In this document: positions 1 through 49,000 of the stretch, piece after piece
How the letters are laid out: each line of letters opens with the position of its first letter
Position numbering within the stretch: the stretch's first letter is position 1
Origin: Bacillota bacterium
GTDB lineage: Bacteria; Bacillota; Desulfitobacteriia; Desulfitobacteriales; JAJXUE01
Direction of reading: 5' to 3'
Length of the DNA stretch: 49,000 nt
Assembly: GCA_021783135.1 (NCBI GenBank)
Contig: JAJXUE010000019.1
Coordinates: 1 to 49,000, forward strand
Made by a program: the position numbers and the translations under genes
The notes under the pieces: generated by a model
Database searches by the model: none
The model's input: only the letters and a program-made list of their open reading frames with translations
Told to the model about the DNA's origin: nothing

Positions 1-60
1 GGAGAGGCTGTAGTCAGTAAAAATATCGCACAGCAGCTTGGACAGTTGCTAGGTCAATAG
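1..60 (+). CDS. C-terminal end of an unidentified protein (partial)
   Basis: Frame 1 is open from the left edge to a TAG at 58-60 and encodes 19 residues ending in KNIAQQLGQLLGQ. The amphipathic Ala/Gln/Leu pattern fits the last helix of a soluble protein. A strong hairpin follows at 125-169, as expected after the end of a gene. The fragment is too short for a family call; a flavodoxin- or reductase-like C-terminus is only a guess. Confidence 0.4.
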   Translation, partial: GEAVVSKNIAQQLGQLLGQ

Positions 61-124
61 ACAAGAGTTCCGCGTATCGAGTTAAGTACAAAGTAAAATT
101 GGCTTAGAATGGTCGGTAAATATG

Positions 125-174
125 ATCGCCCAATGTGATTAGATTTTAATGCTAATCACGATGGGCGATTCTTT
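125..174 (+). terminator. Intrinsic terminator after the left-edge gene
   Basis: An 18-bp stem with two mismatches (arms 125-142 and 152-169, loop 143-151) is followed by a short T-containing tail (TTCTTT). It sits 65 bases after the stop at 58-60 and probably ends that transcript. Confidence 0.6.
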
Positions 175-219
175 GCTAAACCGACGTTTCGAGCACTCAA
201 CGTGTTTGCTAACCCGACG
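172..219. repeat. Imperfect 15-bp direct repeat
   Basis: TTTGCTAAACCGACG at 172-186 recurs at 205-219 with one mismatch, 33 bases apart. The pair lies between the terminator and the transposase remnant and could mark an old insertion or deletion edge. No function can be assigned. Confidence 0.45.
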
Positions 220-250
220 AATCGGCAACACAAGGCACGCAGCACTTTAG

Positions 251-967
251 CTTCTCCTCAGTCAAACCATTGATTTCTCTGGTGTCTTCACCGATTTCAA
301 AAGTGTATCAAATTGGGAGTTTTTTCAAGCCTTTGCGGGACCTCTCATTCTGCTAAAATCAAAGGGGAAAGAGGGCGGAGATGCTCTTGCTTGTAATTCT
401 ATCTGGATTAATCACTGCAAAAGTTTGGGTATTGATGCAATTATCCGAGCAAAAAACAATAACAATAACAATAAAAGTTTAAGGTTAGCAAAAAAGACGG
501 TCAATAAGACGGAAGCAGTAGAGGCTTGGGTAGATGAACAAGGATTTGAGAAAGTTCAAGTTTACCAGTCAATCTTCACGATGGACAACGAGGAGCAACC
601 ATTGAGGTTTGTAAAATTTGCAATAAAACATAAGGATAAGCTTCGCACACAGATAATGATCGTAACAACCTGCATGGATATGGCATTTAAGACCTTGTTT
701 AGAATAATCAGAGCGCGTTGGGATATTGAGAACTCGATTTTCAATAACTTGAAACGTGAATGTGGCTTAGAGCATTGTTTTGTGCATGGAGGAAATGCCG
801 TAGAAGCAGTGCTGTATTTGATCTTTATAGCATCGAATATCATGCAGCTATTCTTAGTAAGGCGACTGAGAAACCATTTCACAACTCAACGAGAAATGGT
901 AAGGCTTTTATTAAAAGGACTATATCAGCTGAAGTATCGAGCTGAATTGGTTTTTAGCAGCTCATAG
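251..967 (+). pseudogene. 5'-truncated DDE transposase (IS4-superfamily-like)
   Basis: The frame is open from after a stop at 248-250 to TAG at 965-967, about 238 codons. Only the 3' half looks like a transposase: a segment GIDAIIRAK, then a C-terminal block RARWDIENS...NNLK followed by a hydrophobic helix, which fits the R-x3-E-x(6-7)-K signature around the last catalytic Glu of IS4-type DDE enzymes. The earlier part with the first Asp residues and a proper ATG is missing or garbled, so the element is presumed dead. The only possible start in the intact half is a TTG at 425. A six-Asn run comes from an AAC/AAT microsatellite at about 455-475. No terminal inverted repeats were recognised. Confidence 0.65.
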
Positions 968-1214
968 AAAATGTGCAACAAAATAGGAAGCTAAAATTGT
1001 GGGGTAGGGGAAGGGGTATCCTTTTTTAGCTAGAATTAGGCAAATAGGTGCTTAAAGTTTAAAAGTATTTGAGCTTTACAATATAGGGCTGCAAAATTCA
1101 TTCATAAGGCTAAATTGCTGGTAGCGCCAGTTATTAGCGTGGCTAAGCCGATAATTCCCCGCCAATTGCGAAATGCTAGGCCCGCCAGCAAGATTACAAG
1201 GGAGGTATGATAAT
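968..1214. other. Non-coding stretch downstream of the transposase remnant
   Basis: There is no convincing coding frame in these 247 bases. It begins with a G-rich tract (GGGGTAGGGGAAGGGG around 1001-1016) followed by T6. It leads to an AGGAGGT-type ribosome site at 1200-1206 in front of a 21-codon frame. It may include the right end of the degraded insertion element, but no terminal repeat could be paired. Confidence 0.35.
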
Positions 1215-1280
1215 ATGATTGAGAAATTTTCAAAAGATCAAAATTGGGCTAAGTTAACCCCGGTGTTGGGCCACTGCTGA
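1215..1280 (+). CDS. 21-residue ORF with a good ribosome site, possibly a truncated gene start
   Basis: ATG at 1215 is preceded by GGAGGT at 1201-1206 (8-base gap), and the frame runs to TGA at 1278-1280. The product starts MIEKFSKDQNW and ends PVLGHC. It matches no family I know. With a decayed transposase just upstream, it may be the surviving 5' end of a disrupted gene rather than a true micropeptide. A terminator follows at 1307-1342. Confidence 0.3.
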   Translation: MIEKFSKDQNWAKLTPVLGHC

Positions 1281-1306
1281 GATATAATCTAGCGACCTAC
1301 CAAAGA

Positions 1307-1342
1307 CAAAACCCTGTTGGTCTAGTAATCAACAGGGTTTTG
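1307..1342. terminator. Bidirectional terminator, perfect 13-bp stem
   Basis: Arms CAAAACCCTGTTG (1307-1319) and CAACAGGGTTTTG (1330-1342) pair perfectly around a 10-base loop. It lies at the 3' end of the minus-strand flavoprotein gene and after the short plus-strand ORF, so it can serve both directions. A longer T-tract is not present, only the T4 inside the arm. Confidence 0.75.
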
Positions 1343-1356
1343 GGGAAGAAAGTCGA

Positions 1357-1734
1357 TTAGATTGTCTGTATCGATTGTTTGATAGTGACCTCTAAAACTG
1401 CCCTAATCCAAACAAACTTGTTCTTCATCATTGCAAAATTTTCACCATCTTTGAGAAACACAGCAGTACCTTTTATTAGGAAGCCCGTACCTTTACCCAT
1501 CTTACCTTGAATTTCCCGGTTTCCAATGGTAAGCTGTATTTTGTTATTTGCGTTAATGTTTTTTTCCGTCCTATGCATGAATCCGGCGGGGATTAATAGT
1601 TTGTCATCCGAAGTCACGTGTACATAACTGTTCCAGGTATTAACGACGTGAGGTTCGTCTGCTCCTTGAGTGACTATCGCCACAATTCCGTCGGCTGGGT
1701 GGGATAATATTTCCGATAGCAGTTCGTTAATCAT
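1357..1734 (-). CDS. Pyridoxamine 5'-phosphate oxidase-like flavin-binding protein
   Basis: A protein of about 125 residues with the small split-barrel layout of the PNPOx-like FMN-binding family: ADGIVAIVTQG near the N-terminus, HVVNTWNSYVHV, then the strand pair KIQLTIGNREIQGK and GFLIKGTAVF. Members bind FMN or F420 and act as small reductases or sensors; the substrate here is unknown. I chose ATG at 1734 because AGGAGG lies 9 bases upstream; an in-frame ATG at 1764 has no ribosome site. It is divergent from the Rrf2 regulator at 1939, which may control it. A perfect terminator follows. Confidence 0.75.
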   Translation of the reverse strand: MINELLSEILSHPADGIVAIVTQGADEPHVVNTWNSYVHVTSDDKLLIPAGFMHRTEKNINANNKIQLTIGNREIQGKMGKGTGFLIKGTAVFLKDGENFAMMKNKFVWIRAVLEVTIKQSIQTI

Positions 1735-1851
1735 TGTATTTTGCCTCCTCGTAATGTTGAGCATTAAATATTTTGTGTAAAGGATATTACAGATAACATA
1801 TATCTATAATATGGATTATAATTAATCAGGCTATATAAGTCAATTGAAATC

Positions 1852-1880
1852 TTGTCTATAATATCTAAGCGTAGTATAGT
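1852..1880 (+). promoter_or_regulatory. Sigma-A-type promoter of the Rrf2 gene
   Basis: TTGTCT (1852-1857) and TATAGT (1875-1880) are separated by 17 bases. The start point would be near 1887, giving a leader of about 50 bases. The AT-rich intergenic region (1735-1938) also contains the related motifs TCTATAATAT at about 1803 and 1856, which are candidate binding sites for the Rrf2 protein or elements of the divergent promoter. Confidence 0.65.
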
Positions 1881-1938
1881 CTAACTTGTGGAAGATATGG
1901 AAAGTTTGGTAGTTCAAAATTTGGGGGAGGTAAGCATT

Positions 1939-2442
1939 TTGCAATTCAGCATAGGTGTAGAATATGCTTTACATTCTTTGTTTTACATGGTGGATCTTCC
2001 TCCAGGTAAGGCCATTGGGGTTAAAGAATTAGCAATACTTCAAGGAATATCCGAAACATATCTTTCTAAGGTTTTTACAAAATTGAGGAAGTCGGGTATT
2101 GTAAGAGCAATGCCCGGTGTTAATGGCGGATATGAATTAGCACGTAATTCGGAGAAAATAACCTTTTGGGATATCGTCGAGGCTGTTGAAGGGGCATCGC
2201 CAATATTTCAGTGTGCAGAAATCAGACAAAATAATATCTTGCTTGACAAAAATACCATACCGAGTAGTTTCGATAAATGTCCATGTTTAATAAAAGTTAT
2301 TATGATAGAGGCTGAAGAACAAATGAGACGATATTTAGCTGTAAAAACTCTAGCGTGGTTGAATGAAGAAGCTAAGAAAGAGTTCACAGAAGATAAGAAG
2401 AAGGCAATTAATGATTGGCTACAAAATATTATATCGAAATAG
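1939..2442 (+). CDS. Rrf2 family transcriptional regulator with Cys residues
   Basis: About 168 residues. The N-terminal winged helix-turn-helix is clear: VEYALHSLFYMVD, then ELAILQGISETYLSKVFTKLRKSGIV and the wing GVNGGYELAR. Rrf2 proteins such as IscR, NsrR and CymR repress genes and often sense redox state, NO or Fe-S status through Cys residues. Here the candidate sensor cysteines lie in FQCAEIRQ and DKCPCLIK, which is close to the three-Cys pattern of cluster-binding members. I chose TTG at 1939 because GGGGGAGG lies 8 bases upstream; the frame remains open further 5'. It probably regulates itself and the divergent flavoprotein gene. Confidence 0.85.
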   Translation: MQFSIGVEYALHSLFYMVDLPPGKAIGVKELAILQGISETYLSKVFTKLRKSGIVRAMPGVNGGYELARNSEKITFWDIVEAVEGASPIFQCAEIRQNNILLDKNTIPSSFDKCPCLIKVIMIEAEEQMRRYLAVKTLAWLNEEAKKEFTEDKKKAINDWLQNIISK

Positions 2443-2466
2443 TCTAATATCTGGAGTGTAGAGAAA

Positions 2467-2871
2467 ATGCGTCTGTGGCATGAAGAGTTGCTGTCAATTT
2501 TGCCTAGACAACAACTCCTGGGACAGCATAGAGAATGTTGTGCTCTTCGCGGGTACGGCTGGGGGAAGTCCCATTCTGTAGTTAATTATGTTTTTCGCTA
2601 TTCTAGAGAGCGACTCTGGTTTTATCACATGCAGGTAATGCACGAAATGCAACGACGTGGGTATAATCCAGAAAGTTGTTGGTTTGATCCTGGATATAGG
2701 GGTAAATCAGCACCACAATTTGAACCTAACTATCGAGAAATTCAACGGTTGAAAGAAGATCAAAGCAGGATGTCATTTGTATACCCCGAGCATGACAACG
2801 AATATCTTATGGAATGTCTGGCAAACCTCCGAAGTAAAGGGGTAAATCTTCCTGTACGCTCGACCCCGTGA
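2467..2871 (+). CDS. Pyrimidine dimer DNA glycosylase-like protein (T4 endonuclease V family)
   Basis: The N-terminus MRLWHEELLSILPRQQLLGQ followed by HRECCALRGYGWGK is the hallmark of a bacterial family related to phage T4 endonuclease V, in which short proteins cover the whole fold. T4 endonuclease V removes UV-induced pyrimidine dimers and nicks DNA; activity of this bacterial branch is not assured. The 134-residue length is slightly above the roughly 120 residues usual for this branch, and the last 10-15 residues (up to PVRSTP) may be a local extension. It starts 24 bases after the Rrf2 stop and could share that transcript. Confidence 0.7.
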   Translation: MRLWHEELLSILPRQQLLGQHRECCALRGYGWGKSHSVVNYVFRYSRERLWFYHMQVMHEMQRRGYNPESCWFDPGYRGKSAPQFEPNYREIQRLKEDQSRMSFVYPEHDNEYLMECLANLRSKGVNLPVRSTP

Positions 2872-2914
2872 AAGAATTTTAAAAAAGGAAAATAAGGGTG
2901 GCGGGTGGACCAGT

Positions 2915-3046
2915 ATGAGTAATGTCGAATCATTTGAACTTGCTCGCATAGAGTATAGACTATTACCTTCTACTAGTCCGGCCAACACCATAAAGTTTGA
3001 AGAAAAGCTGAAACAATGGGGAATAATTGCTGACTATTTACATTAG
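2915..3046 (+). CDS. Small uncharacterised protein, 43 residues
   Basis: ATG at 2915 follows GGGTGGCGGGTGG, a usable purine-rich ribosome site. The frame ends at TAG 3044-3046. The product begins MSNVESFELARIEYR and ends EEKLKQWGIIADYLH; its charged helix-forming composition looks protein-like. It stands between the glycosylase-like gene and the convergent beta-lactamase-fold gene. I do not recognise a family. Confidence 0.45.
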   Translation: MSNVESFELARIEYRLLPSTSPANTIKFEEKLKQWGIIADYLH

Positions 3047-3070
3047 AATCAAAAAGCCCCCAATTACCGC

Positions 3071-3718
3071 CTAGGCCATATAATCCAAAACTACTATTCC
3101 CCTGTATTTTTCCAGATCTTCTTTTGTTAGGCTTAGATTTTTGATTGTCATTGCTTTTTTAGTCGACAATGACAAGAACTTTTCAACTGGGCTAAATAGA
3201 TAACCTAACAGCCCTAGAGCCTTTGTTCTGTAGTGCATTGGGATTGTAATAACGGGTTTTAACTGTTCCATTACTTCAACTGCAGCCATGGCATTGATGG
3301 TAGCAAGTCCTCCTATTGGTAATAGCAAAATGTCTACACTCCCAATTTGTTCGAGTTGCTTGGGCGAAAATTTATGACCTAAATCACCGCAATGGCAAAC
3401 GGTTATGTCATCTATTGTGTACTTAAACACAATGTTCTTTCCTCTAAAAGCACCGCCCTTATTATCGTGAAAAGTTGATATGCCAGAAATGACAATGCCA
3501 CTTTCGAGATATTGACCAGGGTTGTCTAGATGCTGAAATTTTCCCCGCACTATTGAGACGTTGTTATGGTCTGAGTGATTATGACTGGTAGTAACTATGT
3601 CTGCCTCAAGGTGCGGTAAAGGATAACCAATCTTCTTGTCGAACGGGTCAGTCACAATTCTTGATCCGTTGTCGGATATAATAGTAAAACAAGATTGGCC
3701 AAACCATTTAATCTTCAT
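3071..3718 (-). CDS. Metallo-beta-lactamase-fold hydrolase
   Basis: About 215 residues. The first strand KIKWFGQSCFTI, the metal motif SHNHSDHNN (HxHxDH form), then HCGDLGHKF and a late IPMHYRTK give the order of metal ligands expected of the UPF0173/UlaG-like branch. Such proteins hydrolyse lactones, phosphodiesters or related bonds; the substrate cannot be told. The start ATG at 3718 has GGAGGGG six bases upstream; the ATG at 3733 lies too close to that site. The gene is alone, in convergent orientation with the genes to its left. Confidence 0.8.
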   Translation of the reverse strand: MKIKWFGQSCFTIISDNGSRIVTDPFDKKIGYPLPHLEADIVTTSHNHSDHNNVSIVRGKFQHLDNPGQYLESGIVISGISTFHDNKGGAFRGKNIVFKYTIDDITVCHCGDLGHKFSPKQLEQIGSVDILLLPIGGLATINAMAAVEVMEQLKPVITIPMHYRTKALGLLGYLFSPVEKFLSLSTKKAMTIKNLSLTKEDLEKYRGIVVLDYMA

Positions 3719-3840
3719 TCCAATCCCCTCCAACTTCTTCAGTAGTAAAAGGTGAACATATTTGTAAATCTATTATTGCAGTGCTTTGCTTTAAATATTT
3801 TGCTTCCTTTTGTGTTGTAATGTGTTGCAAAATTTGCATT

Positions 3841-5058
3841 TTATATCTCCTTTATTGATTTAAGATTTTGTAACCCATTCATTTTTTTATATACTGTAAA
3901 ATACACCCAGACAGCATTGATCAACAACAATGCACTGGTAATAAAAAAGACATATCGAATACCCAAGTAGGCTGCCACTTGCCCGCCTAAAACAGCACCT
4001 CCAAATACGCCCCAATACCCTGCCGACATGGTAAAACCAAAAACACTACCTACAAGAGAATCCGGTGTAATTTTCTTAACAAGCGTATTAATAGAAGGAT
4101 TTAGCCCACCTAAAGTTAAGCCTAATAAAAAGCGAAGTCCCATCAATTGCCATGGATTTCTCACAAAGGCTTGTGGTATATAAATGATTCCTGCAACGAC
4201 AAGCGCGGCTAACATGACTTTATGCGCTCCTGTTTTATCAGAAAGTTTCCCCAGTCTTGGAGCGGCAACTATATTCGCTAGCCCCGAGGCTGAAAATGCC
4301 AATCCCGCTACCAGAGCGACATGACTGGTATCTTTGGTCAATTGAGCGACATATACGGTTATAATGGGTTCTATAGAATAAAGTCCAAAAGTTAAAACAA
4401 AAAAGGTTACAAGTAAGATAATAGTCAAACTCTTTTCTGGCACACTCTTCCATTGCTCCTTGATACTCACTGTCTTTTTAGCCTGAGGGGTAAATGATTC
4501 CTTGACAAATAAAGCGGTCAGAACAAATGCAATCATCAGCAATGCACCTGTTATGAAAAATACTGGTTGAAAGCCAAGGTTCTCTTCAATAAAACCACCA
4601 ATAATTGGACCTAGCAAAGAACCGGCAATACTTCCTGTTGAAAGTGTCCCTAAAGCGTATCCCGCGTGTTCCTTATCCGTCTGTGTTGCAATCAATGTAG
4701 TGCAAGCTGTGCCAAAACCTGTGATAGCTCCCTGCAATAATCTCAATCCGATCAGCACATATACATTCGGCGCAAAACCCATACAACCTATGACTAGCGC
4801 CATACCAAGGCTTGCCCGCAAAATCATGGGCTTTCGACCAAATTTGTCTGCAAAATGACCCCAAATAGGTGAGAAAATAGCAGAAATTATATAGGTAACT
4901 CCAAAAGCAATTCCTGAAAGTTGTGCAATTGAAGATGTATTATGAACTCCGAGATGCTGGATATAAAGTGGCAATACTGGGGCAATCTGACTCATTCCTA
5001 TGCCTGAGACAAACATTCCAAACCAGCAAATGAACAAATTCCTTTTCCAAATCGGCAT
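3841..5058 (-). CDS. MFS drug-efflux-type transporter (DHA1 family)
   Basis: 405 residues with 12 predicted membrane helices. The MFS motif A is present after helix 2 (GHFADKFGRKP) and recurs in degenerate form in the second half (GKLSDKTGAHK). The GSLLGPIIGG stretch in helix 5 matches the antiporter motif C of proton-coupled exporters. It probably expels drugs or toxic metabolites. It is the downstream gene of a minus-strand unit led by the broken isochorismatase-family gene and faces a TetR gene, the usual arrangement for an inducible efflux pump. Confidence 0.85.
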   Translation of the reverse strand: MPIWKRNLFICWFGMFVSGIGMSQIAPVLPLYIQHLGVHNTSSIAQLSGIAFGVTYIISAIFSPIWGHFADKFGRKPMILRASLGMALVIGCMGFAPNVYVLIGLRLLQGAITGFGTACTTLIATQTDKEHAGYALGTLSTGSIAGSLLGPIIGGFIEENLGFQPVFFITGALLMIAFVLTALFVKESFTPQAKKTVSIKEQWKSVPEKSLTIILLVTFFVLTFGLYSIEPIITVYVAQLTKDTSHVALVAGLAFSASGLANIVAAPRLGKLSDKTGAHKVMLAALVVAGIIYIPQAFVRNPWQLMGLRFLLGLTLGGLNPSINTLVKKITPDSLVGSVFGFTMSAGYWGVFGGAVLGGQVAAYLGIRYVFFITSALLLINAVWVYFTVYKKMNGLQNLKSIKEI

Positions 5059-5111
5059 GAATATAAACCTTTCTTTTTGTTCTTATCTCGCAGAGCTGGG
5101 TTCCTTGATGT

Positions 5112-5347
5112 TTACTCCAAGGTGTCGATCCAAGCGTTGACAGTAAGTACATCGGCTTGGCGTGGGAACACCTTCTCGGTGAGAACGCGGTGTACCTCAG
5201 GATCGGTATCAAGACATGCATCCGCAAGAACCTTTAATGCATAGTCTTGATCTGCCGCCTCACGCAATGTTGATAGAACAACGCCACTTGTAGACCATTT
5301 TGCATAGCCATGACCAACAGGGCGGTATTATTGTGATGATTATGCAT
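5112..5347 (-). pseudogene. Isochorismatase-family cysteine hydrolase, internally deleted and frameshifted
   Basis: From ATG at 5347 (AAGGAG upstream) the frame reads MHNHHNNTALLVMAMQNGL, the N-terminus of an isochorismatase-like hydrolase including the motif around the catalytic Asp (D replaced by A in VMAMQNG). It then changes frame into TSGVVLSTLREAAD and continues through CLDTDPEVHRVLTEKVFPRQ to TAA at 5112-5114, the family's C-terminus with the catalytic Cys region lost. About 100-110 codons in the middle are missing, so the product cannot be active. The promoter and the downstream transporter remain intact. Confidence 0.75.
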
Positions 5348-5384
5348 GCTCTGTACAACTCCTTACCATTATGCTAATATAAAT

Positions 5385-5396
5385 GGAGAACTCTCC
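5385..5396. promoter_or_regulatory. Palindrome, candidate TetR operator
   Basis: GGAGAACTCTCC has 5-base arms around a 2-base centre and lies just downstream of the minus-strand -10 box, between the TetR gene and the efflux unit. Position and symmetry suit repressor binding; binding itself is inference. Confidence 0.4.
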
Positions 5397-5400
5397 GCAT

Positions 5401-5430
5401 AGTATAAGCGGACAATGATCCACTTGTCAA
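5401..5430 (-). promoter_or_regulatory. Strong promoter of the isochorismatase remnant / MFS unit
   Basis: Read on the minus strand, a consensus TTGACA (5425-5430) is followed after 18 bases by TATACT (5401-5406). The -35 box sits inside the palindrome CACTTGTCAAGTG, so a repressor bound there would block it. Confidence 0.7.
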
Positions 5431-5433
5431 GTG
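5421..5433. promoter_or_regulatory. Perfect 13-bp palindrome over the -35 box, candidate operator
   Basis: CACTTG-T-CAAGTG is a perfect dyad that covers the minus-strand -35 hexamer and lies 15 bases before the TetR start codon. A TetR dimer here would control both its own gene and the efflux unit. Confidence 0.5.
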
Positions 5434-5447
5434 AGGTTTGTAATTAA

Positions 5448-6077
5448 ATGTTAGGAAGTGATGAAATAGTGAATGGTTCAGAGATAAGCCAAATTCGTTT
5501 AGAACGTCGTGATGCTGCTGAGAATCGTCAAAGAATATTGTATGCTGCTTTAAAGCTATTTGAGCAATATGGTGTCGAACAAGTTAGTATGAATCAAATT
5601 GCCAATGAAGCCCTGGTCGGACCGGGAACACTTTATCGCCGTTATAGAAGTAAAGGTGAATTATGCATGGATTTAATTAAAGACAACATTGTTCAGCTTT
5701 TTGATGATATTGAAACCTACTTAAGGGATAATTGCTCTTTTACGCCAAGTCAACGTTTAAAAGGAATTCTCAACCTATTTATCCGTTTCAGAGAAAGGAA
5801 AGCACAATTAATTACCGGAGTTGAGGAGTCTTCGTCAACCAATTCACTTAAATCTCGGATGCGAAGCCCTTTATATGACGAATTGCACCAACTGTTGGTT
5901 GAATTGTTTGACGAGATGAATGCGACTGAGCGGACCAATTTCAACAGTGTCTTTAGAGCGGATATTTTGTTAACTGCTTTAAGGAGTGATTCCTATTTGT
6001 TTCAAAAAGATGTACGTAATTATTCACCGGAGATGATTTTGGAACAACTCTGCGCATTATTTATTTTGCATAAATGA
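5448..6077 (+). CDS. TetR/AcrR family transcriptional repressor
   Basis: 209 residues. Residues about 23-70 form the TetR DNA-binding domain (ENRQRILYAALKLFEQYGVEQVSMNQIANEALVGPGTLYRRYRSKGEL in outline: helix, turn, recognition helix with the TLYRRY core). The remainder is the variable ligand-binding and dimer domain. TetR proteins release DNA when a small molecule binds. It is divergent from the MFS efflux unit, with two dyads and a strong opposing promoter in the 100-base gap, so that unit is its likely target. ATG at 5448 has GAGG about 12 bases upstream. Confidence 0.85.
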   Translation: MLGSDEIVNGSEISQIRLERRDAAENRQRILYAALKLFEQYGVEQVSMNQIANEALVGPGTLYRRYRSKGELCMDLIKDNIVQLFDDIETYLRDNCSFTPSQRLKGILNLFIRFRERKAQLITGVEESSSTNSLKSRMRSPLYDELHQLLVELFDEMNATERTNFNSVFRADILLTALRSDSYLFQKDVRNYSPEMILEQLCALFILHK

Positions 6078-6185
6078 AACCTCGGTTGGTGCAAGAGCAT
6101 AGTCGGTTATTTATATCGCACTGTAATAGTTGTGATTTATGAAAAATATATATAAACTATTTTTAGCATTGTCAGGAGGGGTGAA

Positions 6186-7061
6186 ATGAGCATAGATAAA
6201 TATAAAACTTTTGTTGTTGCTGCCAGATACGGTACTTTTCATGATGCAGCGGATGAACTGTATATTACCGCATCTGCTGTTTCAAAGCATATTGCAGCAC
6301 TTGAAAAGGAACTGGGTATCGTGCTTTTTGAACGTTTGCCACAAGGTGTACGCCTGACAAAAGCGGGGGAAGCGCGGCTTCCACTTGCTAAACGAATTGT
6401 AGAAGCGCATGATGAATTAAAGGCTATGAAAGTTACTTCTCCAGACTTAAGATTACAGCTTTATTCCATTCCAACTCAGAAACGATTTGGATTGTCACAA
6501 ATCTTGGCGGAATTTAGAACTTTACGGCCGGAAATCGTTATTGAGATATCGGAGCGGCATGGGTTGGCGTTGGCTAAAGCTATTCTTGACGGGGAATGCG
6601 AGCTTGGTTTTGCTGGAAGTCAGTATTTAAATCCAGGTCTGTTGCAGTGGATTACCATTACAAAAGGAAAGGTGGGAGCCGTTCTTCCCTTGTGCCACCC
6701 TCTTGCGAGTTGTGAAAGTATTTCACTAAAGTGTCTGAGCGGGGATGATTTTGTTTTTCTTATTCCCGAGACGGGAATGTATCAGGTATATGTTGAGTTT
6801 TGCAAACGGAACGGTTTTATACCGAAGGTTAAGACCTTTGCCTCTAGAGAGGACACGTTAATATATTATGTTGCCAATAATATGGGAGTGTCGCTTTCAC
6901 AAAAGGAAATGGTGGATATTTATAAAAACGATGACGATATAGTTTTTGTACCGTTGGATGAGGAACTATGCAGCTCCAGCGTTCTGGTCAGAGCCAGACA
7001 CCGGAATCTCTCGCCAGCGGGATCGATTTTTTGGAATTTTATTAAGAAAAAATTTGAATAG
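6186..7061 (+). CDS. LysR family transcriptional regulator
   Basis: 291 residues, the usual LysR length. The N-terminal winged HTH is typical (FVVAARYGTFHDAADELY, SAVSKHIAALEKELG, LFERLPQGVRLTKAG). Residues about 90-290 form the two-lobed periplasmic-binding-like effector domain. A strong AGGAGGGG precedes the start. It ends at a 16-bp terminator and is followed, in the same direction, by a membrane protein and an M20 amidohydrolase. LysR proteins often sit beside the catabolic genes they activate, so those two are probable targets. Confidence 0.88.
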   Translation: MSIDKYKTFVVAARYGTFHDAADELYITASAVSKHIAALEKELGIVLFERLPQGVRLTKAGEARLPLAKRIVEAHDELKAMKVTSPDLRLQLYSIPTQKRFGLSQILAEFRTLRPEIVIEISERHGLALAKAILDGECELGFAGSQYLNPGLLQWITITKGKVGAVLPLCHPLASCESISLKCLSGDDFVFLIPETGMYQVYVEFCKRNGFIPKVKTFASREDTLIYYVANNMGVSLSQKEMVDIYKNDDDIVFVPLDEELCSSSVLVRARHRNLSPAGSIFWNFIKKKFE

Positions 7062-7092
7062 GCGGATGTCCTTAATATAGGACTGATTTAGC

Positions 7093-7127
7093 AAGGGGCC
7101 TGTTTCCATATTGGAAACAGGCCCCTT
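7093..7127 (+). terminator. Intrinsic terminator of the LysR gene
   Basis: A perfect 16-bp stem (AAGGGGCCTGTTTCCA, 7093-7108, with 7112-7127) closes a 3-base loop and ends in CCCCTTT. It separates the regulator from the downstream transporter/amidohydrolase pair, which therefore needs its own promoter within 7128-7199. Confidence 0.8.
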
Positions 7128-7199
7128 TAATTGGAATTTTGTTATTATTCAGAATATGGTACTTTGTACTAAAATATATTTAAGAAAGGGTTTGATGCG

Positions 7200-8432
7200 A
7201 TGTTACACTTATCCTGGACTCCTGTGTATTGTTTCGCAATCCTGACAATTATATTTGTTGTCAGCGAGTACTTATCCGACAAAACAAAAGGTTATGTTTC
7301 ATTCCTCGTTTTTGCAACTGTTTTCTTTGCAATCGGCTATTGGACAAACATATTACCCAAAGACCTGGTCCAGCAAACCGGCATCACCGGAATTCTGGGC
7401 ATCCTCTTCGTCCCACTCGTGGTGGTGAACCTAGGAACTATAATTGATTTAAACAATCTTCTGAAAGAATGGAGGACAGTTATTATTTCGCTTGCTGGGT
7501 TGATAGGTGTCGCTATCGCCTGCTTCACGATCGGTACAGCCGTCTTTGGAAAAGTTTACGCTTATAGTGCAACGCCTCCCATTGCCGGAGGCATTGTGGC
7601 AGCCATCATCGTTTCCGATGCCGCAAATGCTTTTCACAGGCCGGAAATTGCCGCTTTTGCTATGATACTCATTGGTGTTCACAACATGATAGGCATCCCC
7701 CTGGCCACAGTTTGCCTCAAGAGCGACTTAAAGAAAAAATTTCTGAAAGGTGACTTTAGCTCTCCTGCCGTCACTGCTGCTTCCTCAGAGGAAAAGAAGA
7801 GTTTTCATATTCCGGATGTTAAAGTGTTCAAGGATGTACCCAAACATCTAGACACCCCGACCATGAACCTTGCAAAGTTAGGTATTGTGGCAGCTATTGC
7901 GCTTTTTGTGGCAAACCTTACAATTATTCCGGGCAGCAAACCAATCAACTATATCCTTGCTCCTACTATTGCCTATCTCATTTTTGGCCTGATTTTTACG
8001 AAAGTCAACTTTCTTTCGAAACAGTCTCTGGGCAAGGCCGGTAGTTTGGGTATTATGATGCTTGGTTTGATGACTTATGCGCCGACCAGTTTTGCACAGC
8101 TTTCACCCGCTAAGTTCGTCGATATGATCGTTCCTATAATCGGTCTCCCCGTAATAAGTTTAATCGGTATTGCCATTTTTTCTATCCTTGCTGGCAAATT
8201 TCTCAAATATTCACCCGCTGTTTCCTTGGCTATAGGCGCTACAGGTCTTTTGGGATATCCCAATACACAGCTTGTCGCTGAAGGTGCAGTTAGCTCTATG
8301 GATGCGACGGCGGATGAAAAGGAAAGGGCACTCGCCTATGTCCTGCCTAAGATGATCGTAGGTGGTTTTGTATCCGTTACTATCGCTTCCGTTATCCTTG
8401 CTTCTATCGTTGCGCCTATAATCTTCAGATAA
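7200..8432 (+). CDS. Multi-pass membrane protein, probable transporter (DUF3100-like)
   Basis: 410 residues, mostly hydrophobic, with about 10-12 predicted helices. A soluble loop (about residues 180-220) divides it into two halves. Conserved-looking membrane segments include TPPIAGGIVAAIIVSDAANAFHRPEIAAF and, near the end, GATGLLGYPNTQLVAEGA. The overall look matches the uncharacterised DUF3100 membrane proteins, which I recall as neighbours of peptidase-M20 amidohydrolases; this assignment is from memory of the family and not tested. It sits 106 bases before an M20 gene and behind a LysR gene, suggesting uptake of an amide or acyl-amino acid. Confidence 0.6.
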   Translation: MLHLSWTPVYCFAILTIIFVVSEYLSDKTKGYVSFLVFATVFFAIGYWTNILPKDLVQQTGITGILGILFVPLVVVNLGTIIDLNNLLKEWRTVIISLAGLIGVAIACFTIGTAVFGKVYAYSATPPIAGGIVAAIIVSDAANAFHRPEIAAFAMILIGVHNMIGIPLATVCLKSDLKKKFLKGDFSSPAVTAASSEEKKSFHIPDVKVFKDVPKHLDTPTMNLAKLGIVAAIALFVANLTIIPGSKPINYILAPTIAYLIFGLIFTKVNFLSKQSLGKAGSLGIMMLGLMTYAPTSFAQLSPAKFVDMIVPIIGLPVISLIGIAIFSILAGKFLKYSPAVSLAIGATGLLGYPNTQLVAEGAVSSMDATADEKERALAYVLPKMIVGGFVSVTIASVILASIVAPIIFR

Positions 8433-8483
8433 ATGTGAACATGTAAATCACAATAGATAAGGGTCTGTTTTTGTCAGGCTGCG

Positions 8484-8513
8484 GCGGTTTCAAATACGCG
8501 CTGCAGCTTTCTT
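8484..8513 (+). promoter_or_regulatory. Weak hairpin between the membrane protein and the amidohydrolase
   Basis: GCTGC and GCAGC plus an inner GCG/CGC pair form an imperfect stem ahead of TTTCTTT. It could be an attenuator that lowers expression of the second gene. The stem is not strong enough to call a terminator. Confidence 0.3.
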
Positions 8514-8538
8514 TAATCCAAACGGGGAGGGAAACACA

Positions 8539-9717
8539 ATGAATTTTAAAGATGAGGCTCAAAAGCTTCAGAAACTGCTAGTCCAATACCGTAGAGATTT
8601 CCACAGCGAGCCGGAACTGCCGTTAATGGAATATAATACCTGTGGAAAAATCAAACGTTTCCTTGCTGAGAACAATATAGAGATACTGCCTTCAGGGCAG
8701 GAAACCTCTGTAGTGGGTATAATCCGTGGGGCAAGGCCCGGCAAGACTATTGGCCTTCGTGCAGATATTGACGCCCTGCCTATTACTGAAGCTGTTGAAA
8801 GCCCATACAAGTCAAAGACAGAGGGGGTAATGCATGCCTGCGGACACGATGCCCATAGCGCTATGCTCATGGGGGCGGCTCTGCTGTTAAACAGTATGAA
8901 AAAGGATCTTAAAGGCTGCATTAAGCTCATATTTCAGGCCGCAGAGGAAATCGGCGTCGGCGCATTAAATCTTGTGAAGGCGGATGTTCTGGAAGGTGTC
9001 GACGCAGTAATGGGTTTTCATATAAACATGGATATAGAAACTGGCAAAGTAGGTTTTAAGTCAGGTTATTCCCAGGCCTCAGCCAGTACCTTGAAAATTG
9101 TTATTACAGGAGCCGGCGGACACGGAGCATTTCCTCACAAAACCAATGATCCCATTACGGCTGGTTGCTATCTTGTAACAGAGCTTCAAACAATAGTCAG
9201 CCGAATGCTCGATCCGGTCCAACCTGCAGTCATAACCATCGGTAGCTTTCAAGGAGGAACAAAGGAGAACATCATTCCCGAAAAAGTAGATATTTGCGGA
9301 ACCATCCGGACTTTCTCGAATGAGGTAAGCACATTAATCAGCACTAAGATTGCAGATGTCTGCAGGGCCACGGAGTTAGTTTTCGGCTGCAAATGTGAAT
9401 TTACGATTACGACTGGCTGCCCACCCGTATTTAACAACCCGCAATTTGTTAAAGAGTTTGCCAGGAGCGCATCGGTTGAAATTGTCAGTGAGGAAAATGT
9501 AATAGATATTGATATTCCAGCTATGGTAGGGGACGACATGGCCTTCTATCTTGAAAAAGTCCCGGGGGTGCTGGGAGCTTTAGGGGTAAGAAATGCAGCT
9601 AAAGGAATCACTGCGGGCAATCATACGGCACAGTTTGATTTAGACGAGGAGTCACTGTGGGTTGGTACTGCATGTCTTGCCCAGACAGCCTGGGATTTTC
9701 TCGCCGCTGCAAAATAA
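8539..9717 (+). CDS. M20 family amidohydrolase (N-acyl-amino-acid type)
   Basis: 392 residues, normal for the M20D/AMA group. Metal ligands are visible in HACGHDAHSAMLMG (with the preceding LRADIDALP), in FQAAEEIGVGAL and in the C-terminal GNHTAQFD. A central dimerisation segment includes ITGAGGHGAFPHKTNDP. These enzymes hydrolyse N-acyl or indole-acetyl amino acids or acetyl-diaminopimelate in the cytosol. The upstream membrane protein probably imports the substrate and the LysR protein probably senses it. ATG at 8539 follows GGGGAGGG. Confidence 0.88.
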   Translation: MNFKDEAQKLQKLLVQYRRDFHSEPELPLMEYNTCGKIKRFLAENNIEILPSGQETSVVGIIRGARPGKTIGLRADIDALPITEAVESPYKSKTEGVMHACGHDAHSAMLMGAALLLNSMKKDLKGCIKLIFQAAEEIGVGALNLVKADVLEGVDAVMGFHINMDIETGKVGFKSGYSQASASTLKIVITGAGGHGAFPHKTNDPITAGCYLVTELQTIVSRMLDPVQPAVITIGSFQGGTKENIIPEKVDICGTIRTFSNEVSTLISTKIADVCRATELVFGCKCEFTITTGCPPVFNNPQFVKEFARSASVEIVSEENVIDIDIPAMVGDDMAFYLEKVPGVLGALGVRNAAKGITAGNHTAQFDLDEESLWVGTACLAQTAWDFLAAAK

Positions 9718-9722
9718 TCAAT

Positions 9723-9941
9723 TTAAACACGCTTGGTCGGAGCGGTACTTACCGGGATTTTCGAATGCTCGAGGGAAGTCTTCCCGTCGGTAGGCCTTCC
9801 CAACGGCTTTACTCGACCCCACACACCGGGGAACACGTCTGTCCACCGAGTCCGACAGTACTCGGACACAATGCCGATTCCAAGTCCTATCATGTCAATT
9901 GTGCCCTTACTAAAGAAGGTCGCCGTGATGAAGCCTAACAG
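9723..9941 (-). pseudogene. Open minus-strand frame, possible C-terminal gene remnant
   Basis: On the minus strand the frame is open from 9941 to TAA at 9723-9725, about 72 codons. It begins with a hydrophobic segment (GFITATFFSKG, then DMIGLGIGIVSEYC) and goes on through RTRWTDVFPGVWGRV to a basic tail ending PTKRV. There is no start codon before an internal ATG at 9893, so it looks 5'-truncated. Base composition is GC-richer than its neighbours. The opposite strand is also open here, so the coding strand is uncertain. I do not recognise the family. Confidence 0.3.
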
Positions 9942-10019
9942 TTATAAACGAGGCTATTAGAATTGGAAGTTCCTTTTTTGATTGTCGCAATGTTTCAAAA
10001 AGGAATAGATTGGTAATTA

Positions 10020-10063
10020 AAAGGATATCCATTAGCTACGGTTGGAGTTAATGGATATCCTTT
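10020..10063. terminator. Perfect 15-bp hairpin, terminator-like
   Basis: AAAGGATATCCATTA (10020-10034) pairs perfectly with 10049-10063 around a 14-base loop; the CCTTT end gives a short T-run on each strand. It lies between the amidohydrolase gene and the nitroreductase remnant and could end transcripts from either side. Confidence 0.55.
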
Positions 10064-10094
10064 AGTATTTATAATTAGCAATATTAATTGTGGG

Positions 10095-10223
10095 TCAATA
10101 CTTTATATAGTTTACTACATCTTTATTCCTCGGTGGAGCAGAGGGATTCTCACCTTTTTTGTAGCCAAGGGCCAGAGAACAAATGTGACTATATCCTGCC
10201 AGTTGAATCAATTTGCAAATTGG
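10095..10223 (-). pseudogene. C-terminal fragment of a nitroreductase-family flavoprotein
   Basis: The minus strand from 10223 to TGA at 10095-10097 encodes 42 residues reading LIQLAGYSHICSLALGYKKGE followed by PPRNKDVVNYIKY. The ...LALGYKKGE...P.R.....V... pattern is typical of the last 40 residues of NfsA/NfsB-like nitroreductases, which end in the FMN phosphate-binding and C-terminal arm. A stop codon at 10224-10226 bounds the frame upstream, and no N-terminal part occurs in the next 300 bases, so the gene is a remnant. The upstream breakpoint coincides with the start of the dyad-rich region at 10230. Confidence 0.6.
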
Positions 10224-10238
10224 TCAGTATAATATGAA

Positions 10239-10277
10239 GAGGCGGTAACTCCTTTAGGGGTTGTCACCTCCTTTTTT
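10239..10277 (+). terminator. Hairpin with T6 tail
   Basis: GAGGCGGTAACTCC and GGGGTTGTCACCTCC form a stem with several G-U pairs around a TTTA loop, followed by six T (10272-10277). It is a good plus-strand terminator by form, although no complete plus-strand gene ends here. Confidence 0.55.
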
Positions 10278-10536
10278 ACGAGTTTTCCCCGGAACGTTCG
10301 GGGGATGCTAGTATGCTTGTGGTAATCCAGGGACTTACGGTTGTTGGTATGCTAGATTCAAAGAAGTGAGTCGGAATACACTTATAAATTCCGGTATGTT
10401 ACTCACCCCCTCGTGGTAAGAGGTCGTTAAAATGGTGGTATATACCTTCTGATGGGACGGAAGAATAACAAGGAAAATTCCATAAATATGGCATTGCTCA
10501 TAGGTGGTAAATAGTGGAAGGATGAGAAGTAAAGAT
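10278..10536 (+). other. Non-coding region rich in dyad symmetry upstream of the NodB-like gene
   Basis: About 260 bases without a convincing gene but with several dyads: CCCCGGAAC/GTTCGGGG at about 10287-10303; a nested stem GTGAGT-CGGAAT...ATTCCG...ACTCAC at about 10366-10406; the palindrome GGTATATACC at about 10436; and CTTC/GAAG at about 10447-10464. ATGCTAG occurs twice (about 10305 and 10350). It could be a structured leader RNA of the downstream gene, a small RNA or the end of a mobile element. I cannot match it to a known riboswitch. Confidence 0.35.
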
Positions 10537-11592
10537 ATGAATAACCGGAGTTTCTTGAAAAAATTTTTCTGTAACCCATATATTAAATGTTCTCTATTGA
10601 GGATTGTTCTTTTAGTCATTGCCACTGCCATTTCTTTAAAAGTTTTATTTTTTACAAACAATACCAATGCTGGATGTAGTGAGCCCAGCCCATCAACTAA
10701 GCAGTCTATGAATAACCAGAGTTTTAATCTTTATATATATACAGATCTAGTGCAAGGAATTCCAATATACATTAATAGTGATTATATCGAAAAATCACCT
10801 ATTTTTAAGCAAGTGTTTGCCGGGAAATATGTAATTATAGCCAAGCCGATCAACCATATCGGATCAATTCGTTATTTAACCCTTAAATCAGGTGATGAGA
10901 AGGATCAAAAGATTATTTTGCCGGTAGATCGACATAGTTACCAGGAATTTCTGGATGAAATAGTGCGTTTGGGTTATCAGACCATAAGGGTCATGGGTTA
11001 TTATAATCATGTTCAGATTACTAAAAAGATCATTGTTATGAGGCATGACGTTGACGTATCAGCGGAAGTCGCCTTGAAAATGGCCGAAGAGGAGCATGCG
11101 AGAGGGATTAAAAGTACGTACTATTTTCGTTGGAGCACGGCTGACACAAGAGTAATTAAGGCTTTACAGGCGATGGGTTTTGAAGTAGGCTTACACTATG
11201 AGACACTGGCTACTTATGCCAAGGAGTATCATCTGAAATCCGCACAAGAGATCACTCCCACTGTTAAAAAGGAATTAAGACGACGTTTGAAATCAGAAAT
11301 AAGAGAATTCAAGCAGCGCTTTGGAGAGATATATACCATATCATCCCATGGTGCGGAAGAAAATATTAAGCTAGGAGTAAGTAACTATGAAGCTATTATG
11401 GAGGGGCAAGATCCACACAACTATGGTATTCTGGGGACGGCCTATGGACCAATAACCAAACAATTTACTTATATGAGTGAAAGCGATGGTCTCTGGGATC
11501 CATTTCCCTATCCTAAACTTGAGAATGGTGATGGGCCTTTTTATATTCTCACTCATCCTATCCATTGGACTACAAGTTTCAATGGAATATAA
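10537..11592 (+). CDS. Membrane-anchored polysaccharide deacetylase-like (NodB fold) protein
   Basis: About 350 residues. An N-terminal signal anchor (CSLLRIVLLVIATAISLKVLFF) places the rest outside. After a 100-residue spacer, the NodB-like barrel starts at IVMRHDVDVSAEVAL, with the metal/catalytic Asp pair, then STYYFRW and a His-containing VGLHYETLATY. Late segments ISSHG and ILTHPIHW supply further metal-binding His. It probably deacetylates or hydrolyses an envelope polysaccharide, though some proteins of this type are inactive. I chose ATG at 10537 (GAGAAG seven bases upstream) over in-frame starts at 10504 and 10522, which lack spacing from a ribosome site. Confidence 0.75.
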   Translation: MNNRSFLKKFFCNPYIKCSLLRIVLLVIATAISLKVLFFTNNTNAGCSEPSPSTKQSMNNQSFNLYIYTDLVQGIPIYINSDYIEKSPIFKQVFAGKYVIIAKPINHIGSIRYLTLKSGDEKDQKIILPVDRHSYQEFLDEIVRLGYQTIRVMGYYNHVQITKKIIVMRHDVDVSAEVALKMAEEEHARGIKSTYYFRWSTADTRVIKALQAMGFEVGLHYETLATYAKEYHLKSAQEITPTVKKELRRRLKSEIREFKQRFGEIYTISSHGAEENIKLGVSNYEAIMEGQDPHNYGILGTAYGPITKQFTYMSESDGLWDPFPYPKLENGDGPFYILTHPIHWTTSFNGI

Positions 11593-11712
11593 TCTAAATT
11601 CCGGAATCAACAACATCTTTTTGTATTTCCAAACTACTTTGCAAAATTAACAAGATATATGAAGAATGTTTATGAACGGGGCATCAATATTAAAGTGGAG
11701 GTAAAGGCAGAG

Positions 11713-12081
11713 ATGTGGGAGGATTTTAAGAAATTTGCAATCAAAGGGAATGTTGTAGATTTAGCAATCGGTGTAGTTATCGGGGGTGCTTTTGGTAAAA
11801 TTGTAACATCCCTGGTGAATGATATTATCATGCCAATTATTGGCCTGCTTTTGGGTGGGATTAATTTCTCAGGATTACAATTTCAAATCGGTAGCGCTAG
11901 CGTCAGATACGGTTCCTTTATTCAGAATATCTTGGACTTTCTTATCGTCGCCTATTCCATCTTTATGTTCATTTGGTTGATTAGCAAACTAAAGAAAAAG
12001 GAGAAAGATGAACATATTTCCACTCCCAGTCGCGAAGAAGTCTTGCTTACCGAAATCCGTGACCTATTGAAGGGGCGTTGA
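11713..12081 (+). CDS. mscL: Large-conductance mechanosensitive channel MscL
   Basis: 122 residues starting [21 protein letters not shown], the amphipathic N-terminal helix and first transmembrane pore helix of MscL ([12 protein letters not shown] with small residues facing the pore). The second helix is [18 protein letters not shown], followed by a charged cytoplasmic bundle KLKKKEKDE...[12 protein letters not shown]. It opens as a pentameric safety valve on hypo-osmotic shock. GGAGG lies 11 bases before ATG 11713; the frame is also open back to 11659 but the extra residues do not fit the family. Confidence 0.93.
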
Positions 12082-12121
12082 TTGTAACTGATGAAGCAGC
12101 CGTTTGATAAACCACAGAGTT

Positions 12122-12823
12122 TTAGTTTGGTGGCGATTTATGGCGCAGGCTGAGAAGCTTGCGCCATAGCCATTTACCAGGCAATTTTTCTTGGATTTTA
12201 TCTACTTCCGGTAGAGTGACATGGGGGCTTCCGGGTTTAAGAATATAGGAGTAGCCGGTGACCATCGCCTGCAGATTAGCCATGTTCTCTGTGAACGCGA
12301 GATAGATGTGTAACGGTACAGTGAGAGTGAGCGCGAAGGCTCCGAATAAGGTAATCCAGGCTAGATGATGTACCCCGCCCAGCACGCGGGCAAACGGTAA
12401 AAAGTAGCTTTCCTTGTACGCTAAGGCGCCGGAAATGTTGGCTAGGGACAGGACAATGTACCAGCCGGTATAAAATAGGCGTTGGCCGGCATTATACTTG
12501 CGTACTGGAGGTTTATCCGCACGCAAAAACAGGTAGTATTGGAATAATGCCGCCAGTTCGGTAAAGTCTTGCCAGGTAAAAACTATACTTTGGTAATCTT
12601 GGTGAACCCAGGCGTAGTAAGCGCGGCTCATCAGTAAGTAGCTGAGGAGGAACCCACAAAAGACATGTACTGTGAACATGTGGCCAAAGTTAATTTGGAC
12701 AAAGGACAAGGGGTGATGGATGTACCACCCGGTTGGAACTATTATGCCGATTAATAAGACCAGGACCCAATGATAAATGCGCAGGTACGTTGAATTGCGC
12801 CGTGTCAGGTGGTACAAGGTCAA
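12122..12823 (-). CDS. Cytochrome b subunit of a membrane-bound [NiFe] hydrogenase
   Basis: 233 residues with four membrane helices. Candidate haem-ligand His residues are in YHWVLVLLIG, GHMFTVHVFCG and GGVHHLAW / LHIYLAF. This is the HyaC/HupC-type di-haem cytochrome b that takes electrons from the hydrogenase small subunit and passes them to quinone in the membrane. It begins 7 bases after the stop of the large-subunit gene and is the last gene of the three-gene hydrogenase unit. The C-terminal 30 residues are a basic cytoplasmic tail. Confidence 0.88.
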   Translation of the reverse strand: MTLYHLTRRNSTYLRIYHWVLVLLIGIIVPTGWYIHHPLSFVQINFGHMFTVHVFCGFLLSYLLMSRAYYAWVHQDYQSIVFTWQDFTELAALFQYYLFLRADKPPVRKYNAGQRLFYTGWYIVLSLANISGALAYKESYFLPFARVLGGVHHLAWITLFGAFALTLTVPLHIYLAFTENMANLQAMVTGYSYILKPGSPHVTLPEVDKIQEKLPGKWLWRKLLSLRHKSPPN

Positions 12824-12830
12824 TACCCTC

Positions 12831-14231
12831 CTAGCAAATGCGGTGTTGAGTGACAGTGCCGTCCGATTCTATCAGATGGGCCGAACAGGAAAAACAGGGG
12901 TCATAGGAACGCACAATCCGGCCTATTTCAGTATAGTCCTGCTTGTCCCCGACCACAGTCCCGACGATGGATTGATCGACCGGACCACGGTTGCCGGCTG
13001 CGTCAGGCGGTGAGAAGAGCCAGGCTGTAGGGGTAATAATTTGATAAGCAGCGATTTTTTTATCTACAATGCTTACCCAATGCCCCAACGTGCCCCGCAT
13101 GGCCTCGCTAAGACCTATGCCGGTGCCGGTGGCGCAGATTTCAAATGGGGTGTAGGTCATCTGACCGGGAACTAACTGTTGTAACCATTCCTGCATCCAG
13201 GTTGCAATTTTTTGGGTCTCAAGCACCCTGGCCACAATCCTGTCCATAACCGAGCTCCCATTGCGATATTCGCCACTAATCCATTGCCGTCCCAGTGGTC
13301 CCATTTCCACCGCTAGGTTGGCATAGCGGGGAGCCTTGAGCCACGTATATGCTCCGGCTTTTTGTTTGTCCGGTTTACTTGTGGCGGATGTAGGCTTTGC
13401 TTGGGTGGGACCACTGAACCAACTGTGGGAAATATCTTCAGTGATTAAGGCTGGGTCGAAAGGGTGCAAGGCGCCATTAAGCCAAACACCAGGGGGATAG
13501 TGGCATGTGGCATGATCTAGTTGCGGAAACATGCCGCAGGAAATAAAGTTGCCGGTGCTGCGGCCTATTGCAAAGTAGTCGTTATAGCGTTTGGCAAGTA
13601 GTTCAACGTCCGGCAGCATATAGTTATTAATGAAATCAAGGATCTGTTGGAGGATACCACGAAAACGGTTGTTGCGGTCGGCGTCCGGCGGCATTGAGGT
13701 GCCACCCACGATAATACCGTGTTGGTGCGGGGCTTTACCGCCGTAAATTGCCAGAAGGTGATGTGCGAGACGACTCATCTCTGCTCCCTGCCAAAAATTC
13801 TGCACGAATCGGGCATTTTCACTTGGACTCAGACGTCTGTCATAGGTGGTTCGCGGGGCAAACGGCGCTAGTGCCGGCGAGATAAAATAATCGGGCAGAC
13901 ACAATTGGTAAAATTGACGTAGGTGGTTCTGCAGTACGTCGGCCCCGAAAATAAGGTTGCGCAGCAGGATGGCATTAGGGGTGAGCGGAATTTTGCAGGC
14001 GTCCTCCACTGCTAGTGTTGCTGCGATGCCATGCGCAGTGGAGCAAATGCCACAGATGCGTTGAGTTAGATAAGCCGCATCCCTAGGGTCTCGCCCCTCT
14101 AACATTAACTCAAAGCCGCGAAACAAAGTGCCGCTGGAACGGCAGCCTTTAACAGTTTTGTCGCTAAAATCAATCTCCAATTTTAAAGGCTGGTGAATTC
14201 GTGTCAAGGGTAAGATTACCTGAGTTTCCAA
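12831..14231 (-). CDS. [NiFe] hydrogenase large subunit (group 1, uptake type)
   Basis: About 466 residues. It has both Ni-binding motifs: RICGICSTAH near the N-terminus (RxCGxCxxxH) and DPCFSCSAH at the C-terminus (DPCxxCxxH). The DPCxxCxxH motif is followed by a 14-residue tail that a maturation endopeptidase would remove after the His. The two Cys pairs hold the Ni-Fe(CN)2CO site that splits H2. I chose TTG at 14231 (AAGGAG 11 bases upstream); a GTG at 14243 lies directly against that ribosome site. It follows the small-subunit gene by about 27 bases. No endopeptidase gene is adjacent, which is unusual for a hydrogenase operon. Confidence 0.92.
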   Translation of the reverse strand: METQVILPLTRIHQPLKLEIDFSDKTVKGCRSSGTLFRGFELMLEGRDPRDAAYLTQRICGICSTAHGIAATLAVEDACKIPLTPNAILLRNLIFGADVLQNHLRQFYQLCLPDYFISPALAPFAPRTTYDRRLSPSENARFVQNFWQGAEMSRLAHHLLAIYGGKAPHQHGIIVGGTSMPPDADRNNRFRGILQQILDFINNYMLPDVELLAKRYNDYFAIGRSTGNFISCGMFPQLDHATCHYPPGVWLNGALHPFDPALITEDISHSWFSGPTQAKPTSATSKPDKQKAGAYTWLKAPRYANLAVEMGPLGRQWISGEYRNGSSVMDRIVARVLETQKIATWMQEWLQQLVPGQMTYTPFEICATGTGIGLSEAMRGTLGHWVSIVDKKIAAYQIITPTAWLFSPPDAAGNRGPVDQSIVGTVVGDKQDYTEIGRIVRSYDPCFSCSAHLIESDGTVTQHRIC

Positions 14232-14258
14232 GTTGGCAAACACTCCTTTAGTGTTAGG

Positions 14259-15401
14259 TTATGGTCGTAAGCTGCGTCGCACGCGAGACGGTCTCTTTTT
14301 ATGTCGTCGGACAGTTTCCTCCGGCGCTTGAATGCTTTGTTGTTGAGCCAGTGAACGCGGTGCCGGGGGGTTAAGTGGCAGGGTGGTTTCGACCAAATTC
14401 TTGCGCAGACGTCGACTTAACACATTAGCCCCCAGATGCACTCCGATACCACCGAGGCTGGCGACGCCAATCCCTAAGGCAGCCGTGTCCATTGAAGTAG
14501 TAAAACCGGGGAGCTTGACGTCAGGATAGCGCTGAAAAAAGGGCATGGCGACCTCGGGAAACCCCGGCTCAACACAACCGATGCAGGGTGTGTTGCACCC
14601 TACGGGCCAGTTATCTGTATTGTTCCATTCTCGGTTCGGGCAGTCCGCATAGGTGCGCGGCCCACGGCAACCTACTGCATACATACACCAAGGTTCACCT
14701 GGGTGCTGCGCAAAGATCCCATGCTCGAAATAGGTGCGCCTTTGGCATTGGTCGTGGATCAACCGGCCGTAAAATAGTTTTGGCCGGTTATATGTATCAA
14801 GCTCCGGTATCCCGTAGTTGATTAAGTGGTAAAGCGTACCGATAAACCAGTCCGGGTGACAGGGACAACCGGGGGTATTAATTACAAGGCGATCAAGCAC
14901 TGCCTGTACTCCGACGGAGTGTGAGGGATTGGGCTTAGTTGCGGAGGGGCCGCCAAAGGAGGCGCAGGTTCCGATGGCGACAATGTGTTTGGCTTGGGAG
15001 GCTAGTTCGTGCAATAAATTTACGCCGGTTAGCAGTGCACCGTCGCTATAGCCGGCATAATCCCAAGTACCACCGTCCGCAAGCATTACGGAGCCTTCTA
15101 CTACCAGGATGAATTCACCGCTGTTTTCCTGCGCTGTGCGGCGCAACACCGATAAGGCCCGCTCACCTTCCACATTCATAAGCAGCCAATGATAGCGTAA
15201 ATCGATGACATTATGCAACAAGTCCTTTAGGTTAGGGCTGAGCGAGTTGTCAAGCGAGATGCTGTCACCCGTGCAGGAACCTAGTTCAACCCATAGTACT
15301 ATGGGGCGCTTGGTCGTCTGCGCCGCAATGCCGGAGTGCAGGTCCAACAGCAATACTTCAGCCAAGCTGACGCTAAGAGCTGACTTTACACACAAATCCA
15401 A
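14259..15401 (-). CDS. [NiFe] hydrogenase small subunit with altered proximal-cluster ligands
   Basis: About 380 residues from TTG 15401. Fe-S ligands by position: proximal C43, D46 (usually Cys), C146 (GTCASFGG) and C179 in PGCPCHPDW, with an extra C181; distal H216, C219, C239, C245; medial C254, C273, C276. The CTGD motif replaces CxGC. A membrane anchor (about 305-327) is followed by a basic tail of about 50 residues. Upstream of 15401 the same frame reads FTRRRFLDLCVKSALSVSLAE, a twin-arginine signal, so translation must begin before 15411. The only in-frame codons there are non-standard (ATA at 15420-15422 after AGGTGGTGG). The true start is unresolved. Confidence 0.9.
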   Translation of the reverse strand: MDLCVKSALSVSLAEVLLLDLHSGIAAQTTKRPIVLWVELGSCTGDSISLDNSLSPNLKDLLHNVIDLRYHWLLMNVEGERALSVLRRTAQENSGEFILVVEGSVMLADGGTWDYAGYSDGALLTGVNLLHELASQAKHIVAIGTCASFGGPSATKPNPSHSVGVQAVLDRLVINTPGCPCHPDWFIGTLYHLINYGIPELDTYNRPKLFYGRLIHDQCQRRTYFEHGIFAQHPGEPWCMYAVGCRGPRTYADCPNREWNNTDNWPVGCNTPCIGCVEPGFPEVAMPFFQRYPDVKLPGFTTSMDTAALGIGVASLGGIGVHLGANVLSRRLRKNLVETTLPLNPPAPRSLAQQQSIQAPEETVRRHKKRPSRVRRSLRP

Positions 15402-15501
15402 AAAACGACGCCTGGTAAATATGCTGCACCACCACCTGAAAAAAGTTCATTGCTTAGTTATGCACGAGAAACGGGATAATTATGAATCGAGCCTAATTCC
15501 T

Positions 15502-15530
15502 TTGTAGCCGTGATTTGAATTTGATATAAT
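15502..15530 (+). promoter_or_regulatory. Promoter of the priA run
   Basis: TTGTAG (15502-15507) and a consensus TATAAT (15525-15530) are 17 bases apart, placing the start of transcription near 15537, 37 bases before priA. It is a good sigma-A promoter and probably drives the long plus-strand run that starts with priA. Confidence 0.65.
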
Positions 15531-15573
15531 AACATTAAATCTTGACCAAAAATGACTTTTCCAAGGAGGCAGC

Positions 15574-17820
15574 ATGACCCACCACTTTGCCGAGGTCGTA
15601 GTAGATATTCACAATCGTAAGGTGGATAGGTCGTTTCATTATGCGATACCCCATGGTCTGAAGGTTGAACTTGGCTGTCGTGTAATTGTGCCGTTTAACC
15701 GCCGTACGATGGAAGGAATTGTAGTTGGTTTTAGCTGCGAGTCGCCAGTAGCCGCGGTCAAACCTTTGCTAGACTGCGTGGACAGTGAGGCTTATTTGAG
15801 CCCTGAGCTAATTGAATTATCCCGCTGGATGGCAGATTATTACCTGTGTCCGTTTATTCAAGCTCTAAAGTGTGTATTGCCGTCGGCCTTTAATGTCCGC
15901 CGCGATATTATAGTAGAAGCATTGGTAGCCTTGGAGGATCCGCATGCACAAGCTCTGATTTTGCTGGATGAGGAAGCCGGCAAATTATTTGCAGCGGTAG
16001 CGCGCAGCAAAAAGCCGGTTAAACTTGCTAACCTTAAGAAACGCCTAGACAAACAGAGCATAGCCCGCCTGGATGACTTGGTTGAGCGTGGTATGCTCCG
16101 CGTGAGCACCCAGTTTAACGCTCGGATGCTGTCGGATGGTGCGATGCATAAGCAAGATGCCCTGGCCATTCGGGCCAAGCGCCAACTTACGCCGGAGCAG
16201 ACGGCAGCCCTTGCGGCAATTCAAACTGCCGGTCAGCAACCGGGTAGCACAGTGCTGTTGTACGGTGTTACCGGTAGCGGTAAAACTGAGGTATACGTTG
16301 AGAGCGTGCGGCAGGTATTGCAGTTAGGCCAAACGGCCTTGGTCCTCGTACCGGAAATATCGCTTACACCGCAGATTTACGCTGTGTTTGCGAGTGCGTT
16401 TCCGGGTCAGGTGGCGATGCTGCATAGTGCACTGTCGGAAGCAGAAAGGGCAGTACATTACCTACGCATCTTGGCCGGTGAAGCTAAAGTGGTAGTTGGT
16501 GCCAGGTCAGCTGTTTTTGCACCCCTTAAGCACTTGGGGCTGATTATTGTGGATGAGGAGCATGAACAAACTTATAAGCAAGAGGACAGCCCTAAGTACC
16601 ACGTGCGTGAGGTAGCCCAGAAAAGAGCGGAACTGTGTGGGTGCAACGTGATTTTGGGAAGTGCAACACCTTCATTAGAAAGTTATGCACTGGCTCTGAC
16701 CGGCCGGTACCGACTTGTTAATATGCTCAAACGGGTGGACGACAGACCTTTACCCCCGGTTGAGACGGTAGATTTAAGGGAAGAATTGTTAACTGGTAAT
16801 ACTTCGATTTTTTCCCACTTACTCTTGGAAAAAATGCAGGACTGTCTAAACCGCGGCGAGCAAATTATCTTGTTTTTAAATAGGCGAGGTTATTCTACCT
16901 TTGTAGTATGCCGCGCATGTGGTTATGTAGTAAAATGTCCGCATTGTGATATATCGTTAACATATCACCAAAAGTTAGGTCAGTTACGCTGTCATTATTG
17001 TAATTATGCTGAAGATGCGCCACAGGTTTGTCCGGTATGCAGCAGTCATCAAATTCGCTATTTTGGTCTGGGTACGCAGCGAGTTGAACAAGAAATTGCG
17101 CAACTTTTCCCCGCTAGCAAAGTTTTGCGTTTAGATGCTGATGCGACAGGGAAGCAGGGTGCCCATAAGACTATCTTAGATGATTTTCGCCAAGGAGGAG
17201 CGCAAATCTTGGTGGGGACGCAAATGTTGGCGAAGGGTCTTGATTTTCCTCGCGTCACGCTGGTAGGAGTGATCTCCGCTGACAGTTCTCTACATATGCC
17301 GGATTTTCGCTCGAAGGAACGTACATTTCAATTGCTGACGCAAGTAGCCGGACGGGCCGGCCGGGGCGAAATGCCGGGTCAGGTTGTGATTCAAACCTTT
17401 TCCCCGGACGATCCTAGTATTGCCTTGGCGCGCGATCATAATTTCCCCGCTTTTTTTCGGCAAGAAATTCAATTCCGTCAAACCCTCGGTTATCCGCCGT
17501 TTAATCATATTTTGCGCGTGGTTTTGGCCAGTGAGGATGAAGGTAATTTAATAAAGTGTGCGCAGGACTTAGGCGGCGCATTACGACAAGAACTCGTGGC
17601 TATGCCTAAGTCGCATGGTCAAGTTATGGAAATTTTAGGGCCGGCCCCAAGCCCTTTGCGCAAATTGCGTAATCGCTATCGTTGGCAAGTAATTGTTAAA
17701 GGGAAGCAGGTACAAGACCTCAAAAGTGTTACGGGGGCGGCAATCAAAAAATTATATCAGTATAGTTCTACGGGGGGGATCGCCTTGAGTATAGATCTCG
17801 ACCCTATGGGCATGTTATAA
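15574..17820 (+). CDS. priA: Primosomal protein N', replication restart helicase PriA
   Basis: 748 residues, within the usual PriA range. The N-terminal 3'-binding domain is followed by the Walker A motif GVTGSGKTEVY, DEEH (Walker B), GSATPSLES and a zinc-binding insertion (CRACGYVVKCPHC ... CHYCNYAEDAPQVCPVC, eight Cys). Late helicase motifs include GTQMLAKGLDFP and QVAGRAGRG. It reloads the replicative helicase at collapsed forks. AAGGAGG lies nine bases before the ATG. priA-def-fmt in this order is typical of Firmicutes. Confidence 0.96.
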   Translation: MTHHFAEVVVDIHNRKVDRSFHYAIPHGLKVELGCRVIVPFNRRTMEGIVVGFSCESPVAAVKPLLDCVDSEAYLSPELIELSRWMADYYLCPFIQALKCVLPSAFNVRRDIIVEALVALEDPHAQALILLDEEAGKLFAAVARSKKPVKLANLKKRLDKQSIARLDDLVERGMLRVSTQFNARMLSDGAMHKQDALAIRAKRQLTPEQTAALAAIQTAGQQPGSTVLLYGVTGSGKTEVYVESVRQVLQLGQTALVLVPEISLTPQIYAVFASAFPGQVAMLHSALSEAERAVHYLRILAGEAKVVVGARSAVFAPLKHLGLIIVDEEHEQTYKQEDSPKYHVREVAQKRAELCGCNVILGSATPSLESYALALTGRYRLVNMLKRVDDRPLPPVETVDLREELLTGNTSIFSHLLLEKMQDCLNRGEQIILFLNRRGYSTFVVCRACGYVVKCPHCDISLTYHQKLGQLRCHYCNYAEDAPQVCPVCSSHQIRYFGLGTQRVEQEIAQLFPASKVLRLDADATGKQGAHKTILDDFRQGGAQILVGTQMLAKGLDFPRVTLVGVISADSSLHMPDFRSKERTFQLLTQVAGRAGRGEMPGQVVIQTFSPDDPSIALARDHNFPAFFRQEIQFRQTLGYPPFNHILRVVLASEDEGNLIKCAQDLGGALRQELVAMPKSHGQVMEILGPAPSPLRKLRNRYRWQVIVKGKQVQDLKSVTGAAIKKLYQYSSTGGIALSIDLDPMGML

Positions 17821-17853
17821 ATTTTGACTAGACTAAAGTTATGAGGTGGACAG

Positions 17854-18306
17854 ATGGCGATTTACAAAATATGTGAGATCGGTGACGAGGTATTGCGGGA
17901 AACGGCGAAACCGGTGCAGGAGATAACTCCCAACATTGCCAAATTGCTTAGGAACATGGCAGATACTCTATATGATGCCAATGGGGTAGGCTTGGCTGCG
18001 CCTCAGATTGGGATTGCGAAGCGAGTGGCGGTCATCGATGTAGGTGACGGCTTACTGGAACTCATTAATCCGGTCATCGTTGCCAGTGAAGGTACAGAAA
18101 CTGATGTGGAGGGATGCCTGAGCATCCCGGGAGTACAAGGGCAAGTTAGCCGTGCGGCGCGGGTAAAAGTAAAGTGCCAAAACGGTAAGGGAGAAGACAT
18201 TACCATTCAGGGTGAAGGTCTTTTGGCCCGTGCTTTGCAACATGAAATTGATCACTTAGACGGGGTGCTTTTTGTCGACAAAGCGACAAATGTGGTGAGA
18301 AAGTAG
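17854..18306 (+). CDS. def: Peptide deformylase
   Basis: 150 residues. The three PDF motifs are present: [10 protein letters not shown] (44-53), EGCLSIPG with the metal Cys at 88, and QHEIDHLDG with metal His 130 and 134 and catalytic Glu 131. It removes the formyl group from nascent proteins in the cytosol, with Fe2+ or Zn2+. It lies 33 bases after priA and nine bases before fmt, the enzyme that adds the formyl group, so both ends of the formyl cycle are made together. Confidence 0.96.
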
Positions 18307-18314
18307 GAGTTAAC

Positions 18315-19250
18315 ATGCGGGTAGTCTTCATGGGAACGCCAGATTTTGCCGTACCCTGTTTGCAGGAGTTACTGCGCGGCGGGCATCACGTGGCAGCGGT
18401 AGTGACGCAACCGGACCGACCGCGCGGACGCGGTCAGCAAATGGCGTATAGCGCGGTTAAACAAGCTGCGTTCGATGCGGGTATTTTGGTGCTGCAGCCG
18501 CAGAAGGTGCGCGATAGTGACTTTGTGGCCCAATTGCGCACGTATGCGCCGGAAGTTATTGTCGTGGTGGCCTTCGGCCAGATTTTGCCGGCGGAAATAT
18601 TGACCTTGCCGCCTTACGGGTGCGTTAACGTGCACGCTTCACTGCTGCCTAAATACCGCGGTGCGGCGCCAATTCATTGGGCAGTCATTAACGGGGAGCC
18701 TAAAACCGGTGTTACTACAATGCTTATGGATCAAGGGCTTGATACCGGAGATATGCTGCTGCAGGCTGAAATTGCAATTGGCTCGGTGGAAAATGTCGGT
18801 TCAGTACACGACAGACTGGCGGAACTAGGCAGTAAATTGCTCACAGAAACTTTAACAAGGCTTGGTGCCGGTAACCTACCACGCATCCCCCAGTCTGATG
18901 CCGATTCCACCTATGCGCCTATGTTAGGGCGCAAAGATGAAAATCTGGCGTTGGACCGGGATAATCAGACTATTGTCAACCACATCAGAGGTATGAATCC
19001 TTGGCCCGGGGCGTATACAACTTATAAAGGCAAGGTTATCAAGCTATGGTCAGCCTTGCCGGTGAACGATAGTTCAGGTGCAACTCCAGGCAGTGTGGTG
19101 CACATAGATAAAAACAAAGGTATTACGCTGCAAGCAGGCCAAGGTCAAATTATGTTACTCGAAGTCCAGCCGCAAGGTGGTAAAAAAATGTCTGCGGCAG
19201 CTTTTGCGAACGGTTACGCCCTTAGCGTGGGTGACAAACTAGGAGAGTAA
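18315..19250 (+). CDS. fmt: Methionyl-tRNA formyltransferase
   Basis: 311 residues, the normal length. The N-terminal Rossmann domain begins VVFMGTPDFAVP; the catalytic loop is NVHASLLPKYRGAAPIHWAVINGE with the active-site Asn and His, and the catalytic Asp lies in TGDMLL. The C-terminal domain (from about 205) binds the acceptor arm of the tRNA. It formylates initiator Met-tRNA from 10-formyl-tetrahydrofolate. It follows def by eight bases. Confidence 0.96.
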   Translation: MRVVFMGTPDFAVPCLQELLRGGHHVAAVVTQPDRPRGRGQQMAYSAVKQAAFDAGILVLQPQKVRDSDFVAQLRTYAPEVIVVVAFGQILPAEILTLPPYGCVNVHASLLPKYRGAAPIHWAVINGEPKTGVTTMLMDQGLDTGDMLLQAEIAIGSVENVGSVHDRLAELGSKLLTETLTRLGAGNLPRIPQSDADSTYAPMLGRKDENLALDRDNQTIVNHIRGMNPWPGAYTTYKGKVIKLWSALPVNDSSGATPGSVVHIDKNKGITLQAGQGQIMLLEVQPQGGKKMSAAAFANGYALSVGDKLGE

Positions 19251-19310
19251 CCATCTACATGCTGCACGCATAAGTGTAGGCATTCGAATAAGCAAGGAGG
19301 TTATCCGATA

Positions 19311-20003
19311 ATGCTGTTTCCTTTTTACGACCCAACTATGCTTCTACTCATTCCGGCGATTATCTTAACGATATATGCGCAAGGTAAAATTTCTGCGACA
19401 TTTAACAAATACGCCAAAGTACGCTCGGCCAGCGGGTATAGCGGAGCTCAGATTGCCCGTCGCTTATTGGATCAAAATGGGTTGTACGACGTACAGGTTA
19501 AGTCGGTATCCGGTAAATTGTCGGACCATTATGACCCGCGTACCCAGGTTGTGAGTTTATCCCAGGAAGTGTACAACGGAACTTCTATTGCTGCCATTGG
19601 AGTAGCGGCGCACGAAACGGGGCACGCCGTCCAGCATGCTGACGCATATGCTCCGTTTAATATGCGAGCAACGATTGTTCCGGTGGCGAGTTTAGGTTCT
19701 TCACTCGCACCGTGGTTAATTATTATTGGATTTGTTATGGCTTATTACCAGCTGATTTTAGTTGGTGTTGTGGCCTTTGCCGCCGTGGTTTTGTTCCAAC
19801 TTATTACTTTGCCTGTCGAATTTAACGCCAGTAGGCGGGCTATTGCTTTTTTGGGCAACGGCTATCTCGAAGGAGCAGAGTTGCAAGGGGCACATAAGGT
19901 GCTTAACGCTGCTGCACTTACCTATGTTGCTGCAGCTTTAACTGCAGTTTTGACGCTGCTCAGATTTATTCTGCTGGCGAATGCAGGGCGACGTAATGAT
20001 TAA
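19311..20003 (+). CDS. Membrane zinc metallopeptidase (YugP-like)
   Basis: 230 residues. An N-terminal membrane helix (TMLLLIPAIILTIYAQ) is followed by a soluble part carrying the zinc motif HETGH at 101-105 and then three further hydrophobic segments. This is the neutral zinc metallopeptidase family that includes Bacillus YugP. Its position in the fmt-rsmB interval is common in Firmicutes. The substrate is unknown; a role in membrane protein quality control is inferred. AAGGAGG lies upstream of ATG 19311. Its end overlaps the start of rsmB. Confidence 0.85.
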   Translation: MLFPFYDPTMLLLIPAIILTIYAQGKISATFNKYAKVRSASGYSGAQIARRLLDQNGLYDVQVKSVSGKLSDHYDPRTQVVSLSQEVYNGTSIAAIGVAAHETGHAVQHADAYAPFNMRATIVPVASLGSSLAPWLIIIGFVMAYYQLILVGVVAFAAVVLFQLITLPVEFNASRRAIAFLGNGYLEGAELQGAHKVLNAAALTYVAAALTAVLTLLRFILLANAGRRND

Positions 20004-21366
20004 GGCTATGGTCAGCCCGGCACGCAATGCCGCTTTGAGTGTGTTGGAGCAGGTGAGTGAGGAAGGTGCCTACGCCAACTTGGCCTTGCAAAAAGCCCTT
20101 AACACCGGCATGTCACAAGCCGATCGCGCTCTGACGACAGAACTAGTATACGGGACTATCAAACAACGTCTGCTTTTGGACTGGCATCTCCAGTCCTTTT
20201 TAACTAAGCCGATGGAGAGCATGCCGCTTCCGGTACAGCATATCTTGCGCATGGGGGCCTATCAACTGCTATTTTTAGATCGGGTGCCGGATCGGGCCGC
20301 TATTAATGAAGCAGTTAACCAGGTTAAAGGGCGCGGTATTGCAGGGTTGGGTGGCGTAGTAAACGCAGTACTGCGCAATTTGGCGCGCGACAAACATAAT
20401 TTGCGCTTGCCGGATCAAGACGTTCAACCTGACCTATATTTGAGTGTTGCCTATTCTCATCCGTTGTGGATGGTGCAACGCTGGTTAAAGCGGTGGGGTT
20501 TTGACGCGACCGCTAGGTTGTGTGAGTGTAATAATACTCCCGCTCCACTCACCCTACGTACCAACACTTTGCGCATCGAGCGTGATGCTCTGCTCCAACT
20601 GCTCGCGGCACAGGATTTGGCAGTTGAACCAGGGATTAGAGCCCCGGAAAGTATCCATGTGCATCGCTTCACTTCAATGGAAGCATTACAACCATTACAA
20701 CAGGGTCTGTGTACGGTTCAGGATGAGAGTTCGATGTTGGCTGCGCATGTTTTGGGACCGCAGCCCGGGGAAGAGGTCATTGATGCCTGTGCGGCTCCCG
20801 GGGGCAAGACCACTCACATGGCCCAACTAATGCAAAATAAGGGACAGATAACGGCGTTCGAAATTCATCCGCATAAACTCGACTTGATTAGACATGCGTG
20901 CCGTCGCATGGGGGTTGAGTGTGTACAAGTTCGGCAGGGCGACTCAACTCAGCTCAGTGAGCTGGTAGCGCACCAAGTTGACCGAGTACTTGTTGATGCG
21001 CCGTGCTCTGGGTTAGGGGTTTTACGGCGTAAACCGGATGCGCGCTGGAACAAAGATGCGGAGAGTATCAAGGAGCTGCAAGCTTTGCAATTGCAGATAA
21101 TGGGACAAGCTGCCCAGGTAGTTAAGCCGGGAGGGGTTTTGGTGTATAGTACTTGTACGATTGAACCGGAGGAGAATTTTGAGGTGGTCAAAACCTTCCT
21201 CAAGAATCACCCGGAATTTGTACCTGCTGACCTTAATCAACACTTGCCTTGGGCGTTAGAGAGCGCCACCGATGTGCATATGGCGACGAAAGGCTATATC
21301 CAGTTCCTGCCTCATGTCCACAATATGGATGGCTTCTTCATTGCTCGTTTGGAAAAAACTGTTTAG
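19996..21366 (+). CDS. rsmB: 16S rRNA (cytosine-967-C5) methyltransferase RsmB
   Basis: About 456 residues. The N-terminal 140 residues form a NusB-like RNA-binding domain; the rest is an AdoMet methyltransferase with DACAAPGGKTTHMAQ, VDAPCSGLGVLRRKPD (active-site Cys) and STCTIEPEEN (second Cys). It methylates C967 of 16S rRNA. ATG at 19996 overlaps the preceding stop (TAA 20001-20003); an in-frame ATG at 19981 is possible. The gene is followed by a gap of 78 bases, then rlmN. Confidence 0.94.
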   Translation: MIKAMVSPARNAALSVLEQVSEEGAYANLALQKALNTGMSQADRALTTELVYGTIKQRLLLDWHLQSFLTKPMESMPLPVQHILRMGAYQLLFLDRVPDRAAINEAVNQVKGRGIAGLGGVVNAVLRNLARDKHNLRLPDQDVQPDLYLSVAYSHPLWMVQRWLKRWGFDATARLCECNNTPAPLTLRTNTLRIERDALLQLLAAQDLAVEPGIRAPESIHVHRFTSMEALQPLQQGLCTVQDESSMLAAHVLGPQPGEEVIDACAAPGGKTTHMAQLMQNKGQITAFEIHPHKLDLIRHACRRMGVECVQVRQGDSTQLSELVAHQVDRVLVDAPCSGLGVLRRKPDARWNKDAESIKELQALQLQIMGQAAQVVKPGGVLVYSTCTIEPEENFEVVKTFLKNHPEFVPADLNQHLPWALESATDVHMATKGYIQFLPHVHNMDGFFIARLEKTV

Positions 21367-21444
21367 TTTGGAATTTTTTCGACGATAATAGGATTTAAGA
21401 CCTGAGCAACATTAGGGAGTTGGGTTGCCGGTTAGGAGTAGATA

Positions 21445-22518
21445 ATGTCACTGCCACTGCTACTGCTACGCAGTTTGTATTTAACTGAACTTCAGCAATT
21501 GTGCCAAAATCAAGCAATCCCACGCTTTCGGGCTGGGCAGATCTACACCTGGGTTCAGGTTAAAGGAGTAGCTGACTGGGAAGAGATGAGCAACGTTCCG
21601 CTTGCCATTCGAGAAAAACTCAGCCAAGTGGTCGAGTTTGCGCCGGTCCAAATCTTGCGCAGCCAAACATCGCGGCGTGATGGGACACGCAAATACCTCT
21701 TTGAGTTGGCCGATCAGCAGACCGTTGAGACCGTATTGATGTTGTACGATCGGGCCAAAGCGCGAGACAGGGCAACAGTATGCGTGTCGACTCAAGTCGG
21801 GTGCGCGATGAAATGTGCGTTTTGCGCTACCGGTCTAACCGGTTTGGTGCGCAATTTAGCAGCTGGAGAAATAGTAGGCCAGGTACTTGATGTGCAGCGG
21901 GTGATGCGCCGGGAAGATACCGACGCAGGTATAACGAATGTCGTCTTTATGGGCATGGGCGAACCACTGCAAAACTATGCTAACCTGAGCCGGGCCATAA
22001 ATCTGCTTAATAGCACCCAAGGTCAAAATATCGGTATGCGGCGCATGACCGTTTCGACCTGTGGCGTGGTTCCTCGCATCATCGACTTGGCTCGTGATTT
22101 CCCGCAAATAACTTTGGCGATATCTTTACATGCGCCACGTGATGCAGTCAGAGATCGCTTAGTTCCCATCAATCGTCATTATCCACTGCAGGAACTCATG
22201 ACAGCATGTAGAAAATACATAGAGATTACTAATAAACGCATTACTTTTGAATACGCTTTGATTAAAGGAGTGAATTCCAGCGCGCAAGATGCCCGGGATC
22301 TTAGCGCTCTGTTGGGTAATTTGCAGTGTCATCTTAATTTGATTCCGGTTAATTCGGTGCAGGAAACTGGATTAACCCGCCCAGCAGCGGCAGAAACTAA
22401 GGAATTTGTAAGGATTTTGACTGCAGCCGGTATGGAAGTAACCCTTAGGGAAGAAAAGGGAACTGACATTGATGCTGCTTGCGGCCAATTGCGAAAACGC
22501 CAGGACGGTGAGGGCTAG
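21445..22518 (+). CDS. rlmN: 23S rRNA (adenine-2503-C2) / tRNA A37 methyltransferase RlmN
   Basis: 357 residues. The radical-SAM motif is GCAMKCAFC with Cys at 120, 124 and 127. The methyl-carrying second active-site Cys is at about 346 in DIDAACGQL. VFMGMGEPLQNY is the AdoMet-binding GGE-like motif. It methylates A2503 in the peptidyl-transferase centre. TAGGAG precedes ATG 21445. Its TAG stop (22516-22518) overlaps the GTG of the FHA gene, so the rRNA-modification and phospho-signalling genes are translationally linked. Confidence 0.96.
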   Translation: MSLPLLLLRSLYLTELQQLCQNQAIPRFRAGQIYTWVQVKGVADWEEMSNVPLAIREKLSQVVEFAPVQILRSQTSRRDGTRKYLFELADQQTVETVLMLYDRAKARDRATVCVSTQVGCAMKCAFCATGLTGLVRNLAAGEIVGQVLDVQRVMRREDTDAGITNVVFMGMGEPLQNYANLSRAINLLNSTQGQNIGMRRMTVSTCGVVPRIIDLARDFPQITLAISLHAPRDAVRDRLVPINRHYPLQELMTACRKYIEITNKRITFEYALIKGVNSSAQDARDLSALLGNLQCHLNLIPVNSVQETGLTRPAAAETKEFVRILTAAGMEVTLREEKGTDIDAACGQLRKRQDGEG

Positions 22519-23279
22519 TGTCAATACTGACGAAATTTGAACAAATAGCTGAAAAAATGTTTACCGGTGCTTTTAAAAAATCGCCCCAACCACTGCAACC
22601 GGTAGAAATAGCTAAGCTCTTGGTGCGGGAAATGCAAGGGCATAAACGCGTCAGTGTATCTGCCGTGTATGTTCCCAATGTTTATAAGGTGTATTTAAGT
22701 CCCAGTGATTGGGCTGGCATTGGCTCCTTCGCCTTAGCATTTTCCGCTGAATTATCTAAATACTTATTGCAACAGGGCCAACAGGGAGGGTATACTTTTC
22801 TAAGTCAGCCCTTAGTGGAATTGGCTGCGGGCGAGCAAAAGGACGGCTCTGTGGAAGTTGTGTGTGAATTCGATGAAGGCCTGGTTGCATTGCCGACACC
22901 GGAACTAGGTGATTCCGAACAGAAGGAACGAGAATCGACGCTGATTTTTGCAGATAAGAATTTTGCCCGAGCATTAATGAACCGTGAAAGCGGATATATA
23001 TTGGAAGTGGTTGAAGGTCCGGACAGTGGAAAACGCTTTCCACTTGGCACTGTTTCCATCTTTATCGGGCGGCAGGCCGAATGTGATGTTGTATTGGAAG
23101 ACACGAAAATTTCGCGCCGTCATGTGACGCTGGCGCCACATGACGCAGGTTTTTACTTGGATGATTTGGGTAGTACCAACGGGACCTTCGTTAACGGCCG
23201 CCGCGTCGGTCGCACGAAGATAGGTTCCGGCGATCGTATTGCGATAGGGAACACTGTACTGGAATTAAGGGTGGTTTAA
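22518..23279 (+). CDS. FhaA-like protein: DUF3662 domain plus C-terminal FHA domain
   Basis: 253 residues from GTG 22518. Residues 1-115 match the DUF3662/FhaA N-terminal domain (LTKFEQIAEKMFTGAFK, then PVEIAKLLVREMQGHKRVS and VYVPNVYKVYLSP). Residues about 160-250 form an FHA domain with the phosphothreonine-binding signature IGRQAECDVV, SRRHVTL and GSTNGTFVNGR. FhaA of mycobacteria binds phosphorylated MviN/MurJ partners to control peptidoglycan synthesis. Directly downstream are another FHA protein, a PP2C phosphatase, RodA, a PBP and a PASTA kinase, as in mycobacteria. It is probably a cytoplasmic reader of the kinase's marks. Confidence 0.88.
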   Translation: MSILTKFEQIAEKMFTGAFKKSPQPLQPVEIAKLLVREMQGHKRVSVSAVYVPNVYKVYLSPSDWAGIGSFALAFSAELSKYLLQQGQQGGYTFLSQPLVELAAGEQKDGSVEVVCEFDEGLVALPTPELGDSEQKERESTLIFADKNFARALMNRESGYILEVVEGPDSGKRFPLGTVSIFIGRQAECDVVLEDTKISRRHVTLAPHDAGFYLDDLGSTNGTFVNGRRVGRTKIGSGDRIAIGNTVLELRVV

Positions 23280-23726
23280 GTGCCGTATGTATTGCTGGGT
23301 GGTCGCTACCTGCTAGTAATTCTGCTCTACTTGTTTATGTTTAGAGTAGTTACTGCCCTGTACGGCGATTTGCGGTCAGCTGCCTGGTACAGGGATAAAC
23401 GTAATAGTCCGTTTGTCGGTAAACTTGAGGTATTGACATCTGAGGGAGGCTTAGCCAAAGGCCAGGTATTTAAAGTTGGCCTAAGTGGCTTAAAAATCGG
23501 TCGCGGTACGAACAATGATGTAGTGTTGCCGGACTCCTTTGCCTCGCAGGAACATGCTAAATTTTATATCGTACAGGAAGAGGTATGGCTGGAGGACTTA
23601 AGCAGCAGTAATGGAACTTGGGTTAACGGAGAGAAAATAATGGCTCCTATCCAGTTGGTGCCGGGTGACTATGTGAAAATAGGTAGTATTACATTTCAGT
23701 ATACGAGGTGGCAGAATGAGGGCTGA
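23280..23726 (+). CDS. Small membrane-anchored FHA-domain protein (FhaB/FipA-like)
   Basis: 148 residues. One N-terminal membrane helix (GGRYLLVILLYLFMFRVVTAL) precedes a single FHA domain with KIGRGTNNDVVLP, SQEHAKF and SSNGTWVNGEK. The layout matches mycobacterial FhaB (FipA), which links kinase signalling to division. It starts with GTG directly after the previous stop (TAA 23277-23279) and its own TGA overlaps the phosphatase start by 11 bases, so the three are probably co-translated. Confidence 0.85.
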   Translation: MPYVLLGGRYLLVILLYLFMFRVVTALYGDLRSAAWYRDKRNSPFVGKLEVLTSEGGLAKGQVFKVGLSGLKIGRGTNNDVVLPDSFASQEHAKFYIVQEEVWLEDLSSSNGTWVNGEKIMAPIQLVPGDYVKIGSITFQYTRWQNEG

Positions 23727-24417
23727 GGCACTAAGCGATGTCGGTCTAGTACGTAAAGGTAATGAGGACAGCTATTTGATTAACGCAAACCTCGGTCTTT
23801 TTGCAGTAGCTGATGGAATGGGCGGGTGTGAAGCGGGAGAAGTAGCTTCACGCGTGGCGGTGGATATGCTGGAAAAGTCGGTGCTGGAAAGTGATGGCGG
23901 AGACAATGTCTTGAGCCGCGCAATTCAGGCGGCGAACGCTGCGATTCATTACCAGGCTGAGCAAAATCAAGCCTACAAGGGCATGGGCACGACCATTACG
24001 GCCGTGTACTGCAGCCAAGAAAAAATATATATCGGTCATGTAGGGGACAGCAGGGCTTATCTCATTAGCCGTAATCAGATAACCTTGCTTACGCGCGACC
24101 ATTCCTTGGTTAATGAGTTGGTGCGGGGAGGCCACATCAGCGAGGAAGAGGCTAAGCACCATCCACAAAGACATGTAATTACGCGGGCGCTAGGGACGGA
24201 GTCTCAGGTCGACATCGATATCTTAAGCCCTGTAATTGAAGCGGGAGACCGAATTATCTTATGTACGGACGGACTTTCCAATTTAGTTACGCCTGAGGAG
24301 ATTGTGACTGCGCTTAACACTAAGCGAGACATGGTCAGAGCATTGCAGGCAATGGTTGACCTGGCACTGGAACGTGGGGGCTCTGACAACATAACTGTGC
24401 TGGCAATAGAGTTCTAG
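23716..24417 (+). CDS. prpC: PP2C-family serine/threonine phosphatase (PrpC/Stp)
   Basis: 233 residues. PP2C motifs: SDVGLVRKGNEDSY, VADGMGGCEAGE (metal Asp at 33), GTTITAVY, IGHVGDSRAYL, ALGTE and LCTDGLSN...SDNITVLAIEF. It removes phosphate from Ser/Thr on targets of the PASTA kinase encoded three genes downstream. In other Firmicutes prpC directly precedes prkC; here rodA and a PBP gene lie between them, as in mycobacteria. Confidence 0.94.
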   Translation: MRAEALSDVGLVRKGNEDSYLINANLGLFAVADGMGGCEAGEVASRVAVDMLEKSVLESDGGDNVLSRAIQAANAAIHYQAEQNQAYKGMGTTITAVYCSQEKIYIGHVGDSRAYLISRNQITLLTRDHSLVNELVRGGHISEEEAKHHPQRHVITRALGTESQVDIDILSPVIEAGDRIILCTDGLSNLVTPEEIVTALNTKRDMVRALQAMVDLALERGGSDNITVLAIEF

Positions 24418-24451
24418 CAAAGGTAAATCCGGTTGGTTGGAGGTTTAGACT

Positions 24452-25753
24452 ATGTTCAGACGCCCTGTGGCCAATTTAAGCCTGTATTTATATCCGCTGG
24501 CTGTATTGTGGGTAGGAATTGGCATTTTGTATTGCACAGTTAAAGGCACTGAACAGATACTCTGGCAAGCGAGCCTGTTTTCTGCGGCTTTGCTGGCCTT
24601 TTTTTTACTTAATCAGGTGCTGGGTTACCGGGGTGATCGCTTTTTACTCCCTACGACAGCGTGTTTAGTCGTGATCGGGCTGGTGATAATTACGCGAATT
24701 GATCCCGAATTGGCGCGCAAACAATTTTTGTGGGCAACAGTTGGCTTGGGCATCAGCGCAGCCTGCGTATGGGGAATCAGGGATTATCGGCGCTTAGGGC
24801 GCTATCAGTATATTTGGGCTCTGCTAGCCATAATCATGTTGGCCGTAACCTTATTTTTCGGAGTAACCAGCGGTGGTGCTACCAGTTGGTTAGAGCTTGG
24901 TGGCTTCCGCTTGGAACCTGAGGAAATGGTTAAAGTAGCGATGATTATTTTCTTGGCTAATTATTTGCGTAACAATCGGGAACTGTTGGCAATCGGAACC
25001 ATTCAAATCGGTCGATTTTCTGTGCCGGAACCGCGGGTATTGGGCCCTTTGGCGATGATGGTCGGGGTAGCCTTACTGTTGTTGGCCGCGCAAAAAAGTC
25101 TGGGTACAGCTTTGGTATTTTACGGAGTGGCCCTTTTTATGGTTTATGTTGCCACGCAAAAAGGCACTTACCTGCTGCTGGGGATTCCGGTTTTTTTGGC
25201 CACTGCGTGGTTAGGTTTTAAGATTTTTCATCATGTGCAGACTAGGGTAGAAATCTGGTTAAATCCTTGGTCAAGTGTGTACGCCCAAGGCAGTCAAATA
25301 GCACAATCCTTGTTTGCAATCGGCAACGGCGGGCTATGGGGTATGGGCTTGGGCCAGGGCTTTGGCGCTGTCAAAGTACCGGCAGCACAGACAGACTTCA
25401 TCTTTGCGGTTATTGCAGAGGAACTGGGTTTTGTGGGTGCCTTGGCGGTAATTTTGTTATTTGTTGTGGTTATTTACCGTTGTTTTGTGATTGCACTGAA
25501 AGCCAATGATGAATTCGGAACTATTTTGGCTGCCGGCTTAGGCTTCTTGTTTGCGTTTGAAGCCTTGATTATTCTGGCCGGGGTTACCAAGTTGCTGCCG
25601 CTTACCGGCATACCGCTGCCATGGGTAAGTTACGGCGGTAGTTCGATGCTCGTACATATGTTTATGCTGGGTTGTCTCAGTAACATCTCACATGTGTCTG
25701 AACGCCACTCTGCGCCTTTACAAGTTAAACTGGTAAAGGGGATAGCCGGATGA
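24452..25753 (+). CDS. SEDS peptidoglycan glycosyltransferase (FtsW/RodA/SpoVE)
   Basis: 433 residues with about 10-12 membrane helices. SEDS signatures: GATSWLELGGFRLEPEEMVKVA (with the catalytic Asp-region loop), NGGLWGMGLGQG, DFIFAVIAEELGFVG and GIPLPWVSYGGSSML. These proteins polymerise lipid II with a partner class B PBP; the partner is the next gene, whose start overlaps this stop (ATGAG at 25750). Genomic pairing with a PBP inside an FHA/PP2C/kinase locus matches mycobacterial rodA-pbpA more than classical ftsW. The sequence alone does not settle elongation, division or spore cortex. Confidence 0.92.
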   Translation: MFRRPVANLSLYLYPLAVLWVGIGILYCTVKGTEQILWQASLFSAALLAFFLLNQVLGYRGDRFLLPTTACLVVIGLVIITRIDPELARKQFLWATVGLGISAACVWGIRDYRRLGRYQYIWALLAIIMLAVTLFFGVTSGGATSWLELGGFRLEPEEMVKVAMIIFLANYLRNNRELLAIGTIQIGRFSVPEPRVLGPLAMMVGVALLLLAAQKSLGTALVFYGVALFMVYVATQKGTYLLLGIPVFLATAWLGFKIFHHVQTRVEIWLNPWSSVYAQGSQIAQSLFAIGNGGLWGMGLGQGFGAVKVPAAQTDFIFAVIAEELGFVGALAVILLFVVVIYRCFVIALKANDEFGTILAAGLGFLFAFEALIILAGVTKLLPLTGIPLPWVSYGGSSMLVHMFMLGCLSNISHVSERHSAPLQVKLVKGIAG

Positions 25754-27255
25754 GTAAGGGCATCAAAAGAGCTGCACTGGGTTTAACTTTGTGCTTTTTT
25801 ATCTTAAGCGGCGGCTTGGCCTATTGGCAGATTATAGCAAGCGCTCAACTTTTGGCTAAACCTGGTAATTTACGATCTGTGTATCTGGAACAGCAAATCT
25901 GGCGGGGAGGAATTTTTGACCGCAACGGCGAAATACTAGCCAAGAGTTATAGTCCTGCCGATGCTGCAAAAATACTTGGGCATCCGATTGAAGCGGCAAT
26001 AACAAGGCCGGGTGATAATTATCCTCAACAAGTGGTGTTATTCCCACAAGGAGATGCATTCACACATATAGTGGGTACCTATTCGTTTATCTATGGCCGC
26101 AGTGGCTTGGAAGCATCACTCAATCAAATATTGTTGGGCCTCGGTCCGGGTGAAAGTGTGCAAAGTCATGCAGGGCAATTGCTTAAAACCCAACGTCGAG
26201 GTAATGATGTCGTTCTAACTTTGGACAGCAAGATTCAAAGCGCCGGGGTACAGGCCTTCAAGGGGAAGCTGGGCGCTGCAGTAGCCATTGCCCCTAAGAC
26301 AGGTCAGATTTTGGCGATGATAAGTTCACCTACTTTTGACCCAAATCAATTGGACAATGCATATTCAACGATAGCTAAGACCGGAAACCAAGTATTTGTG
26401 AACAAAGCAATAAGTTCACTTTATCCCCCCGGGTCGGTGATGAAGCTGGTCACGTCCGGCGGTTTATTGCGTTCGGGCCTTGATGTTAACGCTCTCTACG
26501 ATGACACCGGACACGCTAGGGTTACCCAAAACGGTCAAAGTCGTGATGTCGTAGAGATTTATAAAAATGGCTTGGGCGAAATTAATTTTTTTGACGCCTT
26601 AGCCAAATCTTCGAATACGTATTTTGCCACCCGCAGTGCGTTAGCGGGAGCGGAGCAGTTTTTGGCAGCTGCACAGCGTTTTGGCTTTGGCCAACGCATC
26701 CCACTCAGCGAATTTGCTGACTCGAATAATGGGGTGTTACCCAGTAGTATTACAAAGGATGGTGTACCTAACGCTTTGAGTTTAGGTCAACTAATGGACA
26801 GTTCGTATGGGCAAGGTCAAGTACAAGTTACCCCTTTACATGAGGCCATGATCTGTGCCGCCGTAGCCAATAATGGCGTCATGATGCGGCCTGCCTTAGT
26901 TGAGCGGGTGTTAAATCCGGCCCAACAAACTATTTACCGCCTGCAGCCTAAGGTGTGGCTAACTCCGCTTACACCGCAAGAAGCCGGACTTATCCGGCAA
27001 GGGATGCAGGATGCTGTCGTGCATGGTACGGCGCAAGGCTTGGCAATCAGTGGTGTCGACTTGGCAGCCAAAACCGGAACAGCTGAGGTAGGTGGGCCGA
27101 TTAAGACTACGGACGGTTGGTTTATTGCGTTTGCGCCCGCGGCGGATCCACTCATCGCAGTGGCGGTAGTGGTTGAAAACGGTGAGTCTGGGTCGGGTGC
27201 CGCAGGCCCCATTGCTCGAGACATGATTTTGGCAGCATTAAGGGAAAGTAGGTGA
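25750..27255 (+). CDS. Class B penicillin-binding protein (PbpA-like transpeptidase)
   Basis: 501 residues. An N-terminal membrane anchor (about 8-30) is followed by a short dimerisation region and a transpeptidase domain. Catalytic motifs: SVMK at 229-232 after YPPG, SSN at 287-289 and KTG at 441-443. It cross-links peptidoglycan outside the membrane and partners the SEDS protein encoded just upstream with a 4-base overlap. It is short for a class B PBP, lacking the large N-terminal pedestal, like mycobacterial PbpA. GTGA at 27252 overlaps the kinase start. Confidence 0.92.
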   Translation: MSKGIKRAALGLTLCFFILSGGLAYWQIIASAQLLAKPGNLRSVYLEQQIWRGGIFDRNGEILAKSYSPADAAKILGHPIEAAITRPGDNYPQQVVLFPQGDAFTHIVGTYSFIYGRSGLEASLNQILLGLGPGESVQSHAGQLLKTQRRGNDVVLTLDSKIQSAGVQAFKGKLGAAVAIAPKTGQILAMISSPTFDPNQLDNAYSTIAKTGNQVFVNKAISSLYPPGSVMKLVTSGGLLRSGLDVNALYDDTGHARVTQNGQSRDVVEIYKNGLGEINFFDALAKSSNTYFATRSALAGAEQFLAAAQRFGFGQRIPLSEFADSNNGVLPSSITKDGVPNALSLGQLMDSSYGQGQVQVTPLHEAMICAAVANNGVMMRPALVERVLNPAQQTIYRLQPKVWLTPLTPQEAGLIRQGMQDAVVHGTAQGLAISGVDLAAKTGTAEVGGPIKTTDGWFIAFAPAADPLIAVAVVVENGESGSGAAGPIARDMILAALRESR

Positions 27256-29168
27256 AGGGCTTGAGCAAGACCTTTGGCGACGGAAGATATCAGGTACTCG
27301 ATAAATTAGGTGCGGGCGGCATGGCCATTGTATATAAGGCCCAGGATACTGTATTGCATCGAATTGTCACGGTAAAGGTGTTGCGTGAACAGTTTGCCAG
27401 TGATGATGACTTTACACGTCGCTTTCGGCGTGAGGCTCAGGCAGTTGCCAGCTTATCGCATCCCAATATTGTCTCTATCTACGATGTCGGCAAAGAAGCA
27501 GACATGGAATACATTGTGATGGAGTTCGTGGACGGCCAGAATCTCAAGGAGTATATCAAACAACATGCGCCTTTGACGATGCCGGAGGCGGTTGAAATTG
27601 CCAAACAAATATGTGACGCTTTGGAACACGCGCATAAGCACCAGATTATTCACCGCGATATCAAGCCACACAATATCCTGTTGACAGCGGACGGCAGGGT
27701 TAAGGTTACAGATTTTGGTATTGCCCGCGCTGCGTCAGCTGCGACTGTTACGCATACGGGGACGATTGTGGGATCTGTACATTATTTTTCGCCGGAGCAG
27801 GCGCGTGGGGAAGTCACCAATGAGCAATCCGATCTCTATTCCTTAGGTATAATTTTGTACGAAATGGTCACTGGCGTTTTACCCTATGATGGGGAAAGCC
27901 CGATTTCTATTGCGTTAAAACATATGAATGAAGTGCCCACTCCTCCCGCTGCAGTCAACCCGGCAGTATCACAAAATTTGCAACAGGTAATTTTGCGGGC
28001 GATTGCCAAGTATCCGGAGGAGCGCTATAGCAATGCCTTAGAGTTTAAACAGGATTTAATGCGCGTGGCTCAAGGTCTTAGCGCCTCGCCGTTTAAGCCC
28101 TCGCAACGGCAAAGTTTGGCGGGAGAACAGACCCAGGTGATGCGAAGTATGAGTGATGCGAAAATGAAAGACGGACGTAAAACTAAACGGCGGCTCCGGC
28201 CTATTGCTTGGGTAGCATTAATTTTTGTCAGTTTACTGCTCCTTGGGGGTGGGACTTATGCTGCCGTCAACAAGATTGTTAATGTCCCGGAAACCACTAT
28301 GCCTAACTTACTTAATTTGACGTTAAGTGATGCCTCTGCCAAACTTAAATTAAATGGCCTGTCCATCACCGCAGACAATGTCCACGAAGCATATAGTGAT
28401 ACCGTACCGGATGGACAAATCGTCAGCCAAAACCCGAGTGCCGGTGCTGTGATTAAAGTTACCCGCACTGATTTATCTGTTGTCGTCAGTCAGGGGGCCC
28501 AAAAGGCTACTTTCCCGGATGTGACTTCTACGCCTACAGACAAGGATGCCGCTCAGGCTATGATTGCCAAACAAGGCTTTACTACGGCGGCAACAATTAC
28601 TTATGTACAAAGTGATACTGTACCGGCTAATATTGTGATAAGCCAGAACCCTGCACCCAATACCCTGTATCCGATTAATTCGGTCAGCTCGTTGGTGGTC
28701 AGCCAGGGGCCTAATAATCAAACAGTGCCAATGCCGGATGTCGTCGGGTTGCAACAGGATGCCGCCATTCAGCAAATGGAGCAGCAACGTTTAAACGTCA
28801 TTTCAACGAGCAGCAAACCGAGTACGAACTATCCGCAGGGCTATGTGATTGATTCGACACCAAAACCTAATGCCGATGTAGTACAGGGGTCTGATGTTAA
28901 ACTTGTGATTAGTGAGGGACCGGGTCCTGTCGCCCGACTGATTCCTGCTAAAGAAATTACAGATATCCTAGTGGCCAATGTCCCCAACGACGGCAAGCCA
29001 CATGAAGTCGTGATAAAATTACACGATTACCGTGGCTGGATTCAAGTTGATCAATTCGCTTATCAACCTGGACTCCCCTATACTCAGGATATTCAATATT
29101 TTCCGACTGCAACCTTACAAATTCTCGTGGATGGGCAGATGGTTTTTACGAATGACTACACCTCTTAA
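27252..29168 (+). CDS. prkC: PASTA-domain Ser/Thr protein kinase (PrkC/PknB)
   Basis: 638 residues. Kinase domain 10-275: glycine loop GAGGMAIVY, Lys 42, HRDIKPHN (Asp 136), DFG at 154 and the activation loop with TVTHTGTIVGS. One membrane helix at about 318-339. Three PASTA repeats follow (about 347-414, 418-487 and 491-557), then a C-terminal extracellular domain of about 80 residues. PASTA domains sense muropeptides or lipid II; PrkC also triggers spore germination in Bacillus. It ends the FHA-PP2C-RodA-PBP-kinase cluster. Only one kinase is present, in contrast to mycobacterial pknA plus pknB. Confidence 0.95.
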   Translation: MKGLSKTFGDGRYQVLDKLGAGGMAIVYKAQDTVLHRIVTVKVLREQFASDDDFTRRFRREAQAVASLSHPNIVSIYDVGKEADMEYIVMEFVDGQNLKEYIKQHAPLTMPEAVEIAKQICDALEHAHKHQIIHRDIKPHNILLTADGRVKVTDFGIARAASAATVTHTGTIVGSVHYFSPEQARGEVTNEQSDLYSLGIILYEMVTGVLPYDGESPISIALKHMNEVPTPPAAVNPAVSQNLQQVILRAIAKYPEERYSNALEFKQDLMRVAQGLSASPFKPSQRQSLAGEQTQVMRSMSDAKMKDGRKTKRRLRPIAWVALIFVSLLLLGGGTYAAVNKIVNVPETTMPNLLNLTLSDASAKLKLNGLSITADNVHEAYSDTVPDGQIVSQNPSAGAVIKVTRTDLSVVVSQGAQKATFPDVTSTPTDKDAAQAMIAKQGFTTAATITYVQSDTVPANIVISQNPAPNTLYPINSVSSLVVSQGPNNQTVPMPDVVGLQQDAAIQQMEQQRLNVISTSSKPSTNYPQGYVIDSTPKPNADVVQGSDVKLVISEGPGPVARLIPAKEITDILVANVPNDGKPHEVVIKLHDYRGWIQVDQFAYQPGLPYTQDIQYFPTATLQILVDGQMVFTNDYTS

Positions 29169-29181
29169 CGCCAAGTCACGT

Positions 29182-30054
29182 ATGGAAGGAATTGTCATTA
29201 AAGGATATAGCGGCTTTTACTATGTTCAAGCGCAAGCGACACTCTGGGAGTGCTCCTTGCGCGGGCGCTTTCGTGTGCATGAACAGGACTTCCTGCCGGG
29301 TGATCGGGTCGAGATATCAGTGCTAAAGGGTTGCAAGGGAGTAATTGAGCAAGTATTGCCTCGGCGCAATTCTCTAATTCGTCCGCCTATTGCTAATGTT
29401 GAGCAGACTGTAATCGTGTTGGCCCATCACTCCCCGGAGCCGGATTTGAACCTCTTGGATCGCTTGTTAATTCAGGTGGAGGAGGCTCACGTTGCTCCGG
29501 TAATTTGCTTTAATAAGGCCGATACAGCTTCAGCGCATGAAATCAAAAGTTTGGAGAGCATATATGGCGATATCGGCTACAAAGTGATCAGTACGGGGTC
29601 CGGTACCGAGTATGGAATTGCGGCGTTAAAACAAGAATTGCAAGGCAAAGTCAGCGTGTTTGCCGGTCCTTCCGGAGTAGGTAAATCTACCTTAGTTAAT
29701 GCCATACAACCAGGTTTGGCGTTAAAAACAGGTGAAGTGAGTCGAAAATTAAGCCGTGGGCGCCATACCACGCGTCATGTAGAGTTATTACCGCTTGAGG
29801 GGGGCGGGTTCGTGGCAGATACGCCAGGCTTTAGTTCCCTTAACTTGCCTGATATGCGGCGTGAAGAATTGCAAAACTTTTTTCCGGAGTTGGACAAGCT
29901 TGCTTCAGACTGTAAGTTTAGTACTTGTCTGCATTGGCAGGAACCGCAATGTGCGGTTAAAGCCGGTTTGGAACAGGGCATGATATATGGGGGGCGCTAT
30001 GCAAACTATTTGTTGTTCTTACAGGAAGTAATCGAGCACGAGAGGAGATATTGA
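29182..30054 (+). CDS. rsgA: Ribosome small-subunit maturation GTPase RsgA (YloQ)
   Basis: About 290 residues from ATG 29182 (MEGIVIKGYSGFYYV, the family's usual N-terminus); an ATG at 29152 overlapping prkC is an alternative. An OB fold is followed by a circularly permuted GTPase: G4 FNKAD, then G1 GPSGVGKSTL, then G3 DTPG. The C-terminal zinc knuckle has Cys in CKFSTCLHWQEPQC. It matures the 30S subunit. prpC-prkC-rsgA-rpe is a conserved Firmicute order. Confidence 0.94.
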   Translation: MEGIVIKGYSGFYYVQAQATLWECSLRGRFRVHEQDFLPGDRVEISVLKGCKGVIEQVLPRRNSLIRPPIANVEQTVIVLAHHSPEPDLNLLDRLLIQVEEAHVAPVICFNKADTASAHEIKSLESIYGDIGYKVISTGSGTEYGIAALKQELQGKVSVFAGPSGVGKSTLVNAIQPGLALKTGEVSRKLSRGRHTTRHVELLPLEGGGFVADTPGFSSLNLPDMRREELQNFFPELDKLASDCKFSTCLHWQEPQCAVKAGLEQGMIYGGRYANYLLFLQEVIEHERRY

Positions 30055-30056
30055 AC

Positions 30057-30734
30057 ATGATTAAATTAGCACCTTCCATTCTTTCGGCCGATTTTGGCAA
30101 TCTATTGTCTGACGTGCAAAAAGTTGCAGCGGCTGGGGTTGAATACCTGCATATCGATGTCATGGACGGGCATTTTGTGCCGAACTTGACTATCGGGAGT
30201 GGTGTGGTCAAGGCCCTTAGGCCTCACACGGACTTAGTTTTCGATGTCCATTTGATGGTGGAAAACCCGGAACGCTATATTGAGGACTTTGTGCGAGCCG
30301 GAGCAGATATCATTACTGTGCATGCGGAAGCCACGGTGCATCTGCACCGCGTGGTGGAACAGATTAAAGCGGCGGGCGTAAAGGCCGGTGTAGCCTTGAA
30401 TCCGGCAACGCCATTGGATGCAATTAAATATGTAATTGAAGATTTAGATTTAATTTTATTAATGACGGTTAACCCCGGGTTTGCCGGTCAGAAGTTTATT
30501 GCGTCTGTGGTACCCAAAATTGAAATTTTGGCTAAACATTTGGACAAGTATCAGCTGCATGCGGAAATCGCGGTTGACGGTGGTATTGGCGCGGAGACAG
30601 CACCGGTAGTAGTTAAAGCGGGTGCTAATGTGTTGGTCGCCGGTTCAGCCATATTCGGGGCGTCTGACCCTGTCGAGGCTGTACAAAGGATTCGCAGTCT
30701 TGGTGAGGGTGCACGCTTACACAGTGTTAATTAG
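30057..30734 (+). CDS. rpe: Ribulose-phosphate 3-epimerase
   Basis: About 225 residues. Typical segments: LAPSILSADFG, HIDVMDGHFVPNLTIG (metal-binding His/Asp), DVHLMVENPE, MTVNPGFAGQKFI and AVDGGIGAET with the second catalytic Asp. It interconverts ribulose-5-P and xylulose-5-P in the pentose phosphate pathway. ATG 30057 has AGGAG eight bases before it and lies two bases after the rsgA stop. Confidence 0.95.
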   Translation: MIKLAPSILSADFGNLLSDVQKVAAAGVEYLHIDVMDGHFVPNLTIGSGVVKALRPHTDLVFDVHLMVENPERYIEDFVRAGADIITVHAEATVHLHRVVEQIKAAGVKAGVALNPATPLDAIKYVIEDLDLILLMTVNPGFAGQKFIASVVPKIEILAKHLDKYQLHAEIAVDGGIGAETAPVVVKAGANVLVAGSAIFGASDPVEAVQRIRSLGEGARLHSVN

Positions 30735-30782
30735 AATTACCCGCCTTCTCGGTTGCGGTGGGCTAAAGCTTGGAGGATTATG

Positions 30783-31418
30783 ATGCGACTGGGAGTTATG
30801 GCTAATGGTGCCATTTCTGATTACGTCTGGCTCAAGTCCATCTGTGTGCAGTTAGACGGCCTAATATGCGCCGATGGTGGTGCTAATCATGCATATGTTG
30901 CAGGCTTTACGCCCAAAATGATTGTGGGTGACCTTGATTCGGTTAAACCGGAGGTTCTTAAGTATTACATGGAATTGGGTGTGCCGGTGCACAGGTTTGC
31001 GGTGGAAAAGGACGAAACCGACTTACAGTTGGCGCTGGGCGAGGCTATCGAGCTGGGAGCAAAGCAAATTGTACTGTTGGGTGCAGTGGGCAACAGGATT
31101 GACCATGTACTAGGTAACATTTCCCTTCTGGTTTTCCTGCATACGCATGGGGTTAAAGGTGTGATCTTAGACGAACATAATGAGCTCAGTTTAGCTGAAG
31201 CGGAGGTCACGATAAACGGTACTCCCGGCGAAGAAGTTTCTCTTTTGCCGCTTACGGCAGCTGTTACCGGAATTTGGACGGAAAACTTGAAATATCCCAT
31301 GCAGGGAGGAGAGTTCAAGCTCGGCAACCCACGCGGCATAAGCAACGTGCTCATGGCAGAGAGTGCAAGAGTTACCATGGAGCAAGGACTTCTCTTAGTG
31401 ATTAAATCGCGCGATTAA
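30783..31418 (+). CDS. thiN: Thiamine pyrophosphokinase
   Basis: About 211 residues. It has the TPK landmarks: ICADGGANHAY, MIVGDLDSVKPE (metal-binding Asp), EKDETDLQLAL and GAVGNRIDHVLGNI. It converts thiamine to thiamine diphosphate using ATP. TGGAGG lies six bases before ATG 30783; the preceding ATG at 30780 is the alternative. The position after rpe is the same as in many Firmicutes. Confidence 0.93.
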   Translation: MRLGVMANGAISDYVWLKSICVQLDGLICADGGANHAYVAGFTPKMIVGDLDSVKPEVLKYYMELGVPVHRFAVEKDETDLQLALGEAIELGAKQIVLLGAVGNRIDHVLGNISLLVFLHTHGVKGVILDEHNELSLAEAEVTINGTPGEEVSLLPLTAAVTGIWTENLKYPMQGGEFKLGNPRGISNVLMAESARVTMEQGLLLVIKSRD

Positions 31419-31476
31419 GCGAGGCGGTTATTGACACCTATTAGCGAAATAGTTGTGACGACAGGGAGGCTGAAGC

Positions 31477-32364
31477 ATGCAAGATGAATTACTCGTGGCC
31501 ACCGTAGCGGGCGGCTCGGCCCGTATCATAGTCACTACGACTACACACCTGGTAGAAGAAGCAAGACAACGCCATGATACCTACCCCACAGCCTCAGCCG
31601 CCTTGGGACGAACGCTAACTGCCGGGCTACTGTTAGCCTCGAATCTTAAGGGCAACGATACGTTAACGATTCGTATCATGGGTGATGGACCACTGGGCAG
31701 CATTATTGTCAGCGCCAATGCGTGGTCTGCGGTGCGAGGTTATGTGCAGAATCCGCATACCCATTTGCCAGCAAATGCAGTCGGTAAGCTCGATGTCGGT
31801 GGCGCTGTCGGTAAAGGCTCCCTTTATGTATCGCGTGATTTAGGGTTTGGCGAGCCCTATACGGGCAGCGTCGAACTAGTAACGGGGGAAATCGCCGAAG
31901 ACATTGCGCAGTACCTGGCAACTTCGGAACAGACTCCTGCGGCTGTTGCACTTGGGGTTTTAGTGGATACTGATAACTCCGTGATTGCGGCCGGCGGCTT
32001 TCTGGTGCAGATGATGCCGGGAGCCACCGAGGAGACCATTGCCATACTTGAAGCGAATATCAAGGCATTTGGACCTATCACTAATGTTATTGCGTCCGGT
32101 ACGAATGCGGAGGGCATTTTACACTTGCTGACCAACGGTCTGCCGATGGTCCTGCATGAAAAGAGGCCTGTAAACTTCACGTGTTATTGCTCGAAAGAGA
32201 AACTAGAGGGTATTTTGCTTAGTTTCGGCAAAGAAGAAATCAGGGATATTATCGTAACGCAACGCAAGGCGGAAATAACGTGTCATTTTTGCGGCGATGA
32301 ATACGTGTTCAACCAAGCCGAGCTAGAAGATTTGATTGAGCGTATCGAGCGCCAAACTATCTAA
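31477..32364 (+). CDS. hslO: 33-kDa chaperonin Hsp33 (redox-regulated holdase)
   Basis: 295 residues. The core domain begins DELLVATVAGGSARI and includes GDGPLGSI and GKGSLYVSRDLG. The C-terminal redox switch has the zinc-binding CYC (in FTCYCSKEK) and CHFC pairs. Under oxidative stress disulphides form and the protein holds unfolded clients. GGGAGG precedes the ATG, and a bidirectional terminator follows. Confidence 0.94.
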   Translation: MQDELLVATVAGGSARIIVTTTTHLVEEARQRHDTYPTASAALGRTLTAGLLLASNLKGNDTLTIRIMGDGPLGSIIVSANAWSAVRGYVQNPHTHLPANAVGKLDVGGAVGKGSLYVSRDLGFGEPYTGSVELVTGEIAEDIAQYLATSEQTPAAVALGVLVDTDNSVIAAGGFLVQMMPGATEETIAILEANIKAFGPITNVIASGTNAEGILHLLTNGLPMVLHEKRPVNFTCYCSKEKLEGILLSFGKEEIRDIIVTQRKAEITCHFCGDEYVFNQAELEDLIERIERQTI

Positions 32365-32429
32365 AATGTCTGTGAACAGATGGCTAGGCCCTGCTAGTTG
32401 TGGCAAAGGTTTCCGTTTTATTCGGAATA

Positions 32430-32467
32430 AAAAAAGACCTCAAGCTTGATAGCTTAAGGTCTTTTTT
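32430..32467. terminator. Bidirectional terminator between hslO and rpmB
   Basis: A 17-bp stem with one mismatch (arms 32430-32446 and 32451-32467) closes a TGAT loop and has A/T runs at both ends: an ideal two-way terminator for the convergent hslO and rpmB genes. Confidence 0.9.
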
Positions 32468-32474
32468 GCTTCCC

Positions 32475-32666
32475 TTATACAGCGCGTTGCACTTTGCCGG
32501 AGCGAAGACATCTGGTGCAAACCTTGATTCGGGCAGGAGTGCCGTTCACAACAGCCCGCACCCTTTGTAGGTTAGGTTCCCAGGTTCTTTTGGTACGAAT
32601 ATGAGAATGGCTGACTTGAATCCCCGTTGTAACACCTTTGCCACATATATCGCAAACCTTGGCCAT
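32475..32666 (-). CDS. rpmB: 50S ribosomal protein L28, zinc-binding form
   Basis: 63 residues from ATG 32666 (AAAGGAGG nine bases upstream); the frame is open further 5' but without a ribosome site. MAKVCDICGKG and VCTRCLRSGKV give the two CxxC pairs of the zinc-containing (C+) form, which stores zinc and is replaced by a C- paralogue under zinc limitation in some bacteria. Orientation opposite to its neighbours is the common Firmicute arrangement. Confidence 0.95.
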   Translation of the reverse strand: MAKVCDICGKGVTTGIQVSHSHIRTKRTWEPNLQRVRAVVNGTPARIKVCTRCLRSGKVQRAV

Positions 32667-32770
32667 GTATTTAACCTCCTTTGCACCCGATTCCGCCAGT
32701 AGGCAAAAAAAAACGGGCTTAAAAATCACCTTTTTATTTTAACAAATAATAAATCATGTGGCAAGGAATT

Positions 32771-32798
32771 TTGTTTTTTTTCATAATTATATTATAAA
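32771..32798 (+). promoter_or_regulatory. Promoter ahead of the DUF1858 gene
   Basis: TTGTTT (32771-32776) and TATAAA (32793-32798), 16 bases apart, in an AT-rich stretch. The leader before 32868 carries a 14-bp dyad GGCAAC-TG-GTTGCC at 32833-32846, which may be a binding site or small hairpin. Confidence 0.45.
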
Positions 32799-32867
32799 GA
32801 AGGAAACAGTAGGGGAGTTGCAGAATATTTCAGGCAACTGGTTGCCAAAGCTGAGGAGGAATTGCCA

Positions 32868-33065
32868 ATGTTTACTAAGGAGACGCCGATTATCGAAGTA
32901 TTACAGGCGAATCCACAGTCACAGGGAATTTTCATTAGGCACGGTATGCATTGTAGTGGTTGTCTTGGTTCCGAATTTGAATCGGTTGAAATGGGTGCGA
33001 TGAGTCATGGCATCGATGTACAGGAATTATTGCAAGAGCTTAATGAAGAGTATATACACGTATAA
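32868..33065 (+). CDS. DUF1858 protein (hybrid-cluster-associated redox disulphide type)
   Basis: 65 residues. The sequence IIEVLQANPQSQGIFIRHGMHCSGC fits the DUF1858 domain: a short helix followed by a CxxC pair that probably cycles between thiol and disulphide. Members occur alone or attached to hybrid-cluster or other redox proteins in anaerobes. ATG at 32868 follows GAGGAGG by eight bases; an in-frame ATG six bases upstream is too close. A function in redox sensing is inferred. Confidence 0.8.
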   Translation: MFTKETPIIEVLQANPQSQGIFIRHGMHCSGCLGSEFESVEMGAMSHGIDVQELLQELNEEYIHV

Positions 33066-33128
33066 AGATTTGTAAATTAACACAAGTATAAGCCAAGTTG
33101 CACAATTTTTCGCCAAGGAGGCACCACA

Positions 33129-33485
33129 GTGGGAAAAGAAATTTCCAACAGTTTAGGGAAAATAGATATTTCTGAAGAAGTTATCGCTACGATTGCCGGC
33201 ATAGCCGCAGTAGAGTGTTATGGTTTAGTAGGGATGGCCTCCCGCAAAATAGCGGATGGTTTTGTCGAACTGCTCGGTAAAGAGGCTTTATCCAAAGGTA
33301 TCCAGGTTAAAATTGAAGATGGCCAGGTGGTTGTAGACTTATACATCGCGGTTATCTATGGTGTCAAAATATCTGAGGTAGCTCATAATGTAATGGACAA
33401 AGTCAAATTTACAGTTGAGAGCATGACAGGGTTGCCAGTAGCCGCAGTTAATGTCAATGTTCAAAGTGTCAAGATCGCTAAATAG
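33129..33485 (+). CDS. Asp23/Gls24 family envelope stress protein (YloU-like)
   Basis: 118 residues from GTG 33129, with AAGGAGG eight bases upstream. The pattern ISEEVIATIAGIAAVECYGLVGMA, then GIQVKIEDGQVVVDLYIAVIYG and VNVNVQSVKI is typical of Asp23. These small proteins sit on the membrane or with the fatty-acid kinase system; asp23 (yloU) precedes fakA (yloV) in most Firmicutes, as here. Confidence 0.93.
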   Translation: MGKEISNSLGKIDISEEVIATIAGIAAVECYGLVGMASRKIADGFVELLGKEALSKGIQVKIEDGQVVVDLYIAVIYGVKISEVAHNVMDKVKFTVESMTGLPVAAVNVNVQSVKIAK

Positions 33486-33540
33486 TCCGGTTTTAAATAC
33501 AGGGAGGTGAACCCCGGTTCCTTGGGAAGCCGGGATTTGG

Positions 33541-35172
33541 TTGACATTAAATAAGTTAACCGGGACGCAATTGCAGTTGATGATGATTAACGGCAGCAGC
33601 GCGATGGAGCAGCACAAAGACCAGGTGGATGCCTTAAACGTTTTTCCGGTTCCGGACGGTGATACCGGTACCAACATGTTCCTCACAGTTCAATCCGCCG
33701 CGCGCGAAGTGAGGGCTTTAGTTTCCCCCAGCATTGCCCAGGTAGCGGATGCAGCCTCGATGGGCTCGTTGATGGGGGCTAGGGGTAATTCGGGGGTAAT
33801 ATTGTCACAGCTGTTCCGAGGTTTGGCGAAGGGCCTGGAAGGCAAGGATTCTGTTACAACCTTGGATTTTGCGGTTGCTTTGCAGCAAGGTGTCGATACT
33901 GCGTATAAGGCGGTTATGAAACCGGTGGAAGGTACTATTCTGACCGTAGCGCGCGCAACCGCGAAGGAAGCGCAGAGTGCGGCTAAGGGTAGTTCGGATA
34001 TAATTGCAGTCTTGCAGGCTGCTTTGCACAAAGGGGAATCGGCCTTAGCAGCTACACCGGAACAACTTCCTGCCTTAAAGCAAGCAGGTGTAGTTGACGC
34101 CGGCGGACAAGGGTTCCTCTACATTCTAGGTGGTTGGTTGGCAGCTTTATCCGGGGCACAGGTCCCGGTGCTTGCGGTGCAACCTGTGTGGCGGGAACAG
34201 TCAATTATCATGTCGCCTGAAGCGATTGAATTTCAGTATTGTACGGAGTTCATCTTGCAAGGCGCTAATTTGGATCTTGAGCAAATTAAATCCGATCTAA
34301 TGGAACAAGGGGACAGTATGTTAGTCGTCGGCACGGAAAATGTGGCCAAGATTCACATTCATACTAATCATCCGGGTAACATTTTGGAGTACAGTGTGAA
34401 ACTAGGAGATCTGCACCAAATTGCCGTGCATAATATGCGGGAACAAAGCGAAGCCAAACTGCATGCTGCCAAAGGAGAGATGATCTCAGATTCGCAGGCA
34501 AGCAGTGGTGCCGATAAAGAAATAGGCCTTGTGGCAGTGGCGTTGGGTCAGGGCTTTGTGGATATTTTCCGCAGTCTTGCGGTGGATGAAGTTGTTGCAG
34601 GTGGTCAAACGATGAATCCGAGCACGGAGGATTTAGTTTCAGCTATCGCACGCGTCAAGGCACGTAATATTCTGGTTTTGCCCAACAATCGCAACGTGAT
34701 CTTAGCTGCCGAGCAAGCTAAGAGCTTGAGCCATAAAAATGTACATGTCGTACCGACGAAGTCTATGCCCCAGGGTTTAACGGCTGTGCTGGCGTTTGAT
34801 CCCAATGCACCGTTCACGGCTAACAGCGACGAGCTTGATGCCAGTTTTGCCGGTACACGTACCGGAGAAGTAACATATGCAGTTAGAGAGTCGGAAATTG
34901 ACGGATTGACAATCCACCAGGGTGATATTCTCGGCCTGATTGATGATAAAATTGCAGTTACAGGACACAACCCAGAAGAAGTACTACTGGAGTTGATCGC
35001 TAAAATGGGTGGGGCGGAGTGTGACTTAATCTCAGTTTTTTACGGTCAAGATGTCTCCGCTGCGGCGGTGGATACGGTAAGTGAAGAGCTCCACACTAAA
35101 TTTACCCGTCCTGAGCTTGAGGTTAATAACGGGGGCCAGCCTTTGTACTATTACATTGTGAGTGTGGAATAG
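33541..35172 (+). CDS. fakA: Fatty-acid kinase catalytic subunit FakA (YloV; DAK2/DhaL domain)
   Basis: 543 residues. The N-terminal DhaL kinase domain carries VDALNVFPVPDGDTGTNM, with the Asp cluster for Mg-ATP, and GARGNSGVILSQ. A middle DUF1949-like and C-terminal domain follow. FakA with FakB proteins phosphorylates exogenous fatty acids, feeding PlsX/PlsY, and plsX is in this window. The only in-frame start is TTG 33541; AGGGAGGTG lies 31 bases upstream with a hairpin between them. asp23-fakA order is conserved. Confidence 0.92.
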   Translation: MTLNKLTGTQLQLMMINGSSAMEQHKDQVDALNVFPVPDGDTGTNMFLTVQSAAREVRALVSPSIAQVADAASMGSLMGARGNSGVILSQLFRGLAKGLEGKDSVTTLDFAVALQQGVDTAYKAVMKPVEGTILTVARATAKEAQSAAKGSSDIIAVLQAALHKGESALAATPEQLPALKQAGVVDAGGQGFLYILGGWLAALSGAQVPVLAVQPVWREQSIIMSPEAIEFQYCTEFILQGANLDLEQIKSDLMEQGDSMLVVGTENVAKIHIHTNHPGNILEYSVKLGDLHQIAVHNMREQSEAKLHAAKGEMISDSQASSGADKEIGLVAVALGQGFVDIFRSLAVDEVVAGGQTMNPSTEDLVSAIARVKARNILVLPNNRNVILAAEQAKSLSHKNVHVVPTKSMPQGLTAVLAFDPNAPFTANSDELDASFAGTRTGEVTYAVRESEIDGLTIHQGDILGLIDDKIAVTGHNPEEVLLELIAKMGGAECDLISVFYGQDVSAAAVDTVSEELHTKFTRPELEVNNGGQPLYYYIVSVE

Positions 35173-35194
35173 CTTTATTTGCCGCTTATAATGC

Positions 35195-35235
35195 AACGAG
35201 TCAGGCCTGTTATTTAGCAGACCTGACTCGTTTTT
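35195..35235 (+). terminator. Intrinsic terminator after fakA
   Basis: A 15-bp stem with one mismatch (35195-35209 with 35218-35232) and a loop of 8 bases ends in T5. It lies 22 bases after the fakA stop and can also serve the minus-strand zinc-ribbon gene. Confidence 0.85.
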
Positions 35236-35251
35236 GAGTCGCCGAAGTGAT

Positions 35252-35446
35252 TTACTTAAGCTTGTTGCGCGCAAGAACGGTCTTTTGCTTGCTTTGGTTT
35301 GGTGTGAGGTACTGATTTTTAAGGGGACTGAAATAAGGATTGGCAAATTTGACTTTGCATTTTTCACAATCGACTTGCGCGCATTTGTCATAGGAATACG
35401 AACTATAATAGTTTTGTCCGCACTGAGGACAAGTAAAGTATGGCAT
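35252..35446 (-). CDS. Small zinc-ribbon protein, uncharacterised
   Basis: 64 residues. Four to five Cys are spaced as CPQCG near the N-terminus, then CAQVDCEKC at about 22-30: a zinc-ribbon pattern. The rest is Lys/Gln-rich. AAAGGA lies upstream of the ATG and it ends just past the fakA terminator. No function is known to me. The gene is not an artefact: the Cys spacing is regular and its direction and terminators are consistent. Confidence 0.6.
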   Translation of the reverse strand: MPYFTCPQCGQNYYSSYSYDKCAQVDCEKCKVKFANPYFSPLKNQYLTPNQSKQKTVLARNKLK

Positions 35447-35556
35447 CCTGTTATTCCTTTATGGATTATACTTACTCGCTTCGCTAGTCTCAACCAACTA
35501 TAGCATGTTTTTCCTGATAAACGCTAGATAAATCTGCTTCGGTTAAGAGGCTAGAG

Positions 35557-35913
35557 CTAATCGGACAAGAGTGCCGATGAGTTGACGGCATGGGGACGCG
35601 CTATTGCTTTGTTCTTAGCGATGGCTTCTTTAAGTAAAGTCAAGAGTGTTTTAATTCTGCGGTAGTCCGCTTCTAATAATTCTCTTTCGGTCTCCCACTC
35701 GTTTATTTGTGTGACAAACTCATTCCTCAATTGGGCATCTTCAAATTGAAGGCTGATGTTGTCTAGAAATTCTATTCTCTTACTATAATTTGCAATGCTC
35801 ATTTTTAATTTTGATATATTTTTCATGACTTGGCTTAAACTTGCTTGTAATTCATCTGCCCAAGAAACTAAATGATTAATTGTGGGGTCACTTACCCCTT
35901 TCCCATCTGTCAA
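35557..35913 (-). CDS. Coiled-coil protein, uncharacterised
   Basis: 118 residues from TTG 35913, with GGAGG eight bases upstream. Nearly all helical: residues 20-50 and 60-95 have heptad-like Leu/Ile spacing (for example SQVMKNISKLKMSIANYSK and ERELLEADYRRIKTLLTLL). No Cys and no membrane helix. It lies between the zinc-ribbon gene and the serine dehydratase operon, transcribed against the latter. Function unknown. Confidence 0.65.
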   Translation of the reverse strand: MTDGKGVSDPTINHLVSWADELQASLSQVMKNISKLKMSIANYSKRIEFLDNISLQFEDAQLRNEFVTQINEWETERELLEADYRRIKTLLTLLKEAIAKNKAIARPHAVNSSALLSD

Positions 35914-36089
35914 GCCAATAACCTCCTTGTATTTCTATGCTTCCAACATAGCATAAAAATCGGGCTTGGACAACTGCAGCATTATTTTGGAGCGGATCTA
36001 AGCCTTTCCAGAGCTTGGTGAGGTAGAGGCATTTCTGTTATCATGGTATGTAACTACATAGATACAGTTTAGTTTGTGGAGGTGGCTGC

Positions 36090-36758
36090 ATGGAACTCTC
36101 GGCCTTTGATATTATCGGACCGATCATGATCGGTCCTTCTAGTTCGCATACGGCAGGTGCCGTCAGATTGGGTTTGCTTTCCCGTGCTATCCTCAATCAG
36201 GAACCGACGGAGGCCCGGATTTACTTACATGGTTCTTTTGCGGAAACTTATCGGGGTCATGGTACAAATCTGGCCTTGGTTGCCGGACTTATGGGTTTGG
36301 CGACAGACGATGAGAGGATACCGGAGGCCCTACAGCTTGCGCGGGCACGTGGTTTGGAGGTTAGTTTCCAGTCGATTGATTTAGGGGATGTGCATCCGAA
36401 TTCTGTAAAAATAGAGCTTAGGGGCAAGGCAGGTCGTCGTGTAGTAGTTACCGGATCATCGGTTGGCGGGGGAAAAATTCTCATTACCAATATCGACGAC
36501 TTTGCGGTGGAATTAAGTGGGGATTATCATACTGTCATCGTGATTCACCTTGATCAACCGGGGGTTGTAGCGCAAATTACTACCCTTTTGGCCGCTGCCC
36601 AAGTCAACATTGCTCAAATGCGCTTATCTAGGCAGAAAAGAGGGGCACTCGCTTTAACCGTTTTAGAGACGGATCAGGAAGTCCAAGCTACTGTGCTGGA
36701 CTTAATTCGAGCCATGCCGGCAGTGAATCTGGCAATGACGGCAAAACCGTTGGTTTAG
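36090..36758 (+). CDS. sdaAB: L-serine dehydratase, iron-sulphur-dependent, beta subunit
   Basis: 222 residues. It starts SAFDIIGPIMIGPSSSHTAGAVRLG, the substrate-binding signature of the type 2 enzyme, and ends with an ACT domain (about 148-220, YHTVIVIHLDQPGVVAQITTLL). With the alpha subunit it deaminates L-serine to pyruvate and ammonia using a [4Fe-4S] cluster. TGGAGG precedes the ATG. Ten bases separate it from sdaAA. Confidence 0.95.
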   Translation: MELSAFDIIGPIMIGPSSSHTAGAVRLGLLSRAILNQEPTEARIYLHGSFAETYRGHGTNLALVAGLMGLATDDERIPEALQLARARGLEVSFQSIDLGDVHPNSVKIELRGKAGRRVVVTGSSVGGGKILITNIDDFAVELSGDYHTVIVIHLDQPGVVAQITTLLAAAQVNIAQMRLSRQKRGALALTVLETDQEVQATVLDLIRAMPAVNLAMTAKPLV

Positions 36759-36767
36759 GAGGTAATT

Positions 36768-37655
36768 ATGGCCAAGGGACCGACTGTAGTTGAATTACTG
36801 ACCCAAGCCCAAGTGGAAGGACTTTCATTGGGACAAATAGTTTTAAAACACCAAGCGGCACAATTGGAAGTGACGGAACAGGATTTGCGCCAGAAAATGT
36901 TGGCAAATCTGCAGGTCATGCGTAACTCGGTCGCAGAGGGACTCACCGGCAAACGTCGTTCCATGAGTGGTATGGTAGGGGGAGATGCCAAATTACTCGA
37001 GCAGAGGCGCCAAGGCGGCCAAACGCTCGGCGGTGATGTGCTGGCTCGTGTTGCAGCAAGGGCGCTCGCTGTTGCTGAGGTCAATGCAGGAATGGGTAAA
37101 ATTGTTGCCGCGCCTACGGCCGGTTCCTGTGGAGTGCTGCCTGCAGTCTTACTCACAGTGGGTGAAGAAATAGGTGCGGACGATGCCCAATTGGTAGAGG
37201 CGCTGTTTACGGCAGCAGGCATTGGCATTGTGATAGCGGCTCAGGCTTCAATCTCCGGTGCTCAGGGTGGATGCCAAGCCGAAGTAGGGTCGGCAGCTTG
37301 CATGGCGGCGGTTGCTGCTGTGGAGCTAGCGGGGGGCACAGCGGAGCTCGCGGTGCATGCCGGCGCAATGGCCCTAAAAACCCTGCTAGGCCTGGTATGT
37401 GATCCTGTAGCGGGTTTGGTGGAGGTGCCGTGTGTTAAACGTAATGTAACCGGAGCGGTGAATGCTTTAATAGCCGCTGATATGGCCTTGGCGGGTATAA
37501 CCAGCAATATCCCGCTCGATGAGGTCATTATCGCCATGGGTAATATCGGGCGGGCCATGCCTTGTAGTTTGAAAGAGACCGCCTTGGGGGGCCTAGCGGT
37601 AACACCGACCGCCTTGCGTCTGAAAGAGGTATTTTTGGGTGCAGGGCAGGATTAA
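36768..37655 (+). CDS. sdaAA: L-serine dehydratase, iron-sulphur-dependent, alpha subunit
   Basis: 295 residues. Cluster Cys are visible in TAGSCGVLPAV and in CDPVAGLVEVPCVKRN (three Cys in all, leaving one iron site open for substrate). AGGAGGT precedes ATG 36768. The pair makes pyruvate, which acetate kinase (also in this window) can use through acetyl-phosphate for ATP in fermentation. recG follows after a 38-base gap. Confidence 0.95.
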   Translation: MAKGPTVVELLTQAQVEGLSLGQIVLKHQAAQLEVTEQDLRQKMLANLQVMRNSVAEGLTGKRRSMSGMVGGDAKLLEQRRQGGQTLGGDVLARVAARALAVAEVNAGMGKIVAAPTAGSCGVLPAVLLTVGEEIGADDAQLVEALFTAAGIGIVIAAQASISGAQGGCQAEVGSAACMAAVAAVELAGGTAELAVHAGAMALKTLLGLVCDPVAGLVEVPCVKRNVTGAVNALIAADMALAGITSNIPLDEVIIAMGNIGRAMPCSLKETALGGLAVTPTALRLKEVFLGAGQD

Positions 37656-37693
37656 AATAAGCCTAATGCGAATCAGGCACAGAGGTGAAAGCT

Positions 37694-40183
37694 ATGTCAA
37701 GCCCCCTAACTTTTTTGGTAACGTTAACCAAAGCAATTAAAGCTGAGGAGCGCAATGGCTGCACAAACGCCGGGGTTATGGGAGGCTTTGCTGAATTTAT
37801 GGCGGTCGTGCTCCATAAACTGGCGGCCCACTCAGCCGCCGAACAGGCATCAAACAAACTTGTGCTGGAACGCTTTGCGGAGTTGGCACAAAATTACTTG
37901 GCGCTTACGCCGCGTCAGAGACAGAAAATGCTGTCTGAAATTGCAGAGGTTGTGGGATTGCTGCACCAGATTTTTGATGCTATGCCTGATCGCTCAGGAT
38001 CACCGGAATATGCCATGACAGACAGCATGACCGGCATAACCGGCATGAACGCGGAAGTTAGCCATCCATTACCTGCAACGGCTGTGCTTACGCAGCAGAA
38101 GCTTGCGCAACCGAAGCTTGAGCCGAAGGTCAAACCCGTGGTTGCGGGAGAAGTGTCCACTCGGCACGGCGTACCAATTCAATATTTGAAGAGTGTAGGT
38201 CCGCAACGCGCTAAATTGTTGCAAAGAATCGGTATCCATTCTATTGAAGATTTGTTAAACCATTTCCCACGTCGCTATGAAGATCGGCGGGATGTAAAGC
38301 ATATTAGTCAAGTCCAGACTGGGGAAGTAGAAACGGTCAGAGGAACGGTTATCAGTCAACAAGAGCTGGCACCAAGGCGCGGGCTTAAAATAAGCAAGCT
38401 TACTTTAAGTGATGGGACTGCTTCACTGCAGGCAACTTGGTTTAATAACCCATATGTAATCAAACAGCTGCCACGCGGCGTGGAAGTGCTTGTAACGGGT
38501 AAGGTCGACAGGCGTTTTGGCACGACAGAGCTGTCTGTGACGGATTATGAGCTGATCGATGCTGACTTCGCACCCAAAATCATACCTGTATACGCCGGTA
38601 CAGAAAGCTTAACGTCCAAGCAGATGCGTACCTTGATAGCGTCTGCACTTAACCAGGTAGAGGAATTGATGCCGGAGGTATTGCCTCAGGAGGTTTTGGT
38701 TCGGCACCAACTGATGGGTAGGGCTGAGGCCTACCGGCAAATTCATTTTCCGACTGATTTTACGCTTCAAGCGGAAGCAAGGCGCAGATTAGTGTTTGAG
38801 GAGTTTGTCTTGCTCCAGTTAGGCATCCAAACTGTACACGCTGCCCACACACGGCAGGCAGGGATTGTGATGCAAGGAGACAATAGCTTAGTAAGCCAAT
38901 TCAGACAAGGTTTGCCCTATACCTTAACGGGTGCCCAGGAACGGGTAATTGGGGAAATCCTGCATGACATGGCAGAACCATTTCCCATGGCCCGCTTGGT
39001 GCAGGGGGATGTAGGCTCTGGCAAAACGGTTGTCGCTGCAGTGGCTTTGCTGAATGCAGTGGAGTGTGGTTTCCAAGGAGCGATGATGGCGCCGACCGAA
39101 ATTTTGGCGGGTCAACATTACCGGTATCTGCAGGAAAGTTTTGCGCCACTTGGGGTTAAGGTAGATTTGTTGTGTGGCAGCATGGGTAAAAAGGAGCGTG
39201 ATGAGGTTCTGCGGCGCGTAGAGGATGGAACTTGCGATGTTTTGGTGGGCACGCATGCCTTAATTCAAGCCGCGGTAACTTATAAAGCGCTAGGTTTAGC
39301 GGTCACAGATGAACAACATCGGTTTGGCGTGCGGCAAAGAGCAATTTTGCAGCAAAAAGGTCCGAACCCGCACATTCTGGTTATGACGGCAACACCAATT
39401 CCTCGGACGCTCGCCCTTACCCTGTATGGTGATCTGCAACTTTCGGTCATTGATGAACTGCCGCCAGGGCGGAAAGAAATTAAAACTGTCTGGCTTAGGG
39501 AAAAGAGCAGACAGAAAATGTATCAATTTATGCAGCAACAAGTAGCCTTGGGACGTCAGGTATATGTGGTGTGTCCTCTCGTGGCAGAATCGGAAGCACT
39601 CGACTTACAAAACGCCACTGAACTCTCTCAACTGTTAACTCAGCGTTTTCCCGCTTATCGGGTCGGGCTGCTGCATGGTAGGCTACGGCCCCAAGAAAAG
39701 GAACAAGTAATTGCGGAGTTAACAAACGGGGAAACGCAAATTTTGGTTGCGACCACAGTTGTCGAGGTTGGCGTGAATGTACCCAATGCCAGTGTCATGG
39801 TGATTGAAGGGGCGGAACGTTTTGGCCTGGCCCAGTTGCACCAGTTGCGAGGCCGAGTGGGCAGAGGAGATTACCAGTCCTATTGTCTGTTGGTTAGTAA
39901 CGCGAGCAATGCAGAGATTAGCCGCCGCTTGGGAATTATGTGTGCAACAAATGACGGGTTTCGGATTGCCGAAGAAGATCTCAAGCTGCGTGGGCCGGGC
40001 GAATACTTTGGCACACGGCAGCATGGCTTGCCGGAGCTTAAGCTTGCTGATATTTTGCATGACGGGGCGATGCTGGAACAGGCCCGCTTGGCAGCCAGTG
40101 AAATTTTGGGCGGAGTGGTCCATCCGAGTTTGCTCCGAGCTGTGGAACAAAAATTTGGCACAGCAAAATTAGAACGTGGCTAA
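37694..40183 (+). CDS. recG: ATP-dependent DNA helicase RecG with an N-terminal extension
   Basis: 829 residues; RecG is normally about 680-700. Residues 1-150 are a helical domain with no close match to the usual RecG start; the wedge domain begins around YLKSVGPQRAKLLQRIGI. Helicase motifs: GDVGSGKTVVA (Walker A), DEQHRFGVRQR, TATPIPRTLAL and QLRGRVGRG. It reverses stalled forks. ATG 37694 has GAGGTG six bases upstream; a GTG at 37685 is less likely. Longer RecG N-termini are known in some lineages such as Thermotoga, but this one was not compared. Confidence 0.94.
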   Translation: MSSPLTFLVTLTKAIKAEERNGCTNAGVMGGFAEFMAVVLHKLAAHSAAEQASNKLVLERFAELAQNYLALTPRQRQKMLSEIAEVVGLLHQIFDAMPDRSGSPEYAMTDSMTGITGMNAEVSHPLPATAVLTQQKLAQPKLEPKVKPVVAGEVSTRHGVPIQYLKSVGPQRAKLLQRIGIHSIEDLLNHFPRRYEDRRDVKHISQVQTGEVETVRGTVISQQELAPRRGLKISKLTLSDGTASLQATWFNNPYVIKQLPRGVEVLVTGKVDRRFGTTELSVTDYELIDADFAPKIIPVYAGTESLTSKQMRTLIASALNQVEELMPEVLPQEVLVRHQLMGRAEAYRQIHFPTDFTLQAEARRRLVFEEFVLLQLGIQTVHAAHTRQAGIVMQGDNSLVSQFRQGLPYTLTGAQERVIGEILHDMAEPFPMARLVQGDVGSGKTVVAAVALLNAVECGFQGAMMAPTEILAGQHYRYLQESFAPLGVKVDLLCGSMGKKERDEVLRRVEDGTCDVLVGTHALIQAAVTYKALGLAVTDEQHRFGVRQRAILQQKGPNPHILVMTATPIPRTLALTLYGDLQLSVIDELPPGRKEIKTVWLREKSRQKMYQFMQQQVALGRQVYVVCPLVAESEALDLQNATELSQLLTQRFPAYRVGLLHGRLRPQEKEQVIAELTNGETQILVATTVVEVGVNVPNASVMVIEGAERFGLAQLHQLRGRVGRGDYQSYCLLVSNASNAEISRRLGIMCATNDGFRIAEEDLKLRGPGEYFGTRQHGLPELKLADILHDGAMLEQARLAASEILGGVVHPSLLRAVEQKFGTAKLERG

Positions 40184-40258
40184 AAAACCATTAAAAGCCT
40201 AGCAATTTATCCGAGTAAACGGCAATAATAAAGTCAGACCAATAAATGCAACCATAAA

Positions 40259-40280
40259 GGGTTGTCCCTGGGTTGTCCCT
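40259..40280. repeat. Tandem duplication of 11 bp
   Basis: GGGTTGTCCCT occurs twice back to back in the recG-SASP gap, upstream of the spore protein's ribosome site. It may be slipped-strand duplication or an element of the sporulation promoter. Confidence 0.5.
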
Positions 40281-40308
40281 AAATTGAGTACAAAGGGAGG
40301 TAGATTGT

Positions 40309-40455
40309 ATGCCGGCACGTAAAAAACCGGAATTTCCCCTTACACCGAACTTAGAAAAGTTTAAGTATGAGGTTGCGGATGAAATCTCATTGCTCAATCG
40401 AAAATATGGCAAAACCCTCACAGCCAACCCGCCTGCCCCGGACCAAAACGGCTAA
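40309..40455 (+). CDS. Small acid-soluble spore protein-like (alpha/beta type)
   Basis: 48 residues from ATG 40309, with GGGAGG ten bases upstream, to TAA 40453-40455. The segment TPNLEKFKYEVADEISLLNRKYG resembles the first helix of alpha/beta SASPs (KYEIA-E-G pattern), the region that GPR cleaves. The second, Gly-rich DNA-binding half of a full SASP is missing, so this is a short variant or a related spore protein. It converges on gpr, which encodes the protease that degrades SASPs at germination, and shares a terminator with it. Confidence 0.65.
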   Translation: MPARKKPEFPLTPNLEKFKYEVADEISLLNRKYGKTLTANPPAPDQNG

Positions 40456-40466
40456 GGTCAAACGAT

Positions 40467-40493
40467 GGGCGTCCCATTCAGGGGCGCCCTTTT
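40467..40493. terminator. Terminator between the spore protein and gpr
   Basis: GGGCGTCCC (40467-40475) and GGGGCGCCC (40481-40489) form a 9-bp stem with one G-U pair and a 5-base loop, followed by T4 on the plus strand. The gpr stop codon is at 40496, so it can also serve the minus strand. Confidence 0.75.
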
Positions 40494-40495
40494 GC

Positions 40496-41482
40496 TTACA
40501 TCAAATAGGCGTCGAAATCATCCGGACCAATCGAGGGGTGCAAAGCTTGAGTGATACCACCGGCAACAATACGAGACATGCGTTCTAAGAGGTCATCAAT
40601 TTCCTTGGGTGTGACCATTAAGTTTTCGCGGTATGGGGAGAGCACGGTGTTAATTACGTCTTCTACTATAGTTTCATTAATGTTTTTATACAATTTATAT
40701 AGGCTGGCACTGCTACGAAATTGCTCAAAGAGGTGTTCGATCACACTATGCGCTATTACGGCGGCATTAACTACGGTGGGGATGCCAATAGCTATGACTT
40801 TACATCCGATTGAAGCTGAATTGATTCCGGTGCGTTGATTACCGACCCCGGAACCTGGATTGATTCCGGTATCAGTAATCTGAATACTGGTGGCGACGCG
40901 ATCAAGACACCCTGCAGCTAAGGCATCGATGGCAATCACCACATCCGGTTTGATTCTACTTACGACGCCGTTAATGATTTCTGCTGTTTCAATTCCGGTT
41001 AGGCCTAATACCCCCGGTGCAATGGCGCTAACCGAACGTAAGCCGCCTTGGAGTTCATCCGGGCAGTATTTGTGCAAATGGCGGGTGATTAAACTAGAAT
41101 CGATCACTCTGGGTCCTAAAGCATCCGGTGTGGCATTCCAATTGCCTAGTCCTACCAAAAGCACAGATTCGTCAGCTCGTAAGTTAAGAATATCCTGCAG
41201 TTGCTTTCCCAGTAATAGACCGATTTCTTTATGAATTTCACGGTTGTTCTCGCGTACGGAAGGCGCATCGAGCGTAATATAGGTTCCAATAGGTTTACCC
41301 ATCTGCTGCTCCCCGTTACTGTCCAATATTTTTATGGTCGTTACGGTAGCATGATGATGTTTGCTTTCATACATGGCGACACCAGGAATTTCTTGATTGG
41401 TTGCGCCACGCAGTAATTCGTGCGCTTCCACCACCATGTCCACGTTAACGTTGAAGCGTTGCAACAGGTTGGCTCTATCCAA
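40496..41482 (-). CDS. gpr: Germination protease GPR (spore endopeptidase)
   Basis: 328 residues from TTG 41482, with AGGGGG upstream. The typical GPR segments occur: IPGVAMYESKHHHATVTTIKI (near the propeptide-mature junction), ITLDAPSVRENN, LLVGLGNWNATPDALGPRVI and VIAIDALAAG. It is made as a zymogen in the forespore and digests alpha/beta SASPs when the spore germinates. An intrinsic terminator lies just before its start codon. It is direct evidence that the host forms endospores. Confidence 0.94.
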   Translation of the reverse strand: MDRANLLQRFNVNVDMVVEAHELLRGATNQEIPGVAMYESKHHHATVTTIKILDSNGEQQMGKPIGTYITLDAPSVRENNREIHKEIGLLLGKQLQDILNLRADESVLLVGLGNWNATPDALGPRVIDSSLITRHLHKYCPDELQGGLRSVSAIAPGVLGLTGIETAEIINGVVSRIKPDVVIAIDALAAGCLDRVATSIQITDTGINPGSGVGNQRTGINSASIGCKVIAIGIPTVVNAAVIAHSVIEHLFEQFRSSASLYKLYKNINETIVEDVINTVLSPYRENLMVTPKEIDDLLERMSRIVAGGITQALHPSIGPDDFDAYLM

Positions 41483-41503
41483 ACTGTTTGCCCCCTTTCT
41501 ATC

Positions 41504-41531
41504 GAAAAAAACGCAAGTTTAAAAACTTGCG
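41504..41531 (-). terminator. Minus-strand terminator just upstream of gpr
   Basis: Arms CGCAAGTTT (41512-41520) and AAACTTGCG (41523-41531) form a 9-bp stem followed, on the minus strand, by seven or eight T (41504-41511). It would stop transcription coming from the right before it enters gpr, and sits one base after the stop of the 32-residue ORF. Confidence 0.7.
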
Positions 41532-41630
41532 CTAGATACTATCGACATTGGCCGTGTCAATAGTTGGGAGAGGAGAAACCGGAGGAAGAGCGCATGGGGG
41601 AAGGTTTAGACCCTTTTTGCTCTTCGACAT
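41532..41630 (-). CDS. Candidate 32-residue protein ending at a terminator
   Basis: ATG 41630 with AGGGAAAG upstream to TAG 41532-41534. It begins MSKSKKGLNLPPCALPPV and ends DTANVDSI: a basic start and a Pro-rich middle with one Cys. A good terminator starts one base after the stop, as expected for a real single-gene unit. It lies between gpr and rsmD, with repeats upstream. No family is recognised. Confidence 0.4.
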   Translation of the reverse strand: MSKSKKGLNLPPCALPPVSPLPTIDTANVDSI

Positions 41631-41667
41631 AACTTTCCCTACGTAGAGAAGTACTATTATTATTGCA

Positions 41668-41840
41668 CTGGAGGTGAGAGAATATACGGGTTGGAAGTTC
41701 GAGGTGAGAGGTTCGAGGTGCGAGGTTGGAGGTGCGAGGTTTGAGGTGCGAGGTGAGAGGTGCGAGGTTGGAGGTGCGAGGTTGGAGGTGCGAGGTGAGA
41801 GGTTCGAAGTTCGAGGTGCGAGGTGCGAGGTTGGAGTTGG
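41668..41840. repeat. 7-bp minisatellite (GAGGTGC / GAGGTTG / GAGGTTC / GAGGTGA units)
   Basis: About 20 imperfect copies of GAGGTKS run over 41691-41838, in blocks of 14-28 bases. Read in frame they give a low-complexity peptide rich in EVRG, which I regard as an artefact. The last bases lead to the TTG start of rsmD at 41851. Copy number is likely to vary between strains. Confidence 0.9.
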
Positions 41841-41850
41841 GGGGATTTTT

Positions 41851-42417
41851 TTGCGGATTATTGGTGGCAGGGCTAGGGGAAGAACGTTAAAAAGTTTAGG
41901 TGGGCTGAACACACGGCCGACTTCTGATAAGGTCAAGGAAGCTATCTTTAATGTACTTAGCGTTAAGCTTCAGGCTGCTCAGGTGCTGGACTTGTTCGCC
42001 GGTTCTGGCGCGCTGGGCTTGGAGGCCTTGAGCCGCGGGGCAGACTTTGCCGTATTGGTAGAAAAAAGCAGGCAGGCGTGTGAAATAATCCAAGCCAATG
42101 CTGCGTTGACTGGGTTGACGTCGCAAGTTAAGCTGTACAACCGGGATGCGCTGCAGGTCTTAAAATCACTGAGCGGCGAGAAGTTTGATTTAGTATTTGT
42201 GGACCCGCCGTACCGACAAGGTTTAGCGTTGATCAGCTTGGCAATGCTTGGCGAGGGAAATTATTTAGGTCCAAATGGGGTAATAATTGTAGAAACTAGC
42301 AGGGAAGAGCAAATCCCTGTCGAAATAGCTAATTTAAGTCTGCGAAAAAGGGCCAGATATGGCGACACTGAAGTCTGGTACTACCAACTAACAGAAACCG
42401 GGGGAAGGGAATTTTAA
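41851..42417 (+). CDS. rsmD: 16S rRNA (guanine-966-N2) methyltransferase RsmD
   Basis: 188 residues. The N-terminus LRIIGGRARGRTLK is the standard RsmD start, so I chose TTG 41851 (GGGGGGA six bases upstream) and not the ATG-like start inside the repeats. DLFAGSGALGLEALSRGA is the AdoMet motif and VDPPYRQGL the catalytic DPPY. It methylates G966 of 16S rRNA. Three bases separate it from the coiled-coil gene. In many Firmicutes coaD follows rsmD; it does not here. Confidence 0.93.
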   Translation: MRIIGGRARGRTLKSLGGLNTRPTSDKVKEAIFNVLSVKLQAAQVLDLFAGSGALGLEALSRGADFAVLVEKSRQACEIIQANAALTGLTSQVKLYNRDALQVLKSLSGEKFDLVFVDPPYRQGLALISLAMLGEGNYLGPNGVIIVETSREEQIPVEIANLSLRKRARYGDTEVWYYQLTETGGREF

Positions 42418-42419
42418 GT

Positions 42420-42875
42420 ATGGATGTTTTTTCTCTGCTGGAAGATTTAGAAGAAACTGTAGACCGTGGTGCCAAAATCCCCATGACCAGTAGGGTTCTT
42501 GTGGATGAAGAAGCTATCTTTAATTTAATTGATAAGATTCGCAATCATTTGCCGGAAGAACTGCGTCAAGCCAAATGGGTCACCAAAGAACGCGACCGTA
42601 TTTTAGCTGAGGCTCAGGCAGAAGCGGAGAAGGTTGTGGAGCAGGGTCGAACGTATATTACTAAAATGGTAGAAGATTCTGAAGTAGTCAACCAGGCCCA
42701 AGCTTATGCTGAGGAATTGGTCAACCAGTCTAGAAAAGTAGCGCGGGAAATTCGCAGCGGGGCTAATGCTTATGCGGATGAGATGCTCTGTAAAGTGGAG
42801 AATTCCTTGCTTGGTTTGGTGGAATCGTTACGACAAGACAGGCAGCAACTGGCGGCGGAATCTGCATCCAAATAA
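42420..42875 (+). CDS. Coiled-coil protein (V-ATPase subunit H/DivIVA-like), uncharacterised
   Basis: 151 residues. A folded N-terminus (MDVFSLLEDLEETVDRGAKIP, then ILVDE-like helices) is followed by a long Ala/Glu-rich helix from about 55 to 140 (ERDRILAEAQAEAEKVVEQG, later VNQSRKVAREIRSGANAYADE). Such proteins beside rsmD in Clostridia/Negativicutes are annotated as ATPases or hypothetical; a role in division or membrane assembly is only suggested by the coil. It is translationally close to rsmD and ends at a hairpin terminator. Confidence 0.75.
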   Translation: MDVFSLLEDLEETVDRGAKIPMTSRVLVDEEAIFNLIDKIRNHLPEELRQAKWVTKERDRILAEAQAEAEKVVEQGRTYITKMVEDSEVVNQAQAYAEELVNQSRKVAREIRSGANAYADEMLCKVENSLLGLVESLRQDRQQLAAESASK

Positions 42876-42906
42876 TTACCCAAAACTGGATAGGTTAAGT
42901 TACCGG

Positions 42907-42945
42907 AGAAGTGAGGTTGTAAAACCTCGCTTCTACTTGTTTATA
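42907..42945 (+). terminator. Terminator after the rsmD unit
   Basis: AGAAGTGAGGTT (42907-42918) and AACCTCGCTTCT (42923-42934) form a 12-bp stem with one G-U pair and a 4-base loop. The tail ACTTGTTT is modest. It lies between convergent genes. Confidence 0.65.
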
Positions 42946-42979
42946 GCCAACTGTGTGACTATTGTGAAATGTGCAATAT

Positions 42980-44176
42980 TTACCTTGGGCTGAGACAGCG
43001 CTGTAGTACATTGGTAATGACTTTATAGATTAACTGTAAGGTCATTAAAACGAGTCCAGTGGAGATTGTGGCCAACAGTAGTGCCAGTGCTTGGGTCTGC
43101 CAAAGAGGCTGTGAAACAGGTGTGAAGGCGGTTGGAAGGTGACTTGCAGTAATAAGAGTCATAATTCCCACAGCCAATAGTGCGTGCACAAACCGTCCTA
43201 GTACGAAAGGGAATAAGCGAATCGGTGTCCCGCTGATGAAGCTGGCTACCTGAGCGTGGACGGAAACTCCTCCCCATGCCATCAGCGCGGAAACCAGTAA
43301 AATTTGCTGGTACACAGGGGCAGTTGTTTGGGTGATGGCTTTAGCCCCTAAGGTGACCTCAAACAACCCGTCCACTAGTCCCGGAAATAAGGCGGGGTCA
43401 ATCCTTAATAGGTGTAAAATGCTCCCTAACCCCAGGGTCAATAATTGCACAAAGCCTAAAACCATGCCGACTCGGATCAGTACGGCGAACAAAACGATGA
43501 AGCCTCCAACGTGTAAGATGGTGCTGATGGAGTTGCGTACGGCATCACCCATAAGTTGACCGAACGGTCTGTTGTCTTGCTGCTGGGCGCGCAGCATAGC
43601 TCGGAATGCAGTGCGCAACAGCCGTTGCCCGGAGGCCTTCGGTGCAGCACTTTCCGGCTCCCCCCTGCCGTAGAAGCGCATCCCGATGCCTAAAAGCAAA
43701 TTAGCGGAATAATTGACGGCTGCAAGCAGTAAACCCAGACCAGGGTTGCCAAACATGCCGGCGGCAACAGCGCCTAACATAAATCCGGGGCTGGTATTAG
43801 TTGTGAAGGTTAGCAATCGTTCTGCTTCTACAGGCGTTAGCAGGTTTTCTCGGTATAATTTAGCGGTAAGCACGGCACCGATAGGGGGCCCGGAGGTATA
43901 GCCCATTACCACCACAAAGGCGGCACTTCCGGGCAAACGAAAAACCGGACGCATTACAGGTTCGAGCAAGACCCCCAATAAGTGGACAAAACCAGTGCCC
44001 ATAAGCAATTCCGCAAAAATAAAAAATGGCAATAGTGCAGGCAACACATAATGGGCCCAGAGAGCAAAACCTTCGCGGGCTGCTGTAACGACCTCTTGCG
44101 GAAAGACGATCATAACTACCACAGCAAGGGTGATCACGGCGGTTTGGAGAACGGGACGAAATTGCTTGGCGTGCAC
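42980..44176 (-). CDS. ylbJ: Sporulation integral membrane protein YlbJ
   Basis: 398 residues with about eight hydrophobic helices. The segments FALWAHYVLPALLPFFIFAELLMG, YTSGPPIGAVLTAKLY and TFTTNTSPGFMLGAVAAGMFGN are those of YlbJ, a nucleoside-transporter-gate-like protein needed for spore cortex formation in Bacillus. It stands divergent from the ylbK-like gene. An unusual feature is an extra tail of about 40 residues after the last gate helix. Confidence 0.88.
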   Translation of the reverse strand: MHAKQFRPVLQTAVITLAVVVMIVFPQEVVTAAREGFALWAHYVLPALLPFFIFAELLMGTGFVHLLGVLLEPVMRPVFRLPGSAAFVVVMGYTSGPPIGAVLTAKLYRENLLTPVEAERLLTFTTNTSPGFMLGAVAAGMFGNPGLGLLLAAVNYSANLLLGIGMRFYGRGEPESAAPKASGQRLLRTAFRAMLRAQQQDNRPFGQLMGDAVRNSISTILHVGGFIVLFAVLIRVGMVLGFVQLLTLGLGSILHLLRIDPALFPGLVDGLFEVTLGAKAITQTTAPVYQQILLVSALMAWGGVSVHAQVASFISGTPIRLFPFVLGRFVHALLAVGIMTLITASHLPTAFTPVSQPLWQTQALALLLATISTGLVLMTLQLIYKVITNVLQRCLSPR

Positions 44177-44202
44177 GATAGCAAATCCCCTTTGGCAGGA
44201 TT

Positions 44203-44230
44203 TTGGCCGACGTTCATAGTAATGTATAAT
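44203..44230 (+). promoter_or_regulatory. Probable promoter of the patatin-like gene
   Basis: TTGGCC (44203-44208) and TATAAT (44225-44230), 16 bases apart. The leader contains an imperfect dyad (CCCGG...TCTA at about 44250, TAGACCGGG at about 44288) that could fold as an mRNA stem before the start codon. Confidence 0.4.
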
Positions 44231-44324
44231 GATAATATATATTGAGAACCCGGCGTGTCTAGACCGTTATGAGCATACTGAGCTGTAGACCGGGAAATCC
44301 TGTGAATGTTGGGTGGGGATTCGT

Positions 44325-45095
44325 TTGAGGCCGAAAGTAGGTTTGGTGTTAGGTGCTGGTTCGGCGCGTGGTATGGCTCATTTAGGGGTATTACAGGTAT
44401 TGCGTGAAGCGGAGATCCCGATAGACATGATTGTAGGATGCAGCGCCGGTGCTATTGCCGGGGCGCTTTTTGCCGTCGATGCTGACTTGTATCTGATGGA
44501 AAAACTGCTCAGCACCTATCCAATCATGAAACAACTGGCAGATCTAAGGCTGCCGCGGCAGGGCTTTGTCAAAGGGGACCGCATCCTCGAGTTTGTGCGT
44601 CTACTGACTAAGGATTTAACTTTTGAAGAAATTGATCTCCCTTTCGCAGTTGTGGCGACTGATCTGGAAAAGGGCGAACAGGTTGTTTTTGCCAGCGGTA
44701 AGATTGCACCCGCTGTGCGGGCGAGCATTTCCATCCCGGGTGTGTTCTGTCCGTTTAACTACCAGGGGATGATGCTCGTGGACGGTGCAGTAATGAACCG
44801 TTTACCGGTGGAAGTTGCCAAAGGTATGGGGGCTGAGTTCATCATTGGTGTCGATGTGAAACGCAGCCGGGAGGTTAAAATTAAAAATCTGATGGATGTC
44901 ATAATGCAATCTGTCGAAATAATGGAGGAAGAAATTTTTCGTCGGACGGAGAGTGCAGCCGACATTCTGATCGAGCCTGAAGTTGGGCACATCGGTTCGT
45001 TTAAGTTTGACGCCTCAGATGAGGCAGTGCAGCTGGGCCGGGAGGCGGCCTTGAAACTTTTGCCCGCTATCCAACAGGCGTTAAAGTTAGCTTAG
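44325..45095 (+). CDS. Patatin-like phospholipase (YlbK/RssA type)
   Basis: About 256 residues from TTG 44325 (GGTGGGG six bases upstream), giving RPKVGLVLGAGSARGMAHLG; a GTG at 44313 is the alternative. It has the oxyanion loop GAGSARG, the nucleophile elbow GCSAG and the DGA motif (LVDGAVMNRLPVE) that supplies the catalytic Asp. It is a serine-Asp dyad lipase; the natural lipid is unknown. ylbJ and ylbK are neighbours in Bacillus too, here divergent. Confidence 0.9.
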   Translation: MRPKVGLVLGAGSARGMAHLGVLQVLREAEIPIDMIVGCSAGAIAGALFAVDADLYLMEKLLSTYPIMKQLADLRLPRQGFVKGDRILEFVRLLTKDLTFEEIDLPFAVVATDLEKGEQVVFASGKIAPAVRASISIPGVFCPFNYQGMMLVDGAVMNRLPVEVAKGMGAEFIIGVDVKRSREVKIKNLMDVIMQSVEIMEEEIFRRTESAADILIEPEVGHIGSFKFDASDEAVQLGREAALKLLPAIQQALKLA

Positions 45096-45126
45096 GTTTA
45101 GGTATAAATAGGAGGACTAGAGACAA

Positions 45127-46323
45127 ATGAAAGTATTAGTAATCAACTGCGGCAGTTCCTCGCTAAAGTATCAGTTGCTTGATATGGCCAACACAAGTGT
45201 ATTGGCCCAAGGCTTAGTGGAACGTATTGCTATCACCGGCTCGCAGTTAACCCATAAATATGGCAACGCCAAGATCGTTATTAATCAGGAACTTGCTAAC
45301 CACGCAGAGGCAATTAAACTGGTATTAGGTACACTGACTGGTCCGCAATATGGTGTCATCGCTAACTTACAGGAAATTGGTGCCGTAGGCCACCGTGTTG
45401 TGCACGGTGGGGAAAAGTTTGCGGCTTCTGTGTTAATAGATGCTGTAGTTATGCAGGCCATCCGCGCTTGCGTCGAATTAGCTCCATTACACAATCCCCC
45501 CAATATTACGGGGATCGAGGCTTGTCAGCAGCTAATGCCTGCTGTACCGCAAGTGGCAGTGTTTGATACTGCTTTTCACCAAACGATGCCGCCCAAAGCC
45601 TATATGTACGGACTGCCCTATGCTTTGTATGAGCGTTACAAAGTACGCAAATATGGCTTTCACGGCACCTCACATAAGTATGTCAGCAACCAGGCCGCAG
45701 CGATGTTAGGTAAGCCCTTGGCGCAAACAAAGCTGATCACGTGTCATTTGGGTAACGGTTCTTCTGTGAGCGCTGTGCTGGGCGGCAAGTCCATTGAGAA
45801 TTCTATGGGCTTTACGCCGCTAGAAGGTTTATTAATGGGAACAAGGTCCGGGGATCTGGATCCGGCTGTGGTTACCTTTATCATGGATAAAGAAAAATTG
45901 AGCGCTGATGAGGTCAATGACTATCTCAATAAAAAAAGCGGTGTCTTAGGTGTCTCTGGCGTCAGCAGCGATTTTCGCGATATTGAGCAAGCTGCGGCCA
46001 ACGGAAACGCTCGGGCGCATTTGGCCTTGGAGATGTTCGCTTACGATGTGAAGAAATACATTGGAGCTTATGCCGCGGTTTTAAACGGAGTGGATGCCAT
46101 TGTCTTTACGGCCGGTCTGGGTGAAAATTCCGGTGCGATGCGCCAGGCTATCGTTGACGGGCTGGATTATCTCGGCGTGGCAATTGACCAGGCTAAAAAT
46201 AATGTACGCGGTCAACAAGTAGATATATCCCAACCAGACGCAAGTTGCAGGGTCTTAGTGATCCCGACGAACGAGGAGCTGATGATCGCCCAAGATACCG
46301 CTACAATCGTTGGCAATTTATAA
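45127..46323 (+). CDS. ackA: Acetate kinase
   Basis: 398 residues, the standard length. Hallmarks: [15 protein letters not shown] at the start, [44 protein letters not shown] and [10 protein letters not shown]. It makes ATP from acetyl-phosphate in fermentation and can run backwards in acetate uptake. AGGAGG lies upstream. pta is not in the window. Confidence 0.97.
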
Positions 46324-46340
46324 AGGTGTGAACGAAAATC

Positions 46341-46370
46341 TTGACAAACAGGATTTTTTGGACTTATAAT
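46341..46370 (+). promoter_or_regulatory. Consensus promoter of the yceD-rpmF unit
   Basis: A perfect TTGACA (46341-46346) and a perfect TATAAT (46365-46370) are 18 bases apart, giving a start near 46377 and a 17-base leader. The strength suits a ribosomal protein transcript. Confidence 0.85.
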
Positions 46371-46393
46371 GAATTTTGTGCATTGAGGTGATT

Positions 46394-46930
46394 ATGTTGT
46401 TAATCAACTTAGCTGGAATTCGCAAGTCTTTTGGTGCGTCGGCCGAGTTTACTTTGCGCGAGCATCTGGCAACCTGGGAGGTTGCAGGCGAAACAGTTGA
46501 ATTTACCCAGCCGGTGGAGGTTGAAGTTAGAGCAACCAACTTGGCCAACTCGCTCTTGCTGCAGGGACAGATCCAAACAGAGGTTAAACTTGTGTGCAGT
46601 AGGTGCTTGGAACCATTTAATTTGGCTGTTACGGTTAATTTTGCAGAAGAACTGTGCCATGCTGCAGATTTGACTTCATACATGGCTGACCACCCGGAAG
46701 CACAAGAAGAGGAAAACTATCAAGTTTTCGCGTCGGATGAGTTTGATATCCGGCCCATGGTAAGCGAACAAATTGTTTTGGCGTTGCCGATGAAGCCATT
46801 GTGTCGTGAAGAGTGTGAAGGACTTTGTCCTAAATGCGGGTGCGATTGGAACAAGGCAAAGTGCGCGTGCGATTTGCAGCAGGGTGATCCTCGCTTGGCC
46901 GGTTTAGCAGACTTTTTTAACAAGGAATAA
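46394..46930 (+). CDS. yceD: DUF177/YceD family protein
   Basis: 178 residues from ATG 46394. The middle part (ANSLLLQGQIQTEVKLVCSRCLEPF) and the C-terminal Cys-rich segment PLCREECEGLCPKCGCDWN are diagnostic of YceD, linked to 23S rRNA folding or accumulation. Its genetic tie to rpmF (L32), 34 bases downstream, is conserved across bacteria. A frame extension to 46376 has no ribosome site and would begin at the promoter start point. Confidence 0.9.
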   Translation: MLLINLAGIRKSFGASAEFTLREHLATWEVAGETVEFTQPVEVEVRATNLANSLLLQGQIQTEVKLVCSRCLEPFNLAVTVNFAEELCHAADLTSYMADHPEAQEEENYQVFASDEFDIRPMVSEQIVLALPMKPLCREECEGLCPKCGCDWNKAKCACDLQQGDPRLAGLADFFNKE

Positions 46931-46964
46931 TGGGATTTTTTAGTATCGAAGGGGGTGTAAAAAA

Positions 46965-47144
46965 ATGGGTGTACCTCAACATAGACAATCAAAAGCCAGA
47001 ATTCGCAGACGCAGGGCTATGGATAAACTGACTGCCCCCGGCTTTATTGAATGTCCCCAATGTCATAAACCCGTTATGCCTCACCATGTGTGTAATGAGT
47101 GTGGCTACTACAAGGGTAAAGAAATCATCGCCAGCGCTGAATAG
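46965..47144 (+). CDS. rpmF: 50S ribosomal protein L32, zinc-binding form
   Basis: 59 residues from ATG 46965 to TAG 47142-47144. MGVPQHRQSKARIRRRRA is the standard L32 start; the zinc ribbon is ECPQC...CNEC. It belongs to the large ribosomal subunit. AAGGGGGTG lies eight bases upstream. It is followed by a strong terminator, so yceD-rpmF is a two-gene unit. Confidence 0.96.
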   Translation: MGVPQHRQSKARIRRRRAMDKLTAPGFIECPQCHKPVMPHHVCNECGYYKGKEIIASAE

Positions 47145-47158
47145 TTGTGCGGAAAGCA

Positions 47159-47192
47159 ACCAGGAGTTATAATAACTCCTGGTGTTTTTTTT
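47159..47192 (+). terminator. Strong intrinsic terminator after rpmF
   Basis: ACCAGGAGTT (47159-47168) and AACTCCTGGT (47174-47183) pair perfectly around a 5-base loop, followed by GT8. It ends the yceD-rpmF transcript. Confidence 0.93.
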
Positions 47193-47242
47193 AATACAAT
47201 AGCCGCTTTTGCTATAAAGTTAAGGTGATGGTTACTTTTGGC

Positions 47243-47271
47243 TTGTCAAAGGCAGAAGTGGAGACTATACT
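47243..47271 (+). promoter_or_regulatory. Promoter of the fapR-plsX-fabH operon
   Basis: TTGTCA (47243-47248) and TATACT (47266-47271) are 17 bases apart. The start point near 47278 falls within the FapR-type operator, so a bound repressor would block initiation directly. Confidence 0.75.
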
Positions 47272-47274
47272 ACT

Positions 47275-47293
47275 ATTAGTACCAGGTACTAAT
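47275..47293. promoter_or_regulatory. FapR operator (perfect palindrome)
   Basis: ATTAGTACC-A-GGTACTAAT is a perfect 9-bp dyad. It matches the known FapR box of Bacillus (TTAGTACC...GGTACTAA type) and lies at the start of the fapR-plsX-fabH transcript. Malonyl-CoA would lift FapR off, so lipid synthesis genes respond to precursor supply. Confidence 0.88.
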
Positions 47294-47331
47294 ATATAAT
47301 TAACTCATAGATTGCAATAAGGTGAACCATA

Positions 47332-47922
47332 ATGGTGAGGACTGTGAAAAAACAAACACGCCAAGAAAAGCTGCGTGCAATGTTAAATGATAACCCTTTT
47401 ATAACTGATGGAGCGCTCGCAGACATCTTGGAGGTGAGCATCCAGACTGTGCGGTTAGACCGTCAGACCATGGGCATACCGGAGTTGCGGGCAAGGGTTC
47501 AGGAGGTAGCCGAGGGTGCTGCCGCTAAACTAAAATCGCTCAGCGGTCCGGAACTGGTGGGCGAACTGCTGGATCTGGAGTTGGGGATAAGGGGTATTTC
47601 CCTGCTGGAAGTCACGGGGGAAATGGTATTTGCGAAAACTGGAGTTGCCAGAGGGCACCATTTATTTGCCCAGGCAAATTCGCTGGCTGTGGCCCTGATT
47701 GATGCAGAAGTGGCGTTGACGGGGACGGCTCAGATCAGATTTAAGCGTCCCGTGTTGCTGGGAGAAAAGGTAATTGCCAGAGCCGTGGTGAATAGCGGTA
47801 AGGGGCAACGCTTTGTCGTTACCGTTACCTCCAGCGTTAAAGATGAAGAAGTTTTTGCGGGCGAGTTTATGGTCTTTGCCAAGGGATCGGAAGGGGAACA
47901 ATGGGATGCGTATAGCAGTTGA
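47332..47922 (+). CDS. fapR: Transcription factor FapR, repressor of fatty acid and phospholipid genes
   Basis: 196 residues. The N-terminal helix-turn-helix (FITDGALADILEVSIQTVRLDRQ) is followed by a hot-dog fold (about 75-190) that binds malonyl-CoA, with FAKTGVARGHHLFAQANSLAVAL holding the ligand site. It represses its own operon through the palindrome at 47275-47293. AAGGTG is seven bases from ATG 47332. Its end overlaps plsX by 17 bases. Confidence 0.93.
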   Translation: MVRTVKKQTRQEKLRAMLNDNPFITDGALADILEVSIQTVRLDRQTMGIPELRARVQEVAEGAAAKLKSLSGPELVGELLDLELGIRGISLLEVTGEMVFAKTGVARGHHLFAQANSLAVALIDAEVALTGTAQIRFKRPVLLGEKVIARAVVNSGKGQRFVVTVTSSVKDEEVFAGEFMVFAKGSEGEQWDAYSS

Positions 47923-48904
47923 TGCTATGGGGGGCGATTTTGCGCCCCGTGAACTTGTTGCCGGTGCAGTACAGGCGGCAGCTTTGCTGCCTGACACAGA
48001 AATAATTCTCGTGGGACAACGGGAGCAGATTATGGATTGTGCGCCTAGTCTGCCAGGTAATATCTCCTTGTTTCCGGCGCAGGAAATAATCGCTATGGAT
48101 GAGCACCCGGCAACTGCAGTCAGGCGTAAAAAAGATGCTTCGATAGTGGTGGCCACCCGCCTGGTTAAAGAAGGTAAGGCGGACGCTGTTGTCTCTGCCG
48201 GGAGTACGGGAGCGCAAATGGCCGCAGCGTTATTTGGCCTGGGACGGCTAAAAGGGATTGAAAGGCCGGCAATCGCTACGGTATTACCGACTGCTCAAGG
48301 CGGCAAGTTAGTACTGGATGTAGGTGCTAATGCCGAGGCTAAGCCGGAACACCTGTATCAGTTTGGTATCATGGGTAGTATCTACGCCGAAAAAATTCTC
48401 CACATCGCTCAACCGAAGGTTGCTTTGCTCAATATCGGCTCCGAAAAAACCAAGGGTAATGAATTGGTTCTGGCAGCATACAGTTTGTTGCAGCAAGCGC
48501 CGCTTAGGTTTATTGGCAATATCGAAGGGCGTGAGGTGCCACGCGGGGATGCCGATGTCGTGGTGTGTGATGGTTTTGTTGGGAACATTGTGTTAAAATT
48601 TGCCGAAGGGCTGGCCGACACTTTGTTTAAGATGATTAAGGCTGAGATTACGGCTAATCCCATGCGTAAATTGGGTGCAGCTTTAGTTAAGCCTGGTTTA
48701 AAAGAGCTTGGCCGCCGGCTTGATTACGCTGAATACGGTGGTTCGCCGTTACTGGGTGTGAATGGAGTCAGTATTGTGTGCCATGGCAGTTCTAAGGCTA
48801 AGGCAATTAAGAATGCTATCAAGGTCGCGCACGAATGCGTTGACAGTGGGTACTTGGAAGTTATCCAAGCCAACTTAACTGAAGGGAAGCGTGAGGAATG
48901 TTAG
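47906..48904 (+). CDS. plsX: Phosphate acyltransferase PlsX
   Basis: 332 residues from ATG 47906 (MRIAVDAMGGDFAPRELVAG, the standard start; frame extensions upstream lie in fapR). Other conserved segments: SAGSTGAQMAAA and LLNIGSEKTKGN. It makes acyl-phosphate from acyl-ACP for PlsY at the cytosolic membrane face. It is preceded by AAGGGG and overlaps fabH by 7 bases. Confidence 0.95.
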   Translation: MRIAVDAMGGDFAPRELVAGAVQAAALLPDTEIILVGQREQIMDCAPSLPGNISLFPAQEIIAMDEHPATAVRRKKDASIVVATRLVKEGKADAVVSAGSTGAQMAAALFGLGRLKGIERPAIATVLPTAQGGKLVLDVGANAEAKPEHLYQFGIMGSIYAEKILHIAQPKVALLNIGSEKTKGNELVLAAYSLLQQAPLRFIGNIEGREVPRGDADVVVCDGFVGNIVLKFAEGLADTLFKMIKAEITANPMRKLGAALVKPGLKELGRRLDYAEYGGSPLLGVNGVSIVCHGSSKAKAIKNAIKVAHECVDSGYLEVIQANLTEGKREEC

Positions 48905-49000
48905 GACGTAGTGTAGGTATTGTGTGGGTTGGTTCATATTTACCGGAGAAGGTGATTACCAACGCTGACCTAGAGAAAATTGTGGACACCAATGATGAAT
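48898..49000 (+). CDS. fabH: Beta-ketoacyl-ACP synthase III FabH (partial, cut by the window edge)
   Basis: ATG 48898 overlaps the plsX stop (TAG 48902-48904). The 34 visible codons (GRSVGIVWVGSYLPEKVITNADLEKIVDTNDE in outline) match the FabH N-terminus, which starts the beta-ketoacyl cycle by condensing acetyl-CoA with malonyl-ACP. The active-site Cys lies beyond the window. It belongs to the FapR-controlled operon. Confidence 0.93.
   Translation, partial: MLGRSVGIVWVGSYLPEKVITNADLEKIVDTNDE

Follow-up and report, generated by a model that had tools for sequence, protein, structure and literature searches.

Aspartate in place of a proximal-cluster cysteine in a Bacillota group 1 [NiFe] hydrogenase, within a clade where this residue switches among Asp, Asn, and Glu

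Introduction

The proximal cluster of [NiFe] hydrogenases is the first acceptor of electrons from the [NiFe] site, and it helps to set catalytic bias and the response to oxygen. Replacement of one of its cysteine ligands has been described in several groups. Aspartate at a proximal ligand position is known for group 1h (PMC6813726), for which the structure of HofK from Cupriavidus necator has been solved (5AA5). The parts of Mohammadi et al. that deal with proximal ligands (PMC5364354) give Asn or Asp at the fourth position in group 1f and Asn in group 2a, and state that others, groups 1b and 1g, have three-Cys proximal sites. FrhG of the F420-reducing hydrogenase carries Asp60 in place of one proximal Cys (PMC3591093). 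Huc, a hydrogenase whose three clusters were assigned as [3Fe-4S] partly on the basis of the fourth coordinating residues, offers a precedent for an upshift in potential (PMC10017518). As for physiology, related membrane-bound hydrogenases with a cytochrome b feed the quinone chain in Sporomusa, where quinone-linked H2 oxidation was proposed for the HupSLC type (PMC9430772).

Here we analyze a hydrogenase operon found in a stretch of 49,000 nucleotides from a Bacillota bacterium (the window). A sequence-only reading had pointed to an Asp replacing a proximal Cys in the small subunit and to an extra Cys beside another ligand, had called this pairing unusual, and had suggested that oxygen handling or redox potential may be tuned.

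Results

Three genes on the same strand of the window follow each other in the order small subunit, large subunit, cytochrome b (Table 1). Profile searches matched the small subunit to TIGR00391 at 237.9 bits (cut-off, 179.5) and to PF14720 and PF01058, both above their cut-offs. The protein, in which the Oxidored_q6 and NiFe_hyd_SSU_C domains occur together, is the small subunit of a group 1 [NiFe] hydrogenase. A fold search confirmed the small-subunit fold, with [NiFeSe] structures (1CC1 and 4KL8) as the closest solved folds, and an AlphaFold model built with 25 sequences had a mean pLDDT of 65, falling below 50 at residues 44 to 54, i.e., at the site. The Ni-binding motifs of the large subunit are intact (L1, RICGICSTAH, with CxxC; L2, DPCFSCSAH, with DPCxxCxxH). 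L2 is encoded by Cys codons with no in-frame TGA, and an assignment to the [NiFeSe] hydrogenases was rejected, since the DPCxxC motif has Cys and not Sec. The cytochrome b matched PF01292 at 81.1 bits (cut-off, 30.1) and TIGR02125 at 80.6 bits, below the cut-off of 121.5 for the latter.

Table 1. Positions in the window of the hydrogenase genes and of the residues and start-site elements of the small subunit
Feature	Position	Strand	Remark
[NiFe] hydrogenase small subunit ORF, TTG start	14259..15401	-	380 aa
[NiFe] hydrogenase large subunit with C-terminal extension	12831..14243	-	Family profile scores, intact Ni ligands
b-type cytochrome subunit (PF01292), membrane anchor and quinone-side partner	12122..12823	-	
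Probable true start, ATA	15420..15422	-	N-terminus alignment; G002 (sister genome) has ATG
AGGTGG, nine bases upstream of ATA	15437-15432	-	
Arg-Arg-Arg of twin-arginine motif TRRRFLDLC, upstream of TTG	15405..15413	-	
Cys43, proximal cluster ligand	15273..15275	-	
Asp46 (GAC), replacing usual proximal Cys ligand	15264..15266	-	
Cys146, proximal cluster ligand	14964..14966	-	
Cys179, proximal cluster ligand	14865..14867	-	
Cys181, extra thiol replacing usual Pro/Ala	14859..14861	-	
Pro266, at the fourth medial Cys of CTGC outgroup clades	14604..14606	-	Predicts [3Fe-4S] medial cluster
Cys269 (NWPVGCNTPC), additional extra Cys near medial cluster	14595..14597	-	

The minus-strand codons bear out the two motifs reported from the sequence alone: TGC ACG GGT GAC unambiguously encodes C43-T44-G45-D46, and GGT TGT CCC TGT CAC CCG GAC TGG, equally unambiguous, encodes G178-C179-P180-C181-H-P-D-W. 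Also as reported, the medial and distal ligands are all present (H216, C219, C239, and C245; C254, C273, and C276), along with C146 and C179. The CTGD motif differs from the ECTCC of HoxK and HyaA, and membership in group 1d (O2 tolerant, with a six-Cys [4Fe-3S] cluster) was rejected.

The gene boundaries proposed earlier hold for the coordinates and the motifs, whereas the N terminus probably lies further upstream. The reading frame stays open for 15 more codons 5' of the TTG at 15401, and the upstream T-R-R-R-F-L-D-L-C aligns with the Tat motif of a sister genome (G002), MLTRRKFLSLC, the N-terminal codons being ATA TTT ACC AGG CGT CGT TTT in the window versus ATG TTA ACC AGG CGG AAA TTC in G002. 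This alignment suggests that translation probably begins at the rare ATA codon at 15422. A start at TTG would remove the twin arginines, and the export signal would be lost. ATA is a weak start codon that leaves both export and expression level uncertain, so Tat export is putative; the cluster motifs are identical whichever start applies.

The same small subunit was found in two genomes of the sister genus. One of them, G002, has the complete operon beside priA, arranged as in the window. Between the window and this sister, dN was ∼0.26 for the small and large subunits and ∼0.28 for priA (dS was saturated or unreliable, and dN was used alone). The match between the hydrogenase and priA values indicates that the enzyme is maintained, with the conservation of a housekeeping protein. 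The assembly that contains the window comprises 2.71 Mb in 67 contigs, and the largest family of the order includes a genus that matches the Desulfosporosinus loci of the collection of named genomes. A second group 1 hydrogenase operon of canonical type, with its own cytochrome b, lies on another contig (G000:C57:27750-31500; L132:5750-9460); its small subunit has a CAGC motif and an RR signal. The sole HycI-type protease found in the genome sits beside this canonical hydrogenase and presumably also processes the large subunit of the window.

Residue 46 was compared across 185 distinct small subunits, drawn from genomes of the order and the class, 398 genomes of the phylum, a collection of named genomes, and reference records. 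Duplicates with the same protein sequence were discarded ahead of the counts. Because the raw numbers still include near-identical proteins, the tree-based figures are safer, and certain genomes contributed loci through both the genome searches and the named collection. Cys46 was present in 77 of the 185 sequences, while 104 distinct Bacillota sequences had Asp, Asn, or Glu, all but seven of them with Cys43 kept; Ala, Gly, and Ser were found at position 46 in none of the 185. When the motif columns were removed from the alignment, the representatives of the Asp, Asn, and Glu sequences formed one clade (72 rows, one of them a fragment from which position 46 is absent; SH-aLRT 98), and this clade was also recovered, with a support of 100/99, in a careful tree of the first sample. 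No named group 1b or 1f small subunit was among the sequences of the tree. Inside the clade, residue 46 changed at least 15 times, with no reversion to Cys, and even the family of the window is mixed, with Asp46 in the window and Asn46 in both genomes of the sister genus.

Asp46 is thus not special to this enzyme but usual for a large clade of Bacillota, and comparable replacements have been published for groups 1f, 1h, and 2a and for Frh. Because Asp is the state found most often in the clade, chance can be dismissed, as can the sequencing error at codon 46 that was raised as a possibility with the original observation. It had also been proposed that a pattern shared by most close relatives would not be novel; this is the case for CTGD, which is common to the Desulfosporosinus branch, but not for GCPC.

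Cys181 was found in 15 of the 185 small subunits, 11 times with Asn46, three times with Asp46 (in the window, L155, and L156), and once with Cys46 (L112). CTGD and GCPC therefore coincide in 3/185 sequences, and Cys181 with Asp46 is an uncommon local variant; GCPC itself is common to the window and the sister genus. Among representatives of the clade, Cys181 was more frequent in rows with Asn46 (10/27) than in those with Asp or Glu (2/38; Fisher P = 0.002), but the association was not significant once phylogeny was controlled, with about one informative pair out of seven, which is too few. The pairing noticed at the outset is uncommon, as claimed. Pro181 occurred exclusively with Cys46 (53/77 versus 0/106), and group 1h, which also bears Asp, has Val or Ile at 181; positions 46 and 181 therefore seem structurally linked. 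Cys181 itself is probably an accessory thiol beside the cluster and not an essential ligand.

The PGCPxHPDW block of the window is shared with [NiFeSe] small subunits and with group 1 clades of the CTGC/GCPP-HPDW type from Bacillota, Chloroflexota, and Nitrospirota. CTGC clades, from Bacillota and Chloroflexota, neighbor the Asp/Asn/Glu clade in the tree as its nearest outgroup. These clades, like the [NiFeSe] enzymes, have Cys at 46, in most cases Pro at 181, and at 266 a fourth medial Cys (NWC), in contrast to Asp46, Cys181, and Pro266 in the window. Pro266 (NWP) was present in nearly all rows with Asp, Asn, or Glu at 46. In D. gigas-type enzymes the NWP state goes with a [3Fe-4S] medial cluster, and Pro266, standing where the CTGC outgroup has its fourth medial Cys, predicts the same cluster type here. 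L159 and L170, the first-branching pair of the clade, have Asp or Asn at 46 yet retain Cys266, which points to a loss of ligands in two steps, the proximal Cys probably going first and the medial Cys second, the latter close to the base of the clade. Near this site, Cys269 is common to Desulfosporosinus-type relatives (∼36 rows with Asp or Asn).

One branch departs from the CxG[C/D/N] pattern and has DSGDNN instead (L129, L130, L205, L206 [positions 995-1975, + strand], L208, L210, and L212). A gap-free reading places Ser at 43 and Asn at 46, so that of the usual proximal ligands just Cys146 and Cys179 remain. In L206, the operon nevertheless encodes an intact large subunit, a maturation protease, HypA, and HypB. 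All seven sequences of the branch keep a Cys in an FxxLC stretch near the N terminus. Elsewhere, the small-subunit matches in G109, G298, G321, G367, and G052 contain in-frame TAG and/or TGA codons within the matched stretch.

In the alignment, Asp46 and the Asp of HofK share a column, as the sequence-only reading had anticipated in citing the actinobacterial-type hydrogenase, and both proteins are without the Pro that follows GCP, which is a small hydrophobic residue (Val or Ile) in group 1h and Cys181 in the window. The motif is CDGD in HofK and Streptomyces and CTGD in the window; group 1h (L113 and L116) has a four-Cys medial site with Cys at 266; and the gene neighbors of HofK encode NifU-family and DUF5947 proteins, whereas the window has a cytochrome b. 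The motif, the medial site, and the operon all speak against membership in group 1h, which was rejected, but the tree allows common ancestry: HofK stood on a separate long branch in the best trees, and AU tests of joining it with the clade of the window gave P values of 0.39 and 0.47, so that the union is not rejected. FrhG resembles the window in its Asp but belongs to group 3, with a ferredoxin-type C-terminal domain in place of the group 1 domain PF14720. Groups 1f and 2a share the change from Cys to Asn or Asp at the fourth ligand; together with 1b and 1g they are from phyla other than that of the window in what Mohammadi et al. present on these ligands, which does not report GCPC (PMC5364354). 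The Sporomusa HupSLC type has the same composition as the operon of the window, with a Tat-exported small subunit (putatively so in the window), a large subunit, and a cytochrome b (PMC9430772).

Discussion

We consider it fairly probable that the operon encodes a group 1 uptake [NiFe] hydrogenase that is exported by the Tat route and linked to cytochrome b, with a proximal cluster of raised potential held by three Cys and a carboxylate. The three genes, from a member of the Desulfosporosinus order, would specify a cytochrome-b-anchored and putatively Tat-exported enzyme that oxidizes H2 in the periplasm, splitting it at the intact [NiFe] site. Electrons would pass from the proximal to the medial and distal clusters, then to the cytochrome b and most likely to menaquinone. 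In the proximal [4Fe-4S] cluster, Cys43, Cys146, and Cys179 would each bind an iron and the fourth iron would most likely sit on the carboxylate of Asp46, as in HofK; the medial cluster is predicted to be [3Fe-4S], with Pro266 and no fourth Cys, and the distal cluster would have His/3Cys ligation. Each of the two ligand changes is expected to shift its cluster to a higher potential, which for the first two clusters of the relay should favor H2 oxidation. In this respect, the earlier idea of a tuned redox potential is plausible. The accompanying idea of tuned oxygen handling found no support. Named relatives such as Desulfosporosinus and Desulfitobacterium are strict anaerobes, and residue 46 drifts among Asp, Asn, and Glu in their clade.

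The same drift bears on whether residue 46 is a ligand at all. Since the sister genus and many relatives have Asn, it need not be, and the proximal cluster could be a three-Cys [3Fe-4S] cluster like those of Huc, or a [4Fe-4S] cluster with an open or water-bound iron, with Asp, Asn, or Glu filling the gap. The repeated interchange of the three residues, the Huc precedent, and the DSGDNN branch, which has dispensed with Cys43 as well and still has a normal large subunit and maturation genes, fit such a site. The restriction to these residues, with Ala, Gly, and Ser missing, suggests instead selection for a polar and possibly coordinating side chain, and at the same place in HofK it is established that Asp accompanies a [4Fe-4S] cluster (5AA5); on this evidence we find a noncoordinating residue 46 rather unlikely. 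A broader proposal, which we advance tentatively and hold to be somewhat less doubtful, is that the N-terminal half of the proximal site has become dispensable in the clade, which gave up Cys46, then exchanged Cys266 for Pro, and in one branch lost Cys43, while Cys181 stood in intermittently as a replacement thiol; the result may be a new type of ligation or a [3Fe-4S] cluster, with a potential that is still evolving.

Cys181 might alternatively have taken over as the fourth thiolate in the family of the window, freeing residue 46 to become Asp or Asn. Its concentration in Asn46 rows and the confinement of Pro181 to Cys46 sequences make the two positions look coupled, but with the association fading under phylogenetic control, Ala or Val occupying position 181 in many Asn46 rows, and Cys occupying both positions in L112, such an exchange of ligands appears improbable. 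We regard as very improbable that the gene has begun to decay, its start having turned from ATG to ATA with loss of export, and that Asp46 and Cys181 carry no functional meaning. The ATG of the sister at the Tat signal does correspond to ATA here, and the first in-frame TTG does drop the twin arginines; against this, frameshifts and stops are absent, all other ligands are intact, dN is alike for both subunits and priA, and the sister genus has GCPC too. A carboxylate-ligated proximal cluster remains the reading that we favor.

The drift of residue 46 among anaerobes argues against taking Asp at this position as a mark of oxygen tolerance. With its repeated switching among Asp, Asn, and Glu, this anaerobic clade amounts to a natural mutagenesis series for the role of the fourth ligand. 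The free switching and the stepwise loss of ligands make these enzymes worth biochemical attention, and the greatest interest lies in the clade as such and in its DSGDNN branch.
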